Source: a virus
DNA length: 56,483 nucleotides
IMG/VR virus record: IMGVR_UViG_3300010966_000019
Coordinates: 1 to 56,483 of that record
Direction: 5' to 3' (one strand)
The translations under genes were made by a program, and so were the position numbers. The notes under the pieces were generated by a model. The model saw nothing but the letters and a program-made list of their open reading frames with translations, searched no databases and was not told where the DNA came from. Below are positions 1 through 56,483 of the stretch, in pieces (within the stretch, counting starts at the first letter, position 1; each line of letters starts with the position of its first letter).

Positions 1-129
1 ACCAACACCAACAACACGATAGCCGAAGGCTTTGCACAAAGCCAATTTAATTTGGTCTTCCCAAAGGAGAACCAAGCCAGTAGTGCTAAGCACTATAGTA
101 GTCAAGCTGAGAATGTCGAGAGTTGTCAT
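1..129 (-). CDS. Partial small ORF running off the window start
   Basis: An ATG at 129-127 on the minus strand is preceded by a good ribosome binding site (GAAGGAAC, 4 bases before the ATG) and the frame stays open for 43 codons to base 1. The visible part starts MTTLDIL and contains one hydrophobic stretch (roughly residues 4-22), so a short membrane protein is possible. The end is not in the window. If base 1 joins base 56483 the frame continues into the GP88-like gene, but the joined protein would lack the cysteine-rich N-terminal half of that family, so this may be a separate gene. Function unknown. Confidence 0.4.
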   Translation of the reverse strand, partial: MTTLDILSLTTIVLSTTGLVLLWEDQIKLALCKAFGYRVVGVG

Positions 130-139
130 TTTGTTCCTT

Positions 140-226
140 CATGTCTTTCATTTAACTTAAGAGAAAAAGTATTTCCCTTTCTCATACTGATGAAAGGGAT
201 ACTTTTTCTGTTAAATGAAAGACATG
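140..226. repeat. Long imperfect inverted repeat 1
   Basis: The left arm 140-181 and right arm 192-226 are near reverse complements: CATGTCTTTCATTTAAC at the outer left pairs with GTTAAATGAAAGACATG at the outer right, and GAAAAAGTAT/ATACTTTTTC plus CCCTTTC/GAAAGGG pair further in, with small bulges. The loop is about 10 bases (182-191). No clear T-run follows on either strand, so an intrinsic terminator is not obvious. Position beside DnaA boxes suggests a role in replication or transcription control. Confidence 0.7.
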
Positions 227-249
227 GGTTTACGCATACATATGCAGAT

Positions 250-319
250 CTTTGTATTTTTAAACAAAAGAAGATGCCAACATAGTTGTCATATCTTTTG
301 TGTATATAAAAATACAAAG
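250..319. repeat. Long imperfect inverted repeat 2
   Basis: CTTTGTATTTTTA at 250-262 is the exact reverse complement of TAAAAATACAAAG at 307-319 (13 bp). Inside, ACAAAAGA/TCTTTTGT and GATG..CAAC/GTTG..CAT give further pairing with bulges. It lies 23 bases beyond inverted repeat 1 and ends 12 bases before the first DnaA box, so the three elements form one compact cluster. Confidence 0.7.
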
Positions 320-330
320 TGACTAGGGAG

Positions 331-396
331 TTATCCACAAGTTGTCATTGAGCCATACCGTTATGCTGTGGATATCGTTAGGTTTGCTGTGGATAA
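331..396. other. DnaA box cluster (candidate replication origin)
   Basis: TTATCCACA at 331-339 and its reverse complement TGTGGATAA at 388-396 both match the E. coli DnaA box consensus exactly. TGTGGATAT at 367-375 is a one-mismatch box. Three boxes within 66 bases next to long hairpins and AT-rich DNA point to recruitment of host DnaA. The phage has its own T7-like primase-helicase and polymerase, so DnaA might act in initiation or as a transcription regulator. Origin function is inferred, not shown. Confidence 0.55.
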
Positions 397-430
397 CTTA
401 GCATTGGGATATGGTAATGACGGGGTATAT

Positions 431-449
431 TTGCTTAAAAATTAAGCAA
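431..449. repeat. Perfect hairpin with 3-base loop
   Basis: TTGCTTAA-AAA-TTAAGCAA: 8-bp perfect arms and a 3-base loop. No T-run. One of several short hairpins with 1-3 base loops in the non-coding parts of this window (others at 81-95, 55870-55884, 55993-56007, 56026-56040). Confidence 0.6.
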
Positions 450-568
450 GATGGGGTAGGGTTTAAAAAGGGTTGATTTATATACCACCTAGGGTATGTC
501 TCGATGTTGCTTAAAAAATAGGCAATTATTTTCAGTTTTTCAACATTGTCAACCGATTTTGAATCAGT

Positions 569-670
569 ATTCAAGATCTTCTAAGTCTTTGAATTCATTG
601 AAGAATCTTTTCTTTGAGTTGAATGCATTCAAGATCTTTGATTCACTCGCATGTCGCATCGCATGTCGCA
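569..670. repeat. 12-base direct and tandem repeats
   Basis: ATTCAAGATCTT occurs at 569-580 and 627-638. TCGCATGTCGCA is tandemly duplicated without a gap at 647-658 and 659-670. They could be iterons or protein binding sites of the control region. Function inferred only from position and repetition. Confidence 0.55.
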
Positions 671-852
671 GGGCTGCACCGAGGTGAGCGTGGCTGTAGC
701 GAGGGCGGGCGTGGGCACAGGGGGGTATGGCGCTATCTGTATATGGCCTCGTACAAAAATCAGGAAAAATAGACTTGTTAACCAAGGCTGGTTTACAGCA
801 GCGCCCACACACCTCTAAAACAATTAGGGACAGATCAACTATGACAATTTGC

Positions 853-925
853 ACTGTTCTGTGCACATAGATGTGTACACGCTAGTATAGAAACTGTTCA
901 GTATGTTGAACAAATAAGAACAGTT
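853..925. promoter_or_regulatory. ACTGTTC repeats, operator-like
   Basis: ACTGTTC occurs at 853-859 and again within AACTGTTC at 892-899; GAACAGTT at 918-925 is the reverse complement of the latter. GTTCA-N6-TGAAC (896-911) gives a further overlapping dyad. Repeated half-sites in both orientations are typical of operators for a dimeric regulator. No regulator gene is identified. Confidence 0.4.
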
Positions 926-948
926 CTCATTGAAGTTTCATGCAACTT

Positions 949-979
949 GATACTTAAAAGTGCTAACTAGATACTTAAA
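949..979. promoter_or_regulatory. Paired GATACTTAAA repeats 21 bases apart
   Basis: GATACTTAAA at 949-958 and 970-979, start to start 21 bases, which is two helical turns, so both copies face the same side of the DNA. This fits tandem binding of one regulator. It lies upstream of the TTGACA promoter candidate at 1087. Confidence 0.4.
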
Positions 980-1086
980 CAACAACCTATAGGTATTGCC
1001 TATTGTCAGTAGGTTAAGAAGACACCCCCATATGGACCAATCGTCTAGGGAGGTACAACATATTTGAAGCTTTCTAAAAGAAAAGC

Positions 1087-1114
1087 TTGACATTGTTTTT
1101 AATGTGTGTAAAAC
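1087..1114 (+). promoter_or_regulatory. Candidate sigma-70 promoter, rightward
   Basis: TTGACA (1087-1092, 6/6) with 16 bases to TAAAAC (1109-1114, 4/6). The -35 box overlaps the right arm of the AAGCTTTCT/AGAAAAGCTT hairpin. A transcript from here would have a leader of roughly 440 bases containing two further hairpins before the first gene at 1562. The weak -10 box keeps confidence low. Confidence 0.35.
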
Positions 1115-1561
1115 TACCAGTACCTGCACCATGTATGCTTTAGACATACAGGCGATACGAAGAAAAAGTATAGGCTACCTTCCGGCTACGGGTAAAGAAA
1201 TGAGCTTGCAATCGGCTGCTGAAGAGAAAAGACTCGGAGAGAATGACATAGGGGCCACTGTGTTGTTCTTGCTCTGAATACTGGCAGTGGTAACACCTTA
1301 CACTGACCAGACTAGACTTGATGTGGGTACTTGTTAAAAGCTGTTGCTAAAAGGGTGGGCTAACAACAGCCATAGATGAACACATCCCTTATGGGCTTTC
1401 TAGGTGTATGTTCTAGATATTAGGTATAGTTGGTTGTATTTCACTATGTGATATAAACAGTCAACAACACTTATAGACATACATTGGGATAGGTTGTTAT
1501 GTGTAGCAATAAATGCTACCATACCACCTTAGCTAGGCTATGTGTGTTAGCATAAAGCATT

Positions 1562-1849
1562 ATGGCAACAACCCTCTATACAAGACAACAACTAGAAGAT
1601 GCTGGACTATCTAACACATATCCCTACAGCATGTTCACCCAAGCTTCATTAGCTCTACATAGGGGCTATGCTGATAAGCTTCATTTGTTCCACAGTGATG
1701 TTTATTATGTGAGAGCAGCGATGGAGAAAGATACAGGATATGTATTTCCTTTAGATGCTGTAGAGGATGCAATGAGAGCTGAGGGTTGGAAAGAACATAG
1801 ACACTTACCAAAGAAGAAACAACATGGCAACAAAGAAAAGCACAGTTAA
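1562..1849 (+). CDS. Hypothetical protein, first gene of rightward arm
   Basis: A 95-residue protein starting MATTLYTRQQ. It has a mixed helical composition with several aromatic residues and a basic tail (KKKQHGNKEKHS). No signal peptide or membrane segment. It overlaps the next gene (ATG at 1824) in another frame. No clear ribosome binding site precedes the ATG, so the start is uncertain. Family not recognised. Confidence 0.65.
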   Translation: MATTLYTRQQLEDAGLSNTYPYSMFTQASLALHRGYADKLHLFHSDVYYVRAAMEKDTGYVFPLDAVEDAMRAEGWKEHRHLPKKKQHGNKEKHS

Positions 1850-2003
1850 TGCTACTGGTAATTACACAAAGCCTACAATGCGTAAGGCGTTAGTTGCTAG
1901 TGTGAAGGCTGGTAGTAAGGGGGGTGATGCTGGTGAATGGTCTGCTAGGAAGGCTCAGCTTGTAGCTAAGCTATATAAAGCTAAGGGTGGTGGATATAAA
2001 TGA
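1824..2003 (+). CDS. Small basic conserved phage protein
   Basis: A 59-residue ORF (MATKKSTVNATGNYTKP at the N-terminus) rich in Lys and Gly, ending in KAKGGGYK. The segment GEWSARKAQLVAKLYK resembles small proteins found next to DUF5872-like genes in other phages (recalled, not searched). It begins inside the preceding gene and its stop overlaps the ATG of the next gene (ATGA), indicating translational coupling. Function unknown; its basic charge would allow nucleic-acid binding. Confidence 0.65.
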   Translation: MATKKSTVNATGNYTKPTMRKALVASVKAGSKGGDAGEWSARKAQLVAKLYKAKGGGYK

Positions 2004-2230
2004 AAGCTTCTCAGAAGTCTTTGAAGGAATGGACAGAGCAGAAATGGACTACCAGTGATGGTAGTGCTTCTAAGGGGAAGAAGCGTTATCTTCCTGAAGC
2101 TGCATGGAAGAGTTTGTCTCCTTCTGAGAAGGCTGCTACTAACAAAGCTAAGGCTGCTGGTGATAAAGCTGGTAAGCAATTTGTTAAACAGCCAAAAGCC
2201 ATTGCTAAGAAAGTGAGCAAATTTAGATGA
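2000..2230 (+). CDS. DUF5872-like small basic protein
   Basis: A 76-residue Lys/Ala-rich protein. The order WTEQKW...ASKGKKRYLPEAAW...LSPSEKAATNKAK...GKQFVKQPK matches my memory of the DUF5872 pattern (tryptophan motif, RYLP, then GKQFV.QPK). It is joined by ATGA overlaps to both neighbours. The role is unknown, and the family assignment is from memory. Confidence 0.6.
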   Translation: MKASQKSLKEWTEQKWTTSDGSASKGKKRYLPEAAWKSLSPSEKAATNKAKAAGDKAGKQFVKQPKAIAKKVSKFR

Positions 2231-2496
2231 TTAAAAGAGGCACTGAAGAGTTTAGCGGGTATAACAAGCCTAAGGCAACTCCTAAGCATCCTACGAAGAG
2301 TCATGCTGTGTTAGCCAAGGATGGTGATACAGTGAAGCTTATTAGGTTTGGACAGCAAGGTGTTAGTGGTGCTGGCTCTAGTCCAGACACAGCTAAGGAC
2401 AAGGCTAGGCAGAAGAGCTTTAAAGCTCGTCATGCTGAGAATATTAACAAGGGTAAGATGTCTGCTGCATATTGGTCGGACCGGGTCAAATGGTAG
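2227..2496 (+). CDS. Conserved phage protein with KLIRFGQQGV motif
   Basis: 89 residues. The central TVKLIRFGQQGVSGAG segment and the C-terminal RHAENINKGKMSAAYWSDRVKW block are familiar from a small protein that recurs beside DUF5872-like genes and terminases in podovirus genomes. Basic, no membrane segment. Start overlaps the preceding stop (ATGA), and its end overlaps the start of the HNH gene. Function unknown. Confidence 0.65.
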   Translation: MIKRGTEEFSGYNKPKATPKHPTKSHAVLAKDGDTVKLIRFGQQGVSGAGSSPDTAKDKARQKSFKARHAENINKGKMSAAYWSDRVKW

Positions 2497-2966
2497 CACC
2501 TAAAGAAAAATATACAAAGCTGTGTAGCTCTTGTGGAGCAGAACAGTCTTATAGCAGACTAGATCATTATAAGTCTGCTGTAAGAGGTGATTGGAAATGT
2601 AAGTCTTGTTCTAACAGTTCTAATAATTTTAAAGGAAAGATAGGTCCAATGCCTATCACTTGGTTCGAGGTTAAAAGAAAAGGTGGTATATCTAGAGGTC
2701 TAACTTGGGATCTAGAACCACAAGATATCTTGGATATGTATGAAGAGCAAGAAGAAAAATGCGCTCTTACTGGATGGTCTGTTGGTTGGTCTGATAAAGG
2801 ATTAACTGCTACTGTATCCATCGACAGAATTGATTCGAGTGAGGGATATGTTAAAGGCAATGTACAATTGCTACATAAAGATGTGAATATGGCTAAGCAG
2901 CAATACTCTCAAGAATATTTTATTGAGATGTGTGAAGCAATAGCTAAAAATTTAAGTGGTAACTAA
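2490..2966 (+). CDS. HNH homing endonuclease 1
   Basis: A predicted free-standing HNH nuclease of 158 residues from ATG 2490; a longer reading from a TTG at 2472 is less likely because the ATG overlaps the stop of the gene before. An N-terminal zinc ribbon (CSSCGAEQ ... CKSC) is followed by the C-terminal nuclease core: SIDRIDSSEGYVKGNVQL and a final SQEYFIEMC helix. The same core pattern is seen in the genes at 11782 and 43797, so these three form one family. Such genes usually cut at or near their own insertion site and spread between related phages. Its codons are more AT-rich than those of neighbours, fitting recent gain. Confidence 0.8.
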   Translation: MVAPKEKYTKLCSSCGAEQSYSRLDHYKSAVRGDWKCKSCSNSSNNFKGKIGPMPITWFEVKRKGGISRGLTWDLEPQDILDMYEEQEEKCALTGWSVGWSDKGLTATVSIDRIDSSEGYVKGNVQLLHKDVNMAKQQYSQEYFIEMCEAIAKNLSGN

Positions 2967-2977
2967 AAGGAGAAACT

Positions 2978-3286
2978 ATGGCTACCGATGCAGAAAAAGT
3001 TAAGATGTACCGTGAGAAGGCTAAGGACACTTCCATTCCTCAAGAGGTGCGTAACACCTATTTGGATAGGGCTAATGAGTTAGAGCGTAAAGCTTTTGAA
3101 GAAACAAAGAAGCCTCCTACTGCTCCTGCTAAGTTGGCTAAGGGTGGTATGCCTGTTAGAGGTAGCCGTACAGCCACTAACAAAACAAAGAAGATGATGG
3201 GTGGTGGCTATGCTATGCCAGCTAAAACAACCATGATGGCTAAGGGTGGTGCTGTTAAAAAAGCTCCAGCTAAGAAAGGTAAATGA
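2978..3286 (+). CDS. Hypothetical basic protein with AKGG motifs
   Basis: 102 residues behind AAAGGAGAAACT, a strong ribosome binding site. The N-terminal half is helical and charged (MATDAEKVKMYREKAKD). The C-terminal half is Lys/Ala/Gly/Met-rich and carries LAKGGMPVRGS and MAKGGAVKK, the motif found again in several virion proteins further right. Probably a nucleic-acid binding or virion-associated protein; function not known. Confidence 0.65.
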   Translation: MATDAEKVKMYREKAKDTSIPQEVRNTYLDRANELERKAFEETKKPPTAPAKLAKGGMPVRGSRTATNKTKKMMGGGYAMPAKTTMMAKGGAVKKAPAKKGK

Positions 3287-3459
3287 TGGCTACTAAGAAA
3301 GCGTTTAAACCTTGTGAGGAATGTTCTTCTCCTGCTAAGTGTAAAGCAGCAGGTAAGTGTATGGCTAAAGAGGGTAAGGGTAAAGCTGCCATTGCCATCA
3401 TGATTGGTATGCCAAAGAAGATGAACAAAGGTGGCATGGCTAAGAAGGGCAAATGCTAA
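3283..3459 (+). CDS. Cysteine-containing small basic protein
   Basis: 58 residues from ATG 3283, which overlaps the stop of the previous gene. Five Cys fall near the N-terminus (CEECSSPAKC, CKAAGKC spacing) and one at the very end, suggesting a small metal-binding knot. The C-terminal half contains NKGGMAKKGKC, a variant of the AKGG motif. Ends in TAATG overlap with the next gene. Family not recognised. Confidence 0.55.
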   Translation: MMATKKAFKPCEECSSPAKCKAAGKCMAKEGKGKAAIAIMIGMPKKMNKGGMAKKGKC

Positions 3460-3617
3460 TGGCTACAAAGAAACAAACAGCTAAAATTGCTAAGGTGATG
3501 GGTGAGTTTAAAGACAAGGGACTACACAGTGGTAAAGGCGGTAAGGTTGTTACTTCTCCCAAGCAAGCCATTGCCATTGCTTTGTCTGAAGCTAAAGTGA
3601 AGCCTAAGAAGAAATGA
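3459..3617 (+). CDS. DUF6496-like small protein
   Basis: 52 residues. KVMGEFKDKGLHSGKGGKV followed by SPKQAIAIALSEA is the pattern I recall for DUF6496 (KVM.EFK.G.L.SG.GGKV.NPKQAIAIALSEA). Small Lys-rich protein of unknown role found in phages and bacteria. ATG overlaps the stop of the previous gene (TAATG). Confidence 0.7.
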   Translation: MATKKQTAKIAKVMGEFKDKGLHSGKGGKVVTSPKQAIAIALSEAKVKPKKK

Positions 3618-3973
3618 TAGATAATACAAGAGCGTCTAGATTTAGAAGTGTTGGTAAAAACCTGACAGCAGGTGCTGCCAACACTGTCTATACCTGCCCT
3701 GATAATTTCACTGCTAAGGTGGAGTTGTTATTTGTATGTAACAATACAGGTGGCAATAAGACAGTACAAATTACTTGGCATGATCAATCATCAGGACAGA
3801 CTTTTGCCATTGTTGCTGGTTATGTCGTATCTTCATATAATTTCTTAAAGTTTGATCAAGCATATCTTGTTCTTAATGCAAAGGATTACATTACCGTCAC
3901 TCCTGAGGCTGGCAGCACAATGGATGCAACAGTGTCTGTTGAAGAATATTTTGATCCAGCAACTAGGGTATAA
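3614..3973 (+). CDS. Small beta-rich structural protein
   Basis: 119 residues with alternating hydrophobic strands (ANTVYTCPDNFTAKVELLFV, NKTVQITW). This resembles small beta-sandwich proteins often annotated as phage structural or head-decoration proteins, where the protein begins with TVYT.P.. and ends with a strand pair. Start ATG 3614 overlaps the stop of the gene before (ATGATAG). Placed directly before the terminase genes. Exact role unknown. Confidence 0.6.
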   Translation: MIDNTRASRFRSVGKNLTAGAANTVYTCPDNFTAKVELLFVCNNTGGNKTVQITWHDQSSGQTFAIVAGYVVSSYNFLKFDQAYLVLNAKDYITVTPEAGSTMDATVSVEEYFDPATRV

Positions 3974-3981
3974 GGAAACAT

Positions 3982-4350
3982 ATGGCTAAAAGAGAACTAA
4001 ACGAACAACAGAAGAAATTCATTGAGGTGTTATTTGCTGAGGCTGGAGGCAATCCTGCTAAGGCAAGGCAGCTTGCTGGCTATAGCGAAGGCTATGCTAC
4101 TAAGATGATTATGGACACCTTGAAGGAAGAAGTGATTGAGGCTACACAGCTTTACATTGCTATGAATGCTCCTCGTGCAGCTATGGCTGTAGTGAGTGGC
4201 ATTGCCGATCCTACAGAGCTAGGCTTGAAAGAGAAGCTCAATGCTGCTAAGGATTTGTTAGACAGGGCTGGCTTGGTAAAAACAGATAAGGTTCAGATTG
4301 AAGCTCCTTCTGGAATTATGATTTTACCAGCCAAAGATAAGAGTGAGTGA
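3982..4350 (+). CDS. terS: Terminase small subunit
   Basis: 122 residues. The N-terminal segment NEQQKKFIEVLF...NPAKARQLAGYSEGYATKMI has the helix-turn-helix layout of terminase small subunits: a LTxxQ..F...Y start, then N..KA...AGYS. It would recognise the packaging site and hand the DNA to the large subunit. The position two genes upstream of the large subunit supports this. RBS AAGGAAACAT before the ATG. Ends by overlapping the next gene. Confidence 0.8.
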   Translation: MAKRELNEQQKKFIEVLFAEAGGNPAKARQLAGYSEGYATKMIMDTLKEEVIEATQLYIAMNAPRAAMAVVSGIADPTELGLKEKLNAAKDLLDRAGLVKTDKVQIEAPSGIMILPAKDKSE

Positions 4351-4816
4351 GAGAGACTTAGGGGCTTGGATATTGCCACAGCCCAGAGATAAGGAAACAT
4401 ATGTACCCATACCAAAGATTGGTAGAACTATACCTTTTGGCTACCGACAAGATGAAACAGATCCTGACCTCTTGCAGCCAATACCTGCAGAGCTTGAAGC
4501 GCTAGAAAAAGCTAAGAAGCATTTAAAACAGTATCCTTCTAGGCAGGTAGCTGCTTGGTTAACTAAGGTGAGTGGCAGAGAGATAAGTCATGTTGGTCTT
4601 TTAAAGAGAATTAAGAGTGAGCGAAAACACGGATACAAATCCACTACTTACCGCAACCTTGCCCGAAGGCTCCAAAAAGCCCTTGAGCAAGCGCAAAGGT
4701 ACGAAAAGAGGCTCGGCAAAGAAGACCAAACCGGATACTTCGAGTCAGAAAGCTACACCAAGCTTACCCAATATATCGATAGCAAGCTCGGAGGAGACAC
4801 CGCTACCACTAGCTGA
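4343..4816 (+). CDS. Hypothetical protein between terminase genes
   Basis: 157 residues, start ATG or GTG near 4343 overlapping the terS stop. It is charged and helical, with YPSRQVAAWLTKVSGREISHVGLLKRIKSER looking like a helix-turn-helix, so a second DNA-binding component of packaging is possible. The last 200 bases (4617-4816) are shared, in another frame, with the start of the large terminase gene. The C-terminal 65 residues could therefore be constrained by that overlap. Family not recognised. Confidence 0.65.
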   Translation: MSERDLGAWILPQPRDKETYVPIPKIGRTIPFGYRQDETDPDLLQPIPAELEALEKAKKHLKQYPSRQVAAWLTKVSGREISHVGLLKRIKSERKHGYKSTTYRNLARRLQKALEQAQRYEKRLGKEDQTGYFESESYTKLTQYIDSKLGGDTATTS

Positions 4817-6215
4817 TGAGAGAGAAGTGTTGTTTAAGCCCAACCCCGGGCCTCAAACATTCTTCCTAGCTTCGTCAGAGAGGGAGGTATTGTATGGTGG
4901 TGCTGCTGGTGGAGGTAAATCCTATGCCATGCTTGCTGATCCACTGAGATATATGGTGCATCCGCAGTTTTCTGGGTTGCTTCTGCGTCACACGACAGAG
5001 GAACTTCGAGAACTCATCTGGAAAAGCCAAGAGCTTTATCCAAAGATTTATCCCGGCATCAAGTGGAGTGAGAGAAAGATGCAATGGGAAGCACCATCAG
5101 GGGCTAGGCTATGGATGTCCTACCTTGATAGAGACGAAGATGTGTTGAGATATCAGGGTTTGGCGTTTAGCTGGATTGGTTTTGATGAGTTGACGCAGTG
5201 GCATACGCCATTTCCGTGGAACTATATGCGTTCTCGCTTGCGTACAGCAGCGTCAGACCTACCAATCTTCATGAGAGCTACAACAAATCCGGGTGGTCCG
5301 GGTCATGCTTGGGTGAAGAAGATGTTTATTGACCCTTCTCCAGCAGGTAAAGCCTTTGATGCCACTGATATTGAGAGTGGAACCACCCTAGTGTATCCCA
5401 AAGGACACAGCAAAGAGGGCTTACCACTGTTTAAGCGTAGGTTTATCCCTGCTATGTTGACGGATAACCCCTACTTGATGCAGACAGGTGACTATGAAAC
5501 CATGTTGTTGTCACTACCTGAGCATCAAAGGAAGCAATTGTTGGAAGGCAATTGGGATATTGCTGAAGGTGCAGCCTTCCCTGAGTTTAATAGGCAGATA
5601 CATGTAGTGGAACCGTTCCACATTCCGAGTAATTGGACTAAATTTAGGGCTTGTGACTATGGATATGGAAGTTATAGTGCTGTGGTGTGGTTTGCTGTGT
5701 CTCCAAGTGAGCAATTGGTTATCTATCGTGAGCTATATGTTAGCAAGGTGCTTGCCAAAGACCTCGCTCACATGGTGATGAGGGCTGAAGAGAACGATGG
5801 CCCTATGAGATATGGTGTGTTGGACAGTAGTTGCTGGCATAAGCGTGGTGATACTGGTCCATCACTGGCAGAACAGATGATTGCAGAGGGGTGTCGATGG
5901 AGGCCAGCGGATAGAAGTGCTGGAAGTAGGGTGTCTGGTAAGAATGAGTTTCATAGAAGATTACAAATAGACCCATTTACAGAACAGCCTAGAATGGTTA
6001 TAACAAGCAACTGTGTAAATACCATTGCACAGATTCCTGTACTTCCTTTGGATAAAAAAAATCCAGAGGATATTGATACAAGAGCAGAAGATCATATTTT
6101 TGATGCTATACGATACGGAATTATGAGTAGACCTAGAAGTAGTTTGTTTGATTACAACCCTCTTTACTCTGGTGGTAGTGGTATGAAAATAGCAGATCCT
6201 ATTATGGGGTATTAA
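4617..6215 (+). CDS. terL: Terminase large subunit
   Basis: ATP-driven packaging motor with nuclease, 532 residues if the GTG at 4617 is the start. The Walker A motif GGAAGGGKS lies near residue 97, Walker B as WIGFDE with D190-E191, and the RNase H-like nuclease acids appear as CDYGYG (D347), GVLDSS and DHIFDAIRYG (about residue 490). No ATG occurs before Walker A, so a GTG or TTG start upstream is needed. GTG 4617 gives an unusually long N-terminal extension rich in Ser, Lys and Pro. The next gene is an HNH nuclease, a common insertion point beside terminase genes. Confidence 0.93.
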   Translation: MSENTDTNPLLTATLPEGSKKPLSKRKGTKRGSAKKTKPDTSSQKATPSLPNISIASSEETPLPLADEREVLFKPNPGPQTFFLASSEREVLYGGAAGGGKSYAMLADPLRYMVHPQFSGLLLRHTTEELRELIWKSQELYPKIYPGIKWSERKMQWEAPSGARLWMSYLDRDEDVLRYQGLAFSWIGFDELTQWHTPFPWNYMRSRLRTAASDLPIFMRATTNPGGPGHAWVKKMFIDPSPAGKAFDATDIESGTTLVYPKGHSKEGLPLFKRRFIPAMLTDNPYLMQTGDYETMLLSLPEHQRKQLLEGNWDIAEGAAFPEFNRQIHVVEPFHIPSNWTKFRACDYGYGSYSAVVWFAVSPSEQLVIYRELYVSKVLAKDLAHMVMRAEENDGPMRYGVLDSSCWHKRGDTGPSLAEQMIAEGCRWRPADRSAGSRVSGKNEFHRRLQIDPFTEQPRMVITSNCVNTIAQIPVLPLDKKNPEDIDTRAEDHIFDAIRYGIMSRPRSSLFDYNPLYSGGSGMKIADPIMGY

Positions 6216-6731
6216 ATGGAAATAATTAGTAGGAAAGAGGCAAAAGCATCTCAGTTACTTTTTTACTTTACAGGGCTAGAGTGCCCTCATGGGCATATGT
6301 CACAGCGTTACACAACAACAGCTAACTGCGTTATGTGCCATGCTGTTTATCATTCGAGTGATGCACAAAAAGATAAACAAAAAAAGTATAGAGAACTATC
6401 AAAAGATAAAAAAGCAATCTATGACAGGAAGTTCTCTAAAGAAAATGCAGCCTATAGAAATTCTTTAAAATCAGCTAACAGGGCAAAAAGAAAACAGCGT
6501 ATTGTTTCTTGGGATCAAGAACTTACTTCTTTTGTTACAATAGAGGCTTACAATTTAGCTAAACTTCGAAACAAAGTTACTGGTATTGAGTGGCATATAG
6601 ATCATGTTATACCTCTATGTGGTACAAATGTGTGCGGCTTTCATGTGTGGAATAATTTAGCTGTTATTCCTGCTCAGGTAAATCTGAGTAAAGGTAATAA
6701 ATTTAAATTGGAACAATATGGCAACAAATAA
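6216..6731 (+). CDS. HNH homing endonuclease 2
   Basis: 171 residues starting one base after the terL stop. N-terminal zinc site CPHG...CVMCHAVYH, a very basic middle (KDKQKKYRELSKDKKAIYDRK), and a C-terminal HNH core WHIDHVIPLCG...NNLAVIPAQVNLSKGNK. This is a different HNH subtype from the genes at 2490, 11782 and 43797 (WHIDHVIPL rather than LDRIDSS). It overlaps the start of the portal gene by 14 bases. Inferred homing nuclease; more AT-rich than terL and portal. Confidence 0.8.
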   Translation: MEIISRKEAKASQLLFYFTGLECPHGHMSQRYTTTANCVMCHAVYHSSDAQKDKQKKYRELSKDKKAIYDRKFSKENAAYRNSLKSANRAKRKQRIVSWDQELTSFVTIEAYNLAKLRNKVTGIEWHIDHVIPLCGTNVCGFHVWNNLAVIPAQVNLSKGNKFKLEQYGNK

Positions 6732-8805
6732 TTTTATGGACGATAAGTCTATTAGTTTAGGAGACAAGAAAGAAAATGAAGCTGCTCCTTTTATGGGCAG
6801 TTCTCTTTTAGTCTATCTAAATGAAAGATATACAAAGTCTGAAGAGAGCCGTAGACGAGATGAAGAGCGTTGGTTAAGGGCTTATCGTAACTATCGTGGG
6901 CTGTATGGTCCTGATGTTAAGTTTACTGAGACAGAGAAGTCTCGTGTGTTTATTAAGGTGACAAAGACCAAGGTGCTTGCAGCATATGGTCAAATCACTG
7001 ATGTGTTATTTGCCAATAACAAGTTTCCTCTTAGTGTTGATCCAACTGTATTGCCAGAAGGCGTAGTTGATTCTGTACATATCGATCCTAAAGCACCACA
7101 AGGTGCTGAGCCTGAAGTAGTTTCTCCTTTTGGTTACAAAGGTGATGGTAAAGATCTAGCACCGGGTGCTACACTTTCATCATTGATGGACAAGCTTGGT
7201 CCTTTGAAGGATGTTCTCAAAGATACTAAAGATTTAAAAGAAGGTCCGGGTGTAACTCCTTCATCCATTACATTCCATCCTGCTATGGTGGCAGCTAAGA
7301 AGATGGAGAAGAAGATACATGACCAGTTGGATGAGAGTGGTGCTAATAAGCATCTACGATCTACAGCTTTTGAGATGTCTCTTTTTGGTACAGGCATCAT
7401 GAAGGGTCCTTTTGCTAAGACTAAGGAATATCCAAACTGGGATGAGGATGGTACATATAAGCCTGAGATGAAGACAGTACCAGAAACATCACATGTGTCT
7501 ATCTGGAACTTCTATCCTGATCCTGATGCTACCAACATGGAAGAAGCTCAGTATGTTATTGAGCGTCACAAGCTAAGTGCTACACAACTTAGAGCTTTGA
7601 AGAACAGACCTTTGTTCAGGGCTAATGTCATTGAAGAAGTTATTGAAGCTGGTGCTTCTTATGTTAAGAAGTACTGGGAAGATGACTTAAGAGACTATGC
7701 TCCCAACTTAGGTACAGATAGATTTGAAGTGTTGGAATATTGGGGTAATGTTGATGTTGAGATGCTCAACGAGAATGACATTACAATTCCAAAAGAATTG
7801 GAAGACTATAAAGAACTTCAAGCTAACGTGTGGTTTTGCAATGGCAAAATTATGCGCTTAGTGTTGAATCCATTTAAGCCAGCCAACATTCCGTATTATG
7901 CGGCTCCTTGCGAACTAAACCCCTACTCTCTATTTGGCATTGGTGTTGCCGAAAACATGGACGACACCCAGACCCTCATGAATGGTTTTATGCGTATGGC
8001 GGTGGATAATGCTGTGTTGTCTGGCAACCTTGTGTTTGAGGTTGATGAAACCAACCTTGTTCCCGGACAGGACATGACTGTATATCCGGGTAAAGTGTTT
8101 AGGCGACAGGGTGGTGCACCCGGTCAAAGCTTGTTTGGTACTAAGTTTCCTAACGTAGCTGCTGAGAACTTGCAACTGTTTGATAAGGCAAGACAACTTG
8201 CTGACGAATCTACAGGTATGCCATCCTTTTCACACGGACAAACAGGTGTGAGTGGTGTTGGTAGAACAGCCTCTGGCATTTCTATGTTGATGAATGCTGC
8301 TTCTGGCAGTGTTAAAACCATCATCAAGAATGTGGATGATTATTTGTTAGCTCCATTGGGTAAAGCTTTCTTTAGCTTCAACATGCAATTTGACTTTGAT
8401 AAATCTATCAAGGGAGACTTGGAAGTTACAGCTAGAGGTACAGAAAGCTTGATGGCTAATGAGGTGAGAAGCCAACGCTTGATGCAGTTTTTGCAGATTG
8501 CTAGTTCTCCTGCATTGATGCCCTTTGCTAAGTTCCCTTACATCATTCGTGAGATTGCTAAGAGTATGGACTTAGATCCAGACAAGGTTACTAACAACAT
8601 GGAAGAAGCAATGCGTCAAGCATTGTTGATGCAGCAAGCTACTGCTCCTGCTGCTCCAGCAGAGGGTGCTCCTCCTGTTGGTGGTCCACCTCCAGTGGCT
8701 GATATGACTGGTGGTGGTGGTGGAAATATTGGCGTTGGTGCTGCACCAGTGCCGGGTGAACAAGGATTTGCTGGTAATGTCCAAGCCGTACCTCCCCAAG
8801 CTTAA
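6718..8805 (+). CDS. Portal protein
   Basis: 695 residues, a usual size for podovirus portals. The N-terminal region (ERYTKSEESRRRDEERWLRAYRNYRG, then KVTKTKVLAAYGQITDVLF) and the long middle with PYYAAPCELNPYSLFGIG and ENMDDTQTLMNGFMRMA follow portal proteins of short-tailed phages. The C-terminal 70 residues are Pro/Ala/Gly-rich. Forms the dodecameric ring through which DNA enters and leaves the head. ATG 6718 overlaps the end of the HNH gene, with only a GGAAC as ribosome binding site. Confidence 0.88.
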   Translation: MATNNFMDDKSISLGDKKENEAAPFMGSSLLVYLNERYTKSEESRRRDEERWLRAYRNYRGLYGPDVKFTETEKSRVFIKVTKTKVLAAYGQITDVLFANNKFPLSVDPTVLPEGVVDSVHIDPKAPQGAEPEVVSPFGYKGDGKDLAPGATLSSLMDKLGPLKDVLKDTKDLKEGPGVTPSSITFHPAMVAAKKMEKKIHDQLDESGANKHLRSTAFEMSLFGTGIMKGPFAKTKEYPNWDEDGTYKPEMKTVPETSHVSIWNFYPDPDATNMEEAQYVIERHKLSATQLRALKNRPLFRANVIEEVIEAGASYVKKYWEDDLRDYAPNLGTDRFEVLEYWGNVDVEMLNENDITIPKELEDYKELQANVWFCNGKIMRLVLNPFKPANIPYYAAPCELNPYSLFGIGVAENMDDTQTLMNGFMRMAVDNAVLSGNLVFEVDETNLVPGQDMTVYPGKVFRRQGGAPGQSLFGTKFPNVAAENLQLFDKARQLADESTGMPSFSHGQTGVSGVGRTASGISMLMNAASGSVKTIIKNVDDYLLAPLGKAFFSFNMQFDFDKSIKGDLEVTARGTESLMANEVRSQRLMQFLQIASSPALMPFAKFPYIIREIAKSMDLDPDKVTNNMEEAMRQALLMQQATAPAAPAEGAPPVGGPPPVADMTGGGGGNIGVGAAPVPGEQGFAGNVQAVPPQA

Positions 8806-8989
8806 AGGCTTTGTAAACACTAACGCTACATGGGAAGCGTTCTTAGAGATGCTAGATGCTGACATTGCTCAGCAGCATAAAAACTTAGAACAAGCTACTG
8901 ATGTTCGTGAGATTGGAAAGGCTCAAGGAGCCATTGCTGCTTTACGCAGACTAAGTTATCTTAAGGATGAAGTTAATGTACACAAATGA
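8777..8989 (+). CDS. Small helical protein downstream of portal
   Basis: 70 residues from ATG 8777, preceded by AAGGA, starting inside the portal gene in another frame. Sequence ATWEAFLEMLDADIAQQHKNLEQATDVREIGKAQGAIAALRRL predicts two amphipathic helices, a layout seen in small proteins placed right after portals. No enzyme motif. Could be a portal cofactor or head-assembly protein; function unknown. Confidence 0.65.
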   Translation: MSKPYLPKLKGFVNTNATWEAFLEMLDADIAQQHKNLEQATDVREIGKAQGAIAALRRLSYLKDEVNVHK

Positions 8990-10694
8990 TACAGAGCGAC
9001 TGTTTGCTGAAGGCGGCATGAATGATGAAGGCGGCACAGTAGATCCTGTGTCTGGTAATGAAGTTCCTCCCGGATCTCTACAGAATGAAGTGAGAGATGA
9101 TATTGATGCTAAGCTTAGCGAGGGAGAGTTTGTTATTCCTGCTGATGTTGTTAGATACATTGGTCTTGAAAGATTGATGAAACTTCGTGATGAAGCTAAG
9201 CAGGGATTGTCTCGCATGGCAGAGATCGGTCAGATGGGTAATGCTGATCAAGTAGAAAACCCAGAAGCTTTACATGAAGGTGATGAAGGCTTTGAATCAG
9301 AGATTGATGACATCATGTCTGAGGTTGATGGTGAACAAATGGGTGAGCCTAAGTTTGCTCGTGGTGGTGTTGTTAAAGTACCAGAGGCAAGCAAAGACAT
9401 CTTAGCTAAATATAACATTCAAAGAACAGCCATTACAAATCCAGCTAATGATGTAAGACTTTTGAAGAATGCTGCTGGTGATTCTTTGTACATGACCTAT
9501 TTCAATGGTAAGCCTTCTGGAAAGATACCTGCAGGATATTCTGTTGTTGATGCAAACCCCGCAAGTAGAATGGCAGGACCAACTACAACACCCGCAGCAC
9601 CTGCGACAGGTGTAGCAAACCCAACAAACATTGTTGCAACTGGTGGAGGTGGAGGCAGACCAATGCCCACATCTATAACTCCCAATACAATTAATGCAGT
9701 TAATGTAGTTACACCTGATGTTCCTGCAGAGAAAACTTCAACTACTGCACCTGCGGAAACAACTCCTCCTTCTGGTCCTGCTGTTAATGCTGCCTTTATG
9801 GGAGACAAAGGACAAGGTGTTAATTCCTATGGTGGTTCTATTACCGCCACTGATACAGGTGCTGTAAGTACAGGAATAGGCGGCTTCACATTAAATCCAG
9901 ACGGTACTGTCACAGCGAACACTGTTGATAGAACAGTGATGACTGTTGCTGGTATGGTGAATCCTTTATTGGGTATGGCTGCTAGAGTTAATAATGCTCT
10001 AGCTACTAGCTCTGCTAAAGCTTTCTCAGCATCCATTGCTGACACTGGGGGTACAAATCTAAACGCTACACAACCAGCAGCTACAGCAGGTCCAGAATCT
10101 AAGGGAGGCACTGGAGGCACTGCTGCTACGGCTGCTTCCCAAGCTGCTTCTGAAGCCACTAGTAGTGGTATGAGTGATGCTGCTGTAGGTGCTGCAAGCC
10201 AAGCTGCTGCAAACACTATTGTCAAAGGTGGCTCAGCTTCTGAAGCTGCTCAAGCTGGTAGAGATGCTGCCAATACTGTTGCAAATACAGAAGCTAAAGC
10301 AGCAGAGCCAGCTTCTCAACAAACTGCCACTGATATAGCTCTTGGTGGTCAAGGGGGTAGTGCAGGTGCTGATAGTTTGACTAGTGGTGAGCCTACTGCA
10401 GGTCGCCAAGAAACTGGTGGTGGTGAAGCTGCTGCGGGAGGTGGTGAAGCTGCTGGTGGTGGAGGCGAAGCTGGTGGTGGTGAAGTAGGCGGTGGTGAAG
10501 CTGATGCAAGTGGAGAAACACCATATGTAGGTGGAGCAAGTATGACTGCTGTCGATGGCTTTGGTAGCTCTTTTGCAGCTAAACCTATGGAACAAGAAGC
10601 TCAAGTTCTTGCTGTAGCTAAAGGTGGTCTTATTACTAAGCGTGTTAAAAAGACAACATCTGCTCAAAAAAGAGGCATTGCTTCTAGGAAATAA
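8976..10694 (+). CDS. Large Ala/Gly/Thr-rich virion-associated protein
   Basis: 573 residues from ATG 8976 (AAGGATG ribosome binding site); the ATG at 8967 overlaps that site and is less likely. The N-terminal domain contains KLSEGEFVIPADVVRYIGLERL (residues about 45-66), a block I recall from uncharacterised proteins in marine and freshwater podoviruses. An FARGGVVKV motif follows. The remainder is low-complexity (Pro/Thr, then Ala/Ser, then GGGEA repeats) and ends with AVAKGGLITKRVKK and a basic tail. Location between portal and scaffold suggests a head or ejection protein. Confidence 0.7.
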   Translation: MYTNDTERLFAEGGMNDEGGTVDPVSGNEVPPGSLQNEVRDDIDAKLSEGEFVIPADVVRYIGLERLMKLRDEAKQGLSRMAEIGQMGNADQVENPEALHEGDEGFESEIDDIMSEVDGEQMGEPKFARGGVVKVPEASKDILAKYNIQRTAITNPANDVRLLKNAAGDSLYMTYFNGKPSGKIPAGYSVVDANPASRMAGPTTTPAAPATGVANPTNIVATGGGGGRPMPTSITPNTINAVNVVTPDVPAEKTSTTAPAETTPPSGPAVNAAFMGDKGQGVNSYGGSITATDTGAVSTGIGGFTLNPDGTVTANTVDRTVMTVAGMVNPLLGMAARVNNALATSSAKAFSASIADTGGTNLNATQPAATAGPESKGGTGGTAATAASQAASEATSSGMSDAAVGAASQAAANTIVKGGSASEAAQAGRDAANTVANTEAKAAEPASQQTATDIALGGQGGSAGADSLTSGEPTAGRQETGGGEAAAGGGEAAGGGGEAGGGEVGGGEADASGETPYVGGASMTAVDGFGSSFAAKPMEQEAQVLAVAKGGLITKRVKKTTSAQKRGIASRK

Positions 10695-10705
10695 TACTAT
10701 ATAAT
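10678..10705 (+). promoter_or_regulatory. Candidate sigma-70 promoter before scaffold gene
   Basis: TTGCTT (10678-10683, 4/6) with 16 bases to TATAAT (10700-10705, 6/6), overlapping the end of the preceding gene. It is followed at once by a hairpin in the leader and then by the scaffold gene at 10814. Host RNA polymerase would be the user, since no phage polymerase is seen. Confidence 0.5.
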
Positions 10706-10709
10706 TAGA

Positions 10710-10740
10710 ATACTCAAGCCAGAGGTGGGCTGGCGAGTAT
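10710..10740 (+). terminator. Leader hairpin upstream of scaffold gene
   Basis: ATACTC (10710-10715) pairs with GAGTAT (10735-10740), and GCCAG (718-722) with CTGGC (730-734), with two unpaired A on the left and a 7-base loop. No T-run follows (CAACAATTT), so a full intrinsic terminator is doubtful; it may be a leader structure, RNA-processing or pausing site. Bases 10741-10813 hold nothing else recognisable. Confidence 0.45.
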
Positions 10741-10813
10741 CAACAATTTCCCACCATATGGCTACCTATCTCCCTGCAATGCAGCTACAGTTAGCCCCAA
10801 CTTAAAGGTAAAT

Positions 10814-11674
10814 ATGACAGAAGCAGTGATTAACCAGAACCAACAGGCTCAGGCGTTCTCTCCCTTTGGTAAGCGTAATGCTAACAAAGATCGTATTGAA
10901 CAAGAGGAAGCAGAGCTTAAGCGCTTGGCTGAAGATAAGAACAATCCACCAGAAGGAAACGATGGTGATGATAGTAACTTAAGCGCAGAAGAGAAAAGCT
11001 TTAAGAAGCGTTACGGAGATCTGCGTAGACATTCTCAGCAACAGCAAGTGACATTGCAAAAGCAAATTGATGAACTGCGTTCTCAGCTACAGAGCAGTAC
11101 AGAGAAACAAATTAAACTTCCTAAGAGTGAGGAAGAGTTGAACGAGTGGGCTAAGACCTATCCTGATGTTGCAAAGATTGTTGAAACCATTGCAATTAAA
11201 AAGGCTAAGGAGCAAACTCAAGCATTGGATGAGCGCTTTAAACAGCTTGATGAACGTGAACATCAAACAGCTAAAGAAAAAGCAGAAGCTGAATTGATGC
11301 GTCTGCATCCAGACTTCGACTCCATCCGTGATGATGATGACTTCCACAACTGGGTTGAAGATCAACCTAAGTGGGTGCAAGACGCTTTGTATGATAATGA
11401 CAGTGATGCAAGGGCTGCTGCTCGTGCCATTGATCTTTACAAGGCTGATAAGAACATTAAGACGAGAAAGACTAACTCAGATAAGGGTGCGGCAGAGAGT
11501 GTTAACACCCGTGGTAGTCGTTCTGCGCCTACTGGCGAAAGCAAAGATGGTGTCTTTTATGAGTCACAGGTAAATAAAATGTCCATCCTTGAGTATGAAA
11601 AGAACCAAGAAGCTATTGCTAAAGCATTACAATCAGGTAAGTTTGTATACGATGTTAGTGGTAATGCTCGTTAA
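10814..11674 (+). CDS. Scaffolding protein
   Basis: 286 residues, strongly acidic and helical, with long coiled-coil-like stretches (EQEEAELKRLAEDK, QQQVTLQKQIDELRSQLQS, DERFKQLDEREHQTAKEKAEAEL). That composition, the size and the place directly before the major capsid gene are typical of scaffolding proteins, which guide procapsid assembly and then leave. The C-terminal end (YEKNQEAIAKALQSGKF) is likely the coat-binding part by analogy. RBS AAAGGTAAAT. Confidence 0.8.
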   Translation: MTEAVINQNQQAQAFSPFGKRNANKDRIEQEEAELKRLAEDKNNPPEGNDGDDSNLSAEEKSFKKRYGDLRRHSQQQQVTLQKQIDELRSQLQSSTEKQIKLPKSEEELNEWAKTYPDVAKIVETIAIKKAKEQTQALDERFKQLDEREHQTAKEKAEAELMRLHPDFDSIRDDDDFHNWVEDQPKWVQDALYDNDSDARAAARAIDLYKADKNIKTRKTNSDKGAAESVNTRGSRSAPTGESKDGVFYESQVNKMSILEYEKNQEAIAKALQSGKFVYDVSGNAR

Positions 11675-11677
11675 GTA

Positions 11678-11705
11678 TTGACAAACTTAAAACAACTGGT
11701 ATAAC
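11678..11705 (+). promoter_or_regulatory. Strong candidate sigma-70 promoter before capsid region
   Basis: TTGACA (11678-11683, 6/6), 16-base spacer, TATAAC (11700-11705, 5/6), placed right after the scaffold stop. It would drive the capsid genes, now separated from it by an HNH gene at 11782. Spacer length equals that of the promoter at 10678, exactly 1000 bases upstream by coincidence. Confidence 0.6.
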
Positions 11706-11734
11706 TTTAACAGAGCGAAGAGGGTAGCTCCCCT

Positions 11735-11764
11735 GACTGTGCCAATCCACAGTCTAGCTCTTTA
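11735..11764 (+). promoter_or_regulatory. Leader hairpin followed by boxA-like sequence
   Basis: GACTGTG (11735-11741) and CACAGTC (11748-11754) form a perfect 7-bp stem with a 6-base loop, followed directly by GCTCTTTA (11757-11764), which matches the core of boxA (TGCTCTTTA). Stem-loop then boxA is the order in ribosomal RNA leaders, where NusB and S10 bind boxA for antitermination. Inferred role: antitermination through the terminators at 14021 and 14056. Confidence 0.35.
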
Positions 11765-11781
11765 TCTGATTGGGGATAGTT

Positions 11782-12357
11782 ATGGAAAATTGTAAGACTT
11801 GTGGTCAATGTAAGATCACTAAAAATATTTCTGAGTTTCATAAAGATAAAACAAAGAAGTTTGGTGTTGGTAGCGCATGTAAGACATGTGCCAAAGAAAT
11901 TTCTTATAAATACTATTTAAAAAATTCTGAAGGTATTCGTAAGAGAACTTCTATATATGCTAAGTCATACACACCTAAGTTTAATAGAGAAATAGATTCT
12001 AGATTAAGAAATCTGTGTACTAAAGCTAAAGGTAGAACAAAAGAATTTAATCTTGTAGATCTTGACTTATTAGATCTATGGGGTAAACAAGATGGTCGAT
12101 GTGCTTATACTAAATTGCCGCTGCTTGCAACAGCCAACCAATTTAATACAGTGAGCCTCGATAGAGTAGATAGTAGTAAAGGCTATGTTGTTGGAAACAT
12201 TCAACTTGTCTGTGCAGCTATCAATAAGATGAAACAGGAATATTCTGAAGAGATGTTCATTCTGTTTTGTCTGTTAGTAACGCAAAACAATAAACTGTCA
12301 GAATCACCTGAAAGTTTGTTAGCCCGTTATGTTCCATTGGGCACAGTGGACAAGTAA
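11782..12357 (+). CDS. HNH homing endonuclease 3
   Basis: 191 residues from ATG 11782 (GGGGATAGTT before it); a TTG further up is unlikely. Zinc fingers CKTCGQC and CKTCAKE at the N-terminus, then a basic helical region, then the nuclease core VSLDRVDSSKGYVVGNIQL and SEEMFILFC, the same core as the genes at 2490 and 43797. It sits between the promoter-leader and the capsid gene, so capsid transcription must cross it. A gain by homing is the likely origin. Confidence 0.8.
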   Translation: MENCKTCGQCKITKNISEFHKDKTKKFGVGSACKTCAKEISYKYYLKNSEGIRKRTSIYAKSYTPKFNREIDSRLRNLCTKAKGRTKEFNLVDLDLLDLWGKQDGRCAYTKLPLLATANQFNTVSLDRVDSSKGYVVGNIQLVCAAINKMKQEYSEEMFILFCLLVTQNNKLSESPESLLARYVPLGTVDK

Positions 12358-12436
12358 TGTACCTAACAAATTCAGCCTCTGTAGTGATGTTGAGCGTATT
12401 TAAATATATGCCAATATATCTATAGGAGATTATAAA

Positions 12437-13507
12437 ATGGCTTTTCCAAGTGCTGCTGGATATGGATCACTTCCAAATGGAGCGTTCAGTCCAGTTATTT
12501 ATTCAAAGCAAGTACAACTTGCATTCCGCAAAGCTTCTACTGTTGAAGACATTACAAACAATGACTACTTCGGTGAGATTGCTAATATGGGGGATAGTGT
12601 CAAGATCATTAAAGAGCCAGAGGTTAGCGTACAGAGCTATGCTCGTGGTACACAGATCACTGCTCAAGACTTGAATGATGAAGACTTCACCTTGGTTGTT
12701 GACCAAGCTAACTACTACGCTTTCAAGATTGATGACATCGAAGCAGCTCACTCACATGTGAACTTCATGCAGATGGCTTCTGATCGTGCTGCGTATCGTT
12801 TGCGTGATCAGTATGACCAAGATGTGTTGGGTTACTTGTCTGGCTTCTCACAGTCTGCTAAGCATGTGAATCCTGATACAGCCCGTACTTCTGCTTCTGG
12901 CACTAAGGCCGTCTCTGCCGCTGGCGCTGACGAACTCTTGGCTTCTATGAAGTTGAAAAAGGGTAGCTTTGGTAACATCACCACAGCTTCTGCTGGTGAT
13001 CATTCCATTCCTTTGGCTCCTCGCCTTCCCGGTGCAACAGCTTTGCCTACCGATGTAGCTTCTCCTTTGATGGTGGTTGCTCGTATGGGTCGCTTGTTGG
13101 ATCAACAGTTTGTTGACTCTGCTGGTCGTTGGTTGGTGGTCGATCCCGTGTTCATCGAAATGTTGAAAGACGAAGACAGCCGCTTGTTGAACGGTGACTT
13201 TGGTGGTTCTGGTTTGCAGAACGGCTTGGTCATTAACAACTTGCATGGCTTCCGTATTTATGTTTCTAACAACCTGCCCAAGATTGGCACTGGTCCCGGT
13301 ACTTCTGGTACTGCTAACCAGAACTCCAACTATGGCGTGATTGTTGGTGGTCATGATTCTGCTGTTGCTTCTGCTCAGCAAATCACCAAGACTGAGACAT
13401 ATCGTGATCCCGACAGCTTCGCTGACATCGTGCGTGGTATGCATCTTTATGGTCGCAAAATCTTGCGTCCTGAAGGCATCGTCACTGCTAAATACAACGC
13501 TGCTTAA
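12437..13507 (+). CDS. Major capsid protein
   Basis: 356 residues with a strong ribosome binding site (ATAGGAGATTATAAA). Sequence features fit an HK97-fold coat protein of podovirus type: an N-terminal arm, FRKASTVEDITNNDYFGEI, QITAQDLNDEDFTLVVDQANYYAFKIDD, then AYRLRDQYDQDVLGYL, and a C-terminal region ending KILRPEGIVTAKYNAA. It follows the scaffold protein and is the most codon-biased gene in this arm (frequent GCT, GGT, TTG), as expected for high expression. The region 12358-12436 before it has no other gene. Confidence 0.88.
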   Translation: MAFPSAAGYGSLPNGAFSPVIYSKQVQLAFRKASTVEDITNNDYFGEIANMGDSVKIIKEPEVSVQSYARGTQITAQDLNDEDFTLVVDQANYYAFKIDDIEAAHSHVNFMQMASDRAAYRLRDQYDQDVLGYLSGFSQSAKHVNPDTARTSASGTKAVSAAGADELLASMKLKKGSFGNITTASAGDHSIPLAPRLPGATALPTDVASPLMVVARMGRLLDQQFVDSAGRWLVVDPVFIEMLKDEDSRLLNGDFGGSGLQNGLVINNLHGFRIYVSNNLPKIGTGPGTSGTANQNSNYGVIVGGHDSAVASAQQITKTETYRDPDSFADIVRGMHLYGRKILRPEGIVTAKYNAA

Positions 13508-13518
13508 GGAGAAACATT

Positions 13519-14007
13519 ATGGCAACTATTACAACTTTGGCTGGTGCAGCCTCCGCTGGTCGCACCGCTGGTGCTGTCCCTTACTTGGTCGATGTTACCG
13601 TTGACTTCGCTGCCGCAGCTACAGCTAAAGGTTCTGCCTTGGCTGCTGCTGACGTTATCGAAGCTCTCAGTGTTCCCGCTAACACCCTCATTTTGAATGC
13701 TGGTATGGAAGTTATCACCGTCCTCGGTGGTGAGTCTTCTGACACTACATTTGACTTGGGCGTGACTGGTGTTGACGCTGACAACTTCGTTGATGGCTTT
13801 GATGCTGACGCTGCTGCTGCTGGTGCTTATGCCCAGAACGCTGCTGCTTTCCAGCCTATCGTCAACGCTACTGCTGACACTATTGACATCTTGATTGCAA
13901 CTGCAACCACTGCACCTACCTCTGGTGAAGTGCGTGTGTGGGCTGTCTTGATGAATATTGATGGTCGTCCTGCACGAGCTTCCGTTGACCGTGAGCAACT
14001 GGCTTAA
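13519..14007 (+). CDS. Head decoration or minor structural protein
   Basis: 162 residues, Ala/Thr/Asp-rich, behind AAGGAGAAACATT. Predicted mostly beta: VPYLVDVTVDFAAAATAKG, VPANTLILNAGMEVITVL and SGEVRVWAVLMNIDGRPA. It is co-transcribed with and directly downstream of the capsid gene and shares its codon bias, so a capsid-associated abundant protein is likely. No family recognised by name. A strong terminator follows. Confidence 0.7.
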   Translation: MATITTLAGAASAGRTAGAVPYLVDVTVDFAAAATAKGSALAAADVIEALSVPANTLILNAGMEVITVLGGESSDTTFDLGVTGVDADNFVDGFDADAAAAGAYAQNAAAFQPIVNATADTIDILIATATTAPTSGEVRVWAVLMNIDGRPARASVDREQLA

Positions 14008-14020
14008 TAGCTAGGTGATG

Positions 14021-14046
14021 TGGGAGGGGCTTAACCGCCTCTCCCA
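14021..14046 (+). terminator. Intrinsic terminator after capsid genes
   Basis: TGGGAGGGGC (14021-14030), loop TTAACC, GCCTCTCCCA region to 14046: a 10-bp stem with one G-T pair, followed by TTCTTGT. Placed 14 bases after the stop of the decoration gene. It should separate abundant head transcripts from the tail genes. Confidence 0.75.
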
Positions 14047-14055
14047 TTCTTGTAT

Positions 14056-14076
14056 GCTCTATTAGAGAGCGTTTTT
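14056..14076 (+). terminator. Second intrinsic terminator
   Basis: GCTCT (14056-14060), loop ATTAG, AGAGC (14066-14070), followed by GTTTTT (14071-14076). It lies 10 bases beyond the first terminator, making a tandem pair. The next gene starts at 14097 with its ribosome binding site just after this hairpin, and no promoter is seen between, so tail genes depend on readthrough. Confidence 0.6.
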
Positions 14077-14096
14077 AAAACTAAGAGGATTCTCTA

Positions 14097-14540
14097 ATGG
14101 CTATTACATCTGCCCTTTGCACAAGCTTCAAAAAAGAACTGCTTGAGCGTAAACATGACTTTAATGCTACAAGCGGTCATACTTTTAAGATTGCCTTGTA
14201 CACATCTTCAGCAACCCTTGGTGCTTCCACTACTGACTATACAACCTCCAACGAAGTTGTAGGCACTGGCTACACTGCTGGCGGTATTGCTCTTACAAAC
14301 ATTGATCCTACTAGCAGTGGCACTACAGCATTCATTGACTTTGCTGACGCTACTTGGTCTAGTGCAACTATTACCGCTGCTGGCGCTTTGATTTATAACA
14401 CAACCACTGATGGTGGAACAGGTACAACTAATGCTGTAGCTGTCATCTCTTTTGGTGGTGATAAGACATCAACTAACGGTGACTTTGTAATTCAATTCCC
14501 AACAGCAGACGCAAGCAACGCTATTGTCCGTATTGCATAA
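14097..14540 (+). CDS. Structural protein (tail or head-tail region)
   Basis: 147 residues, Thr/Ala/Gly-rich. MAITSALCTSFKKELL, then TFKIALYTSSATLGASTTDYT and GYTAGGIALTN, and DATWSSATITAAGALIYNT are blocks I recall from a widely occurring small phage structural protein of unknown role. Beta-strand rich, no membrane segment. RBS AAGAGGATTCTCTA. First gene after the terminator pair. Confidence 0.7.
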   Translation: MAITSALCTSFKKELLERKHDFNATSGHTFKIALYTSSATLGASTTDYTTSNEVVGTGYTAGGIALTNIDPTSSGTTAFIDFADATWSSATITAAGALIYNTTTDGGTGTTNAVAVISFGGDKTSTNGDFVIQFPTADASNAIVRIA

Positions 14541-14552
14541 GGGGTCGTAGTA

Positions 14553-15527
14553 ATGGCTACGACAACCCGGTCGGGTGCTATATATGGCATTGGTGTCTAC
14601 GGGGTTTCTCGTTACGGCATAAGCAATGTTACATATGTACCAGATGGGGTGCAGGGGACAGCAACATCAGATAGTGGTGTTGTTATTAGCGGTGATGCTA
14701 ACCATGTAGTTGTTAGTTTAGTAGCTGCGGGTGCTACTGGTAGTGTAGGTGTTGTAGGTGTAGCAGTCACTAGTGTTGTTGGTGTAACAGCAACTGGCTA
14801 TGTTAATGATGGTGTATCGTTTAGCTTAGGCTGCACAGTATCGCCAACTAGCTTAACAGCTACAGGTAATGTCGGTAGTGTTACTGTCATTGCTAAAGCA
14901 ACTACTGCAATAGCAGGTGTAGCTGCTGTTGGTAGTGTTGGTAGTGTTACAGTTGTTGGTAATGCAGTTACATTGCTGTCAGGCGTATCGGCTACAACAG
15001 CAATAGGCACTGTAGATGTTAGATCGATTAACAGGATTCCTGTTGATGGAATTGAAGCTACAACATCATTAGGTAGTGTAGTAGTGGTTGCTAAGGCAGC
15101 TACTACCTTAGTAGGTGTAGAAGGTGTTGGATATCTAGGCAGCGCTACTGCAATAGCTAAGGCTTTAGTAGCAATATCTGGTGTATATGGTACAACAGCC
15201 CTTGGTGATGTAGTAGCAGCTAACAATGCAAGACCTACCTTTGATGGTGTGGTTGCTACAGGAGACGTAGGCTTAGTAGCTGTTACAGTTAGTATATTCA
15301 ATTATGCTGCTGTAGCTGACTTATATGATAGAAGAAGAGTTGTGTATGTTGAGAGACAGAGCACAGCAAAAGAGAGAACAATGTTAGTGATGGCTGAGTC
15401 TCGTAGGGTGTATGTAGATAGACAACCTACTGGATATGATAGAACATCATATGTGGCTACTGAGCCTAGACAAGCATATACATATAGAAGATCTACTAGT
15501 GCTGATAGAAGTGCTTTAGTGGAGTAG
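14553..15527 (+). CDS. Repetitive virion protein with two repeat families
   Basis: 324 residues. The middle (about 50-250) is built of imperfect repeats of roughly 21-24 residues with the pattern GVxAxxxxGxVxVxAKA; examples include GVAAVGSVGSVTVVGNA and GVEATTSLGSVVVVAKA (with small variations). The C-terminal 60 residues hold three copies of a different repeat, xxVYVxRxxTxxxRTxxVxxE (VVYVERQSTAKERTMLV, RVYVDRQPTGYDRTSYV, QAYTYRRSTSADRSALV). This suggests a stacked beta structure, perhaps a fibre-like or tail accessory protein. Function unknown. Confidence 0.7.
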   Translation: MATTTRSGAIYGIGVYGVSRYGISNVTYVPDGVQGTATSDSGVVISGDANHVVVSLVAAGATGSVGVVGVAVTSVVGVTATGYVNDGVSFSLGCTVSPTSLTATGNVGSVTVIAKATTAIAGVAAVGSVGSVTVVGNAVTLLSGVSATTAIGTVDVRSINRIPVDGIEATTSLGSVVVVAKAATTLVGVEGVGYLGSATAIAKALVAISGVYGTTALGDVVAANNARPTFDGVVATGDVGLVAVTVSIFNYAAVADLYDRRRVVYVERQSTAKERTMLVMAESRRVYVDRQPTGYDRTSYVATEPRQAYTYRRSTSADRSALVE

Positions 15528-15537
15528 GAGTTTAATA

Positions 15538-15855
15538 ATGTCTTTTCGATGGCCCAATAAAGATCCAGATGAAACCTTAGACTACAGTGTAGACTGGTCT
15601 AGGTTTTTGAATGGTGCAACAATTAGTACCTGTATCTGGTCTGTAGATGATAGCGCTGGAACAAAGACAACTATTACAGCAGGGAACACTGTTAATGGTA
15701 TTCAGAATGTGGCACAGACTATTTCTGGTAGTGTCACTACAATAAATTTAGGCTTAGGCACTAACAACACTGAATACAAAGTTTATTGCCGCATTACAGA
15801 CAGTAGTGGTAATGTTGCAGAGCGAGTAGTTCGCTTACGAGTTAAGGAACAATGA
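15538..15855 (+). CDS. Phage fibre-tail adaptor-like protein
   Basis: 105 residues. FRWPNKDPDETLDYSVDWS at the N-terminus followed by an Ig-like beta fold (TISTCIWSVDD, TINLGLGTNNTEYKVYCRITDSSG) matches my memory of small proteins annotated as fibre-tail adaptors or head-closure proteins. It sits just upstream of the SU10-like adaptor gene. No enzymatic motif. Confidence 0.65.
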   Translation: MSFRWPNKDPDETLDYSVDWSRFLNGATISTCIWSVDDSAGTKTTITAGNTVNGIQNVAQTISGSVTTINLGLGTNNTEYKVYCRITDSSGNVAERVVRLRVKEQ

Positions 15856-15856
15856 T

Positions 15857-16582
15857 ATGGCATATGACTATATTGGGCTAACCAATGAAGTGAATAGAAG
15901 GTTGAATGAAGTAGAACTTACTTCTGCAAACTTTCCCACTGCTACAGGATTTTATGCACATATTAAAGATGCTGTGAATGCATCTATTCGTGACATCAAT
16001 CATACTCATTATGAATGGCCCTTCAATCATGTATTGGCTGAAGAGACATTGACAGCGGGTACAACTAGATATGCTTTCCCTGCTGATGCAAGCACTATCG
16101 ACTTTGATACTTTTAGAATTAAAGAAGATGCTACGCTTTCTAACGACACAGTGAGACTAGGTGTTATTACCTATGATGATTATCTGCAGCGCTTTGTAGA
16201 TCAAGAATATTCTACAGACTCTTCTAAGCGGGAAGTTCCTTCTTATGTGTTTCATGCACCAAGCTTAGAGTGGGGCGTTGTTCCTGCTCCAGATCAAGCA
16301 TATGAAATTGCTTATGAATACTACAGAATTCCTGTAGATCTTGCTAGTGCTACCGATGTTCCTTCTGTTCCTGAACGATTTAAACAAGTCATTCTTGATG
16401 GTGCTATGTACCATGCTTATATGTTTAGAAGTAATGAGCAAGCGGCTGGTCTTGCTAAGACTAAGTTTGATGAAGGCATTAAGAAGATGCGTATTCTTCT
16501 CATCAATAGATATGTATATATGCAGTCCACTGCAATCACACAATCCACTGCCTTTGGTTGGGTTGGCGACAGGGTTAGATAA
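15857..16582 (+). CDS. Head-tail adaptor protein (SU10 type)
   Basis: 241 residues. The opening YIGLTNEVNRRLNEVELTS and AVNASIRDINHTHYEWPFNH, and the C-terminal helix VILDGAMYHAYMFRSNEQAAGLAKTKF, fit the helical-bundle adaptor that extends the portal in SU10-like podoviruses. It would bind below the portal ring and connect to the nozzle encoded by the next gene. The stop overlaps the ATG of the nozzle gene. Confidence 0.75.
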   Translation: MAYDYIGLTNEVNRRLNEVELTSANFPTATGFYAHIKDAVNASIRDINHTHYEWPFNHVLAEETLTAGTTRYAFPADASTIDFDTFRIKEDATLSNDTVRLGVITYDDYLQRFVDQEYSTDSSKREVPSYVFHAPSLEWGVVPAPDQAYEIAYEYYRIPVDLASATDVPSVPERFKQVILDGAMYHAYMFRSNEQAAGLAKTKFDEGIKKMRILLINRYVYMQSTAITQSTAFGWVGDRVR

Positions 16583-18561
16583 TGGCTGACGGATGGCAGA
16601 CGTATCCCTTTGAGTTCCGTGGTGGATTGATTTCAAATCTATCTCCACTACAGCAGGGCACTCAAGCTCCCGGAAGCGCAAGGCTCTTAAAGAATTTTGA
16701 GCCTTCTGTGGATGGTGGCTATATGCGTATTGAAGGCTATAACAAATACGATAGTGCCTTTGTTCCTGCTTATGGCAATCCTAAGGTGCAGGGTAGTGGA
16801 CAGACTGGCACTACACTAATCATCTCTAACATATTAACTGCTCCTCTTGAAGGGAGCACATTCACCGTTGCTGGTGTTACAGGCACATACACAATTGCTG
16901 CTGCTGGTGTATCCTACAACTCCACTTACAAGATTGCCACTGTCACCCTTACAGTAGCACTGGCATCTAGTCCAGCAGATAAAGCTGCTGTCACATTCAC
17001 TTCCCATACAGGCACAGTGAAAGGTATAGCTGCTTGGAACAGCACTGTTGTTGCTTCTAGGAATGCTGACATTTACAGCACCACTGGTACAGGCTTCACT
17101 AAAATTAGTGTTCCTTATTATGGCACTGTGCTTGTTAATGGTGCAGGTCAAACAGGAAGCACTGTTGCTCTTGATGGACTTATTAAGGCTCCCCAGATTG
17201 GTGATACTTTTAGTATTGCTGGTATTGAACTAGTGTATACAGTGTTGGCTGTTCCAACTGTTACATCCACAGCAGCCACTGTCTCCATCTATCCAGCATT
17301 GGCATCAAGCCCAGCAGACAATGCTGCTGTCACTTGGTTATCTGCTAATAGAACAAGCAGCTATAAAACTAGATTTAGTAAATATAGACTTAGCAACACT
17401 GAAAAAATAGTTGGTGTGGATGGTACAAACTATCCATTCATTTATGATGGTACAACATTTAAAGTGTTGTCAGATAAGACAACAGATATTTTAGGTGCTC
17501 AGTTTGTTATTAGCCATAAGAACCAATTGTTCTTTGCTAAGGATGAGAAGATTATCTTCACTGCTCCTTATACAGATGATGACTTCACTGCTGCTGCTGG
17601 CTCTGGCATTATTAATATTGGTGGCTTAATCACTGGCATCATTGTCTTTAGAGAAACATTAATCATCTTTACAGACAAGACTATTAGTCAGCTTTCTGGA
17701 ACCACCATTCAAGACTTCTCTTTACAGCCAGTCACTAAGAATGTAGGCTGTGTAGCTTCAGACACCATTCAAGAGGTTGGTGGTGATGTTATGTTCTTAG
17801 GTCCAGAGGGATTGAGACTGCTTGGTGCTACAGATCGTATTGGCGACTTCAGCTTAGGGGTGGTGTCTAAGCCCATCCAGCCTGAGACAACTTCTTTAAT
17901 TAGTGCCCATTCTGCTTTTGCTAGTTGTGTTATTAAACAGAAGTCACAATATAGAATATTTGGTTATAATGATAGTATCACTGCGTCAAATGCTAAAGGC
18001 ATATTAGGTACACAAGTTGCTGGTGAAGCCACTGGTGGTATTGCTTGGGCAGAATTGGTGGGCTTTAAATGTTATGTAGCGGATGGCGACTATCAGAACC
18101 AAACAGAAACCATTGTGTTTGCTAATAATGATGGATTTGTTTATGAGATGGAACAAGGTAATAGCTTTAATGGCTCGAACATCATTGCTTCTTTTGCCAC
18201 CCCTTATGTACCTATCAATGATTTTAGAATAAGAAAGACTTTTTATAAGCTTTACCTCTATACAGATCCCCAAGGATCTGTTACAACATCAGTGAATTTA
18301 AAGCTTGATTTTGACGATCAGGGATCCATTCAGCCTTCAACAATAACACTGTCAAACAGCGCAGGTAGTGTAGGTTTTTATGGTAGCAGTGGTGCTAAGT
18401 ATGGCACAACTGTTTATGGTGATAAGTTGAAGAAACAATTTCAAACACAGGTTATTGGTTCTGGATTCTCTGTATCGTTACAGTTTGTTTCAGATAGCCA
18501 AGACCCTCCGTTTTCTCTGGACGCTGCAACGCTAGAGTATGCCACACATGATAGAAGATAA
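16582..18561 (+). CDS. Tail nozzle protein with duplicated insert domain
   Basis: 659 residues. The start FEFRGGLISNLSPLQQGTQAPGSARLLKNFEPS and the beta-propeller-like body (VGVDGTNYPFIYDGTTF, NQLFFAKDEKIIF, ETLIIFTDKTISQLSG) match nozzle or tail-tubular-B-like proteins. Two homologous inserts occur near the N-terminus, about residues 71-139 and 187-252; both start G(S/A)GQTG(T/S)T and end ALASSPAD(K/N)AAVT, evidence for an internal duplication. The nozzle closes the tail tip and releases DNA on host contact. Confidence 0.8.
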   Translation: MADGWQTYPFEFRGGLISNLSPLQQGTQAPGSARLLKNFEPSVDGGYMRIEGYNKYDSAFVPAYGNPKVQGSGQTGTTLIISNILTAPLEGSTFTVAGVTGTYTIAAAGVSYNSTYKIATVTLTVALASSPADKAAVTFTSHTGTVKGIAAWNSTVVASRNADIYSTTGTGFTKISVPYYGTVLVNGAGQTGSTVALDGLIKAPQIGDTFSIAGIELVYTVLAVPTVTSTAATVSIYPALASSPADNAAVTWLSANRTSSYKTRFSKYRLSNTEKIVGVDGTNYPFIYDGTTFKVLSDKTTDILGAQFVISHKNQLFFAKDEKIIFTAPYTDDDFTAAAGSGIINIGGLITGIIVFRETLIIFTDKTISQLSGTTIQDFSLQPVTKNVGCVASDTIQEVGGDVMFLGPEGLRLLGATDRIGDFSLGVVSKPIQPETTSLISAHSAFASCVIKQKSQYRIFGYNDSITASNAKGILGTQVAGEATGGIAWAELVGFKCYVADGDYQNQTETIVFANNDGFVYEMEQGNSFNGSNIIASFATPYVPINDFRIRKTFYKLYLYTDPQGSVTTSVNLKLDFDDQGSIQPSTITLSNSAGSVGFYGSSGAKYGTTVYGDKLKKQFQTQVIGSGFSVSLQFVSDSQDPPFSLDAATLEYATHDRR

Positions 18562-18570
18562 GGAATAACT

Positions 18571-20664
18571 ATGACGGGCTATGTTCGTAAAGACACTACC
18601 AATAATATTGCTGACGGTAATGTTATTAATGCTGCCGACTTAGATAATGAGTTTGATGGTATTCAAGATGCCTTCAATGCATCCACTGGACACAACCACG
18701 ATGGTACTTCTGGTGAAGGCGCTCCCATCACTGCGCTTGGTCCAACGCAGGATGTAACTATCTCTGCCACTTTGTTGGCTCCTAAAACTACAAACACTGT
18801 AGACATTGGTAGCTCTGCTTTAAAGTTTAAAGACTTATTTCTAGCAGGTAATGGCAGCATTGGTGGCACATTGGCTGTCACTGGTGTGGCTACCTTTACA
18901 GCACAGCCCATCTTGTCTAGCCTCACAGCTTCTCGTGCTGTGTTCTCCGATGGCTCTAAAGGATTGGTTAGCAATGCCATCACTGGTACTGGTAATGTTG
19001 TTATGTCTGCAAGCCCTACCCTAACTGGCACTATTGCAGCAGAAGCTCTATCGGCTTCTAGCACAGTAACCCTCTCTGGTGGTACTGCCAATGGTGTTGC
19101 TTATTTAAACGGCTCTAAAGTTGTTACAAGTGGCTCTGCGCTTACTTTTGATGGGACTAGACTAACTTCTACAACAGGAAAGTTTGGCGGGGGTGTGGCA
19201 TCAAATAGCGCAAGCCTAATGGTCAACAATGCAACCAATACAGCAACAGGAATTCAGTTATTTCAAGATGGCATTGAATCTTGGATTATGGGGATGCCAG
19301 CAAACAGTGCAGGGCTTGCTTGGTCTGCGTCTGGCTCAGAACAAATGCGCCTAACCTCTACAGGTCTAGGTATTGGTACAAGTTCACCTGCTTTTAAATT
19401 GCAAGTAGTTGGCGCTAGTCAAATACAAACCAATGCCGCAGGAACACAGCAAGTTTTACAACTGAACAACAGCGATACAACAGCAGGAACTCAGGCAGTT
19501 AAATTAGGATTTTCTAGCGCAGGAAGCACTAAAGCATCTATCAATGCCGCTGTGTATGGCAACGACTACATGACATTTAATGTTGGTAGTGATACAGAGC
19601 GTATGCGTATTGAGGCCTCTGGCAACCTTGGATTAGGAGTTACTCCTAGTGCTTGGGGAACTGCTAAAGCCTTTCAAATAGGTAGTAGTGGTTTTGCGTT
19701 GTCATCTAATGGCGCTGGTTCTGGAGATGGTTCTCTAACTTGGAATGGTTACTACAACGGCACAAATTGGATTTACAGTTACACAGGGGGTGTAGCAACT
19801 AGATATCGCCAAAATGAATCGGGTCACGCTTGGTTCACAGCCCCATCTGGCACAGCAGGAAACGCCATTACCTTCACCCAAGCCATGACTCTGGATGCTA
19901 GTGGTAATTTGGGTGTGGGGACTACATCGCCATCTGCAAGGGTTCATGTTGTAGGTGGTAGTGCAGGAAATTTAAACGCCCCTGCCGTATATATCCAAAA
20001 CAATAGATTCCTTACTTTTCAAAATTCCGCAGGTAGTGCATGGGGAATGGGCATATATGCGGATTCATCTGACAATGGATGGATTGGTGCTGTTAATAAT
20101 TTAACATTTAACACAGGTAGCGGTGCAACAGAACGAGCCCGTATAGACACATCTGGTAATTTGCTAGTGGGTAAGACTGCAACTGGTTTGGCTACTGATG
20201 GTATTGAACTAGCGGCAAATAATACAATTAGGGCAACAAAAACATCTTCTGCAAGCGTTGAAATAAATAGACTTGGAACGGATGGAGACACTGTTCTTTT
20301 TTGGAAAAGCACTTCGCTTGTTGGTTCAATTTCAGTTACTGGTTCTGCAACCGCTTACAACACTTCATCCGACTACCGCCTAAAAAACACCATTGCCCCA
20401 ATGACAGGCGCTTTGACTAAAGTTGCTCAACTCAAGCCTTGCACTTATAAGTGGAACGCTGATGGCTCTGATGGTGAAGGCTTCATTGCTCACGAACTTG
20501 CTGAAGTTGTGCCTCAATGCGTGACAGGCGAGAAAGATGCTGTGGACGAGGACGGCAATCCTAAGTACCAAGGCATTGACACATCATTCTTGGTGGCTAC
20601 ATTAACAGCGGCTATTCAAGAACTCAAAGCAGAATTTGATGCCTACAAAGCATCCCACCCCTAA
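18571..20664 (+). CDS. Tail fibre with C-terminal S74 chaperone domain
   Basis: 697 residues. The N-terminal part (MTGYVRKDTTNNIADGNVINAADLDNEFDGI, virion attachment) and GHNHDGT site are typical of podovirus fibres. At least four copies of a (M/A)R(I/L)xxSGNLGxGTxSP repeat follow. The end is an intramolecular chaperone peptidase S74 domain: SSDYRLKNTI (S599-S600-D601), LKPCTYKWN, GFIAHELAEVVPQ. S74 domains trimerise the fibre then cut themselves off next to the SD dipeptide. Codon use from about 19200 differs slightly from the start, fitting exchange of receptor-binding parts. Confidence 0.88.
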   Translation: MTGYVRKDTTNNIADGNVINAADLDNEFDGIQDAFNASTGHNHDGTSGEGAPITALGPTQDVTISATLLAPKTTNTVDIGSSALKFKDLFLAGNGSIGGTLAVTGVATFTAQPILSSLTASRAVFSDGSKGLVSNAITGTGNVVMSASPTLTGTIAAEALSASSTVTLSGGTANGVAYLNGSKVVTSGSALTFDGTRLTSTTGKFGGGVASNSASLMVNNATNTATGIQLFQDGIESWIMGMPANSAGLAWSASGSEQMRLTSTGLGIGTSSPAFKLQVVGASQIQTNAAGTQQVLQLNNSDTTAGTQAVKLGFSSAGSTKASINAAVYGNDYMTFNVGSDTERMRIEASGNLGLGVTPSAWGTAKAFQIGSSGFALSSNGAGSGDGSLTWNGYYNGTNWIYSYTGGVATRYRQNESGHAWFTAPSGTAGNAITFTQAMTLDASGNLGVGTTSPSARVHVVGGSAGNLNAPAVYIQNNRFLTFQNSAGSAWGMGIYADSSDNGWIGAVNNLTFNTGSGATERARIDTSGNLLVGKTATGLATDGIELAANNTIRATKTSSASVEINRLGTDGDTVLFWKSTSLVGSISVTGSATAYNTSSDYRLKNTIAPMTGALTKVAQLKPCTYKWNADGSDGEGFIAHELAEVVPQCVTGEKDAVDEDGNPKYQGIDTSFLVATLTAAIQELKAEFDAYKASHP

Positions 20665-20686
20665 TTAACCCCGAAAGGAAAACATC

Positions 20687-20980
20687 ATGACTACAACATA
20701 CACTTGGAAAATCAACACCCTCGAAAGCAACACAGCAGACGGATTCGTTTCTGTTGCTCATTGGTCAGCAACCGCAGTAGACGGAGAACACTCTGCCTCT
20801 TGCTACGCAACAGTCTCATGGGCTGAAGGCACTCCTGCTATTCCCTATGCAAACCTCACAGAAGCTACTGTATTAGGTTGGGTATGGGAGTCGGTCGATA
20901 AAGCGGCTACAGAGGCTTCCTTGGCGGCTCAGATTGAGTTGCTGAAGAACCCTGTAAAAAGCACAGGCGTACCTTGGTAA
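20687..20980 (+). CDS. DUF7936-like protein
   Basis: 97 residues. TWKINTLE...FVSVAHWSATAVDGEHSASCYATVSW, then YANLTEATVLGWVWESVDKAATEASLAAQIELLKNP, ending PW: this is the pattern I recall for DUF7936, a small phage protein often found after tail fibre genes. Role unknown, perhaps a fibre-associated protein. RBS AAAGGAAAACATC. Confidence 0.7.
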   Translation: MTTTYTWKINTLESNTADGFVSVAHWSATAVDGEHSASCYATVSWAEGTPAIPYANLTEATVLGWVWESVDKAATEASLAAQIELLKNPVKSTGVPW

Positions 20981-20988
20981 AACAGGAA

Positions 20989-21010
20989 GCCACTACCTGA
21001 ACTTAGTGGC
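20989..21010 (+). terminator. Perfect hairpin between fibre and lysis genes
   Basis: GCCACTA (20989-20995) and TAGTGGC (21004-21010) with an 8-base loop. No T-run follows (ACATTAGGAG), so termination would be weak or Rho-aided; RNA stabilisation is another option. It separates the tail and lysis modules. Confidence 0.45.
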
Positions 21011-21026
21011 ACATTAGGAGAAAATC

Positions 21027-21239
21027 ATGGGCGAGAAAAAAACAAACCCTGTGACAATTGACGGAGTTGAGTACATCTTTGAGGATATGACACCTGAGCA
21101 ACAAACCTTGCTCAACCATGTTGTTGACTTAGAGCGTAAACTTAACTCTGCTAAATTCAATGTTGACCAACTTCAAGTAGGCAGAGATGCTTTCTTTGGT
21201 CTGCTTAAAACAGCATTAGAGAAGAAACCAGAGGAATAA
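21027..21239 (+). CDS. Small coiled-coil phage protein (DUF6447-like)
   Basis: 70 residues. NPVTIDGVEYIFEDMTPEQQTLLNHVVDLERKLNSAKFNVDQLQVGRDAF is a pattern I know from small phage proteins before lysis genes: a short strand pair, then one long amphipathic helix. DUF6447 is my best recall for the family. Cytoplasmic, function unknown. RBS TTAGGAGAAAATC. Confidence 0.6.
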   Translation: MGEKKTNPVTIDGVEYIFEDMTPEQQTLLNHVVDLERKLNSAKFNVDQLQVGRDAFFGLLKTALEKKPEE

Positions 21240-21240
21240 A

Positions 21241-21462
21241 ATGGAACAGCACACCGCAGAAGCAGCATCAGCAGTAGCGACTAAAGCAGCATCAGTAGCC
21301 ACTTATGGAGGCGCTAGTAGTGCCGTATTCTTTGGTTTAACAGCTAATGAGTTTGGTACTCTCTGTGGTGTGGTAATTGGTTTGGTTGGTCTGGTGGCTA
21401 ATATTTGGTTCAAGCACCAACATCTTAAGTTGGCTCGTAAAGAGGCTGAAAAAGATGATTGA
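21241..21462 (+). CDS. Holin, class II-like
   Basis: 73 residues. Two hydrophobic segments (VATYGGASSAVFFGLTANEF about residues 20-40 and LCGVVIGLVGLVANIWF about 41-57) and a charged C-terminal tail (KHQHLKLARKEAEKDD) fit a short holin of the lambdoid S21-like type. It would form inner-membrane lesions that start lysis. Starts right after the preceding stop (TAA-ATG) and overlaps the next gene. Confidence 0.7.
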   Translation: MEQHTAEAASAVATKAASVATYGGASSAVFFGLTANEFGTLCGVVIGLVGLVANIWFKHQHLKLARKEAEKDD

Positions 21463-21949
21463 CCCAATTTCCGCCCTAAATGGCTTACAAAATGCCATTT
21501 CAATGGTCAAGAAGGCTAGTAAGGTAGCCAATGACTTGGGAGGTCTTGCCCCAATGATTGGCAAGATGTTTGATGCAAAGAGCCAAGCAACTAAGGCGAT
21601 GCTTCAAGCAAAGAGGGAGAAGAAAGGCTCTAACATGGGTGCGGCTCTACAGATTGAGATGGCACTAGAGCAAGCTAGAGCCTTTGAAGAAGAACTGAAG
21701 ATGTTGTTCATGCAGACAGGTAAGATTGATGTCTGGAACAAGATCAAGACTAGACAAGCTGAGATGGACAGAGATGATGCCAAAGAGATGGCAGCATTGA
21801 GAGCCGAGGAAAAGAAGGCTAAAGAAAAAGAGGAAGAAATGCAAGAGATCGCCATCATTATTGGTGGTGTTGCTTTTGTTTTACTTCTAGTCTTTATTGG
21901 AATTAACGAGTTGATGAGTTTATGTCCAAAAGGCGGTTGCGGTAGGTGA
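21455..21949 (+). CDS. Membrane-anchored coiled-coil protein
   Basis: 164 residues from ATG 21455 within the holin end. N-terminal region IDPISALNGLQNAISMVKKASKVAND, a long charged coiled coil (about 75-130), and one C-terminal membrane segment (IAIIIGGVAFVLLLVFIGI), then LCPKGGCGR. The tail anchor suggests an inner-membrane lysis or ejection-related protein. The stop overlaps the GTG of the next small gene. Confidence 0.65.
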   Translation: MIDPISALNGLQNAISMVKKASKVANDLGGLAPMIGKMFDAKSQATKAMLQAKREKKGSNMGAALQIEMALEQARAFEEELKMLFMQTGKIDVWNKIKTRQAEMDRDDAKEMAALRAEEKKAKEKEEEMQEIAIIIGGVAFVLLLVFIGINELMSLCPKGGCGR

Positions 21950-22095
21950 ATGAGTACCAAAAGCAATTTGATTTGTTTTGCAAGATCATGTGCTATGGGT
22001 GGGCGGCACATTGGTTCTTGGGGTTCTTAAAGTTTCTACCTGATGACCTATCAGACAAGATTGTTAACCTTTTATTGGGAAAGATTGGGTTATGA
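21946..22095 (+). CDS. Small amphipathic protein, GTG start
   Basis: 49 residues from GTG 21946, overlapping the preceding stop (GTGA) and ending by overlap with the next ATG (TTATGA). Sequence begins with NEYQKQFDLF and includes CYGWAAHWFLGFLKFLPDD and DKIVNLLLGKIGL, hydrophobic and aromatic, possibly membrane-associated. The tight overlaps on both sides support it as a real gene. Function unknown. Confidence 0.55.
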   Translation: MNEYQKQFDLFCKIMCYGWAAHWFLGFLKFLPDDLSDKIVNLLLGKIGL

Positions 22096-22268
22096 AAATC
22101 ACACCTTATCAAGCCAACGCCAACATGTTGAGAGAAGCTCAGCAGGTTATCCATCAGAAAAATCTGAAAGAGTTGCAGAGACTGAACCATCAGAAAGAAC
22201 AAGCATGCAAAGTGCAGCAAATAAAGAGTCAATGGGCTAGACCAAATTCTGTAGATGTAATGGTATGA
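22092..22268 (+). CDS. Small helical protein in lysis region
   Basis: 58 residues from ATG 22092, which overlaps the preceding stop; its own stop overlaps the ATG of the lipoprotein gene (ATGA). Gln/Lys-rich and predicted helical (NMLREAQQVIHQKNLKELQRLNHQKEQACKV). No membrane segment. Function unknown. Confidence 0.55.
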   Translation: MKITPYQANANMLREAQQVIHQKNLKELQRLNHQKEQACKVQQIKSQWARPNSVDVMV

Positions 22269-22495
22269 AATATTTATTATTGTTATTGTTGCTAGTGGGA
22301 TGTGAGGACAGATACAGATACTTCTGTCAGAACCCAGACAACTTCCATGCTGAGCAATGTCAAAAACCTAGATGTCAATTCACTCAGACATGTCCTGAGT
22401 ATTTAGTAGCACCTGTCTTGGAGAAACAAATTGAGAGAACTGCTGACAAAAATGCTGACACCCAGCCAGTCACCAAAACCAAACCTAACAACTGA
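22265..22495 (+). CDS. Small lipoprotein, Cys-rich
   Basis: 76 residues. MKYLLLLLLLVGC is a lipoprotein signal with lipobox LLVG-C13, so the mature protein would be anchored by lipid in the periplasm or outer membrane. The mature part has five further Cys (CQNPDNFHAEQC, CQFTQTC) that likely form disulfides. Not the spanin, which is encoded further down. Could be a lysis accessory or superinfection-exclusion lipoprotein; this is a guess. Confidence 0.65.
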   Translation: MKYLLLLLLLVGCEDRYRYFCQNPDNFHAEQCQKPRCQFTQTCPEYLVAPVLEKQIERTADKNADTQPVTKTKPNN

Positions 22496-22955
22496 AGAGA
22501 TTGAAGTTAGGGTGTGGGGATTTGTGGTGATAGCTATCACCATCATCCTCTTTGGCATTGTGTTTGCCTTACTCTATTCTGTTACCTTTGTAACACAGCC
22601 TATAAAAAGTATGGCTCCAATAGATCAAGCATACACCAAGATGCTTAATGATATTGTATTACTTATTGTTGGTGGTATTGGTGGCATTGTAGGCAAGAGG
22701 GCTGTGAACACAGCAACAAATGCTTTTAAGCCTAACACGCCTACAGTACAGCAGCCTTGTGTTAGTAACACATATGTTCCTACACAGTCTGCTTATAGTG
22801 TTCCTAGCCAGCCATTTGGTGCTATGCCTGTCTGGAACAATCCAGAACTAGATGAGAGCTGGACACCCGGCCCTCCACCAACAACACCTCCTGAGCATTT
22901 AGAGGCTGATGAGGACAGAGAAGAAATTGCTAATGCTAGGAAAGAGGCCGACTAA
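22452..22955 (+). CDS. Two-span membrane protein of lysis region
   Basis: 167 residues from ATG 22452, starting inside the lipoprotein gene. Two membrane segments: VWGFVVIAITIILFGIVFALLY (about 20-43) and IVLLIVGGIGGIVGKRAV (about 69-86). The C-terminal 70 residues are Pro/Gln-rich and acidic. It could be a second holin or antiholin, but no family is recognised. Stop overlaps the ATG of the Rz gene (TAATG). Confidence 0.6.
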   Translation: MLTPSQSPKPNLTTEEIEVRVWGFVVIAITIILFGIVFALLYSVTFVTQPIKSMAPIDQAYTKMLNDIVLLIVGGIGGIVGKRAVNTATNAFKPNTPTVQQPCVSNTYVPTQSAYSVPSQPFGAMPVWNNPELDESWTPGPPPTTPPEHLEADEDREEIANARKEAD

Positions 22956-23425
22956 TGTTTGGCATTCCTCTTCCTTGGATCTTAGTTGGTGCAATGGTTG
23001 CACTGTTTGGAACATACAGAGGTGGTTATCACTTCGGATGGACAGACCGTGACCAAGAGATGCAGATAGAGATTGCTAAGAAGAATGAAGAAGCTAGGGC
23101 TATAGAACAAGAACTAGCAGCTAAGTTGAATGATAAAGAAGCAGCTTTGAGAAAGGCAACTAATGAAATATCTAAGAAACAGTCTGCTATGCGTGACCTT
23201 GTTAGGGCTGGTGAGTTGCGCCTCCCCGCCCCCAGTTGTGTACAAGCCTCCACAAATACCACCCCTGCCACAGGAGTTAGCACAGAAGATGCAGCCGAAC
23301 TTGAGCGACAGACTATTAATGCTCTTATCGACATCGTTGCCGAAGGAGACAAAGCCATCGTCAGACTCAACCAATGCATCTCAGCCTATGACGAAGTAAG
23401 GAATTTAATAAATGGTAACCGCTGA
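22955..23425 (+). CDS. Inner-membrane spanin (Rz-like)
   Basis: 156 residues. An N-terminal membrane anchor (IPLPWILVGAMVALFGTY) is followed by a long charged helix (RDQEMQIEIAKKNEEARAIEQELAAKLNDKEAAL and on) in the periplasm, the design of Rz. The C-terminal part has ELERQTINALIDIVAEGD and a final Cys. Together with the nested Rz1 gene at 23163 it would span the periplasm and fuse inner and outer membranes in the last lysis step. Confidence 0.82.
   Translation: MFGIPLPWILVGAMVALFGTYRGGYHFGWTDRDQEMQIEIAKKNEEARAIEQELAAKLNDKEAALRKATNEISKKQSAMRDLVRAGELRLPAPSCVQASTNTTPATGVSTEDAAELERQTINALIDIVAEGDKAIVRLNQCISAYDEVRNLINGNR
23163..23399 (+). CDS. Outer-membrane spanin Rz1, nested in Rz
   Basis: 78 residues from ATG 23163, lying entirely inside the Rz gene in a different frame, the classical lambda Rz/Rz1 arrangement. 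MKYLRNSLLCVTLLGLVSC is a lipoprotein signal with lipobox LVS-C. The mature part is proline-rich (ASPPPVVYKPPQIPPLPQE), as in other Rz1 proteins. It would be lipid-anchored in the outer membrane and bind Rz. Confidence 0.82.
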   Translation: MKYLRNSLLCVTLLGLVSCASPPPVVYKPPQIPPLPQELAQKMQPNLSDRLLMLLSTSLPKETKPSSDSTNASQPMTK

Positions 23426-24026
23426 ACAATTAAAACAATTGCACATTAACCCCTCATTAGCTGATAGCTTTAATGAGACATTCCAACGCTTTGATATTTC
23501 CTCTCCCATTCAACAAGCTAGTTGGATTGGACAATGTGGACATGAGTGTGGCAACTTCCGCATCATGGAAGAAAACCTAAACTACAGGGCTGCTACATTG
23601 CTTAAGCTATTTCCTAAGACACCTAAGCGTCAATGGGGCTTTACACCTGAGGAAGCAGCAGCTTATGAGAAGCAGCCACAGCGTATTGCCAATCGCATTT
23701 ACGGCAATCGTATGGGCAACAGGGATGAAGCTAGTGGGGATGGCTTTCGTTTCCGTGGATCCGGCTTTCTCCAGCTAACTGGCATGAGCAATTTCTACCA
23801 TGCAAGCCAAGCCTTGGGTGTTGACTTCATCATGCAGCCTGAGCTTGTTCGCACACCTAAGTATGCTGCAATGACTGCCGGATGGTTCTGGCAGACACAC
23901 AACTTAAACAGATATGCCAATAGTAAGGATTTTGTTATGATGACAAAGCGTATTAACGGTGGTACTATTGGACTTGAAGATCGTATTAAACACATCAACC
24001 ACGCTGTGGAAGTGTTGACTAGATGA
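23412..24026 (+). CDS. Endolysin, GH19 family
   Basis: 204 residues of chitinase-like glycoside hydrolase family 19. QASWIGQCGHECGNFRIMEENLNY holds the catalytic Glu (E45), and GFRFRGSGFLQLTG plus AGWFWQTHNLN are standard GH19 blocks. It would cut the glycan strands of peptidoglycan. No signal peptide, so it depends on the holin. Starts inside the end of the Rz gene. Confidence 0.9.
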   Translation: MVTAEQLKQLHINPSLADSFNETFQRFDISSPIQQASWIGQCGHECGNFRIMEENLNYRAATLLKLFPKTPKRQWGFTPEEAAAYEKQPQRIANRIYGNRMGNRDEASGDGFRFRGSGFLQLTGMSNFYHASQALGVDFIMQPELVRTPKYAAMTAGWFWQTHNLNRYANSKDFVMMTKRINGGTIGLEDRIKHINHAVEVLTR

Positions 24027-24075
24027 TTGACTAAGTCTAGTATTTGTGGTATGACAATGAATAAAGACTGTTATA

Positions 24076-24387
24076 ATGATATTACCAACTTCTCTAAGTG
24101 TTATAGGAAGGGAAGTACCTGTAAAGGTAGTGGAGGAATTGCCTAACCAATTAGGTGAATTTGATTACAATGATTATGTAATTAAAATTAAGTCTGGTCA
24201 GCACCCCTTAGCGGAAGCCGATACATTATTACATGAATGTATACACGCTATAGACGACTGCTTCCAATTGAATATGTCGGAAAGACAGGTGTATTGTTTA
24301 GCTGTAGGAGTGTTGGCACTTCTCAGAGATAACAAAATAATGCTACCATATCTAACCGAAGCTATAGAGAAACCAAGAAACGTATGA
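24076..24387 (+). CDS. Small HExxH metallopeptidase-like protein
   Basis: 103 residues. ADTLLHECIHAIDD carries the HExxH zinc motif (H53, E54, H57) of metallopeptidases. The short beta-strand N-terminal (FDYNDYVIKIKSG) then HExxH helix is the layout of the ImmA/SprT-like minimal peptidase fold; similar small proteins are common in phages and their substrates are unknown. Start ATG 24076 lacks a clear ribosome binding site. Stop overlaps the ATG of the next gene. Confidence 0.65.
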   Translation: MILPTSLSVIGREVPVKVVEELPNQLGEFDYNDYVIKIKSGQHPLAEADTLLHECIHAIDDCFQLNMSERQVYCLAVGVLALLRDNKIMLPYLTEAIEKPRNV

Positions 24388-26894
24388 AAGATTTTACAGC
24401 ACAACAAAAGGAAGTAGTAGCTAGGAAGCTAGGCTATGATGGTCCTATGCAGGGCTTTGATGAGTTCCTTGCATCCTCGCCTTCTTTAGAAGCTAAGTAT
24501 GCTTCCATCAGTGGTAAGTATGCTGAGCGTATGGCTAAGGGTGGGCTTGTTAAATATCAAGCAGGTGGTGCTGTTGGTGCTGTACGTCCTTCTGTTGGTG
24601 ATCGTATTATGGATGACACTGGTGCTCCTATTGATAACCAGCCACCGCCTCCTCCTCCTGTTCTATCAGCAAACAATACAATAGATACTACCACTGATGA
24701 GTTTGGTAAGCCTCTTGCTGGTAAAGCTTCACAGGTAACTGCTGCTCAAATTACCCCAACTGCTGAGCAATCCATTAGCACAGCAGCAAGAGCTGGAGAG
24801 CAAGCTGCACAGGTAGCTGCCCCTGCTATGGCTACAGCAGGACAAGCCACTGTTACTAAGGCAGGAGAAGCAGCAGCATATGAAGCATCTAAAGCAGCTC
24901 CTGCTGTTGGTGCAGCTATGGCTGGTGTTACTGGTGCTACTGGTGAAGTGGCTAAAGAAGCTCAAGTTACAGCAGCACAAGGACAAGTGTCTAAAGAAGC
25001 TGTTGCTGCTGCTCAAAAAGTAGGCGAACAATATAAAGCACCAGTGGAAGCAGCAAAGCGTGAAGTTGTTGCTGGTGAAATGGTTACACCAGTTACAGAT
25101 GCTACGGCTGTTAAAGCTGAAGCTGCTCAAACTGTAGCCCCTACAGCAGTGACAGCAGCACAAGGTGTTGTTCAAGAAAATCAATTGGTTAAGGCTGCTC
25201 AGATTGCTGAGAAAGATATGGCACAAGCCACAGCAATTACATCTGATGGGCTTGCTCCAGACGCTACCGTTGTTGCTGCCCGTCTAGAAAAATTCACTGT
25301 AGATGATGGAACATTAGCTGCTGCTGCTCAAGGTAATGTAAGTGCTCAAGCTACAGTGCAAGGTCAGCTCACTGAGTTGATGAAGAGTTTTGATGATGGT
25401 GCTACTCCTGCATGGGCTGCTGGCGCTATGAGGGCAGCTAATGCTGTTATGGCTTCTCGTGGACTAGGTGGTAGCTCTATGGCTGCTACTGCTGTGTTCC
25501 AAGCTGCGATGGAATCTGCATTGCCTATTGCTGCTCAGGATGCACAGACATTTGCAACAATGGGTTTGCAAAACCTAAACAACAGACAGCAAGTGGCTTT
25601 GTCAAATGCTGCTGCTCAGCAAGGGTTGTCATTACAGAATCTTAGTAATGAGCAACAAGCTAGACTACAGAATGCTGCTAGTTCTTTCCAGCTACAAAGC
25701 CAAGACTTGTCTAACATGCAACAGACAATGTTGGCTAACACACAAATTAGAGCTACTCTGCAGGGACAGAACTTGTCTAATCAACAACAGGCTGCTGTGG
25801 TGAATGCTGCTAGATATGCTGAACAAGCTAACATCAACTTAAACAACATTCAACAAGCCGCTTTGCACAACAGTGCTATGCAAGTACAGGTGGATATATC
25901 TAACACTTCTAATCGTCAGCAAGCTGCTTTAGCTAATGCACAAATTGAAGCTGCTCTGCAAGGTAAGATATTAGATAATAGACAGCAAGCTGCTGTGTTA
26001 AATGCTGATAAGATTTCTCAAGCCACCAACTTAACATTTACTGCTGAGCAACAAGCAAAGCTTCACAATAGTGAGCTGTTAAAATCGATTGGCTTGGCTG
26101 AACTATCTGCTTCACAGTCTGCCACCATTGCTAATGCTGCTACATATGCAGCTATGGATACAGCAAACCTTAATGCTAGACAGCAAGCTGCTGTTGTTAA
26201 TGCTCAAGCTTTCTTAGCTATGGACATGAAGAACTTGGACAATGAGCAACAAGCTGTATTGTTTAAAGCACAAGTAACAACACAAGCATTGTTATCAGAC
26301 ACAGCTTCTGCTAATGCTGCTAAGCAATTTAATGCTGCCAGTGAGAATCAAGTTACTCAGTTTAATGCACAAATGGCTACACAAGTTAGTCAGTTTAATG
26401 CGTCACAAACTACAGCAGTGAGTCAGTTTAACACTGATCAATCCAATTCCATTGCTAAGTTTAATACAGAGTCACAGAATCAAAGAGCTACTTTCAATGC
26501 TCAACAACGATTGGTTATTGACCAAGCCAATGCTCAGTGGATGAGAGAGATATCTACAGCAAACACAGCAGCTACCAATGCTGCTAACATGGCTAATGCA
26601 CAACTGACGCAGCAGATTACATTGGCAGAATATAATAACAATGTTCAGATGTATCGTGATGATGTTACACACGCATGGCAATCTTCTGAGAATGATGCTA
26701 ATAGAGCTACAACACTGGCTGCTGCTGAAATTGGTAAAGCAGGACAACTAGCCATTGCCGAAGCTACAATTGAAGCGGGTAATGCTGCTGCTATTGGTAA
26801 TGTTACTTCCAAAGTTGTTGGAAGCAACAGCTCTGTTGGTAAAGCAATTGATAAAGCTTTTGATAAAGTTGTTGGATGGATATTCGGAGATTGA
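24384..26894 (+). CDS. Large repetitive internal virion or ejection protein
   Basis: 836 residues, Ala/Gln-rich. Order: a short N-terminal domain; RMAKGGLVKYQAGG at about 51-64; a Pro-rich linker; an Ala-rich helical region; then (about 395-630) roughly ten imperfect 20-36 residue repeats centred on NLxNxQQAAxxNA; then about eight QFNAxxxxxVS units (QFNAQMATQVSQFNASQT); and a C-terminal KAFDKVVGWIFGD. Such long helical repeats suggest a coil that is ejected or lines the head core. Known only as uncharacterised virion proteins in related podoviruses, as far as I recall. Confidence 0.7.
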   Translation: MKDFTAQQKEVVARKLGYDGPMQGFDEFLASSPSLEAKYASISGKYAERMAKGGLVKYQAGGAVGAVRPSVGDRIMDDTGAPIDNQPPPPPPVLSANNTIDTTTDEFGKPLAGKASQVTAAQITPTAEQSISTAARAGEQAAQVAAPAMATAGQATVTKAGEAAAYEASKAAPAVGAAMAGVTGATGEVAKEAQVTAAQGQVSKEAVAAAQKVGEQYKAPVEAAKREVVAGEMVTPVTDATAVKAEAAQTVAPTAVTAAQGVVQENQLVKAAQIAEKDMAQATAITSDGLAPDATVVAARLEKFTVDDGTLAAAAQGNVSAQATVQGQLTELMKSFDDGATPAWAAGAMRAANAVMASRGLGGSSMAATAVFQAAMESALPIAAQDAQTFATMGLQNLNNRQQVALSNAAAQQGLSLQNLSNEQQARLQNAASSFQLQSQDLSNMQQTMLANTQIRATLQGQNLSNQQQAAVVNAARYAEQANINLNNIQQAALHNSAMQVQVDISNTSNRQQAALANAQIEAALQGKILDNRQQAAVLNADKISQATNLTFTAEQQAKLHNSELLKSIGLAELSASQSATIANAATYAAMDTANLNARQQAAVVNAQAFLAMDMKNLDNEQQAVLFKAQVTTQALLSDTASANAAKQFNAASENQVTQFNAQMATQVSQFNASQTTAVSQFNTDQSNSIAKFNTESQNQRATFNAQQRLVIDQANAQWMREISTANTAATNAANMANAQLTQQITLAEYNNNVQMYRDDVTHAWQSSENDANRATTLAAAEIGKAGQLAIAEATIEAGNAAAIGNVTSKVVGSNSSVGKAIDKAFDKVVGWIFGD

Positions 26895-27109
26895 TGATGC
26901 AGAATTTTGATAAGTTTTATAGCAAGGTGAGTGCACTAGCTGATGAGCAATTGGTTGTTAAGAAACAAAAGCCATCTAAAGGATTGTTAGCTAAAAGCGA
27001 TATGTCTTCTAAAGATGTTCAACAAAATAATGATGTTTATAATCAAGTTGCAAAATATATTGCAGCCATCCGTAGACAGAAGCAGGAGATTATGAATGGC
27101 AAATCCTAA
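26894..27109 (+). CDS. Small helical protein
   Basis: 71 residues from ATG 26894 (GGAG 6 bases before), overlapping the stop of the previous gene. Contains SKGLLAKSDMSSKDV, similar to the C-terminal SAKGLMARGDK of the next gene, and a basic helical C-terminus. Function unknown; co-transcribed with virion genes, so probably a minor virion or assembly protein. Confidence 0.6.
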   Translation: MMQNFDKFYSKVSALADEQLVVKKQKPSKGLLAKSDMSSKDVQQNNDVYNQVAKYIAAIRRQKQEIMNGKS

Positions 27110-27578
27110 TATGTTTTTATCTGCCCCTATTGCAGGGCAGTCTTTAACTGTTGAGCCGGGTAATGTTCCTTGGGAACAACCCCCTCAATATGTTAAGCTT
27201 GAAGATGTTGTAAATTATTACACAGAGAAGATTGATGATCCAGAAATTATTCTGGACATTTTGGAAATTGTCAAAAGAGACATCCCAATCTTAACTCTCG
27301 TTAACACTCTCACTAAAACTGCAGTGATGAATGGATATCACACTGTTGATGTTGGCTACTTAGTCACTCCCATTCTTGTAGAGATGATTAAGACTATTGC
27401 CGAACTCAATGACATTACTTATGTTGTTTCTGCTGAAGAGAAGCAAAACAAAGGGCGGGCTGATCCTAGAGTTATTATAGAGCTTATTAAAGACATGAAG
27501 AAAGAAACTACCGCTGAACCTATGCCAGAGGCTGAGAAGCCTTCTGCTAAGGGATTGATGGCAAGAGGAGATAAATAA
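27096..27578 (+). CDS. Presumed internal virion protein, 160 residues
   Basis: Begins in the end of the previous gene and its stop overlaps the next ATG (TAATG). Predicted helical (KLEDVVNYYTEKIDDPEIILDILEIV; GYLVTPILVEMIKTIAELND), acidic, with C-terminal PSAKGLMARGDK. No enzyme motif or membrane span. Context between large ejection-type proteins suggests a small partner of these. Confidence 0.6.
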   Translation: MANPNMFLSAPIAGQSLTVEPGNVPWEQPPQYVKLEDVVNYYTEKIDDPEIILDILEIVKRDIPILTLVNTLTKTAVMNGYHTVDVGYLVTPILVEMIKTIAELNDITYVVSAEEKQNKGRADPRVIIELIKDMKKETTAEPMPEAEKPSAKGLMARGDK

Positions 27579-28987
27579 TGGCTAGTTGGTTTGGAAGTTT
27601 TGCTGGTGGATTTGCTAAAGGACTATCTGAGCAAATCACTAAGAAAGAAGAAGATCAAGCAACGGCTGCTGCAGCCAGTGTTGCTTCTATGTATCATAAT
27701 GTTCAAGAGAAGAAGAAAGAACTAAACAAGCAGAAGGAAGACTATAGAGCAGTCGTGAGTGAGCTTGGTTCATTCACTTTTAAAGATGGTGCTAAGTTTG
27801 ATGATAGACAACTCATTACATTAGCCACCAATCCAGAAGTTGCTAAAGACATTGTTAAGCGGTTGCGTGATGATCCAGAACTTTCTACTCGTTTAACACC
27901 AGCCTTCTTTAAAGCTGCCGAGAATGCTCCTACTGGAGTGAAAGCTGCTGACTACATGGATGAGCTATTTAAAGTGAGAGCTGCGGCAACAGACAAGACT
28001 CAAGAATTGTTCAACACTGCTGCTAAGGGTGGTGGCTTGGTTGATCAGCTTGTTGCTGGCAATGGCTACACTCAAGCACAAAAAGCTGCTGCTAAATATG
28101 GCATGAGCTTGGAAGAATTGATTGGCTATCAAAGTATAACAACTAAACGAGCACCTAACATGATGGGTGAGATGGACTATAGTCAACTGGCTAAGACTAA
28201 AACATTTGATCAAATTGAAAGTGATGCTCAAGTTAAGGCATTGAATGCTAAGACACCAGAAGAGAAACAAGACGCAGCTAACACTTTAGCTAAGATTAAA
28301 GTTGCTAAGCAAGCTACAGCTATTGGTGGTAAAACAACTGAAGAAGATATTAGAAGTGACTTGGCTAATCAAGCACAAGATCCTACTAAGACTGCACAGG
28401 AAAGGGCACTGGCTGCTACTCTGCTACAACAGCGTATCAAGCTTATGTCCAATCCTAAAGATACAAACGAAGAGAAGATTACACAATCCAACCTCATCAC
28501 TGTTGCATCTAGAGGCTTTGCTTCCACACTTGAGTCATTGGCTCCCGGTAAATTCATTACCTCTACAGATATGCAAGGTAATATTACTATTACGCCTAAG
28601 ACCATTGCAGACACACAGATGAAGATGGCTTATGCTCAGTCTCGTAATGCCATTATTAATGAGTTTACAAATCCTGATGGTAAGCCTAAGTCAGTTACTT
28701 CTAGGAATGCCTTGGTATCTATTGGTGTTACATTTGACCAAGACGGTAGAGCTGTTAAAGCCACCCCTGAGAATGTGTTGATGTCTGTTCTTCCAACACC
28801 TGTTGCAGGTAATGCTCCTCCTGCTCCTGCAGCCACTACTCGTGGTGGTCCTATGGCTCCTCCACCTAAGCCAGCAGCACCTGCTGCACCAGTTAGAGAC
28901 TTCAAAAGTGTAGAAGAAGCTGAAGCAGCTAACCTACCTAGAGGCACTAAGATTACAATTAATGGACGATCAGCAGAGGTTCAATAA
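27578..28987 (+). CDS. Presumed internal virion protein, 469 residues
   Basis: Starts MASWFGSFAGGFAKGLSEQI, an amphipathic N-terminus, followed by a long Lys/Glu/Ala-rich helical region. The C-terminal 60 residues are Pro/Ala-rich with a small final domain (LPRGTKITINGRSAEVQ, a beta hairpin). No catalytic motif seen. By position and composition comparable to ejection proteins that form a channel across the envelope in podoviruses; this is inference. Confidence 0.6.
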   Translation: MASWFGSFAGGFAKGLSEQITKKEEDQATAAAASVASMYHNVQEKKKELNKQKEDYRAVVSELGSFTFKDGAKFDDRQLITLATNPEVAKDIVKRLRDDPELSTRLTPAFFKAAENAPTGVKAADYMDELFKVRAAATDKTQELFNTAAKGGGLVDQLVAGNGYTQAQKAAAKYGMSLEELIGYQSITTKRAPNMMGEMDYSQLAKTKTFDQIESDAQVKALNAKTPEEKQDAANTLAKIKVAKQATAIGGKTTEEDIRSDLANQAQDPTKTAQERALAATLLQQRIKLMSNPKDTNEEKITQSNLITVASRGFASTLESLAPGKFITSTDMQGNITITPKTIADTQMKMAYAQSRNAIINEFTNPDGKPKSVTSRNALVSIGVTFDQDGRAVKATPENVLMSVLPTPVAGNAPPAPAATTRGGPMAPPPKPAAPAAPVRDFKSVEEAEAANLPRGTKITINGRSAEVQ

Positions 28988-28989
28988 CA

Positions 28990-31900
28990 ATGGCTATTAA
29001 ATTCTTAGAGGAGGAAGAGCAATCTTCCTCGTCCACAATTAAGTTTACTGATACACCAAGTAAGCCTTCCATTGTCTTTACTGACGCAGCCCCTCCTGCA
29101 CCTGCTCCTCAGCCCCCAGAAGATCTAACTAAACCTGCCTTCCTTGCTCCTCGTCAAAGAGCTACAGCATTACAAGAAAGAGCTGTTAAGGTTAGAGCAG
29201 AAGAAGCAGCTCAATATGCATATGCAGATTTATACACAAATCCAGAGTTGTTAAACAAATTAACAGCGTATGGCAGTGTTCGTCTTGGTAAGACTGGTGT
29301 TCCACAGAAGGGTGAATCATCTAAGGATTATGTTAATAGAGTTGTTAGTCATATACGAAGTGTTGTAGAAGACCCCAACCCTTTGCGTGTTACAGCAGAA
29401 CAAGAGTGGATAAACAATTCTAAACCAGAAGATGTTGTTAAGGCAGGAGAAGCTTATGACATTTTTCAGAACACAGCTTCCTTCTTAGATCCAAGAGGTC
29501 AAGCCCCATTATCAGCATTGAAAGACTATGCTGGTCTTATGCTATCTAACCCACTTACCTATGCCAGCTTAGGTGTAGGTAAAGTGGCTGTAAATATTGT
29601 AGGTAAAGAAGCAGCTAAAGTTGGTATTAAGAAAGCACTAACAACAAAGATTGGTGCTACTGCTGCAGCATCTCCATTATTGTTTGAAGGTGCTAGTGGT
29701 ACTGTTACTAATGTCTCTAAACAAAAAAGAGAACTGGCTGTAGCAGATGCCACAGTTAAAGAGATGGAAAAGATTCTTCCAAGTTTGTCTGAAGAAGATC
29801 AAAACACACTGCTACCTAAACTGGAAGCAGAAAAAGCTAAAGTGGCTAAAGGAATTAGCACTTCAGAAGCAATTACTATGGGAGCTATTCAAGCTCCATT
29901 TGGTTTGTTAGAAGTGGCTCCGCTGATTGTAGCTGCTACAAAGGGAACTAAGTTTCTTAAGGGCGATAAATTAACACTTAAAGATTTAACAGATGCCCGA
30001 AAGAAACAGACAGAAGTATCTAAGAATCCTACAGCATTAACTGGTGATGAAGCCTCTGACAATGTAGCTGTAACAACCACTAACATCTATGATGGTGGTG
30101 ACTTGTTAGACATGCAGGGATCACCTACTAGCATTGCACAGATGCAGGTAAAGAATTCTATTGATAAGCAAGCCGATCTTATTGCTGCTTCTATTTGGAA
30201 ACAGATACCAGAGTTTGCTCCTAAAGCAGGAGAGAAAACATTTGAAGCTGTCCAAAGAACATTGGATAGTTTTGATAAGCTTCCTGACAATGTCATCAAA
30301 CAATCGATGACAGATGCTGGTACTGACTTGCCTAATTTTATGGCAAGGCTAGAGGCCGCTGGCTTAGATGAAGATGCTCTAAAGAAGTTCTCTTCAATGT
30401 ATGGTGTGTCTACCAGTGACGCTGCTCGTACATTGCAAAGCAAATCTGTTATCAGCAGAATGCTTAATAAGATGAAAGAGGTAGATCCAGAAGGAGCTAA
30501 AGCTGTAGATGCTTTGTTTGGTAAGAAAGATCCAGTGGCTGGTCCAATGATGACCTTCAAAGGATGGATTGATAAGGCTGATAGAAACATGATTACAGCC
30601 ATGACCACCAACATGAGTACGGTTATGCGTAACGCCTTTGGCGTTGGTACTAACTTAACTTATGGTGCAGCAGAAGAAGGTTTAGAATCTCTCATCTTTA
30701 ATACAGGAAGAAAGATAGCAGGAAAAATGCGTGGCTCTCCTGTGGCTGGAGACATTGGTAAAGGCTTTAACGGTGTTATTGATGACACTGTAAGTGGTTA
30801 CTTTTATCTAGGACAAGGTGATCTATCAAGAGAGATTACTGAAGAAGCCTTAAAGAATAACCCAATGCTTATGAGCAAGATGTTAGCTACAGCAGAGGAT
30901 ATGAAAAGTTCAGACCTCATAGCTCCCATCCGTATCTTAAACACACCTGCTGTGATAATGGATAACTATGTAAGAAGAGCTATCTTCTCTGCTTCTATTG
31001 ATAATAATCTTAGGAAAGCAGGTCTTAACTTAGTTGATTTACTTGCACAAGATAAGAACATTCCTATTGATGTATTAAGACAAGGTGTTGATGATGCTCT
31101 TACATTTACATTTAGTAAGACACCCACTGAGGGAATGGGATTGGCCTTTGTTAAAGGTGTTGAAGCAGCAAGACCTATCAGTACAGCAGTATTTCCTTTT
31201 GCTCGTTTCTTAGTTAATGCTACACAGTGGACAGCTAAACATTACAACCCTTGGTATGCAGGTAAGGGTGCTGCAGAAGCCATTGAAGGTGTTAGACTTT
31301 TAAAGAACGGTGATGAAGCTGGATCTCAGATGCTGTTACAAGGCTCTGAAAAGATAGCACAACAAGCTACAGGCATGGCTACTTTGTTGGCTGCTTACGC
31401 CTATAGAAAAGATAACCAAGACACTCCTTGGAATATAGCAAAGAGTGATGATGGAACTAAAGTAGATCTTAAATATTTATTTCCAGTGAATGTTCCATTT
31501 GCTTTGGCTGACTTCTATTACAAAATAGCTAATGGAAATCCTGAAGACTTTAAAGCTATGGACTTAGTTGAGGCTCTCACTGGTTTTAAATCTGTTGGTT
31601 CAACTTCAGAATCACTAGAGAGAGTAAAAGAAGTTGCTTCTTCTATGGTGTCTGGAGATGGACAAGAGACAGATCAATCAGCATTAAACAAAGTATCTAG
31701 GTCTGCAGGTGATTTAATTGGTGCTTGGCTAGGTAGAGCCACTGTACCACTCAATCAGATTAGTGACATTATTAGTGCATTCGATAGCAATGAAGCTTTG
31801 CCTAGAGACATCTATGTTACTAAGCCAGAAGAAGAAAGAACATTCCTCACTGCTGTTGGTAAGAACATTCAAAAAGGCATACCAATATTGAAGCAAGCTT

Positions 31901-34167
31901 TGCCTGAGTATCAACCAGCTACAAGAACACAAGCACCTTTCCGTGACACTGGTCCATTAAAACAAATGACTGGCTTAGCTTTAGTGCCACCAAAGAATGA
32001 AATTGAAACTGAGATTGAAGCTAGAAAAATTCCGTTTAATAAAATCTTCTCAACCACTGGTGATAAGACAGTGGATGCTGCTGCCAGAAGCTTTATGGCT
32101 AACAACATTGATAAGTACATAGCTCCAATTATTGCTATGGACTTATATAAGAAAGCTACTGATGAAGGTAAAGCAATAGCACTTACTAATGCATTCTCAG
32201 AATTACAAAGTGAGGCGAAGAAGATAGCTAAAGATGAATCAATTGCAAAGTTCTATAGCATGGAGAAAGTTCCTCCTATTGAACAAAAGCAATTTGAAGC
32301 ACTACAACCAAAGCTTCGTAGAGCTACTCTTGATTTCTATAAACAACAACGTGGAATATCTTTTGAAAGCGATAAAGACTTTAAGAAGTATGGCGTTGCT
32401 TTAGCTATTTCTGATGCATTGAAGCAAGAGCAAGACGCTGTAGCTGTACAGAAACCAACAGAGAAAGCTACTGGTGGTGTTGTTGGTTATCAAGTAGGTG
32501 GTTTTGCTACTAAACAAATAGTCAAAGAAGCTGGCTCTTCTGCTGTGATGAAGAGTTCTATGTCTTTGTTAAAAGAGATGCAGGATGCAGCAGCTAAGAC
32601 AGCAGTAAAGGAAACACCAACAGAAGTAATTGCTCCTCCTGTAGTTAAAGAAGGTGCTGCTTCTATTATGGCTAAGAAGCCTTATGTTAAGAATAAGTAT
32701 GGTCCTGCTGTGTCTGAGCCTAAGCTAGTGGAAGAAACTGTACCAGTGACTAAGCAGATGGAAGAAGCTATTCCACCAGTTAAAGAAGAGCCACTGCCTG
32801 AGATTAAAACAGAGCTACCTGTAGAAGAACCACCATCCATCTATAACACCAATTTAAATAAGCCGGGCTATGGAGGTGCTAATCAACAGATGGCTGCTGA
32901 AGGTATTTTCAGTAATCAAGTTAGAAAGAATACACTAGCAGATATTAAAACAATTAGACAAGAATCTCTAGCTGCTATTGAAGGATCTCCTTTGTTTGAC
33001 GGTATTGAGAAAGATGCCATAGCTGTTGCACAAGGAGACTATAGGATTAAGACTGGTAAAGAATTTACTGCTAACAATCCTACAGATGTTGAAGCCTTTG
33101 CTGAGTTTGCTAAAGGATATCAAAAGAAATTAGAGGACTTGAGAGAACAATATAAAGATAGACCACCAAAGATATTGATTCATGGTACGGTTACAGAGAG
33201 AACTCCAGAGAAAGTTAAGCGTGGTTTCTATGATCCACAAACTCTAGGGGAGGATAAGACACATCGTGAACTTGATGTTGGTGCAACATCATTCACTAGT
33301 GACTTGAGACTGAATTATAAGAATGAAGCTTTTGGTGGACCAATACCACAGAATATTTCATACACTGAAATACCTTATGCTGATTACATATTCAGAAGAG
33401 TTAATCTACCATTAGATGCATATCGCAAGAAGGATATGAACATCATTGCTCAGACTATTACAGGAGATCCTAGTGTGGCTAGACCACTAGGTATCCCACG
33501 CAACATGGGTTATAGTGAAACTGAGGATGCGTTTGTAGAAAGTGAAAAGCTTATAATAAAAACTGACTTTGATAAAGTCAAAAAGCAATACGGTCTAATT
33601 AAAAAGCAAGAAGATGTTTCAAATAAATTAACTAATGACTTATTAGACATCTATGATAATGTAGATGATGATGGTTTTAATTTGCTTGATCACATTAGAA
33701 TGAAGACTGAGAAACCTACTGAGGTTTTTAAAGCTTACAACAATGTGAAGAATTTATTTAAGAACGAATTCAGACACACTGGTGGGAAGGTAGCAAATCA
33801 GCGAGGGTTTTTACCTGTGCCAGATAGTAATCAAACACTTGTAGAAGAACTACGAATGAGAGCTTCTACAGATAACACAGATATTATTGATGGATTGGCG
33901 GTGTCTTTAGAAAGATCAGGATCTAAAGATAAAGCTTTGGCTTTAAAAGAACTCAGTAAGAATCTAAAGACACTTACAACAATTCCTAATTATGCTGAAC
34001 CTAGTTTCACTAATAAAGATGTATCTAAATACATTAAAAGAGAAACTGAAATAACTAATAATATTAGAGACTTAGTTGGTAACGATTTTAAGATTGTTGA
34101 TCCTAACAATCCTAAGAATACTAAGAGAATTGGCTTGGCTAAGGGTGGCTTAGCCAGCCGTAGATAA
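28990..34167 (+). CDS. Giant internal virion protein with ART-like C-terminal region
   Basis: 1725 residues, the largest gene. Acidic N-terminus, a helical body with hydrophobic segments (GAIQAPFGLLEVAPLIVAA; ATAAASPLLFEGASG) and a VFPFARFLVNATQWTAKHY block. A TGGVVGYQVGGF motif lies near residue 1160, then a Pro/Glu-rich linker (1210-1280). About residues 1395-1520 contain ILIHGT (H1398), a GATSFTSD strand (1432-1438) and ESE (1517-1519), which resembles the H, S/Y and E positions of ADP-ribosyltransferases. It ends IGLAKGGLASRR. Likely injected with the DNA. The enzymatic reading is a hypothesis. Confidence 0.6.
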   Translation: MAIKFLEEEEQSSSSTIKFTDTPSKPSIVFTDAAPPAPAPQPPEDLTKPAFLAPRQRATALQERAVKVRAEEAAQYAYADLYTNPELLNKLTAYGSVRLGKTGVPQKGESSKDYVNRVVSHIRSVVEDPNPLRVTAEQEWINNSKPEDVVKAGEAYDIFQNTASFLDPRGQAPLSALKDYAGLMLSNPLTYASLGVGKVAVNIVGKEAAKVGIKKALTTKIGATAAASPLLFEGASGTVTNVSKQKRELAVADATVKEMEKILPSLSEEDQNTLLPKLEAEKAKVAKGISTSEAITMGAIQAPFGLLEVAPLIVAATKGTKFLKGDKLTLKDLTDARKKQTEVSKNPTALTGDEASDNVAVTTTNIYDGGDLLDMQGSPTSIAQMQVKNSIDKQADLIAASIWKQIPEFAPKAGEKTFEAVQRTLDSFDKLPDNVIKQSMTDAGTDLPNFMARLEAAGLDEDALKKFSSMYGVSTSDAARTLQSKSVISRMLNKMKEVDPEGAKAVDALFGKKDPVAGPMMTFKGWIDKADRNMITAMTTNMSTVMRNAFGVGTNLTYGAAEEGLESLIFNTGRKIAGKMRGSPVAGDIGKGFNGVIDDTVSGYFYLGQGDLSREITEEALKNNPMLMSKMLATAEDMKSSDLIAPIRILNTPAVIMDNYVRRAIFSASIDNNLRKAGLNLVDLLAQDKNIPIDVLRQGVDDALTFTFSKTPTEGMGLAFVKGVEAARPISTAVFPFARFLVNATQWTAKHYNPWYAGKGAAEAIEGVRLLKNGDEAGSQMLLQGSEKIAQQATGMATLLAAYAYRKDNQDTPWNIAKSDDGTKVDLKYLFPVNVPFALADFYYKIANGNPEDFKAMDLVEALTGFKSVGSTSESLERVKEVASSMVSGDGQETDQSALNKVSRSAGDLIGAWLGRATVPLNQISDIISAFDSNEALPRDIYVTKPEEERTFLTAVGKNIQKGIPILKQALPEYQPATRTQAPFRDTGPLKQMTGLALVPPKNEIETEIEARKIPFNKIFSTTGDKTVDAAARSFMANNIDKYIAPIIAMDLYKKATDEGKAIALTNAFSELQSEAKKIAKDESIAKFYSMEKVPPIEQKQFEALQPKLRRATLDFYKQQRGISFESDKDFKKYGVALAISDALKQEQDAVAVQKPTEKATGGVVGYQVGGFATKQIVKEAGSSAVMKSSMSLLKEMQDAAAKTAVKETPTEVIAPPVVKEGAASIMAKKPYVKNKYGPAVSEPKLVEETVPVTKQMEEAIPPVKEEPLPEIKTELPVEEPPSIYNTNLNKPGYGGANQQMAAEGIFSNQVRKNTLADIKTIRQESLAAIEGSPLFDGIEKDAIAVAQGDYRIKTGKEFTANNPTDVEAFAEFAKGYQKKLEDLREQYKDRPPKILIHGTVTERTPEKVKRGFYDPQTLGEDKTHRELDVGATSFTSDLRLNYKNEAFGGPIPQNISYTEIPYADYIFRRVNLPLDAYRKKDMNIIAQTITGDPSVARPLGIPRNMGYSETEDAFVESEKLIIKTDFDKVKKQYGLIKKQEDVSNKLTNDLLDIYDNVDDDGFNLLDHIRMKTEKPTEVFKAYNNVKNLFKNEFRHTGGKVANQRGFLPVPDSNQTLVEELRMRASTDNTDIIDGLAVSLERSGSKDKALALKELSKNLKTLTTIPNYAEPSFTNKDVSKYIKRETEITNNIRDLVGNDFKIVDPNNPKNTKRIGLAKGGLASRR

Positions 34168-34593
34168 TACAATGTGGGTTAGTCTATCAAGCGAGACTTT
34201 GTAAAAGAGTTCTCCTTGGTAGACATATTTATTTCTGGATTCTTTAATCTCAGAAGCTAACACAGCAGCAGCTTCGCAATGAAACAAGGCTGTGCCATCT
34301 TTGTTAACAGAGAAGAAGTATGTAGGTAGCTCTTGTGTTAAAAGCTTCTTCTTCCTAGCAGGTACATTCAAGTCTTCGTATGGAAACTCTACAGTTTTCC
34401 ATGACAATCTGACTTCTACCTCAGCATACCCCACCAACAAGTCTTCTTTATACAGATGCAAATCAATCCCATATCTATCGGGATTATCTCTAGCTTCCAT
34501 ATTCCAAAAAGAAGAGACATAGCTTTTAACTACATCTCTTCCAAACTTGTCGTATGTGTCGTGGAGTTCTTTATCGAACCGCTTGGTAGCCAT
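34150..34593 (-). CDS. Putative PD-(D/E)XK-like nuclease
   Basis: 147 residues taking ATG 34593 (MATKRFDKEL) as start; the longer reading overlaps the upstream gene fully. RYGIDLHLYKEDLLVGYAEVEVRLSW gives a GID...E-V-E pattern like the D...ExK core of restriction-endonuclease-fold proteins, but without a clear Lys, so the assignment is weak. It is the last gene of the leftward arm and its end overlaps, on the opposite strand, the last 18 bases of the giant virion gene. Confidence 0.55.
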   Translation of the reverse strand: MATKRFDKELHDTYDKFGRDVVKSYVSSFWNMEARDNPDRYGIDLHLYKEDLLVGYAEVEVRLSWKTVEFPYEDLNVPARKKKLLTQELPTYFFSVNKDGTALFHCEAAAVLASEIKESRNKYVYQGELFYKVSLDRLTHIVLSTAG

Positions 34594-34762
34594 TGAGTCT
34601 TTCAATGTTATCGAAGTAGCCACGGTCAAATCCCCGTTGCCATTCCTTACCTGCCACAGACAGTGGGTCATATTGATTGACCAACCACCCATGCCTGAAA
34701 GCTTTATAGCCTTGTTCAAATTGAATACGCAGTGGTGCAGATCGTTCCGACTTGACTTGCAT
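34571..34762 (-). CDS. Rmf/CrpP-fold-like small protein
   Basis: 63 residues. FEQGYKAFRHGWLVNQYDP...GKEWQRGFDRGYFDNI has the two-part pattern GYxAfxxGxxxNxYP ... WxxGF seen in ribosome modulation factor and related short phage proteins. Family members bind ribosomes or are of unknown role. Highly basic ends. Its stop lies inside the start region of the next gene, so translation is probably coupled. Confidence 0.55.
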   Translation of the reverse strand: MQVKSERSAPLRIQFEQGYKAFRHGWLVNQYDPLSVAGKEWQRGFDRGYFDNIERLNGYQAVR

Positions 34763-34763
34763 G

Positions 34764-34970
34764 TTATTCCCCTGTAGATTTGTCGCTGTTAATTAGTGAG
34801 CCTATCTCATCAAACTCACCAATGTAGATGCTAATGAAAGGCAACTTAATTAGTATACCACTATATGCAAACAATTTATCAACATCACCACCATCATCAA
34901 TGATGTGACAAATATTTTCATTGTATTCAATATCAAGACCAATGCCTTGTCTAATCTCTACAACTATCAT
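34764..34970 (-). CDS. Small acidic hypothetical protein
   Basis: 68 residues from ATG 34970, which overlaps the nrdB stop and follows GGGGGAAAGCCGC. Beta-rich and acidic (GLDIEYNENICHIIDDGGDVDKLF; FISIYIGEFDEIG). Possibly a small cofactor of the ribonucleotide reductase by position, but no family is recognised. Confidence 0.55.
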   Translation of the reverse strand: MIVVEIRQGIGLDIEYNENICHIIDDGGDVDKLFAYSGILIKLPFISIYIGEFDEIGSLINSDKSTGE

Positions 34971-35926
34971 GCGGCTTTCCCCCATACATCGTCCCATGTA
35001 CCAGTGGTAGCACCTTTGCTATAGTCTGTTACACGCTGCTCAAAGAAGTTGGTGTGGCTAACACCAAGCATACCATCCACCCACGGCAGAGGGTTCTTCT
35101 TAATCTTGTAGATGCCCTTCATCCCCATAGAAATTAACCTACGGTCTGCAATGTAGCGAATATATTGTTTCACTTCTTCTTTCGTGAGCTTCTCGACTTC
35201 AACCATGCTAAATGCCAGATCAACAAATTGATCCTCAAGACCAACCATTTGATCCGCAATTTCTTTGATGCGCTCCGAAGTTGTTTCATCCTGATGATGT
35301 TTAACATATTCACGATAGACCTTAATCATGCCTTCAGCATGTTGAGTTTCGTCAACAATGGACCAAGCAATAATTTGACCCAACCCCTTTAGCTTACCAT
35401 TCCTTGCAAAGTTTAGCAACATAACAAAGCTAGAGAATAGTTGCATGCCTTCACCAAAGGCAGAGATGGCTGCAATCTTCTCAGCCATTGGTGCTTGGTT
35501 TAAATTACTGATGTAGTCATGCTTCTCCACCATCTCTTTATACTGGAGGAATTCATTGTAGGTGGATTCAGGCAAGCCTAAGGTTTCAATGAGGTGGGCG
35601 TATGCCGCCACATGCAGGGCTTCCCTACTAGCAAAGCCACTCATCATCATCCTCACCTCAGGCTGCTTAAACACTGGGATGTAATGGTCATGATAGCCAC
35701 TGCCAATGTCCAAGTCACCCTGTACAAAGAAGCGCAAGATCTTTGTTAGAAATTCTTGCTCATGTTTACTCAGCTTCTTGTAGTCTTTAACATCCTCAGA
35801 CATTGGCACTTCTGTATGAAGCCAATGGCTTTGCTCGTGCTGCAACCAAGCATCATAAGCCCAAGGATATTTGAATGGTTTGAATGTTGTACGCTCTTGC
35901 GTAATGTCTGTCTTAGTCTTTACCAT
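34967..35926 (-). CDS. nrdB: Ribonucleotide reductase small (beta) subunit
   Basis: 319 residues from ATG 35926 (GAAGGTTGAT before it). Supplies the tyrosyl radical to NrdA for reducing ribonucleotides. Di-iron ligands are visible: D71 or D73 in GDLDIGSGY, E102 and H105 in REALHVAAY with Y109 at the radical position (E, +3 H, +7 Y), then GEGMQLFSSF and DETQHAEG for the second helix pair. Class I enzyme, cytoplasmic. Overlaps the end of nrdA by coupling. C-terminus FEQRVTDYSKG...WDDVWGKAA would dock on NrdA. Confidence 0.92.
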   Translation of the reverse strand: MVKTKTDITQERTTFKPFKYPWAYDAWLQHEQSHWLHTEVPMSEDVKDYKKLSKHEQEFLTKILRFFVQGDLDIGSGYHDHYIPVFKQPEVRMMMSGFASREALHVAAYAHLIETLGLPESTYNEFLQYKEMVEKHDYISNLNQAPMAEKIAAISAFGEGMQLFSSFVMLLNFARNGKLKGLGQIIAWSIVDETQHAEGMIKVYREYVKHHQDETTSERIKEIADQMVGLEDQFVDLAFSMVEVEKLTKEEVKQYIRYIADRRLISMGMKGIYKIKKNPLPWVDGMLGVSHTNFFEQRVTDYSKGATTGTWDDVWGKAA

Positions 35927-35927
35927 A

Positions 35928-37709
35928 TCAACCTTCACATGCTAAACAAGTATCACCATCTGCCACCGTCTTCAGATCAATCTCATCTTCAATACGCTGA
36001 CGCTTAATCTGAGCACCCACCTTATCTGCTTTACGCACCTTCTCTGAACGGAGATAGTATAAGCTTTTGAGTCCACTCTTCCAAGCAAGGAAGTGAATGG
36101 CATGCAAATATTTTATAGATACATTGGCAGGGAAGAACAGGTTAATGCTCTGACCTTGGTCAATATATTTCTGTCTGTCTGCTGCAAGCTCAACCAACCA
36201 ACGCTGATCAATTTCCATAGCAGTTTTAAACACTTCCTTCAATTGCTCAGGAACATCTAGATGCTGTATCGATCCTTCATTGCTGATGATGGATGCCCAC
36301 ACATCGTCATTATCCATATCCAGTGCAGCAAGCTCTGCCTTCAAGAACCTATTCTTGTAAACGAATGCGCCACTGAGTGTGTCTTGTCTGAAGACATTGG
36401 CTCTGTAAGGCTCGACCGAAGGGCTAGTATTGCCCATGATAAGGCTGCTGCTAGCATTAGGAGCAATAGCAGTGTGATGACTAAACCTTCGAACGATATT
36501 ACCATGACCAGCATCGATGCAACTGCCACGCTGTTCAGCCAAGACTTTGTCAGCCGCAAGACACGAAGAATGAATGTGCTTAAATATTTCATTGTTATAA
36601 CTCTTAGCCATCACACCATCGATGGCAATACCTTTCTTTTGTAAGAATGCATGAAAGCCTAATGTACCCACACCAATACTACGCTCCATCATTGCACTGT
36701 ACTTAGCTCTTGCAATTGTTGAGGGTGCTCTGTCAATGAAGTATTGCAAGACATTGTCTAGCATTTCCATAACATCTAAAATGAATGTTTTGTTGTTCTT
36801 CCACTCATCGTAGTATTCCAGATTTAAGGAAGACAAGCAACACACTGCTGTACGCTTCTCGTTAGTTGGTAAAAAGATTTCTGTACAGAGATTGCTGCCA
36901 TTAATCTTCAAGCCTTTGTTACTTAACCAATTAGGCAAAGCTTTGTTAGCTGTATCAATGAAGACTAAGTATGGCTCACCTGTCTGCATACGCAGGTCTA
37001 ATATCTTCTGCCACAAATACTTAGCAGACACTGTCTCTACAATCAAACCAGTGGCAGGGTTTCTTAACTTAAAGCTGTCATCAAAGTCAGGATCTTTCAT
37101 AGCCTTCTCAATGATGGTCATAAATTCATCAGTGATGTTGATGCCATGATGTAGGTTTAATGTGCGTACATTCTGATCACCTGTTGGCTTACGCATCTCC
37201 AAGAATTGGATGATGTCTGGGTGATGAATGTCTAGATAGGCAGCATAGCTGCCCCGTCTCGTGCGTCCTTGACGGTAGGCCAATGAACTAGCATCATAGA
37301 TCTTAAGGTGGGGCATAACACCAGTAGACTTATCATCACTATTGCGGATACCCACATGCACACCGACACCACCACCAAACATGGATAGCCAGTTAGTCTC
37401 TGATAAATTATCGACCAAACCTTCTGCACTATCATCCATATAATTAAGAAAACAGCTAATAGGGAGGCCACGCTTAGAGCGACCAAAAGATAGGATAGGA
37501 GTAGAGTAGCTAAGCCAATGCTTACTGCTATATTCGTACAGTCTTTGAGCATGATTTTGATTGGTAGCAAACGATTCCGAAACATATGCAAATCTCTCTT
37601 GAGGACTAACCTCTTCTTCTTTCATGTAACTTTCTCTCAATCTCTGAATGCCTAGTTCATCGAACAAGCTGTCACGAGACAGGTCAATGTTGACCTTAAA
37701 CTTTGCCAT
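35928..37709 (-). CDS. nrdA: Ribonucleotide reductase large (alpha) subunit
   Basis: 593 residues from ATG 37709, with ribosome binding site AGGAG. Converts ribonucleoside diphosphates to deoxy forms for phage DNA synthesis. Active-site cysteines: C86 in LPISCFLN, C275 in GSNLCTEIF (thiyl radical, with N273 and E277), a partner Cys in VCCLSSLNL (290-291), and a C-terminal redox pair CLAC. Shorter than E. coli NrdA because the N-terminal ATP cone is missing, so allosteric dATP inhibition is probably absent, as in many phage enzymes. A terminator lies directly upstream. Confidence 0.93.
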   Translation of the reverse strand: MAKFKVNIDLSRDSLFDELGIQRLRESYMKEEEVSPQERFAYVSESFATNQNHAQRLYEYSSKHWLSYSTPILSFGRSKRGLPISCFLNYMDDSAEGLVDNLSETNWLSMFGGGVGVHVGIRNSDDKSTGVMPHLKIYDASSLAYRQGRTRRGSYAAYLDIHHPDIIQFLEMRKPTGDQNVRTLNLHHGINITDEFMTIIEKAMKDPDFDDSFKLRNPATGLIVETVSAKYLWQKILDLRMQTGEPYLVFIDTANKALPNWLSNKGLKINGSNLCTEIFLPTNEKRTAVCCLSSLNLEYYDEWKNNKTFILDVMEMLDNVLQYFIDRAPSTIARAKYSAMMERSIGVGTLGFHAFLQKKGIAIDGVMAKSYNNEIFKHIHSSCLAADKVLAEQRGSCIDAGHGNIVRRFSHHTAIAPNASSSLIMGNTSPSVEPYRANVFRQDTLSGAFVYKNRFLKAELAALDMDNDDVWASIISNEGSIQHLDVPEQLKEVFKTAMEIDQRWLVELAADRQKYIDQGQSINLFFPANVSIKYLHAIHFLAWKSGLKSLYYLRSEKVRKADKVGAQIKRQRIEDEIDLKTVADGDTCLACEG

Positions 37710-37731
37710 AAAATACTCCTGATATGGTGGT

Positions 37732-37753
37732 AAAAAAGGGAGCAAAAGCTCCC
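37732..37753 (-). terminator. Strong intrinsic terminator between thyX and nrdA
   Basis: On the minus strand GGGAGC-TTTT-GCTCCC (37753-37738) is followed at once by TTTTTT (37737-37732). It stops transcripts coming from the replication genes 23 bases before nrdA. There is no room for a standard promoter between it and the nrdA start, so nrdAB expression needs readthrough or antitermination. The remaining bases 37754-37793 hold nothing else. Confidence 0.85.
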
Positions 37754-37793
37754 GGGGAAAGAAGGTAGTTATACCTTAAATGGCTACTGCTTG

Positions 37794-38411
37794 TTACTCT
37801 TTAAACAAGGATGGGAATAAGTTGGTGAGTACTCTCTTACATTCCTCAGCAATTTCACGATGTTCTTTCTGTGTTGCTTTGTCACAACGAATGTCAACAT
37901 AGTGCATCCAACTTCTCAGTGTACCGTTCATGTACATTCTACTGGTTGTCATTCCTTCAGGCAAGACTTTTCTAGCCACTTCCTTAGCTATGCCCATGCC
38001 CAGTGCAGCCTCATAGGACTTCTTAGACACCTTTAAAACATCTGTCTGTAGCTCTTGCCACACCTTCATCAATTCACGGTCTTGTACAGGGATAGAGTTC
38101 TGTCTATTCTTCTCATCCTGCAGCCTCACTTCACTGGTTTCATAGCGTGATGAGATGGCATAACGCTGTGAGAATTCTTGGAAGCTGAAGCTTCTGTGCC
38201 TCAATATTTGACGGGCAATGTCACGAGTGGTTTCAATTTCCATACAGACATTAACCATTTCAAATGGACTCCAATGTTTGTTGTCCATCAAATACTTCAA
38301 CAGCTTAGGAGCTGTCTCAGGATTGTTCTGGTTCTCTGGGTTGCTCACCCTCGCCATGTACGCTATCAGATTCTCCGCATCCGGTGTTGCCCATATCAGT
38401 GTTACCCACAT
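37794..38411 (-). CDS. thyX: Flavin-dependent thymidylate synthase
   Basis: 205 residues from ATG 38411, where GAAGGAAC is a good ribosome binding site; a start at 38429 would place this site inside the gene. Methylates dUMP to dTMP with FAD and methylene-tetrahydrofolate. The ThyX signature RHRSFSFQEFSQR lies at residues 71-83, and the C-terminal RSWMHYVDIRCDKATQKEHREIA block is typical. Part of the nucleotide set with nrdAB. Its first 32 codons are overlapped out of frame by the gene at 38317. Confidence 0.93.
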   Translation of the reverse strand: MWVTLIWATPDAENLIAYMARVSNPENQNNPETAPKLLKYLMDNKHWSPFEMVNVCMEIETTRDIARQILRHRSFSFQEFSQRYAISSRYETSEVRLQDEKNRQNSIPVQDRELMKVWQELQTDVLKVSKKSYEAALGMGIAKEVARKVLPEGMTTSRMYMNGTLRSWMHYVDIRCDKATQKEHREIAEECKRVLTNLFPSLFKE

Positions 38412-38550
38412 ATTTAGTTCCTTCTTCAATGCCCATTTTAATGGCTGTAATTATACCAAGGTTAAGCAAGATGTTGCGCTCTTCCCAATTCAAATCGAAT
38501 GTAAAGGTTGCGCTGCCATCCTCATGTTCGTCTATCATTTCTACATTCAT
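38317..38550 (-). CDS. Small acidic protein overlapping thyX
   Basis: 77 residues from ATG 38550 (AGGAAAAAGAA before it). MNVEMIDEHEDGSATFTFDLNWEERNILLNLGIITAIKMGIEEG resembles a common small phage protein with a DGSA strand followed by one or two helices. The last 30 residues lie over the start of thyX in another frame and look like unconstrained sequence, so the gene may have lost its original stop. Function unknown. Confidence 0.6.
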   Translation of the reverse strand: MNVEMIDEHEDGSATFTFDLNWEERNILLNLGIITAIKMGIEEGTKYVGNTDMGNTGCGESDSVHGEGEQPREPEQS

Positions 38551-38930
38551 TTCTTTTTCCTTTCTGCTTTCTCTTCCTCTGTCTTCACCTTGTGGCATGG
38601 CTTACAAAGCACCTGCAGATTCTCTATCTCACAGAAGATGCGGTCAATGAAGGAGTCCCATCCGACAAAGCCTTCTGATGTAGATACTACTGGGAGTATA
38701 TGATCTACCTGCACATCTGCTGCAACAAAGTGTTTCTTACATTTGGCACACTTGTAATGCATTGCCAGCTTACCCGTCTTCTTGTTTTCCTTTCTACCTA
38801 CGAAAGCTTCTTTCAAAGCTTTGTATTTAGGAGGCCAACGCCTAGACGCTGCTCTCAGCGCTGAAGTGACAAAGCTACGAAACCTAGCGTCTGTCCATTC
38901 ACCACCATTTCTTTTTTTACTATCTACCAA
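38547..38930 (-). CDS. HNH endonuclease 4
   Basis: 127 residues from a TTG start at 38930; an in-frame stop lies four codons upstream and no ATG occurs before the nuclease core, so TTG is required. Core: YKCAKCKKHF, VQVDHILPV, then IENLQVLCKPCHKVKT, a compact zinc-containing HNH of McrA/T7-gp5.3-like type. Unlike the DRIDSS family at 2490, 11782 and 43797. Could be a homing nuclease or a phage nuclease acting on host DNA. Overlaps the genes on both sides. Confidence 0.8.
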   Translation of the reverse strand: MVDSKKRNGGEWTDARFRSFVTSALRAASRRWPPKYKALKEAFVGRKENKKTGKLAMHYKCAKCKKHFVAADVQVDHILPVVSTSEGFVGWDSFIDRIFCEIENLQVLCKPCHKVKTEEEKAERKKK

Positions 38931-39120
38931 TTTGTGTATCCACTAGATGCGACATGTCAGCAGCATCGTAGTGCACAAATAAATCCCTAGCTATTGCTAG
39001 AGCTTCGTCAATGTCCAAAGCAACAAACTCAGACAGGTATTTATCATACTCGGACTCAGCCATATGCTCAACAACGTAGCCATTACTAGCCTCCCTAATT
39101 GTTACAGAGTTAACTTTCAT
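38920..39120 (-). CDS. Small acidic hypothetical protein
   Basis: 66 residues, RBS AAGGACTAGA. YDKYLSEFVALDIDEALAIARDLFVHYDAADMSHL is helical. Its start overlaps the preceding stop, and its end overlaps the TTG start of the HNH gene by 11 bases. Function unknown. Confidence 0.6.
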   Translation of the reverse strand: MKVNSVTIREASNGYVVEHMAESEYDKYLSEFVALDIDEALAIARDLFVHYDAADMSHLVDTQIGR

Positions 39121-39293
39121 TCTAGTCCTTCAACATCAACATGGCGAAACACAATTTCATGTGAGTCCATGCGTTCTAATGAGGCAGTGAGGTTCTCAAT
39201 AATCACCTCGCTCAACACTTCTTCATTCAGATAGACATTAGGTAGGTCTTCTGGTTTAAAGAATACTTTTAAACTAATGTCCACTGTGATCAT
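39117..39293 (-). CDS. Small hypothetical protein
   Basis: 58 residues. ATG 39293 overlaps the previous stop (ATGA) and the TGA at 39119-39117 overlaps the next ATG, which supports it as real. N-terminal strand (ITVDISLKVFFKPEDLPNV) and a helix-strand C-terminus (VIIENLTASLERM; HEIVFRHVDV). Function unknown. Confidence 0.6.
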   Translation of the reverse strand: MITVDISLKVFFKPEDLPNVYLNEEVLSEVIIENLTASLERMDSHEIVFRHVDVEGLE

Positions 39294-39553
39294 AATTTTT
39301 CCAGTCTTTCTTCTACCAGTCTAGCGTAGCCAATGATGTCATGCCATGAGTCATGATACCAAGGATCACCATTAACAATGCGAGACATCTTGTTACAGAT
39401 GAGATCAAGGCTTTCCTTCATATCATCATCCATCTCTTTCCATACAGCACCAGATCTAATTGTATCCTTCAATGCTTGTGAAACCCTAGAGACATCCTCT
39501 TTATAATTTCCATAGCGAGTGCCTCGCTGTGCCAATGTATCATCTACATTCAT
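39290..39553 (-). CDS. DUF6378-like protein
   Basis: 87 residues. DTLAQRGTRYGNYKEDVSRVSQALKDTIR, then LDLICNKMSRIVNGDPWYHDSWHDIIGYARLVEERL: this is the DUF6378 pattern as I recall it, widespread in phages next to nucleotide metabolism genes. An all-alpha fold like MazG has been suggested for such sequences, but the acidic NTP-pyrophosphatase motif is not obvious here. Function unknown. Confidence 0.7.
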   Translation of the reverse strand: MNVDDTLAQRGTRYGNYKEDVSRVSQALKDTIRSGAVWKEMDDDMKESLDLICNKMSRIVNGDPWYHDSWHDIIGYARLVEERLEKL

Positions 39554-39888
39554 TGCATACCTCCAACTGTCTTAGTGTCCACAGTGAAGCTGCCATCACT
39601 GAAGCTGTCATGGTCTGGGTTGTAGGCAAAGTCACCTACATCAGCAAACACTTTGCCACAATAACTAACAAGTTTGTCAGCAAGCTTCTCATCTTCCTGC
39701 ATATACTGTACTGTTGCAGCCAATATCATAGCCATACCAACAAGATTGTCTGCATCATCTTGGCTAATAGTGAGAGGACCAAAGCCACTGACCAACACCT
39801 GAAAGCTCTTGGTGTATTCTCCATCTACAATGGTAGGACGAAGGATGAGGGCAATGTCATTTGGTTTTAAATTTGTGGAGGAGTCCAT
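39550..39888 (-). CDS. Hypothetical protein next to exonuclease
   Basis: 112 residues, RBS AAGGACAAAC. Start overlaps the end of the exonuclease gene by 22 bases. Mixed alpha/beta (NDIALILRPTIVDGEYTKSFQVLVSG; ADNLVGMAMILAATVQYMQEDE). No family recognised. Context suggests a replication accessory. Confidence 0.6.
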   Translation of the reverse strand: MDSSTNLKPNDIALILRPTIVDGEYTKSFQVLVSGFGPLTISQDDADNLVGMAMILAATVQYMQEDEKLADKLVSYCGKVFADVGDFAYNPDHDSFSDGSFTVDTKTVGGMQ

Positions 39889-40568
39889 GTTTGTCCTTCA
39901 TATCTGCGTAGGAAAAGAAGCTGAGCATTCTCTAACACACGCTCAGCATTGCCTTCATAAGCTTCCAACACTTTGTTGTATAGCTCAAGTTCATCTGTTG
40001 TGTCCCCAATTATTTTGGCTGCTTTCACTGGACCAACACGGAACAATCCTTTGATGTTATCAGCAGCATCACCTGTCAGCATCTGTGTATACAGCTTAAC
40101 CAAAGCCTCCTCTGGCTTGATGTAATAACCCAAGTGCTTTACAAAGTTGTAATGCCAACCAACAATCTGATCTAAGTCTTTGTCTAATGACACGATGACA
40201 CATTGGTCACCAAGTCTTGTTGCTTCAATAGCGATGGCATCATCAGCTTCTTGTCCATCAGAGATGGTTGCTCCCCATTCTTTAACAAGATAGTTTCTAA
40301 GGAAAGCTAGATGCTTTGGCTTAGGCTTGTCAACTCTGTTACCTTTGTAAGGCACAGTGGTTGCTATTTGATAACGGAAGTTGTTCTTACCAGTTAAGAA
40401 CATGTGCCACTCATCTACGAAGCAATCAGGATAGATGCTATCAACACCACACATGAGGACATCAACAATTAAACGATCCAGTGTTCGCTGTGCCGTTGCC
40501 TCGTCTTCGTCCTCACATGCGGATGCTGCCCGATAAGCGAAGATGTCGCTATCGAATAGAGCTTTCAT
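39867..40568 (-). CDS. 5'-3' exonuclease (T7 gp6/FEN type)
   Basis: 233 residues. FEN/PIN-domain nuclease with metal-binding acids: D7/D9 at LFDSDIF, E107-D109-D110 in DGQEADDAIA, D129-D131 in SLDKDLD and D167-D170 in TGDAADNIKG, followed by the helix-hairpin element VGPVKAAKII. It would remove RNA primers and degrade host DNA for nucleotides, as in T7. Ordered downstream of the polymerase and ssDNA-binding genes. Start overlaps the previous stop (TAATG). Confidence 0.88.
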   Translation of the reverse strand: MKALFDSDIFAYRAASACEDEDEATAQRTLDRLIVDVLMCGVDSIYPDCFVDEWHMFLTGKNNFRYQIATTVPYKGNRVDKPKPKHLAFLRNYLVKEWGATISDGQEADDAIAIEATRLGDQCVIVSLDKDLDQIVGWHYNFVKHLGYYIKPEEALVKLYTQMLTGDAADNIKGLFRVGPVKAAKIIGDTTDELELYNKVLEAYEGNAERVLENAQLLFLRRYEGQTWTPPQI

Positions 40569-40747
40569 TACTCAGCTACTACTTCTTCAACTGAAGATGT
40601 CTTAGCTGCCTCAGCCTCTTGAATCTGTTCCATACCTTGTTGTCGGATGACAGCAATGGTGTCTGTAACAGCTTCAAAGGGAAGCTTAGCAAGTGCTGCC
40701 AATACCAAATTTAATTGGTCCAATGTCAATGTAATATTCAAGTTCAT
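40568..40747 (-). CDS. Small helical protein between ssb and exonuclease
   Basis: 59 residues from ATG 40747, overlapping the ssb stop, ending in TAATG overlap with the exonuclease. NITLTLDQLNLVLAALAKLPFEAVTDTIAVIRQQ is a pattern seen in small phage proteins (strand then helix pair). The acidic Ala/Glu-rich C-terminus may be flexible. Function unknown. Confidence 0.6.
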   Translation of the reverse strand: MNLNITLTLDQLNLVLAALAKLPFEAVTDTIAVIRQQGMEQIQEAEAAKTSSVEEVVAE

Positions 40748-41163
40748 AATACGTCCTCGTCATCTGCATCAATACCACTAGCTGTGGAGTACTCAACCAA
40801 GTCAGTGATAACCAGCTTCTTTAATGAAGGGCTAACACCTTTCTTGTTCTTATAGGTCCAAGAGTATGTAGACACCAGTGCCTTACCCTTACTACCATTA
40901 CCAATAGCCTCAGTAATTTCATCGTTGTCTGTATCGAAGACACGGATAGGCTTCTCTGATTTGCAAGTGATGTACCTGCCCATATCAGCCTTCTTCTCTT
41001 CACCAGTTTGAACACTAATACCCATCTCTTCCAATGCTTCAACAGCAGCATCAGACAAGTTGCACAGATTCAACTGGAACTTTCCAGACATGTCATTCAC
41101 TTTGTTGTGTTGACACCAGAACACATCAGCCTTAATCTTAATGGCTTTCTTTTCTTCACTCAT
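40744..41163 (-). CDS. Single-stranded DNA-binding protein
   Basis: 139 residues from ATG 41163 (GGAGAAAATT before it). Beta-rich OB-fold-like body with aromatic residues (ADVFWCQHNKV; GKFQLNLCNLSD; ALVSTYSWTYKNKKG) and a strongly acidic C-terminal tail (DADDEDVL), the design of phage ssDNA-binding proteins such as T7 gp2.5. Placed between DNA polymerase and exonuclease. The tail would contact polymerase and helicase. Family call by composition and context. Confidence 0.72.
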   Translation of the reverse strand: MSEEKKAIKIKADVFWCQHNKVNDMSGKFQLNLCNLSDAAVEALEEMGISVQTGEEKKADMGRYITCKSEKPIRVFDTDNDEITEAIGNGSKGKALVSTYSWTYKNKKGVSPSLKKLVITDLVEYSTASGIDADDEDVL

Positions 41164-41213
41164 AATTTTCTCCAATATGAAAACGGTCTGAACGGCAGAC
41201 CCACAACCGCCCA

Positions 41214-42929
41214 TCAATGCGTCTGTTTCCAGTTGTCACCAACCTTACCTTCAGCATTCACAGGACAGCGAAACTTAAGAGCTTCTCCTGCTTTGGTTGC
41301 TGCTTGCTCGATGAGCTTTGCTGCTTCCTCTGCCTGATCTTCTCTCACTTCCCACTGTGTTTCGTCATGAACGAACGCTAATAGTTTAGCATCTATTCCC
41401 TGTTCTTGCAACAACTTTGTTGATTCAACAAGCCATTGTTTAGCAATGATAGCACCTGCACTTTGTAACAAAGTGTTTAGTGCAGCATGCTCAGATCTAA
41501 CCCACACTCGCCTACCATCCAAGGCAGGGAGATGTCCCTTCGCCATGAACTTAGATATCTTCTTCTTCAGGGTAGAAAGTCCGGGCGTATTATTGATAAA
41601 ACTATCAATAAGTTTCTTGCCTTTGCTGCTGTTACCACCCACAATGCTACCCGCCTTGGCTGCACCTGCACCATACAACACCCCATATGTCAGGGTTTTG
41701 GTGGTGTTTCTAGCCTTCTTATGCTCAGGATTGTTATCGTCCTTGACAGTACCTTTTTCCACCAAGCCAAAGCTCTGTGCATTAAACCAATGGATGTCAC
41801 CCTTCAGCAACTCATCCATCCATTCTTGGTCATTCAGATAGTGACCTAAGCAGCGAAGCTCAATGCCTGATAGGTCAACACCTACCTGCTTGTACCCCTT
41901 AGGCACACGCCACATCTCCCTGCATTCAGCACCGAAGGGGCTACCCACCGCAGGAACTTGTGCCATGTTAGGACTACTGTGTGTGGCTCTGCCTGTCACT
42001 GCTCCATTAGTAGTAACCCTACCATGCACCCTACCATCATCACCCACTAGATCAAGCCAACTACTTATCTGAGCTACACGCTTTTGTATCATTAAGTATT
42101 CAGCAATTATTTGTCCCTCTGGGAACACAACACCTTTCAAGGTGTCCTCATCCACAATGGGCTGACCCGTTGGGGTCATCTTAGTTGGCTTCCATCCTAG
42201 CTTCATAAGGCGGTCACCAATTTGCTGCCTACTTCCGGGATTGAAGATGGTAATCTTGTCCTTCAAGCGCTTGCCTGTCTTCTCAGAAATGCGTTCCTCT
42301 ACGATGGGAGGAAACACCTTCTGCATTTCCTCTTCAATGTCAGACATGCGTCCACTCAATGTTGCATTAAGCACCATAGCTTTCTCAATGTCTAACATGA
42401 ATCCATTGTTCTCCATGCCACGGCAGATCAGTGCCACCTCATGTTCAAGCTGAATGCTTTGTAGGGAAAACCCTTCCTTCACCATCACTGTACTTAGGTG
42501 ATTATAAACCTTCTCAAGCAGCAACACATCCTGCTCACAATAGGTAGCCATCTCTTGTGACCATCCACTGTCGAAGTCAGTGAAGCCAATCTTGTTATCA
42601 CCTAAACGATAGCCCCATGCCTCTAGGCTATGTGGTGTTGGTGCTTTGCCCGACACAGGTACGACAATATCAATGTCGGGCTTGTACAGGCGTGACATAA
42701 CCAATGTATCTACAAGCTTGTTGTCAGGAATGACAACACCCCAAACCTTCTTAAGAACAGGTGCATCAAAGCCAATGATGTTATGGCCCACCACTTGCTC
42801 ACCCTCTAAGTATTGCTGCAAGGTGTCGGCTTCCCGCCAGTGCCTTACCTCACCAGTGGTGTTGTGCTTGGTTACACACAGCCAAATGGTGTCATGTTTC
42901 AGGTTTGTCTCTATGTCTAAGAAGATCAT
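41214..42929 (-). CDS. DNA polymerase, family A (T7-like)
   Basis: 571 residues from ATG 42929 (AAGGA 8 bases before). A 3'-5' exonuclease domain: FLDIETN (D5, E7), GHNIIGFDAPVL, and YCEQDVLLL. Polymerase domain: motif A VGVDLSGIELRCLGHYL, motif B TKTLTYGVLYGAGAAK, motif C LAFVHDETQWEV. Shorter than T7 gp5 (about 704), with a compact thumb. It replicates phage DNA with the gp4-like primase-helicase. The gene at 42892 overlaps its start. Confidence 0.95.
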   Translation of the reverse strand: MIFLDIETNLKHDTIWLCVTKHNTTGEVRHWREADTLQQYLEGEQVVGHNIIGFDAPVLKKVWGVVIPDNKLVDTLVMSRLYKPDIDIVVPVSGKAPTPHSLEAWGYRLGDNKIGFTDFDSGWSQEMATYCEQDVLLLEKVYNHLSTVMVKEGFSLQSIQLEHEVALICRGMENNGFMLDIEKAMVLNATLSGRMSDIEEEMQKVFPPIVEERISEKTGKRLKDKITIFNPGSRQQIGDRLMKLGWKPTKMTPTGQPIVDEDTLKGVVFPEGQIIAEYLMIQKRVAQISSWLDLVGDDGRVHGRVTTNGAVTGRATHSSPNMAQVPAVGSPFGAECREMWRVPKGYKQVGVDLSGIELRCLGHYLNDQEWMDELLKGDIHWFNAQSFGLVEKGTVKDDNNPEHKKARNTTKTLTYGVLYGAGAAKAGSIVGGNSSKGKKLIDSFINNTPGLSTLKKKISKFMAKGHLPALDGRRVWVRSEHAALNTLLQSAGAIIAKQWLVESTKLLQEQGIDAKLLAFVHDETQWEVREDQAEEAAKLIEQAATKAGEALKFRCPVNAEGKVGDNWKQTH

Positions 42930-43092
42930 CGTCATTGTCCTTATCATTTTGTCGGAGGTTATCAACATCTACCGACTGTTTGTAATCTTCTACTGAGTCT
43001 TTACCAAAGATGGCATTCCATCTTGATGCCCACTCCTCATCAGCTATTGATTTGGGACGCTGAGTGTGTCCCTTACCACCATCACTCGTCAT
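42892..43092 (-). CDS. Small acidic protein upstream of polymerase
   Basis: 66 residues. GGKGHTQRPKSIADEEWASRWNAIFGKD is a pattern I recall from short phage proteins placed beside DNA polymerase. The C-terminal third is Asp/Arg-rich (DKDNDDDLLRHRDK) and overlaps the polymerase start in another frame. Function unknown. Confidence 0.65.
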   Translation of the reverse strand: MTSDGGKGHTQRPKSIADEEWASRWNAIFGKDSVEDYKQSVDVDNLRQNDKDNDDDLLRHRDKPET

Positions 43093-43312
43093 GATATTGC
43101 CACACCACTACAGGTGTGTCCTTTCCTATGTAAGCATTCTCAATATTAAAACTGATGTATTCAATAGCATCATCGGCATTCATGCCATCTCTAATCATCA
43201 ATTGTTCAACCATCTTTTCACAATCGTAGACAAGTACCTCAACACGCTCATTACCATTCCATACAGAGGCTATGCCTATGATGGCACTATCAAATCCATC
43301 CCACTTCTTCAT
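43082..43312 (-). CDS. Conserved small phage protein (KKWDGFD type)
   Basis: 76 residues, RBS AAGGATAAGTT. MKKWDGFDSAIIGIASVWNG, then VLVYDCEKMVEQLMIRDGMNADDAIEYISFNIENAYIG, ending VVVWQYH: a familiar conserved phage protein of unknown function, alpha/beta, usually in replication regions. Overlaps the next gene start by 11 bases and the HNH gene end by 4. Confidence 0.7.
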   Translation of the reverse strand: MKKWDGFDSAIIGIASVWNGNERVEVLVYDCEKMVEQLMIRDGMNADDAIEYISFNIENAYIGKDTPVVVWQYHDE

Positions 43313-43797
43313 AACTTATCCTTATGTATTTTAATTATGCTGTTAGCAAAGTGCAACAGTTCTTCAATACTTGCGTTGTATTTCATAGCATTTGCTTTAT
43401 GGGATATAAGTTGAACATTCCCTTTAACATATCCCTTCTCAGGAATAATCTTATCAAGAGTAGGTGAAAAATAAGATGGTCCTTTTGCTCCAAAGTTTTG
43501 TTTAAGTTCTATACCTAGATAAGGACAGAACTGTACAACTTCAATGTCATCTACAGTGATATCAAAGGGTAGTCCTTTTTGTTTAGCCCGGTTCTTAGCT
43601 TGTTGAACAAGGTGAGCAAGCCAGTTTTTTCTAAACCATTTTCTAGAATCTTTATCCCAACAAGATTTACAAATTGGTTTAATGTAAGTGTAATAGGAAA
43701 TGCTTCCGTCTTTCTTAGTGTACTTACACTGTCTAGCATAGTAGTCTTCTACCACTTTGTTCTCACTGCATTGATTGCAAACTTTATGTGTTCTCAT
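43309..43797 (-). CDS. HNH homing endonuclease 5
   Basis: 162 residues from ATG 43797, preceded by AGGAGG; upstream in-frame codons overlap the primase-helicase end. Zinc site CNQCSENK ... CKSCWDKD, a basic helical middle, and a core PTLDKIIPEKGYVKGNVQLISHKANAMK with a final helix SIEELLHFANSII. Clearly the same family as the genes at 2490 and 11782, here between helicase and polymerase genes, a common homing site. Its DNA is more AT-rich than its neighbours. Confidence 0.82.
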   Translation of the reverse strand: MRTHKVCNQCSENKVVEDYYARQCKYTKKDGSISYYTYIKPICKSCWDKDSRKWFRKNWLAHLVQQAKNRAKQKGLPFDITVDDIEVVQFCPYLGIELKQNFGAKGPSYFSPTLDKIIPEKGYVKGNVQLISHKANAMKYNASIEELLHFANSIIKIHKDKL

Positions 43798-43849
43798 AAT
43801 ATACCTCCTAGTATTTGAACATAGTAGGTATATCACATGATCAAAAGTA

Positions 43850-45463
43850 TTACAACATATTATTGTCACTCATATAATTTTCTACCTCAACTAGGCGGTT
43901 AATGTTCTTATCAAAGTACAGAGCACCTGCGGGTCCTGTCTCTCCCGTAAAGCGTGACTTCAGGAGGCGAAGCTCAGTGGTGTTGCGCCTCATCTCATCA
44001 TCATCCTGCTGATCACGCTGTAAGCCAATGACTGCATCTGACAACTGGCTAATGCCTTGAGTACCTCGTAATGAAGAGAGACTAATCTCAGCCCCATTCT
44101 CAAGCCCCTGTCCTTGTTGTCTACGAGTGTGTGAGATACCAAACAAACCTACGCCTGTCTCTTCAACAAAGGTACGCAGCTTAGTCAATAACATATCTAA
44201 GCCCTTACGCTCATCAGTATCCATACCAGACAAGATCATTTGATAATGATCCAAGATGATCCATTGGCAGTTCTGTCCTTTCACCATGTAGCGTAGGCGA
44301 TTAAGGACATTGTCAATATCAAGCGAGCCAAAGTGATTGAACAACACACAGCGACCAGTGCCCATCGTACTGTCATAGCATTTCTTTAGTTCATCCTCTG
44401 TATATTCCACATGAGGAAGATGTAAAGGTTTCCCTGCTTCGATAGACATAATACCTAAGGCTGTACGCTCAGGAGATTCTTCTAAGAAAGCCATACCAAT
44501 ATTGTCATTGGTTGTCATGAGCAAGTGGTGGATAAGCTGTCTTAAGAATGTAGATTTACCCTGCCCAGTTCCTGCTGCAATGGTAATAAGCTCACGCTTG
44601 CGTAGACCTGCCATCATCTCATTCAGTTTGGCATACGGCCATGAAGCGTCAGGAAGTTGCTTAGGCTTCTTCAATTGTTCCCACAAGTCAGCACCATTAA
44701 TAATGCCATCTGGTTTGTAGGGTTCAGCAGCCCACCATCTAGAAACAAAGGCAGCTTCCTTGCCTTCAGCAAGCCACTCGCATGCATCCTTGTATGCAGG
44801 GTCTGGTTTAAATATCTTGCACTTGCTGCCAAACAATTCAGCAACTTCCTTCGCTGCCTTCTGTCCTGCCTCATCACCATCAAAGCACAGCACAATGTTT
44901 TCAAAGCTGTTGATATATTCGTAATGGGCTTTGGCATCCTTCAATGCACTACCTGCACCTGTGCGAATAGACACCACAGGATATTTACTTCCTGTCAATT
45001 GGTATGCAGCCAGTGCATCAAACTCACCTTCAGTGATGGTGAGGTATTTGCCATTGGAGGGGTATAGGTTCTGTCCAAACAGTGTGCCTTTGCTCCATCC
45101 ACCTACGGTAGTAAATTTCTTGTCCTTCACTTCCCTACGCTTAGCTGCAACAAGCTGTGAGTTGCTGTCGTAATAAGGAAAGAAATAATAACCACCACTA
45201 CGGACAACACCATAGCGTTCCATTGTGGTTTTGTTAATGCGTCTATCAGCTACAGAAACACTGTAGCCTTCGTTGTATTCCTTCAGGAAAGAGCTTGTGT
45301 CCTTACTGTCTGTATCAATATCAATCACTTCAAGTCTTTCATTGTTCGTTGATGGGATGTATGTATTACATACAAAACATTTGGTGGACATGTCATCATT
45401 GATGGACAAGCCATCACTACTTCCACATGTCTCACAAGGTTGATGTGTTTTTAGGAAAGTCAT
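43850..45463 (-). CDS. Primase-helicase (T7 gp4-like)
   Basis: 537 residues. N-terminal zinc-binding primase domain (C10, C13, C29, C32), a TOPRIM primase core (TITEGEFDAL with E145; FDGDEAG with D195 and D197), then a RecA-like hexameric DnaB-type helicase: Walker A AAGTGQGKST (296-305), Walker B WIILDHYQ, and the GISHTRR and SLRGTQGISQLSDAVIGLQR blocks. It unwinds DNA and makes primers for the family A polymerase. RBS AAGGGCT. Start overlaps the preceding gene. Confidence 0.95.
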   Translation of the reverse strand: MTFLKTHQPCETCGSSDGLSINDDMSTKCFVCNTYIPSTNNERLEVIDIDTDSKDTSSFLKEYNEGYSVSVADRRINKTTMERYGVVRSGGYYFFPYYDSNSQLVAAKRREVKDKKFTTVGGWSKGTLFGQNLYPSNGKYLTITEGEFDALAAYQLTGSKYPVVSIRTGAGSALKDAKAHYEYINSFENIVLCFDGDEAGQKAAKEVAELFGSKCKIFKPDPAYKDACEWLAEGKEAAFVSRWWAAEPYKPDGIINGADLWEQLKKPKQLPDASWPYAKLNEMMAGLRKRELITIAAGTGQGKSTFLRQLIHHLLMTTNDNIGMAFLEESPERTALGIMSIEAGKPLHLPHVEYTEDELKKCYDSTMGTGRCVLFNHFGSLDIDNVLNRLRYMVKGQNCQWIILDHYQMILSGMDTDERKGLDMLLTKLRTFVEETGVGLFGISHTRRQQGQGLENGAEISLSSLRGTQGISQLSDAVIGLQRDQQDDDEMRRNTTELRLLKSRFTGETGPAGALYFDKNINRLVEVENYMSDNNML

Positions 45464-45686
45464 AGCCCTTGTATGTTATTTTGTTGGTCTTTAACACTGT
45501 GTCGTATGCTTGAAAAAGCTTTGTCATTCTAGCATCGTGGAGGCTATGCAGTCCAATTAATAAATTGGCAAGCTCGTCTTCATCAGGCTTCTTCTCTCTG
45601 TCCATCAACACCCAAAGGATGGAATCAATGTCCTCCTTAGTTATCCACGCAGCCATGATGAGGTTTTCTAGTTCATGTAGTTTCAT
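45432..45686 (-). CDS. Small helical hypothetical protein
   Basis: 84 residues, RBS AAGGGTGTAGT. Predicted helices ENLIMAAWITKEDIDSILWVLMDRE and DELANLLIGLHSLHDARMTKLFQAYDTVL. Overlaps the start of the primase-helicase by 32 bases, so coupled translation is likely. Family not recognised. Confidence 0.65.
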   Translation of the reverse strand: MKLHELENLIMAAWITKEDIDSILWVLMDREKKPDEDELANLLIGLHSLHDARMTKLFQAYDTVLKTNKITYKGYDFPKNTSTL

Positions 45687-45898
45687 ACTACACCCTTCAT
45701 TTGTTCAGGTGTTAAACACTTCTGTCCTGTACTTTCCCAATGGTTGTACACACCACGATAGACAATACCCTCATGGCATTTAAAGTGGACAGGTTTGTAT
45801 AGTTCTTGTCTTGCTATGTCATAACCAATGTTATAACAAGCAGCACCACTAATGGTAGCCACTAGCCATAGGGCTAGGTATTGTTGTGGGTAGCTCAT
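45683..45898 (-). CDS. Small membrane or secreted protein
   Basis: 71 residues, strong RBS AAGGAGAACAC. N-terminal hydrophobic segment YLALWLVATISGAACYNIGY could be a signal anchor. Two later Cys (FKCHEG, QKCLTP) may form a disulfide in the periplasm. Function unknown. Confidence 0.6.
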   Translation of the reverse strand: MSYPQQYLALWLVATISGAACYNIGYDIARQELYKPVHFKCHEGIVYRGVYNHWESTGQKCLTPEQMKGVV

Positions 45899-46215
45899 GT
45901 GTTCTCCTTAAGTGGAATTGCTATTGACTCCCCACATCCAACGGTGCTTACATATGCCGTGATACACCAGTCACCTGCTTTTAGAGAGTGATCAAACTTA
46001 CGAATAATATCTAAAGGATATTTTTTGTTCCACTCTTTTGTTTGAGGTTCGCTGTCTGCCCAGCATCTAGCAACAACCAGACAAGATGATGCAGCATAAC
46101 CAACAACATATGTTCTTGGGTGTATGTGTCTAGGCTTACTTGTAAGTTTTATCTTTTGTTTCTTGCACCAATGTTGCACGGCAAGTGCAGATTCTTTTTC
46201 TAGCTTTGTCGTCAT
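45895..46215 (-). CDS. Hypothetical protein
   Basis: 106 residues, RBS AAGGA about 10 bases before the ATG. Basic N-terminus (VQHWCKKQKIKLTSKPRHIHPR), then YVVGYAASSCLVVARCWAD and DWCITAYVSTVGCGESIAIP, mixed alpha/beta with five Cys. Overlaps neighbours by four bases on both sides. Family not recognised. Confidence 0.6.
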   Translation of the reverse strand: MTTKLEKESALAVQHWCKKQKIKLTSKPRHIHPRTYVVGYAASSCLVVARCWADSEPQTKEWNKKYPLDIIRKFDHSLKAGDWCITAYVSTVGCGESIAIPLKENT

Positions 46216-46508
46216 GATTTCATATTCCTTACAAATGTTGCGAATGACTCAGCAGTACTGCCAAAGGCTTTCATCTTGTCAAACTCTCTAGCCACTTCCT
46301 CTAGGATTGCGTTTCTTTGAGAAGGTGAGACATAAATGTCAAAGTAGTACGGCTGACCCAAATCCCTCAGTATTTGCTTACCAAGGTTAGATTGCTTCTC
46401 CACCTCGTTAAAGGCTTCGTCTTCCTCTTTAGTCCAATCAGGCTCATAGTTCAAGCCTAACTCTCTAGCGTTTTCTGCTTTCTTTTCTAGGGCTTCGTCT
46501 TTGTTCAT
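46212..46508 (-). CDS. Acidic hypothetical protein
   Basis: 98 residues. Charged helical start (MNKDEALEKKAENARELGLN), then QPYYFDIYVSPSQRNAILEEVAREFDKMKAFG and a helical end. GGGGAC serves as weak ribosome binding site. Overlaps both neighbours by four bases. Function unknown. Confidence 0.6.
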   Translation of the reverse strand: MNKDEALEKKAENARELGLNYEPDWTKEEDEAFNEVEKQSNLGKQILRDLGQPYYFDIYVSPSQRNAILEEVAREFDKMKAFGSTAESFATFVRNMKS

Positions 46509-46705
46509 GCTTGTCCCCTTGCTCGGATGGCATCAGAGTGTTCACCTTGCCGAGATTCCCAATAATCAACCAACTTTGCACACGCCTCACGCTCGGCAGA
46601 AGCGACAAGGTCGGCAAAGCGTTCAAGGTAAACAGTCAATTGCTTGATGTACCACTCATCAAAATCGGCCTCTCGTGCCATGCGAATAATGTCTTCTCTG
46701 TTCAT
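46505..46705 (-). CDS. Conserved small early-region protein (MNREDIIRMAREA)
   Basis: 66 residues from ATG 46705, overlapping the stop of the small membrane protein upstream. MNREDIIRMAREADFDEW, ERFADLVASAEREACAKLVD and a final AIRARGQ are very common in short proteins of proteobacterial phages and prophages. Predicted two helices. Function unknown. Confidence 0.7.
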   Translation of the reverse strand: MNREDIIRMAREADFDEWYIKQLTVYLERFADLVASAEREACAKLVDYWESRQGEHSDAIRARGQA

Positions 46706-46848
46706 TTTGCAGCCTCCATATACAGCCCCACATTGCCCAGTGCATAACCAACAAAGGCAATGCCTAGCCCTGTGTTTCCCTTGAGCAGCAGATCCACTGC
46801 CACCACTGCATACACCACACCAACAATAGCGATAAGCCAAGCACTCAT
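46702..46848 (-). CDS. Small two-span membrane protein
   Basis: 48 residues from ATG 46848. WLIAIVGVVYAVVAVDLLLKG and TGLGIAFVGYALGNVGLYM are two hydrophobic segments. The ATG overlaps the previous stop and its TGA overlaps the next ATG (ATGA), which favours a real gene over the out-of-frame reading of the same bases. Possibly membrane-targeted early protein. Confidence 0.6.
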   Translation of the reverse strand: MSAWLIAIVGVVYAVVAVDLLLKGNTGLGIAFVGYALGNVGLYMEAAK

Positions 46849-47120
46849 TTGTTAATCTCCACATTCATTGGTTTAAATTCCTCAATCACTCTTACAAGAG
46901 AGGTGATGAGGTGTTGATCTTGATCGTGCTTAAGTTCATAACTGAGTAGCCACTCAAGCTGCTCAAGCACCACTGCCTCTTGTTCCATCTGATTCAACTG
47001 CATAGGTTTCTCCTTTATAAGTCTAGCTACCATATCCATCTTAGTGCAATAGCTTTTTATCCAAGCCTTGTCACTGTCTCTATCGTACACTTGTCTACAT
47101 TTAGAACATCTGTATCTCAT
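46845..47120 (-). CDS. Zinc-finger-like small protein
   Basis: 91 residues, RBS GAGGGAACTTAT. MRYRCSKCRQVYDRDSDKAW has a CxxC knuckle, with a further Cys at SYC; the rest is helical and acidic (QMEQEAVVLEQLEWLLSYELKHDQ). Might be a small regulator, but a full zinc site is not certain. Function unknown. Confidence 0.6.
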   Translation of the reverse strand: MRYRCSKCRQVYDRDSDKAWIKSYCTKMDMVARLIKEKPMQLNQMEQEAVVLEQLEWLLSYELKHDQDQHLITSLVRVIEEFKPMNVEINK

Positions 47121-48220
47121 ATAAGTTCCCTCATGTCCTGAGCCACTGTCGCACTACGCAAGGTGTTCTTGATGTAGGGCGTTAGGCTTTGTGGTGTGGC
47201 ATGTCCTGACACTGACATGATGTTGGTGATAGGTACACCCACCTCAATCATCTCAGTGATTGCTGTCCTTCGCAAGTCTTGCAACACTAAGTCACTAGGC
47301 AAAGCAGCCTCAGTCATAATTTGTTTAGCAACCCTAGACAAATTGAACAGGCTGTAAGGCATCAAGCCACCCTTCCTATCAGGAACATTAGATGGTGCAA
47401 TGTATTGTTGCCACCCAAACTCAGCATGTTGTTGTCTCAACATGGTGAGCAAGCCTTGGCTTGTCGGTATAGTCACCCTAGACCTACGCTTGCTTTGTTC
47501 CAAGTGCAACACACCCTTGTCTAGGTCTACTTGATCCCATCTAAGCTTACGCATATCCCCCATACGCTGTCCATATTCATAAGCCATCTGAACTATCAGC
47601 CCTACATTGCGCCATTTGAATGTGCTGTAGGCTGTGTTCATGAAGGCTCTGACATCTTCCCTAGTCCACACTGTTCTTCGTGGCTTGTCTGCCCTGCGAA
47701 GCACCTTGCTGAAGGGATTGTGGGTGATGTAGCCATGACGAATAGCGAAGTTGAATAACAAACGATAGACAGCTAGGGTGTGGTTAGCTAGGCTAACACT
47801 GTGCTCAGCATGTTCCTCATATATCTTCTGACAATGCGGAGTGACTAAGTCTCCTAGCTTGCATTGATACAGAGGCACACCATTAGCTTTGCTGTCTTGC
47901 CATCCTTGCAAGTAATACATGTAGTCACGCTGTGCCTTTATACTAAGTTTGGTATAAGTGATGTTGTTCTTATACGCTTTGATTAGTTCATGCACCTTCG
48001 TCTTCTCAGAGATATCTTTTAGATATCTAAGTTCTTTACGCCAGTTGTCTAGCATGGCATTAAGTTCTTCAGCTAAGGCAAAGGCTTTGCTTTTGTCAGT
48101 GCCAAGCACACGCCTAGCCACCACCCCTGCATCCACTGCATCCTGTGGTGGGTTGTACCTGTACTTTGTTATGCCTTCGGCAGCCTTCGCCAAGGTGACA
48201 TATCTAGGTAGCTTACTCAT
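47117..48220 (-). CDS. int: Tyrosine recombinase / integrase
   Basis: 367 residues, RBS GGAGG. N-terminal arm and core-binding SAM-like domain (about 75-175), then the catalytic domain with R219 (YGQRMGDMRKLRW), R317 (LQDLRRT), H340 (SGHAT) and Y349 (TPYIKNT). The usual His of HxxR is Gln (Q314), a change also seen in some active phage integrases. Would act in site-specific recombination. No att site, excisionase or repressor is seen, as in T7-like cyanophages that carry a lone integrase. Overlaps both neighbours. Confidence 0.88.
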   Translation of the reverse strand: MSKLPRYVTLAKAAEGITKYRYNPPQDAVDAGVVARRVLGTDKSKAFALAEELNAMLDNWRKELRYLKDISEKTKVHELIKAYKNNITYTKLSIKAQRDYMYYLQGWQDSKANGVPLYQCKLGDLVTPHCQKIYEEHAEHSVSLANHTLAVYRLLFNFAIRHGYITHNPFSKVLRRADKPRRTVWTREDVRAFMNTAYSTFKWRNVGLIVQMAYEYGQRMGDMRKLRWDQVDLDKGVLHLEQSKRRSRVTIPTSQGLLTMLRQQHAEFGWQQYIAPSNVPDRKGGLMPYSLFNLSRVAKQIMTEAALPSDLVLQDLRRTAITEMIEVGVPITNIMSVSGHATPQSLTPYIKNTLRSATVAQDMRELI

Positions 48221-48377
48221 TCATATCCTCCACCTTTGTAACAACAAAGAACAACACAAACATAACCACCACACAAAGAAATCTAGCATGCTCAGTCCAC
48301 ACGGATGGGTTGTAATGCCATTGAACAAAGGCAGTGGTTAGGTAGCTGAAGAGGAAAGAGAAGAAGAGGTTGTTCAT
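48213..48377 (-). CDS. Small membrane protein upstream of integrase
   Basis: 54 residues from ATG 48377. Two hydrophobic segments: NNLFFSFLFSYLTTAFVQW and ARFLCVVVMFVLFFVVT. Overlaps the previous stop (ATG within TGA context at 48374-48377) and extends over the integrase start, carrying its ribosome binding site. Function unknown. Confidence 0.55.
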   Translation of the reverse strand: MNNLFFSFLFSYLTTAFVQWHYNPSVWTEHARFLCVVVMFVLFFVVTKVEDMNE

Positions 48378-48565
48378 TTGTCTCTCGCCTCCATCATCAT
48401 GTCAGCCATCTTGTAAGCCCTTGCAGGAATCTCTTCATCTTTAAGAACCCATCCACTACCAAGCATAGCTTGCATAGTCTTAGCTGCGAAGTAGTCACGC
48501 AAGGTCATGCCATCACTACCTAGTCCTGTATAGGGGAATGCTTGTTGCGGTTCAGTTTGTTCCAT
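48374..48565 (-). CDS. Conserved small phage protein (GMTLRDYFAAK)
   Basis: 63 residues from ATG 48565, six bases after AGGAGG; a start at 48571 would overlap this site. SDGMTLRDYFAAKTMQAML followed by ARAYKMADMMMEAR is a frequent pattern in proteobacterial phages. Function unknown. Overlaps the glycohydrolase end by 14 bases. Confidence 0.7.
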   Translation of the reverse strand: MEQTEPQQAFPYTGLGSDGMTLRDYFAAKTMQAMLGSGWVLKDEEIPARAYKMADMMMEARDK

Positions 48566-49394
48566 CGTCACCTCCTAGTGCATAAAGTTTTTCTGCCATA
48601 TTAATCAAGTTGTCTTTGTTTACTAGCTTGTCAAGCCATCTAGTGGGTATACCCTTCAGTCCATACTTACGCCCTGCCAACATACCAGTGACAGCACCAA
48701 CAGTGTCAGCGTCATAGCCCTTGTTCACTGCCATCACTAAAGCTTTCTCAAAGCTTGATGTTTCTTCAACACATTCCCATGCTGTGATGTAAGCGTGGTT
48801 GATTGTTCCCCTGCTACCATAGTCACGCTGATGACGGAGGTAGTCAAAGGCATCGTCCTTCTTACCTGACATAAGCTCAGTGACAAAGGCAGTGATGTAA
48901 TGCACAGTGTCTGTGTTGCCATGCGTCATCAATGACACAGCAATGCTCTGTGCCAAAGCATGAGGCATGCTGTTGTGATTGGCTAACACAATGGGAGCAA
49001 GTCGCATGATAGATCCATTACCACTGGAGCTATAGCTACAGCTACCTGCATAGGGATGTGTTGGTGTGATGCGGTCAATAGCTTCACTGCATGTCCTGCC
49101 AATGTCAAAGACATAGTTGCGAGTACCAAAGTGTCCTGTCTTCTTCCACATCTTGAAGTTCATGGCAATGGCTTCAGGATTGAAGCGCTTGCTAGTAATG
49201 TATGCATCAGCAATTGCTACAGCCATAGCGCCATCGTCTGTCCACTCACCAATGGCAGTGTCATGCACACCACCACCTTCCATCTCTGTCAATGTCTTCG
49301 TCATCTCATGTGGTCTAACAAATTCCAAGGGTGCACCCAGTGCATCACCAATGAACAGACCCATGAACATACCAATTGCTTTATCTTGATGCAT
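48552..49394 (-). CDS. ADP-ribosylglycohydrolase
   Basis: 280 residues of the DraG/ARH family. Metal and substrate motifs: GDALGAPLEF (16-25), WTDDG with T52-D53-D54, SSGNGSIMR (123-131) and GYDADTVGAVTG (D228, D230, T231). Removes ADP-ribose from proteins or other targets in the cytoplasm. In a phage this could undo host ADP-ribosylating defences or reverse the phage's own modification. See the giant virion protein for a possible matching transferase. RBS AGGATATTTA. Confidence 0.9.
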   Translation of the reverse strand: MHQDKAIGMFMGLFIGDALGAPLEFVRPHEMTKTLTEMEGGGVHDTAIGEWTDDGAMAVAIADAYITSKRFNPEAIAMNFKMWKKTGHFGTRNYVFDIGRTCSEAIDRITPTHPYAGSCSYSSSGNGSIMRLAPIVLANHNSMPHALAQSIAVSLMTHGNTDTVHYITAFVTELMSGKKDDAFDYLRHQRDYGSRGTINHAYITAWECVEETSSFEKALVMAVNKGYDADTVGAVTGMLAGRKYGLKGIPTRWLDKLVNKDNLINMAEKLYALGGDDGTN

Positions 49395-49585
49395 TAAATA
49401 TCCTGTGCTTCTAATACCATTTTGAAATGGAGTGGATCACCCATCTCATTAAACTGTGCTCTCAATGGTTCTAAGAACGCATCGAGATCTTTGTCAGTCA
49501 TTAAACAATTAAGTTCTATCTTGACCATGAATTCGTCACACTCTTTAGTGGTGTAACCCTTGACGATTGCTTTTGTATATAACAT
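49394..49585 (-). CDS. Small hypothetical protein
   Basis: 63 residues from ATG 49585, with AAGGA before it; the longer upstream reading has no ribosome binding site. YTKAIVKGYTTKECDEFMVKIELNCLMTDKDLDAFLEPLR: a strand then helix, cytoplasmic. Bases 49586-49698 upstream are non-coding with nothing recognised. Function unknown. Confidence 0.6.
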   Translation of the reverse strand: MLYTKAIVKGYTTKECDEFMVKIELNCLMTDKDLDAFLEPLRAQFNEMGDPLHFKMVLEAQDI

Positions 49586-49698
49586 ACATGTTCCTTTGTA
49601 TAGGTGGGGTACTCGCTGCGTCTGTTGGTACTGCACCTCATGAACTAAATCACTTGGCTGAGTGTCATCCAACAGCATCCGCTTTCCCCCGTTATCTC

Positions 49699-50541
49699 TT
49701 AAGCGAAGGCAATGTCTTCGGCAATGTTCCACAACTCTGAGTTGATGCGGATGTTTTCTTTCACGCTGTTAACAGGACGAGCCTTACGCATCACTCCTTC
49801 GGGGTGCTTGTTAGACAGGCTCTTAACAAATGCACTGCCACGGATAACACCTTCTTGAATGCGGTTGAACACAGTGAATGCATCCATGTAGTTGTCTTCG
49901 TAACGAGAGACATGCAACACATCAGCAATGGTTTTAGGTGTGGCATACACACCATTGGTCTGCTCTTCGAGCATGTCCCATCGTGTCTCAACACCACGCT
50001 TAGCCATCAGCACAGACTGATGTGGGTCAAGGGTAACACTACGCAACTTCTCAAGACGCTCCATCATGGTGGGCAATGTAGCCACAGTGTTACGAAGCAT
50101 CTCTTCAAAGCCACTCAGTGCCTTGCTGTGATAGATGCGAGACTGGAAACCATCACCTGCCACAATGCCATTGGAGCAGATGAAGCGGAAGCAACCTGCA
50201 AACAACTTCACAGAGCCTGAACCATCGTGAGAGTTGTACAAAATAATCTCAGGGCGAATGTCGCCAGTGCCAAAGTCAATGTCCCATGTCTTAGCGAAGG
50301 CTAACATGTGGGCTGAGTGAGCAGGGTTGAGGCTACGGCTACGCTTCTGTGCCGCTTGCACTGGAGCATATCCATAGTCTTGCATTACAGGGATGATGTC
50401 GCTTGTGTTGAGAGACACATAACGATCTGTCAACTTGTCAGACTTGGTTGTGCTGAAAGCAGCAGGGGCAAGCTGTTGAATACGCTCTGTTGTAAGAGCA
50501 GAGTTGTTTGCATTGCGAGAGAAGATTACATGTTTAGCCAT
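49699..50541 (-). CDS. DUF932 family protein
   Basis: 280 residues. YVSLNTSDIIPVMQDYGYAPVQAAQKRSR at the start, PEIILYNSHDGSGSVKLFAGCFRFICSNGIVAGD in the middle, and KTIADVLHVSRYEDNYMDAFTVFNRIQEGVIRG fit the DUF932 (phage/plasmid-like, YfjQ-like) family. Role unknown; often in mobile elements and phage early regions. Preceded by a palindromic TTCCTAAGGAA that carries its ribosome binding site and by a promoter candidate at 50588. Confidence 0.82.
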   Translation of the reverse strand: MAKHVIFSRNANNSALTTERIQQLAPAAFSTTKSDKLTDRYVSLNTSDIIPVMQDYGYAPVQAAQKRSRSLNPAHSAHMLAFAKTWDIDFGTGDIRPEIILYNSHDGSGSVKLFAGCFRFICSNGIVAGDGFQSRIYHSKALSGFEEMLRNTVATLPTMMERLEKLRSVTLDPHQSVLMAKRGVETRWDMLEEQTNGVYATPKTIADVLHVSRYEDNYMDAFTVFNRIQEGVIRGSAFVKSLSNKHPEGVMRKARPVNSVKENIRINSELWNIAEDIAFA

Positions 50542-50587
50542 GATGTTTCCTTAGGAAGAGTGAATGAGTGTCAGCAACTGACGAATA

Positions 50588-50618
50588 ATTATAACCACAA
50601 AAGAAGGGGCAGTGTCAA
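50588..50618 (-). promoter_or_regulatory. Candidate promoter for DUF932 gene
   Basis: On the minus strand TTGACA (50618-50613) lies in the loop of a terminator hairpin, with a TATAAT (50593-50588) 19 bases downstream. The spacer is long, so strength is uncertain. It would allow separate expression of the DUF932 gene and those beyond. Confidence 0.4.
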
Positions 50619-50624
50619 GCCCCT
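50605..50624 (-). terminator. Intrinsic terminator downstream of 50630 gene
   Basis: On the minus strand AGGGGC (50624-50619), 8-base loop, GCCCCT (50610-50605), followed by TCTTTTG. It starts six bases after the stop of the preceding gene. The loop holds the TTGACA of the promoter candidate. Confidence 0.65.
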
Positions 50625-50629
50625 ACAGA

Positions 50630-50848
50630 TTAGTCGGTCTTTTTAACCAACGGAATAACATCTACCCAAGCGGCTAGATGAATAGTATCTCCGAACATAT
50701 CTAGGCAGTAGCTATACATGCCATCGATGTGATCGAAGTAGAAGACAACGCCAGTGTTTGGCATTTGTATATAGCTCTTAGGCTTGACGGAAAACAGCGG
50801 TGTCACTGGTTGTTTGTCAAAGTCCCTGATGTCTACATCACTTAACAT
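50630..50848 (-). CDS. Small hypothetical protein
   Basis: 72 residues from ATG 50848. Beta-rich with aromatic residues (SYIQMPNTGVVFYFDHIDGMYSYCLDMFGDTIHLAAWVD). No clear family. Followed by a terminator. It overlaps the end of the gene at 50838. Function unknown. Confidence 0.6.
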   Translation of the reverse strand: MLSDVDIRDFDKQPVTPLFSVKPKSYIQMPNTGVVFYFDHIDGMYSYCLDMFGDTIHLAAWVDVIPLVKKTD

Positions 50849-51002
50849 ATGGGTAGAACCTTTCGTATTCTTGTTTAATAAACAATCGTTTTGTTTTCTG
50901 TCCTTCGGCATAGCCTAAGACATACATAGCATTTGTCCATTCCTTAGACAAGGGCAGACTACGCAAGCCATGAGCAAAGCCTAAGCTGTAGCTTACATCC
51001 AT
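50838..51002 (-). CDS. Small hypothetical protein
   Basis: 54 residues from ATG 51002. VSYSLGFAHGLRSLPLSKEWTNAMYVLGYAEGQ is a repeated GfahG/GyaeG pattern typical of short phage proteins related to the Rmf-like group. The ribosome binding site is weak, so coupling with the micro-ORF upstream (ends 50993) is plausible. Function unknown. Confidence 0.55.
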   Translation of the reverse strand: MDVSYSLGFAHGLRSLPLSKEWTNAMYVLGYAEGQKTKRLFIKQEYERFYPYVK

Positions 51003-51064
51003 ATCAGCACCATGCCTACAGCAAACAGCACAACAAACCAAGTGTACAAGGTTTCATCACTCAT
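50993..51064 (-). CDS. Possible 23-residue membrane micro-protein
   Basis: ATG 51064 gives 23 residues: a short polar start then one membrane span (WFVVLFAVGMVLIWM). It overlaps the upstream proline-rich ORF and the downstream gene. No good ribosome binding site precedes it, so it may be a leader for coupling or not translated. Confidence 0.35.
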   Translation of the reverse strand: MSDETLYTWFVVLFAVGMVLIWM

Positions 51065-51173
51065 GTCTAGGGATAGGTGGTGTGTTAGCAGGTAATGGAT
51101 GAGCAGGGAAAGGCCATGTTGGTGGCGGTGGAGGGGGTGCTTTAAGCATTGGCTGAGTCCTTTCGTTGTACAT
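51057..51173 (-). CDS. Possible proline-rich 38-residue protein
   Basis: ATG 51173 to TGA 51057. The sequence includes KAPPPPPPTWPFPAHPLPAN and PPIPRHE, nearly half proline. It starts inside the end of the gene at 51142. The ribosome binding site is poor, but similar proline-rich micro-proteins occur in phage early regions. Uncertain. Confidence 0.4.
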   Translation of the reverse strand: MYNERTQPMLKAPPPPPPTWPFPAHPLPANTPPIPRHE

Positions 51174-51309
51174 GTTTAGCTAACAACCACTTGTCACCTA
51201 AGTGCCTAATGCTTCGCACCCACTGCCGTTGGTTGTGTCGATTGATACGCTGATCAATACCCTGTGTGTTGAACAATTGTCTCACATGCTTTAGCATCTT
51301 TGTATTCAT
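51142..51309 (-). CDS. Conserved small basic phage protein
   Basis: 55 residues from ATG 51309 (AAGGAATGAA). KHVRQLFNTQGIDQRINRHNQRQWVRSIRHLGDKWLLAK is a pattern known from many proteobacterial phages. Strongly basic, helical; nucleic-acid binding is possible. Its ATG overlaps the previous gene end. Function unknown. Confidence 0.7.
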   Translation of the reverse strand: MNTKMLKHVRQLFNTQGIDQRINRHNQRQWVRSIRHLGDKWLLAKHVQRKDSANA

Positions 51310-51310
51310 T

Positions 51311-51508
51311 TCATTCCTTAACAATACGGAAGTTTCCAAAATCCACCTGCTCTTTGTTGGCAAAGAACAACCCATCGAGGTAGCGCTCCAGTGCCAGTGA
51401 AGCATCGTTCAATGTGTGGTAACGCTTAGGTTTGTAGTCACCACTGTCTGTCACATCAAACTCTAGACAGTGCCACTTGTCACGCAGTCTTGCTTGTATC
51501 TTGTACAT
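51311..51508 (-). CDS. Small hypothetical protein
   Basis: 65 residues from ATG 51508, eight bases after AAGG. MYKIQARLRDKWHCLEFDVTDSGDY, then ASLALERYLDGLFFANKEQVDFGNFRIVKE: a beta-beta-alpha-like layout. Overlaps the end of the upstream gene by 29 bases. Function unknown. Confidence 0.6.
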   Translation of the reverse strand: MYKIQARLRDKWHCLEFDVTDSGDYKPKRYHTLNDASLALERYLDGLFFANKEQVDFGNFRIVKE

Positions 51509-51776
51509 ATGCATACCTTTCATAAGAACGGATCTTGCTGTCACCATCGGTGTGTTTAGTGACCCACTTGATGGATACATTGTCAGAGTGTAAGCGTTGC
51601 AACAGCAACGACAAGTCACAGTCTTCCTCAAGGTAGACATTGTCTTTGTACTGGTAGCTGTAGCTGCTTACATCAGGGGCAATGCCCAAGTTCTCCAACA
51701 CCTTACGCTTCACCTTGCCCCATCCATGTCCTGCATCGGTGTATACAGTGATGGTGAATGTCTTCTGTTCTGTCAT
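51480..51776 (-). CDS. Hypothetical protein, 98 residues
   Basis: Starts at ATG 51776 with AAGGAAACCGC before it. TFTITVYTDAGHGWGKVKRKVLENLGI, then SYSYQYKDNVYLEEDCDLSLLLQRL is a familiar conserved pattern of short phage early proteins. Alpha/beta. Overlaps the preceding stop by four bases. Function unknown. Confidence 0.65.
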   Translation of the reverse strand: MTEQKTFTITVYTDAGHGWGKVKRKVLENLGIAPDVSSYSYQYKDNVYLEEDCDLSLLLQRLHSDNVSIKWVTKHTDGDSKIRSYERYAYVQDTSKTA

Positions 51777-51940
51777 GCGGTTTCCTTAATAATCTCAACA
51801 GCTTCCTTCACTGCCTGTCTGAATTCACGCTTAGTGCATTCACTAAAGTCTAGGAATGTACCCATTACATCTTGAATTTTAATTGCCTGTGACACAGTGC
51901 AACCTAGTTGATCAATGATCCATTGTGTATAGAGGTTCAT
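51773..51940 (-). CDS. Small helical protein
   Basis: 55 residues from ATG 51940 (AAGGAATTGAA). NLYTQWIIDQLGCTVSQAIKIQDVM then CTKREFRQAVKEAVEIIKE: helices only. Coupled to both neighbours by four-base overlaps. Function unknown. Confidence 0.6.
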   Translation of the reverse strand: MNLYTQWIIDQLGCTVSQAIKIQDVMGTFLDFSECTKREFRQAVKEAVEIIKETA

Positions 51941-52125
51941 TTCAATTCCTTCACAGGGACGATGTATCTATGCACCTCATCACCTTGTTTGTTATACACA
52001 TACAAGTGCAACACTGTGTTCTCCATGACGGAGTCAAGGTAGCACTCAACATATCCATTGTTCTTACCAATGTTAATCACTGTGGATTTAACAAAGTTAT
52101 CCAAGGTTTCTACTGTCAGTTTCAT
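51937..52125 (-). CDS. Small beta-rich protein
   Basis: 62 residues. MKLTVETLDNFVKSTVINIGKNNGYVECYLDS, then TVLHLYVYNKQGDEVHRYIVPVK, a compact beta sheet design. Joined to both neighbours by four-base overlaps. Function unknown. Confidence 0.6.
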   Translation of the reverse strand: MKLTVETLDNFVKSTVINIGKNNGYVECYLDSVMENTVLHLYVYNKQGDEVHRYIVPVKELK

Positions 52126-52742
52126 AGGTTGTTCTCAATAATGTATTCGGCATCGGCAATGTCTTTGTACAGGGTACTAATCCATGTGCCATCTTCGATG
52201 TATCGATTAGACGATTCAGTCAGTCGCTTAAGCACCCATCGAATGTCAGCCTTAGCACCCTTGGCAATGACAGGGAATTGCTCATGCCGTTCCATGCCTC
52301 GGATGAATGCATACCAAACCTTTGACTTGGGAGTGTAGAAGGTTGATGCAATTTCCTTACGCTCATACTTCTTTGTCATGTGGGGATGAACATAAGCATA
52401 GTGTCTACCGAAGGTGTAGGCTGTCTCTTCCTGCTTGGTGGTTGTCAGTCCTAAGATGACATCCCTTGCTTCATCGAGAGTGACCCATGTGTTATCACCA
52501 TTGGCATCACAAGCATAATCACCATTGGACATCTCCACCATGTAACCTTCGGTTGTTTTAACCTGTAATATTGCTTCAACAATTTCCCAATCACCTACAG
52601 TTCCCTGCTCCATTGGTATGAACTCACCACCATCCATGTTACTAGCTATCTCAATAGCTTCAGCATTACTGGTGGCTTCTACATATTCATAACAATATGT
52701 AGACATCTTAGCTATCACTTTATATCGCTTATTCGTAGTCAT
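52122..52742 (-). CDS. Hypothetical protein, two-part
   Basis: 206 residues from ATG 52742 (AGGAGCATGTG). N-terminal half YKVIAKMSTYCYEYVEATSNAEAIEIASNMDGGEFIP resembles small strand-helix domains of phage proteins. C-terminal half is more basic (RHYAYVHPHMTKKYERKEIASTF; KGAKADIRWVLKRLTES). Might be a fusion of two small early proteins. Function unknown. Confidence 0.6.
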   Translation of the reverse strand: MTTNKRYKVIAKMSTYCYEYVEATSNAEAIEIASNMDGGEFIPMEQGTVGDWEIVEAILQVKTTEGYMVEMSNGDYACDANGDNTWVTLDEARDVILGLTTTKQEETAYTFGRHYAYVHPHMTKKYERKEIASTFYTPKSKVWYAFIRGMERHEQFPVIAKGAKADIRWVLKRLTESSNRYIEDGTWISTLYKDIADAEYIIENNL

Positions 52743-53244
52743 CACATGCTCCTTCCATAACATCATGCAGTGCAACACCATACATCAGGTCATCAGCACT
52801 GTTCTCGAAAGCTTGGCGAGTGTCCTCAATCATTTCAATGATGTTCTCACTAGGATAGTCTTCGATCACCTCCCAAAGAATGATGTCGAAATCACCTGAG
52901 CAAAAAGAATCAAGCCCTATCACTTGAAGAACAGATGCATAGGACATGGTGTCAGGATAGTCAGACAGCCATTGCTCCAGTGCAAACCTCTCACTCACCT
53001 TCATCTTCACAGGGAAGTCAAGGTCAGCACTCACCATGTAGAAGCATCGTCCATCACGAAGCTTCACATAACAGTAGGGGTGAGTGTCAGTATCAACGGG
53101 ATCACTGCCCTGAGTGGCATCAACAAGGTCATCAGCCGTTAGGTAGATAACATCTACCAAAGTGTCATAGTTCTCGAAGCTCTTACCTGCAGGGACGGAC
53201 ATGCCTTCCTCTGCTAGGTCTGTTCTCATACGGATTGTTTGCAT
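52729..53244 (-). CDS. Acidic hypothetical protein, 171 residues
   Basis: ATG 53244, following a partial TCCT-GAA-AGGA hairpin with the ribosome binding site. Central TDTHPYCYVKLRDGRCFYMVSADLDFPVKMKV is beta-rich; the C-terminal part is acidic and helical. Acidic early phage proteins can mimic DNA, but no evidence beyond charge. Overlaps genes on both sides. Confidence 0.6.
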   Translation of the reverse strand: MQTIRMRTDLAEEGMSVPAGKSFENYDTLVDVIYLTADDLVDATQGSDPVDTDTHPYCYVKLRDGRCFYMVSADLDFPVKMKVSERFALEQWLSDYPDTMSYASVLQVIGLDSFCSGDFDIILWEVIEDYPSENIIEMIEDTRQAFENSADDLMYGVALHDVMEGACDDYE

Positions 53245-53438
53245 GGTGTGTTTCCTTTCAGGATTAGTTCTCGCTTAATGAAGGGCAGGTAAACTTTGTT
53301 ACCAAAGAATTGATGCTCAAACAATTGATCGTCAACGATCTTGTCTGAGTGTGCTCTTGCTGCTTTCAATGTCTTGAAAGAAGCAACAGGGCTAGTGCTA
53401 TTGGGATAGCACACAATGTATTTGAATCTGTATCTCAT
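53226..53438 (-). CDS. Small basic protein
   Basis: 70 residues from ATG 53438 (GGTGG before it). MRYRFKYIVCYPNSTSPVASFKTLKAARAHSDKIVDDQLF: strand then helix, a layout of short phage proteins. Its last codons read through the hairpin ahead of the next gene (ILKGN). Function unknown. Confidence 0.6.
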   Translation of the reverse strand: MRYRFKYIVCYPNSTSPVASFKTLKAARAHSDKIVDDQLFEHQFFGNKVYLPFIKRELILKGNTPCKQSV

Positions 53439-53442
53439 ATGC

Positions 53443-53823
53443 TTACCACCATGAGTCGTAGAACACTGCCTTGCCATCGGCAATGGCTTGCCTTGATAGC
53501 TTGACGAAGTCAGCCACACTCTCTAGGTCTTCCGGATATATACATGATGTATCACCGAAGAAGAACCCATTACGAGGCACTAGCTTGTTAGCACCAACAT
53601 CCATCTCCAGTCTGTCTAGATCTTTTAGATCAAGACGAACAGTGGTGCAATTGAAGCTGTCCTTAGCACCACCCTTAAGGCGGTAGAGATCCTCCATCCA
53701 ACCATGCAGAGCATTGAACTTACGCCAGTAGCTGATCTGCATAGCGTCATCAAGTGCCACATCAACAGTGGCATCACCTACGCTGTCAGCATTGACAGCA
53801 AATGCATACATATCAAGTCCCAT
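53443..53823 (-). CDS. MGLDMYA-type conserved protein
   Basis: 126 residues from ATG 53823 (AAGGAATAATT). MGLDMYAFAV, ISYWRKFNALHGWMEDLY, FNCTTVRLDLKDLDRLE and NGFFFGDTS form a known pattern in phages and bacteria that is sometimes mislabelled as phosphoglycerate kinase. Real function unknown. Start overlaps the end of the gene at 53813. Confidence 0.75.
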   Translation of the reverse strand: MGLDMYAFAVNADSVGDATVDVALDDAMQISYWRKFNALHGWMEDLYRLKGGAKDSFNCTTVRLDLKDLDRLEMDVGANKLVPRNGFFFGDTSCIYPEDLESVADFVKLSRQAIADGKAVFYDSWW

Positions 53824-53974
53824 AATTATTCCTTGGAAAGTTAATTGTTGAGTAATAAAAGTCGAGGATTTCATCCTCTGTCAGCTCGAAGTCTATGTCA
53901 CTGAGTGCCACAGCAATGCCAATGTCATAGTTGTTACGAGACAAGCCTGTCTCGAATATCAGAGGGGTCTTCAT
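53813..53974 (-). CDS. Small acidic protein
   Basis: 53 residues from ATG 53974 (AGGTGAC). MKTPLIFETGLSRNNYDIGIAVALSDIDFELTEDEILDFYY and a short tail. The final codons cover the ribosome binding site of the next gene, so translation is coupled. Function unknown. Confidence 0.55.
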   Translation of the reverse strand: MKTPLIFETGLSRNNYDIGIAVALSDIDFELTEDEILDFYYSTINFPRNNYGT

Positions 53975-53975
53975 G

Positions 53976-54119
53976 TCACCTACTGCAAACATGCATCACC
54001 ATCCTGTCCTCATCCACTGTCAGCCACACCTTTTTAGTGACAGTGTCATACACCACAATGTCACCGACATTGATAGGTGCTCCGGTCTTACAACAAATAC
54101 CCTTGTATTTGGCTTTCAT
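53976..54119 (-). CDS. Small zinc-ribbon-like protein
   Basis: 47 residues from ATG 54119. KYKGICCKTGAPINVGDIVVYD has the C..tGxxIxxGD pattern of small zinc-ribbon-like phage proteins; a further Cys lies near the end (HVCSR). Start overlaps the end of the upstream gene. Function unknown. Confidence 0.55.
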   Translation of the reverse strand: MKAKYKGICCKTGAPINVGDIVVYDTVTKKVWLTVDEDRMVMHVCSR

Positions 54120-54310
54120 GATGCGTTCCATGTTGACTCCCATTGTTGTTCTTCAATCCACCAAGTGCCATTGGTAACACACTCTTTCAGAGTGTCAGCA
54201 CAGCCAATATAAGCACCATCCTCCCTGTCGTTAAACAGTTCGTATATCTCAGCTTCGCTGTCCCACTTAGCCCACACCTCGTAGCCGTGTTTCTCTAAGA
54301 TCTTTTTCAT
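54116..54310 (-). CDS. Small acidic protein, Trp-rich
   Basis: 64 residues, RBS GAGGAGTTTTCC. KHGYEVWAKWDSEAEIYELFNDREDGAYIGCADTL: a two-strand, one-helix layout known in short phage proteins. Overlaps both neighbours by four bases. Function unknown. Confidence 0.65.
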   Translation of the reverse strand: MKKILEKHGYEVWAKWDSEAEIYELFNDREDGAYIGCADTLKECVTNGTWWIEEQQWESTWNAS

Positions 54311-54717
54311 GGAAAACTCCTCATGTAAATAACACCACGCTTGATGCCATCTGCCATCGGCATCACCTTCATTGCCACCACATCAGCCTTATCCACAGGT
54401 TGTTCAGTGGTTTTGTATACAAAGCTGTCATACTTATAAGGGTTATAAGTAACTTGCCTACCTACAATGCTGATGAAATCAAATTGATTGTCAGCCCTGT
54501 TAGTGCAGTAGTTAATCCAAGTGCCACTAACTCCTGCATGGACATTCTTACGCTTCTCTCGAAGCACTCGCTGTCGTCCCGCCTCAGACACCAACAGCTT
54601 GCATCCATCAAGCACCACAGTGTCACGATGGGCAATCACTCTACCCTTGTCAGCACCTTCCAAGGCTTTAATGCTGAAGCATTTCTTATGCAGGTTGAAA
54701 TAGACGAATACTCTCAT
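54307..54717 (-). CDS. Conserved early protein (MRVFVYFNLHKKCFSIKAL)
   Basis: 136 residues, RBS AGAGGTGACAGC. MRVFVYFNLHKKCFSIKALEGADKGRVIAHRD, then LVSEAGRQRVLREKRKNVHAGVSG is a pattern I recall from many proteobacterial phages. Basic, beta-rich. Function unknown; often in early regions. Joined by four-base overlaps to both sides. Confidence 0.7.
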   Translation of the reverse strand: MRVFVYFNLHKKCFSIKALEGADKGRVIAHRDTVVLDGCKLLVSEAGRQRVLREKRKNVHAGVSGTWINYCTNRADNQFDFISIVGRQVTYNPYKYDSFVYKTTEQPVDKADVVAMKVMPMADGIKRGVIYMRSFP

Positions 54718-54947
54718 GCTGTCACCTCTAATTCGTAAGATAAAATCTTAAACTCACCATTGCCATGAAGCATCAGTGCCTTCAAATCCTCTTCACCATC
54801 TACGAAGTAGAAGATGCGAGAATCAGGGACACCGAAACTATCAGTTTCATTCTCGTAATGCTCACCACCAAAGCTGAAGTATGCTCCCTCAATGGGAGTG
54901 TCTTCATCGTTAAACAGCACAGAAGCTGTAGCACCAATAACTTTCAT
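54714..54947 (-). CDS. Small acidic protein
   Basis: 77 residues from ATG 54947, four bases after the AGGAAA of a hairpin (54952-54966). MKVIGATASVLFNDEDTPIEGAYFSFGGEHYENETDSFGVP is beta-rich and acidic. Function unknown. Expression probably coupled to the micro-gene upstream, whose stop falls in the hairpin loop. Confidence 0.6.
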   Translation of the reverse strand: MKVIGATASVLFNDEDTPIEGAYFSFGGEHYENETDSFGVPDSRIFYFVDGEEDLKALMLHGNGEFKILSYELEVTA

Positions 54948-54951
54948 TGTG

Positions 54952-54966
54952 TTTCCTTTCAGGAAA
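54952..54966 (-). promoter_or_regulatory. Stop-RBS hairpin 1
   Basis: On the minus strand TTTCCT-GAA-AGGAAA: a perfect 6-bp stem, 3-base loop. The right arm is the ribosome binding site of the 54714 gene, and TGA at 54961-54959 is the stop of the 25-residue gene. The left arm can hide the binding site until a ribosome opens the stem. Confidence 0.6.
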
Positions 54967-55036
54967 AGAGGGTTAATAACCAAACCTTCACAGCAACAAA
55001 TGCTGCAAAGCAGAGCACACCTATTACATATTCCAT
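54959..55036 (-). CDS. 25-residue membrane micro-protein
   Basis: ATG 55036 to TGA 54959. One hydrophobic span (YVIGVLCFAAFVAVKVWLLTL). It has its own stop-RBS hairpin (55041-55054) in front and ends inside the next one, which supports translation. Small single-span phage proteins like this can alter host membrane enzymes; function not known. Confidence 0.55.
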   Translation of the reverse strand: MEYVIGVLCFAAFVAVKVWLLTLFS

Positions 55037-55040
55037 GTTA

Positions 55041-55054
55041 TTTCCTTTAGGAAA
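55041..55054 (-). promoter_or_regulatory. Stop-RBS hairpin 2
   Basis: Minus strand TTTCCT-AA-AGGAAA, 6-bp stem with 2-base loop. It carries the TAA stop (55049-55047) of the 45-residue gene and the ribosome binding site of the 25-residue gene. Confidence 0.6.
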
Positions 55055-55184
55055 GATGTTTAGCCCAACGCTTCTCTACCACCTTGTGCACCTCTTCCAG
55101 AGGACAAGCAAGCAGATCAGCCACTTCCTGACATGACAACCTTGTATTAGATAATACAAAGTTGATACGCTCATCAAGTGTCAT
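55047..55184 (-). CDS. 45-residue helix-turn-helix-like protein
   Basis: ATG 55184 to TAA 55047. DERINFVLSNTRLSCQEVADLLACPLEEVHKVVEKRW predicts three helices with the SCQEVADLLACPLEEV spacing of a helix-turn-helix. A short DNA-binding regulator is possible. Preceded by hairpin 3; its stop lies in hairpin 2. Confidence 0.55.
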   Translation of the reverse strand: MTLDERINFVLSNTRLSCQEVADLLACPLEEVHKVVEKRWAKHLS

Positions 55185-55185
55185 A

Positions 55186-55443
55186 TCATTTCCTTTCAGG
55201 AAAGAAACTCATGTTAGTTTCTTTGTTGTCACAATCCATCATCTCAAACAGGATTGATTTAGCCCTGTTCAGATACTGCCTAGCAGTCTCTGTATCACCC
55301 AGTGCCATTAGCTCTTGAGCATCTGACATAAGCCCCGCCACTATCATCCCACCACCTGAAAGGCGGTAGCTGATTGAGTCTCTGACGCTTTCCTTGAAAG
55401 CTGTGATGTCACAGCCATACATTGTGATTTCTTTGGTTGTCAT
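55186..55443 (-). CDS. Small helical protein
   Basis: 85 residues from ATG 55443, after hairpin 4. DITAFKESVRDSISYRLSGGGMIVAGLMSDAQELMALGDTETARQYLNRAKSIL is all helical, like short conserved phage proteins. Its last codons (FFPERK) are read through hairpin 3, so a ribosome finishing this gene opens the stem for the next. Function unknown. Confidence 0.65.
   Translation of the reverse strand: MTTKEITMYGCDITAFKESVRDSISYRLSGGGMIVAGLMSDAQELMALGDTETARQYLNRAKSILFEMMDCDNKETNMSFFPERK
55189..55203 (-). promoter_or_regulatory. Stop-RBS hairpin 3
   Basis: Minus strand TTTCCT-GAA-AGGAAA, identical in core to hairpin 1. The upstream gene reads through it and stops at TGA 55188-55186; the downstream gene starts at 55184. 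Confidence 0.6.
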
Positions 55444-55447
55444 GTTG

Positions 55448-55462
55448 TTTCCTTTCAGGAAG
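55448..55462 (-). promoter_or_regulatory. Stop-RBS hairpin 4
   Basis: Minus strand (C)TTCCT-GAA-AGGAA(A), 5-bp stem. TGA (55457-55455), the stop of the 71-residue gene, lies at the loop, and AGGAAA is the ribosome binding site for the gene starting at 55443. Confidence 0.6.
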
Positions 55463-55670
55463 CCATTGCTTCAGCCAGTGCATTTTCACTGTCGATAGTG
55501 ACAGCATCAAACACCTGTTGCTTCGTGCCTTTGTAACCCATACTCTTCAAAATTGCATAGCAAGTTTGACCCTTGGCGGTAAGTCTCATGCCTCGCATCT
55601 CAGCTTTAAGACCTTGTCTTAAGACACGAAGACGATAAGCATTGATTTGTTCCGGTGTAGTTAATACCAT
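55455..55670 (-). CDS. Conserved small basic early protein
   Basis: 71 residues from ATG 55670. TTPEQINAYRLRVLRQGLKAEMRGMRLTAKGQTCYAILKSMGYKGTKQQV is a pattern common in proteobacterial phage early regions, helical and basic. Preceded by hairpin 5 (TTTCCT-AA-AGGAAA, 55675-55688), which here lacks an upstream gene. Function unknown. Confidence 0.7.
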   Translation of the reverse strand: MVLTTPEQINAYRLRVLRQGLKAEMRGMRLTAKGQTCYAILKSMGYKGTKQQVFDAVTIDSENALAEAMAS

Positions 55671-55674
55671 TTTG

Positions 55675-55688
55675 TTTCCTTTAGGAAA
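55675..55688 (-). promoter_or_regulatory. RBS hairpin 5 (no upstream gene)
   Basis: Minus strand TTTCCT-AA-AGGAAA before the ATG at 55670, 6-bp stem. As no gene ends here, no ribosome would open the stem, so this first gene may be constitutively limited or need another factor. Confidence 0.5.
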
Positions 55689-56036
55689 AGAGAAGCGACC
55701 TTGCTTCTGTTAAAGCTAAGCTTTAGCCCTAACAGAAACCCACTGTCTAGCACCGACCCCAGTGCCACAATGGAAAATGTCTCTCACACATATTATCAGC
55801 ATGATATGTAAGCATGCCCTGCACATTCACCTTGTACAGGCTAGGCTAGTCCATAGCAATGATGCTTGCCTTGCTAATAGCAAGCACCCTCACCGACACT
55901 AGTATCAATTTTTAAAGAGCAAGTCGAGATAAGCTTCGCTTCACAGCGGGACAAATCCCTATAAAGAACGCTAGATAACATTCTCCAAAGAAGGTAGCTA
56001 TGCTACCCCTTTAGGCAAGGCTATCGTAAGCTTTGC
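55689..56036 (-). promoter_or_regulatory. Untranslated leader with hairpins and boxA
   Basis: A 348-base gap between the GP88-like gene and the early micro-genes. On the minus strand it holds hairpins GTAAGC-AAA-GCTTAC (56040-56026), GGTAGC-ATA-GCTACC (56007-55993), CGCT-GTGA-AGCG (55948-55937), then TGCTCTTTAA (55921-55912), then CTTGCT-ATT-AGCAAG (55884-55870), and an AAAGCT-A-... element near 55715. No strong promoter was found. It looks like a structured leader of the early operon. Confidence 0.5.
55912..55921 (-). promoter_or_regulatory. boxA-like antitermination site
   Basis: Minus strand TGCTCTTTAA matches the boxA consensus of ribosomal RNA leaders exactly over ten bases. A short stem-loop (CGCT-GTGA-AGCG) ends 15 bases upstream and another hairpin lies about 27 bases downstream. 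It would bind NusB/S10 and help polymerase pass the terminators at 50605 and 37732. Confidence 0.45.
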
Positions 56037-56483
56037 TTACACAACAAAACCAGTGGTATCAAGCTTCGCTTTACCTTTGGCATACAAACCGACAATGACT
56101 TTGTCATCAAGGTGACGAACATCTGAGTTGTCTCCAGAGACAACAGGAATTCCCATAAATGTCTGAGGAATATCTTGTTCCTTACGGAACACTACAGCAA
56201 TTCTCATTTGCTTTTTCAAAGCCTTGGCAACAAAAGGCTGAAAGCCTTCGACACCGGAATAGCTGAATGTCAAATCATAGTTGGCAGGTAAATCTTTACG
56301 ATTTACATCTTTGGTGTAATCGTAGAATTGAACATCGGGAAACATCTGAAAGATGTTCTTTTTGGTGTAGCTCACCTCGATGGTTTCCCATCGAATGTCA
56401 CTTGTACCATTCAATCTAACTAACGGAGTTAGACCGAGCTTTTTAGCCTTAGCGACAAGCTTTTTAATATCTTCAGCAAGCTG
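56037..56483 (-). CDS. GP88/DUF7227-like protein, 5' end missing
   Basis: The frame is open from 56483 to the stop at 56037, 148 residues seen. KKLGLTPLVRLNGTSDIRWE, NIFQMFPDVQFYDYTKD, NYDLTFSYSG, AVVFRKEQ and GLYAKGKAKLDTTGFV match the C-terminal half of the gene product 88 / DUF7227 family as I recall it. The family normally has about 90 more residues with cysteines at the N-terminus, which must lie beyond the window end. Function unknown, possibly nucleic-acid related. First gene of the leftward arm. Confidence 0.78.
   Translation of the reverse strand, partial: QLAEDIKKLVAKAKKLGLTPLVRLNGTSDIRWETIEVSYTKKNIFQMFPDVQFYDYTKDVNRKDLPANYDLTFSYSGVEGFQPFVAKALKKQMRIAVVFRKEQDIPQTFMGIPVVSGDNSDVRHLDDKVIVGLYAKGKAKLDTTGFVV

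Follow-up and report, generated by a model that had tools for sequence, protein, structure and literature searches.

Among bacteriophages, boxA has been described chiefly in lambdoid systems equipped with an N protein (PMC6614801, PMC11893012). The antitermination complexes of ribosomal RNA (rrn) operons act mainly against Rho and also reduce intrinsic termination in vitro (PMC6614801), and where a leader is long and untranslated, boxA counteracts termination by Rho (PMC4807359). In the CRISPR leader of Legionella, a boxA (GTTCTTTAAAA) results in ~10-fold more array RNA (PMC7862264). Searches of the open-licence literature gave no report of boxA leaders for the phage group described here.

The DNA analysed is the IMG/VR record IMGVR_UViG_3300010966_000019, positions 1–56,483 (56,483 nt, hereafter the window), and its closest terminase relatives are HMO-2011-type phages. 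A 366-nt early leader is located on the minus strand between a gp88-like gene (PF17338; 56037..56483, truncated by the window end) and a small first gene (55464..55670, minus), which in this clade encodes 68–69 amino acids of unassigned function and is replaced by unrelated genes in other clades. The hairpin GGTAGC-ATA-GCTACC followed by TTCTTT (56007–55987, minus) lies between gp88 and the leader and is a possible gp88 terminator. The early arm also harbors an ADP-ribosylglycohydrolase-like gene (48552–49394, minus).

The early leader is probably, judging from its sequence, a phage version of the rRNA antitermination signal, on which a Nus complex would protect the leader and perhaps the operon from Rho. 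Its boxA (TGCTCTTTAAAA, 55910..55921, minus) contains the top conserved 10-mer of the leader and equals the rrn boxA of the probable host family. The initial annotation proposed boxA-like sites in two leaders, the early one (55921–55912, minus) and the capsid one (11757–11764). Both strings are present at these positions and both are preceded by a stem-loop, yet only the early site proved to be a boxA. The published consensus GYTCTTTAANA (PMC5725501) is satisfied by GCTCTTTAAAA at 55920–55910 (minus). The longer early site TGCTCTTTAAAAATTGAT (55921–55904, minus) occurs once in the window, while GCTCTTTA by itself is no commoner than chance predicts (3 copies vs 3.0 expected), and the same holds for TGCTCTTTAA with at most one mismatch (8 vs 7.6); the consensus has 2 copies against 0.47 expected, the second of them antisense within the late ORF 28990–34167. 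The letters of the window are thus no proof of a boxA by themselves; the proof comes from comparison.

Relatives were collected via the proteins flanking the leader on both sides, and all 10-mers of the leader (366 nt) were looked for in 76 of them, with at most one mismatch allowed. In this unbiased scan TCTTTAAAAA ranks first among 367 10-mers, being found in 57 of the 76 relatives (median 20). TCTTTAA[AC]AA was found 90–280 nt past gp88 in 57 of 79 relatives; the other 22 have a different sequence there, mostly an ORF directly behind gp88, and one of these (L151) carries the element slightly farther downstream. Among the first 196 loci TCTTTAAMAAT was counted 77 times in sense and 7 times in antisense orientation, in contigs that are related and not independent. 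An alignment of 25 diverse leaders shows no change in the boxA core, at a mean column identity of 58%; these rows were chosen by the boxA pattern, so the proper test of conservation is the unbiased 10-mer scan. GYTCTTTAANA fits 50 of the 74 collected phage sites, a few of the 74 being stray matches. Near gp88 of the marine relatives HMO-2011, CRP-235, CRP-6 and HTVC115P no boxA was found. Matches in isolate genomes (L200, L206, L221 and others) were rejected as leaders, all of them being one protein-coding stretch. Some other constraint, for instance base pairing to the Shine-Dalgarno region, could also explain why the boxA letters are conserved.

The phage whose DNA fills the window probably infects Limnohabitans or a member of its family. 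The early boxA is the same as that in the rRNA leaders of Limnohabitans and its family, as exemplified by the rrn leader of Limnohabitans lacus, where GGGTTCTTTAAAAATATACAGCCGATAAGCGTGGGCG stands before the 16S gene. The rrn motif was seen in 40 of 151 genomes of this family, 32 of A-type (AAAAA) and 8 of C-type (ACAA). The phage boxA is mostly of A-type, and its A/C spectrum resembles that of the rrn leaders of the host family; GATCTTTAACA is also present in Burkholderiales rrn leaders. In the cultured Limnohabitans phage DC31 the leader, otherwise unrelated, contains a hairpin, GTTCTTTAAAAATTG and a two-part hairpin (fold z −6.1). A search for the leader element in Limnohabitans-family genomes gave no match in sets of 60 and 301 genomes, a result that shows little, as the search lacked a positive control. 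The T7-like rhizobial phages Lo5R7ANS and TRX32-1 have TTCTTTGACAA in long noncoding leaders (L252, ~677; L253, ~1985), possibly an alphaproteobacterial boxA; these leaders fold no better than shuffles.

A near-consensus sigma-70 promoter (10–12 of 12 bases) is situated 26–47 nt upstream of boxA in 19 of 60 distinct leaders, which places boxA near the 5' end of the transcript in those 19. Directly before the leader of the window's own clade no consensus promoter was found. Just before boxA, in a boxB-like position, the fold contains a small hairpin of the GAAGC-RAA-GCTTC type (55926..55959, minus). Hairpins occupy this place in relatives from most clades, with a mean z of −1.8 that is weakly significant against simple shuffles. 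boxC (GCGTGGGCG) was not present in the phage leaders inspected.

The boxA is followed by ~200–250 nt of structured RNA with strong covariation. The whole structured leader, from boxA to the first gene (55671..55921, minus), has a fold z of −3.8. Its first helix P1, enclosing the variable inner hairpin P2 (55846..55902, minus), is formed by CTAGT (55902–55898) and ACTAG (55850–55846), with a conserved GTCGG (55897–55893, minus) in the same region. The pieces for the P1 alignment were picked by a sequence anchor and not by pairing. All 5 pairs of P1 are double-changed, and its covariation is 0.62 against 0.33 in shuffled and at most 0.21 in slid controls; the shuffles use related sequences, so such counts are not probabilities, and the slid control partly corrects for phylogeny. 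Hairpin P3 (55818..55840, minus; CCTGTACA with TGTGCAGG) shows double changes in all 6 counted pairs. P4 (55788..55809, minus) pairs ACATAT with ATATGT under a loop containing a conserved TGATAAT; 100% of its cells are paired and 5 of 6 pairs are double-changed. Counting of pair changes thus confirmed P1, P3 and P4. P5 (55740..55773, minus), in which CCATTGT pairs with ACAGTGG around an inner GGCACTGGGGTCGGTGCT, has double-changed pairs in the RNAalifold output. P6 (55705..55737, minus; TTCTGTTA with TAACAGAA) comes from the fold of the window leader and is variable, with pairing kept in relatives as judged by eye. The 3' end of the leader forms a TTCC...GGAA hairpin over the Shine-Dalgarno sequence. 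The full-leader RNAalifold fold comprises 37 pairs, 26 of them double-changed. RNAalifold also pairs boxA with the Shine-Dalgarno region, a pairing without covariation and too invariant to test. With the covariance model, a single copy was detected in the window and further copies in L179, L183, L184 and L151, and Rfam offered no credible match for the leader RNA.

The capsid-side site is of a different nature. Its GCTCT (11757–11761) pairs as the 3' side with AGAGC (11712–11716) in a helix that covaries, and was rejected as a boxA; two relatives (L048, L053) carry the compensated pair GTCCT and AGGAC. The conserved unpaired CTCTTTAA was not found at this site, the AA is absent, and the letters behind GCTCT vary (TTTAT, TTTGT, TTGTT, TTCAT, TTCTT). 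The stem-loop ahead of it and GCTCT belong to one helix/pseudoknot element, a separate leader of an HNH gene with its own sigma-70-like promoter (TTGACA-16-TATAAC). This element has 22 pairs with 97% of cells paired and 10 pairs double-changed, was seen in 16 sequences including MW202701, and had no match in Rfam. A neighbouring hairpin loop pairs, with covariation, to the sequence beside the HNH ribosome-binding site, and the leader resembles a switch that controls translation of the HNH gene. A promoter with such a multi-helix pseudoknot leader, ahead of a small HNH gene adjoining the capsid gene, occurs at 11678–11784 of the window and also in L003, L048, L053, L072 and L001. Neither by pattern nor by covariance model was a conserved boxA or a copy of the early-leader element found in the late arm. 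Nus-factor involvement, suggested by the initial annotation for both leaders, is the most likely reading for the early one, where a conserved host-type boxA heads a conserved structured RNA, and was dropped for the capsid leader.

The early leader stands before ~14 unrelated clusters of first genes among the relatives, and in L179, L183 and L184 an additional gene is inserted between it and the usual first gene. This exchange speaks for an effect at the level of transcription and against a riboswitch or autoregulation of a single gene. It also bears on a nut-like reading, in which boxA with P1/P2 would be a phage nut site for an unrecognised small protein similar to lambda N, making the polymerase resistant to Rho and to intrinsic terminators. 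A conserved covarying hairpin ~6 nt behind boxA, as in nut, the recurring apical loop motifs GUGACAG and UAGCAAG, and the intrinsic terminators of the early operon, one of them conserved, are in keeping with it. However, the first gene differs between the ~14 clusters, the scanned early proteins show no family match to an antiterminator, the hairpin exceeds the size of boxB and the boxA is of the full rrn type, so that we regard a nut site as unlikely. The variety of first genes also makes a phage antiterminator encoded beside the leader less likely, though one may be encoded elsewhere.

The other suggestion of the initial annotation, that the leader RNA itself acts, is made more attractive by the covariation. 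In its put-like form the folded leader would bind RNA polymerase and keep it from pausing and terminating, with boxA as an accessory or an aid to loading. About 200 nt of strong covariation, independence from the next gene and the want of a linked protein agree with this, but boxA is the most conserved segment, which is unexpected were Nus factors dispensable, and the size and number of helices are unlike those of put (PMC9378689); we consider it quite improbable. A role as decoy, in which leader RNA made in abundance would sequester NusB/S10 through its boxA and so reduce rRNA synthesis by the host, would suit an early RNA headed by a host-identical boxA and has a precedent in nutL RNA, which at high level ties up Nus factors and depresses rRNA expression (PMC4807359), but is very hard to credit for a leader joined to early genes and not closed by a conserved terminator. 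Equally remote is control of translation, with boxA or the leader fold deciding whether ribosomes reach the binding site of the first gene, in the manner of the suhB boxA: the hairpin over the Shine-Dalgarno sequence and the RNAalifold pairing of boxA with it would fit, but ~240 nt separate boxA from the start codon, the first gene was exchanged ~14 times while the leader persisted, and the pairing never covaries.

If the leader is an rrn-type antitermination signal, host RNA polymerase would start upstream and transcribe the small hairpin and then boxA, which would be bound by host NusB/S10. NusA, NusG and probably SuhB would join and travel with the polymerase, and the Nus complex would shield the long untranslated structured leader, and perhaps part of the early operon, from Rho; it may also help the polymerase past weak intrinsic terminators. 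In place of boxC or boxB, the covarying RNA would offer NusA, SuhB or polymerase a site to dock, or it may be no more than a structure whose co-transcriptional folding is aided. Binding of NusB/S10, the anti-Rho effect and its range, antitermination, and readthrough at the terminator before nrdA are steps that we infer from the sequence.

Intrinsic terminators without a promoter behind them were claimed for both arms. The claim stands for nrdA, where a hairpin followed by T6 (37753–37732) ends ~23 nt from the start codon, which leaves no room for a promoter in between. Of 40 distinct regions upstream of nrdA, 33 contain a terminator-like hairpin, and a conserved TATAAC box is located ahead of the terminator and not behind it, so that nrdA either needs readthrough or is attenuated from the TATAAC box. 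The boxA lies 18 kb upstream of this terminator. The succession of TATAAC box, intrinsic terminator and nrdA start within ~70 nt (37775–37707, minus) looks like an attenuator. Before the tail genes, the hairpin at 14020–14047 has a poor T tail in the window but is kept in most relatives inspected, and the one at 14056–14076 is short, with T5. Within 14056–14100 the 3' arm TTAGAGA of this terminator (GCTCTATTAGAGAGC-G-T5) can pair alternatively with TCTCTAA at the start of the next gene, a possible switch. The reported lack of a phage RNA polymerase agrees with our finding no such family among the large ORFs of the window, several large late ORFs matching nothing at all.

We put forward tentatively that the early leader represents a new type of phage RNA, made of a host ribosomal boxA and a 200–250-nt fold; the two would together make an antitermination element that needs no phage protein and has arisen more than once, in phages such as DC31 that are unrelated but share a host group. 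A boxA of rrn type that is coupled to a conserved structured RNA, does not depend on the gene behind it and is spread over abundant uncultured freshwater phages would mean that phages make direct use of the ribosomal antitermination machinery. The cultured DC31 is a ready test system, and the leader offers a new RNA family for study.

Each of the known systems resembles the early leader in part. The repressing boxA of the suhB type is likewise located inside a 5' untranslated region, but close to the start codon, in contrast to the ~240 nt of the phage leader. HK022 put is also a structured RNA of an early phage transcript, apparently without a linked protein; compared by description, it has ~70 nt and two stem-loops, with boxA unmentioned in PMC9378689, whereas the present leader has a boxA and at least 5 helices. 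A further mark of put RNA is that it binds the zinc-binding domain of the RNA polymerase beta' subunit. The lambdoid nut site shares the early phage position, the boxA, the short spacer and the hairpin, and differs in that the phage leader has a full rrn-type boxA, a larger hairpin unlike boxB, whose loop is small and purine-rich, and no N protein found among the early proteins scanned. The CRISPR boxA of Legionella Lens (GTTCTTTAAAA) is the same 11-mer as in most phages here and also precedes a long untranslated RNA, though in a bacterial locus for which PMC7862264 describes no comparable structured leader. In comparison with the rrn signal, the phage leader is without boxC, has a long covarying RNA and stands before phage protein genes, but shares with it the boxA of the probable host lineage, probably the small hairpin ahead, a sigma-70 promoter close upstream in one third of the leaders, and untranslated structured RNA behind.
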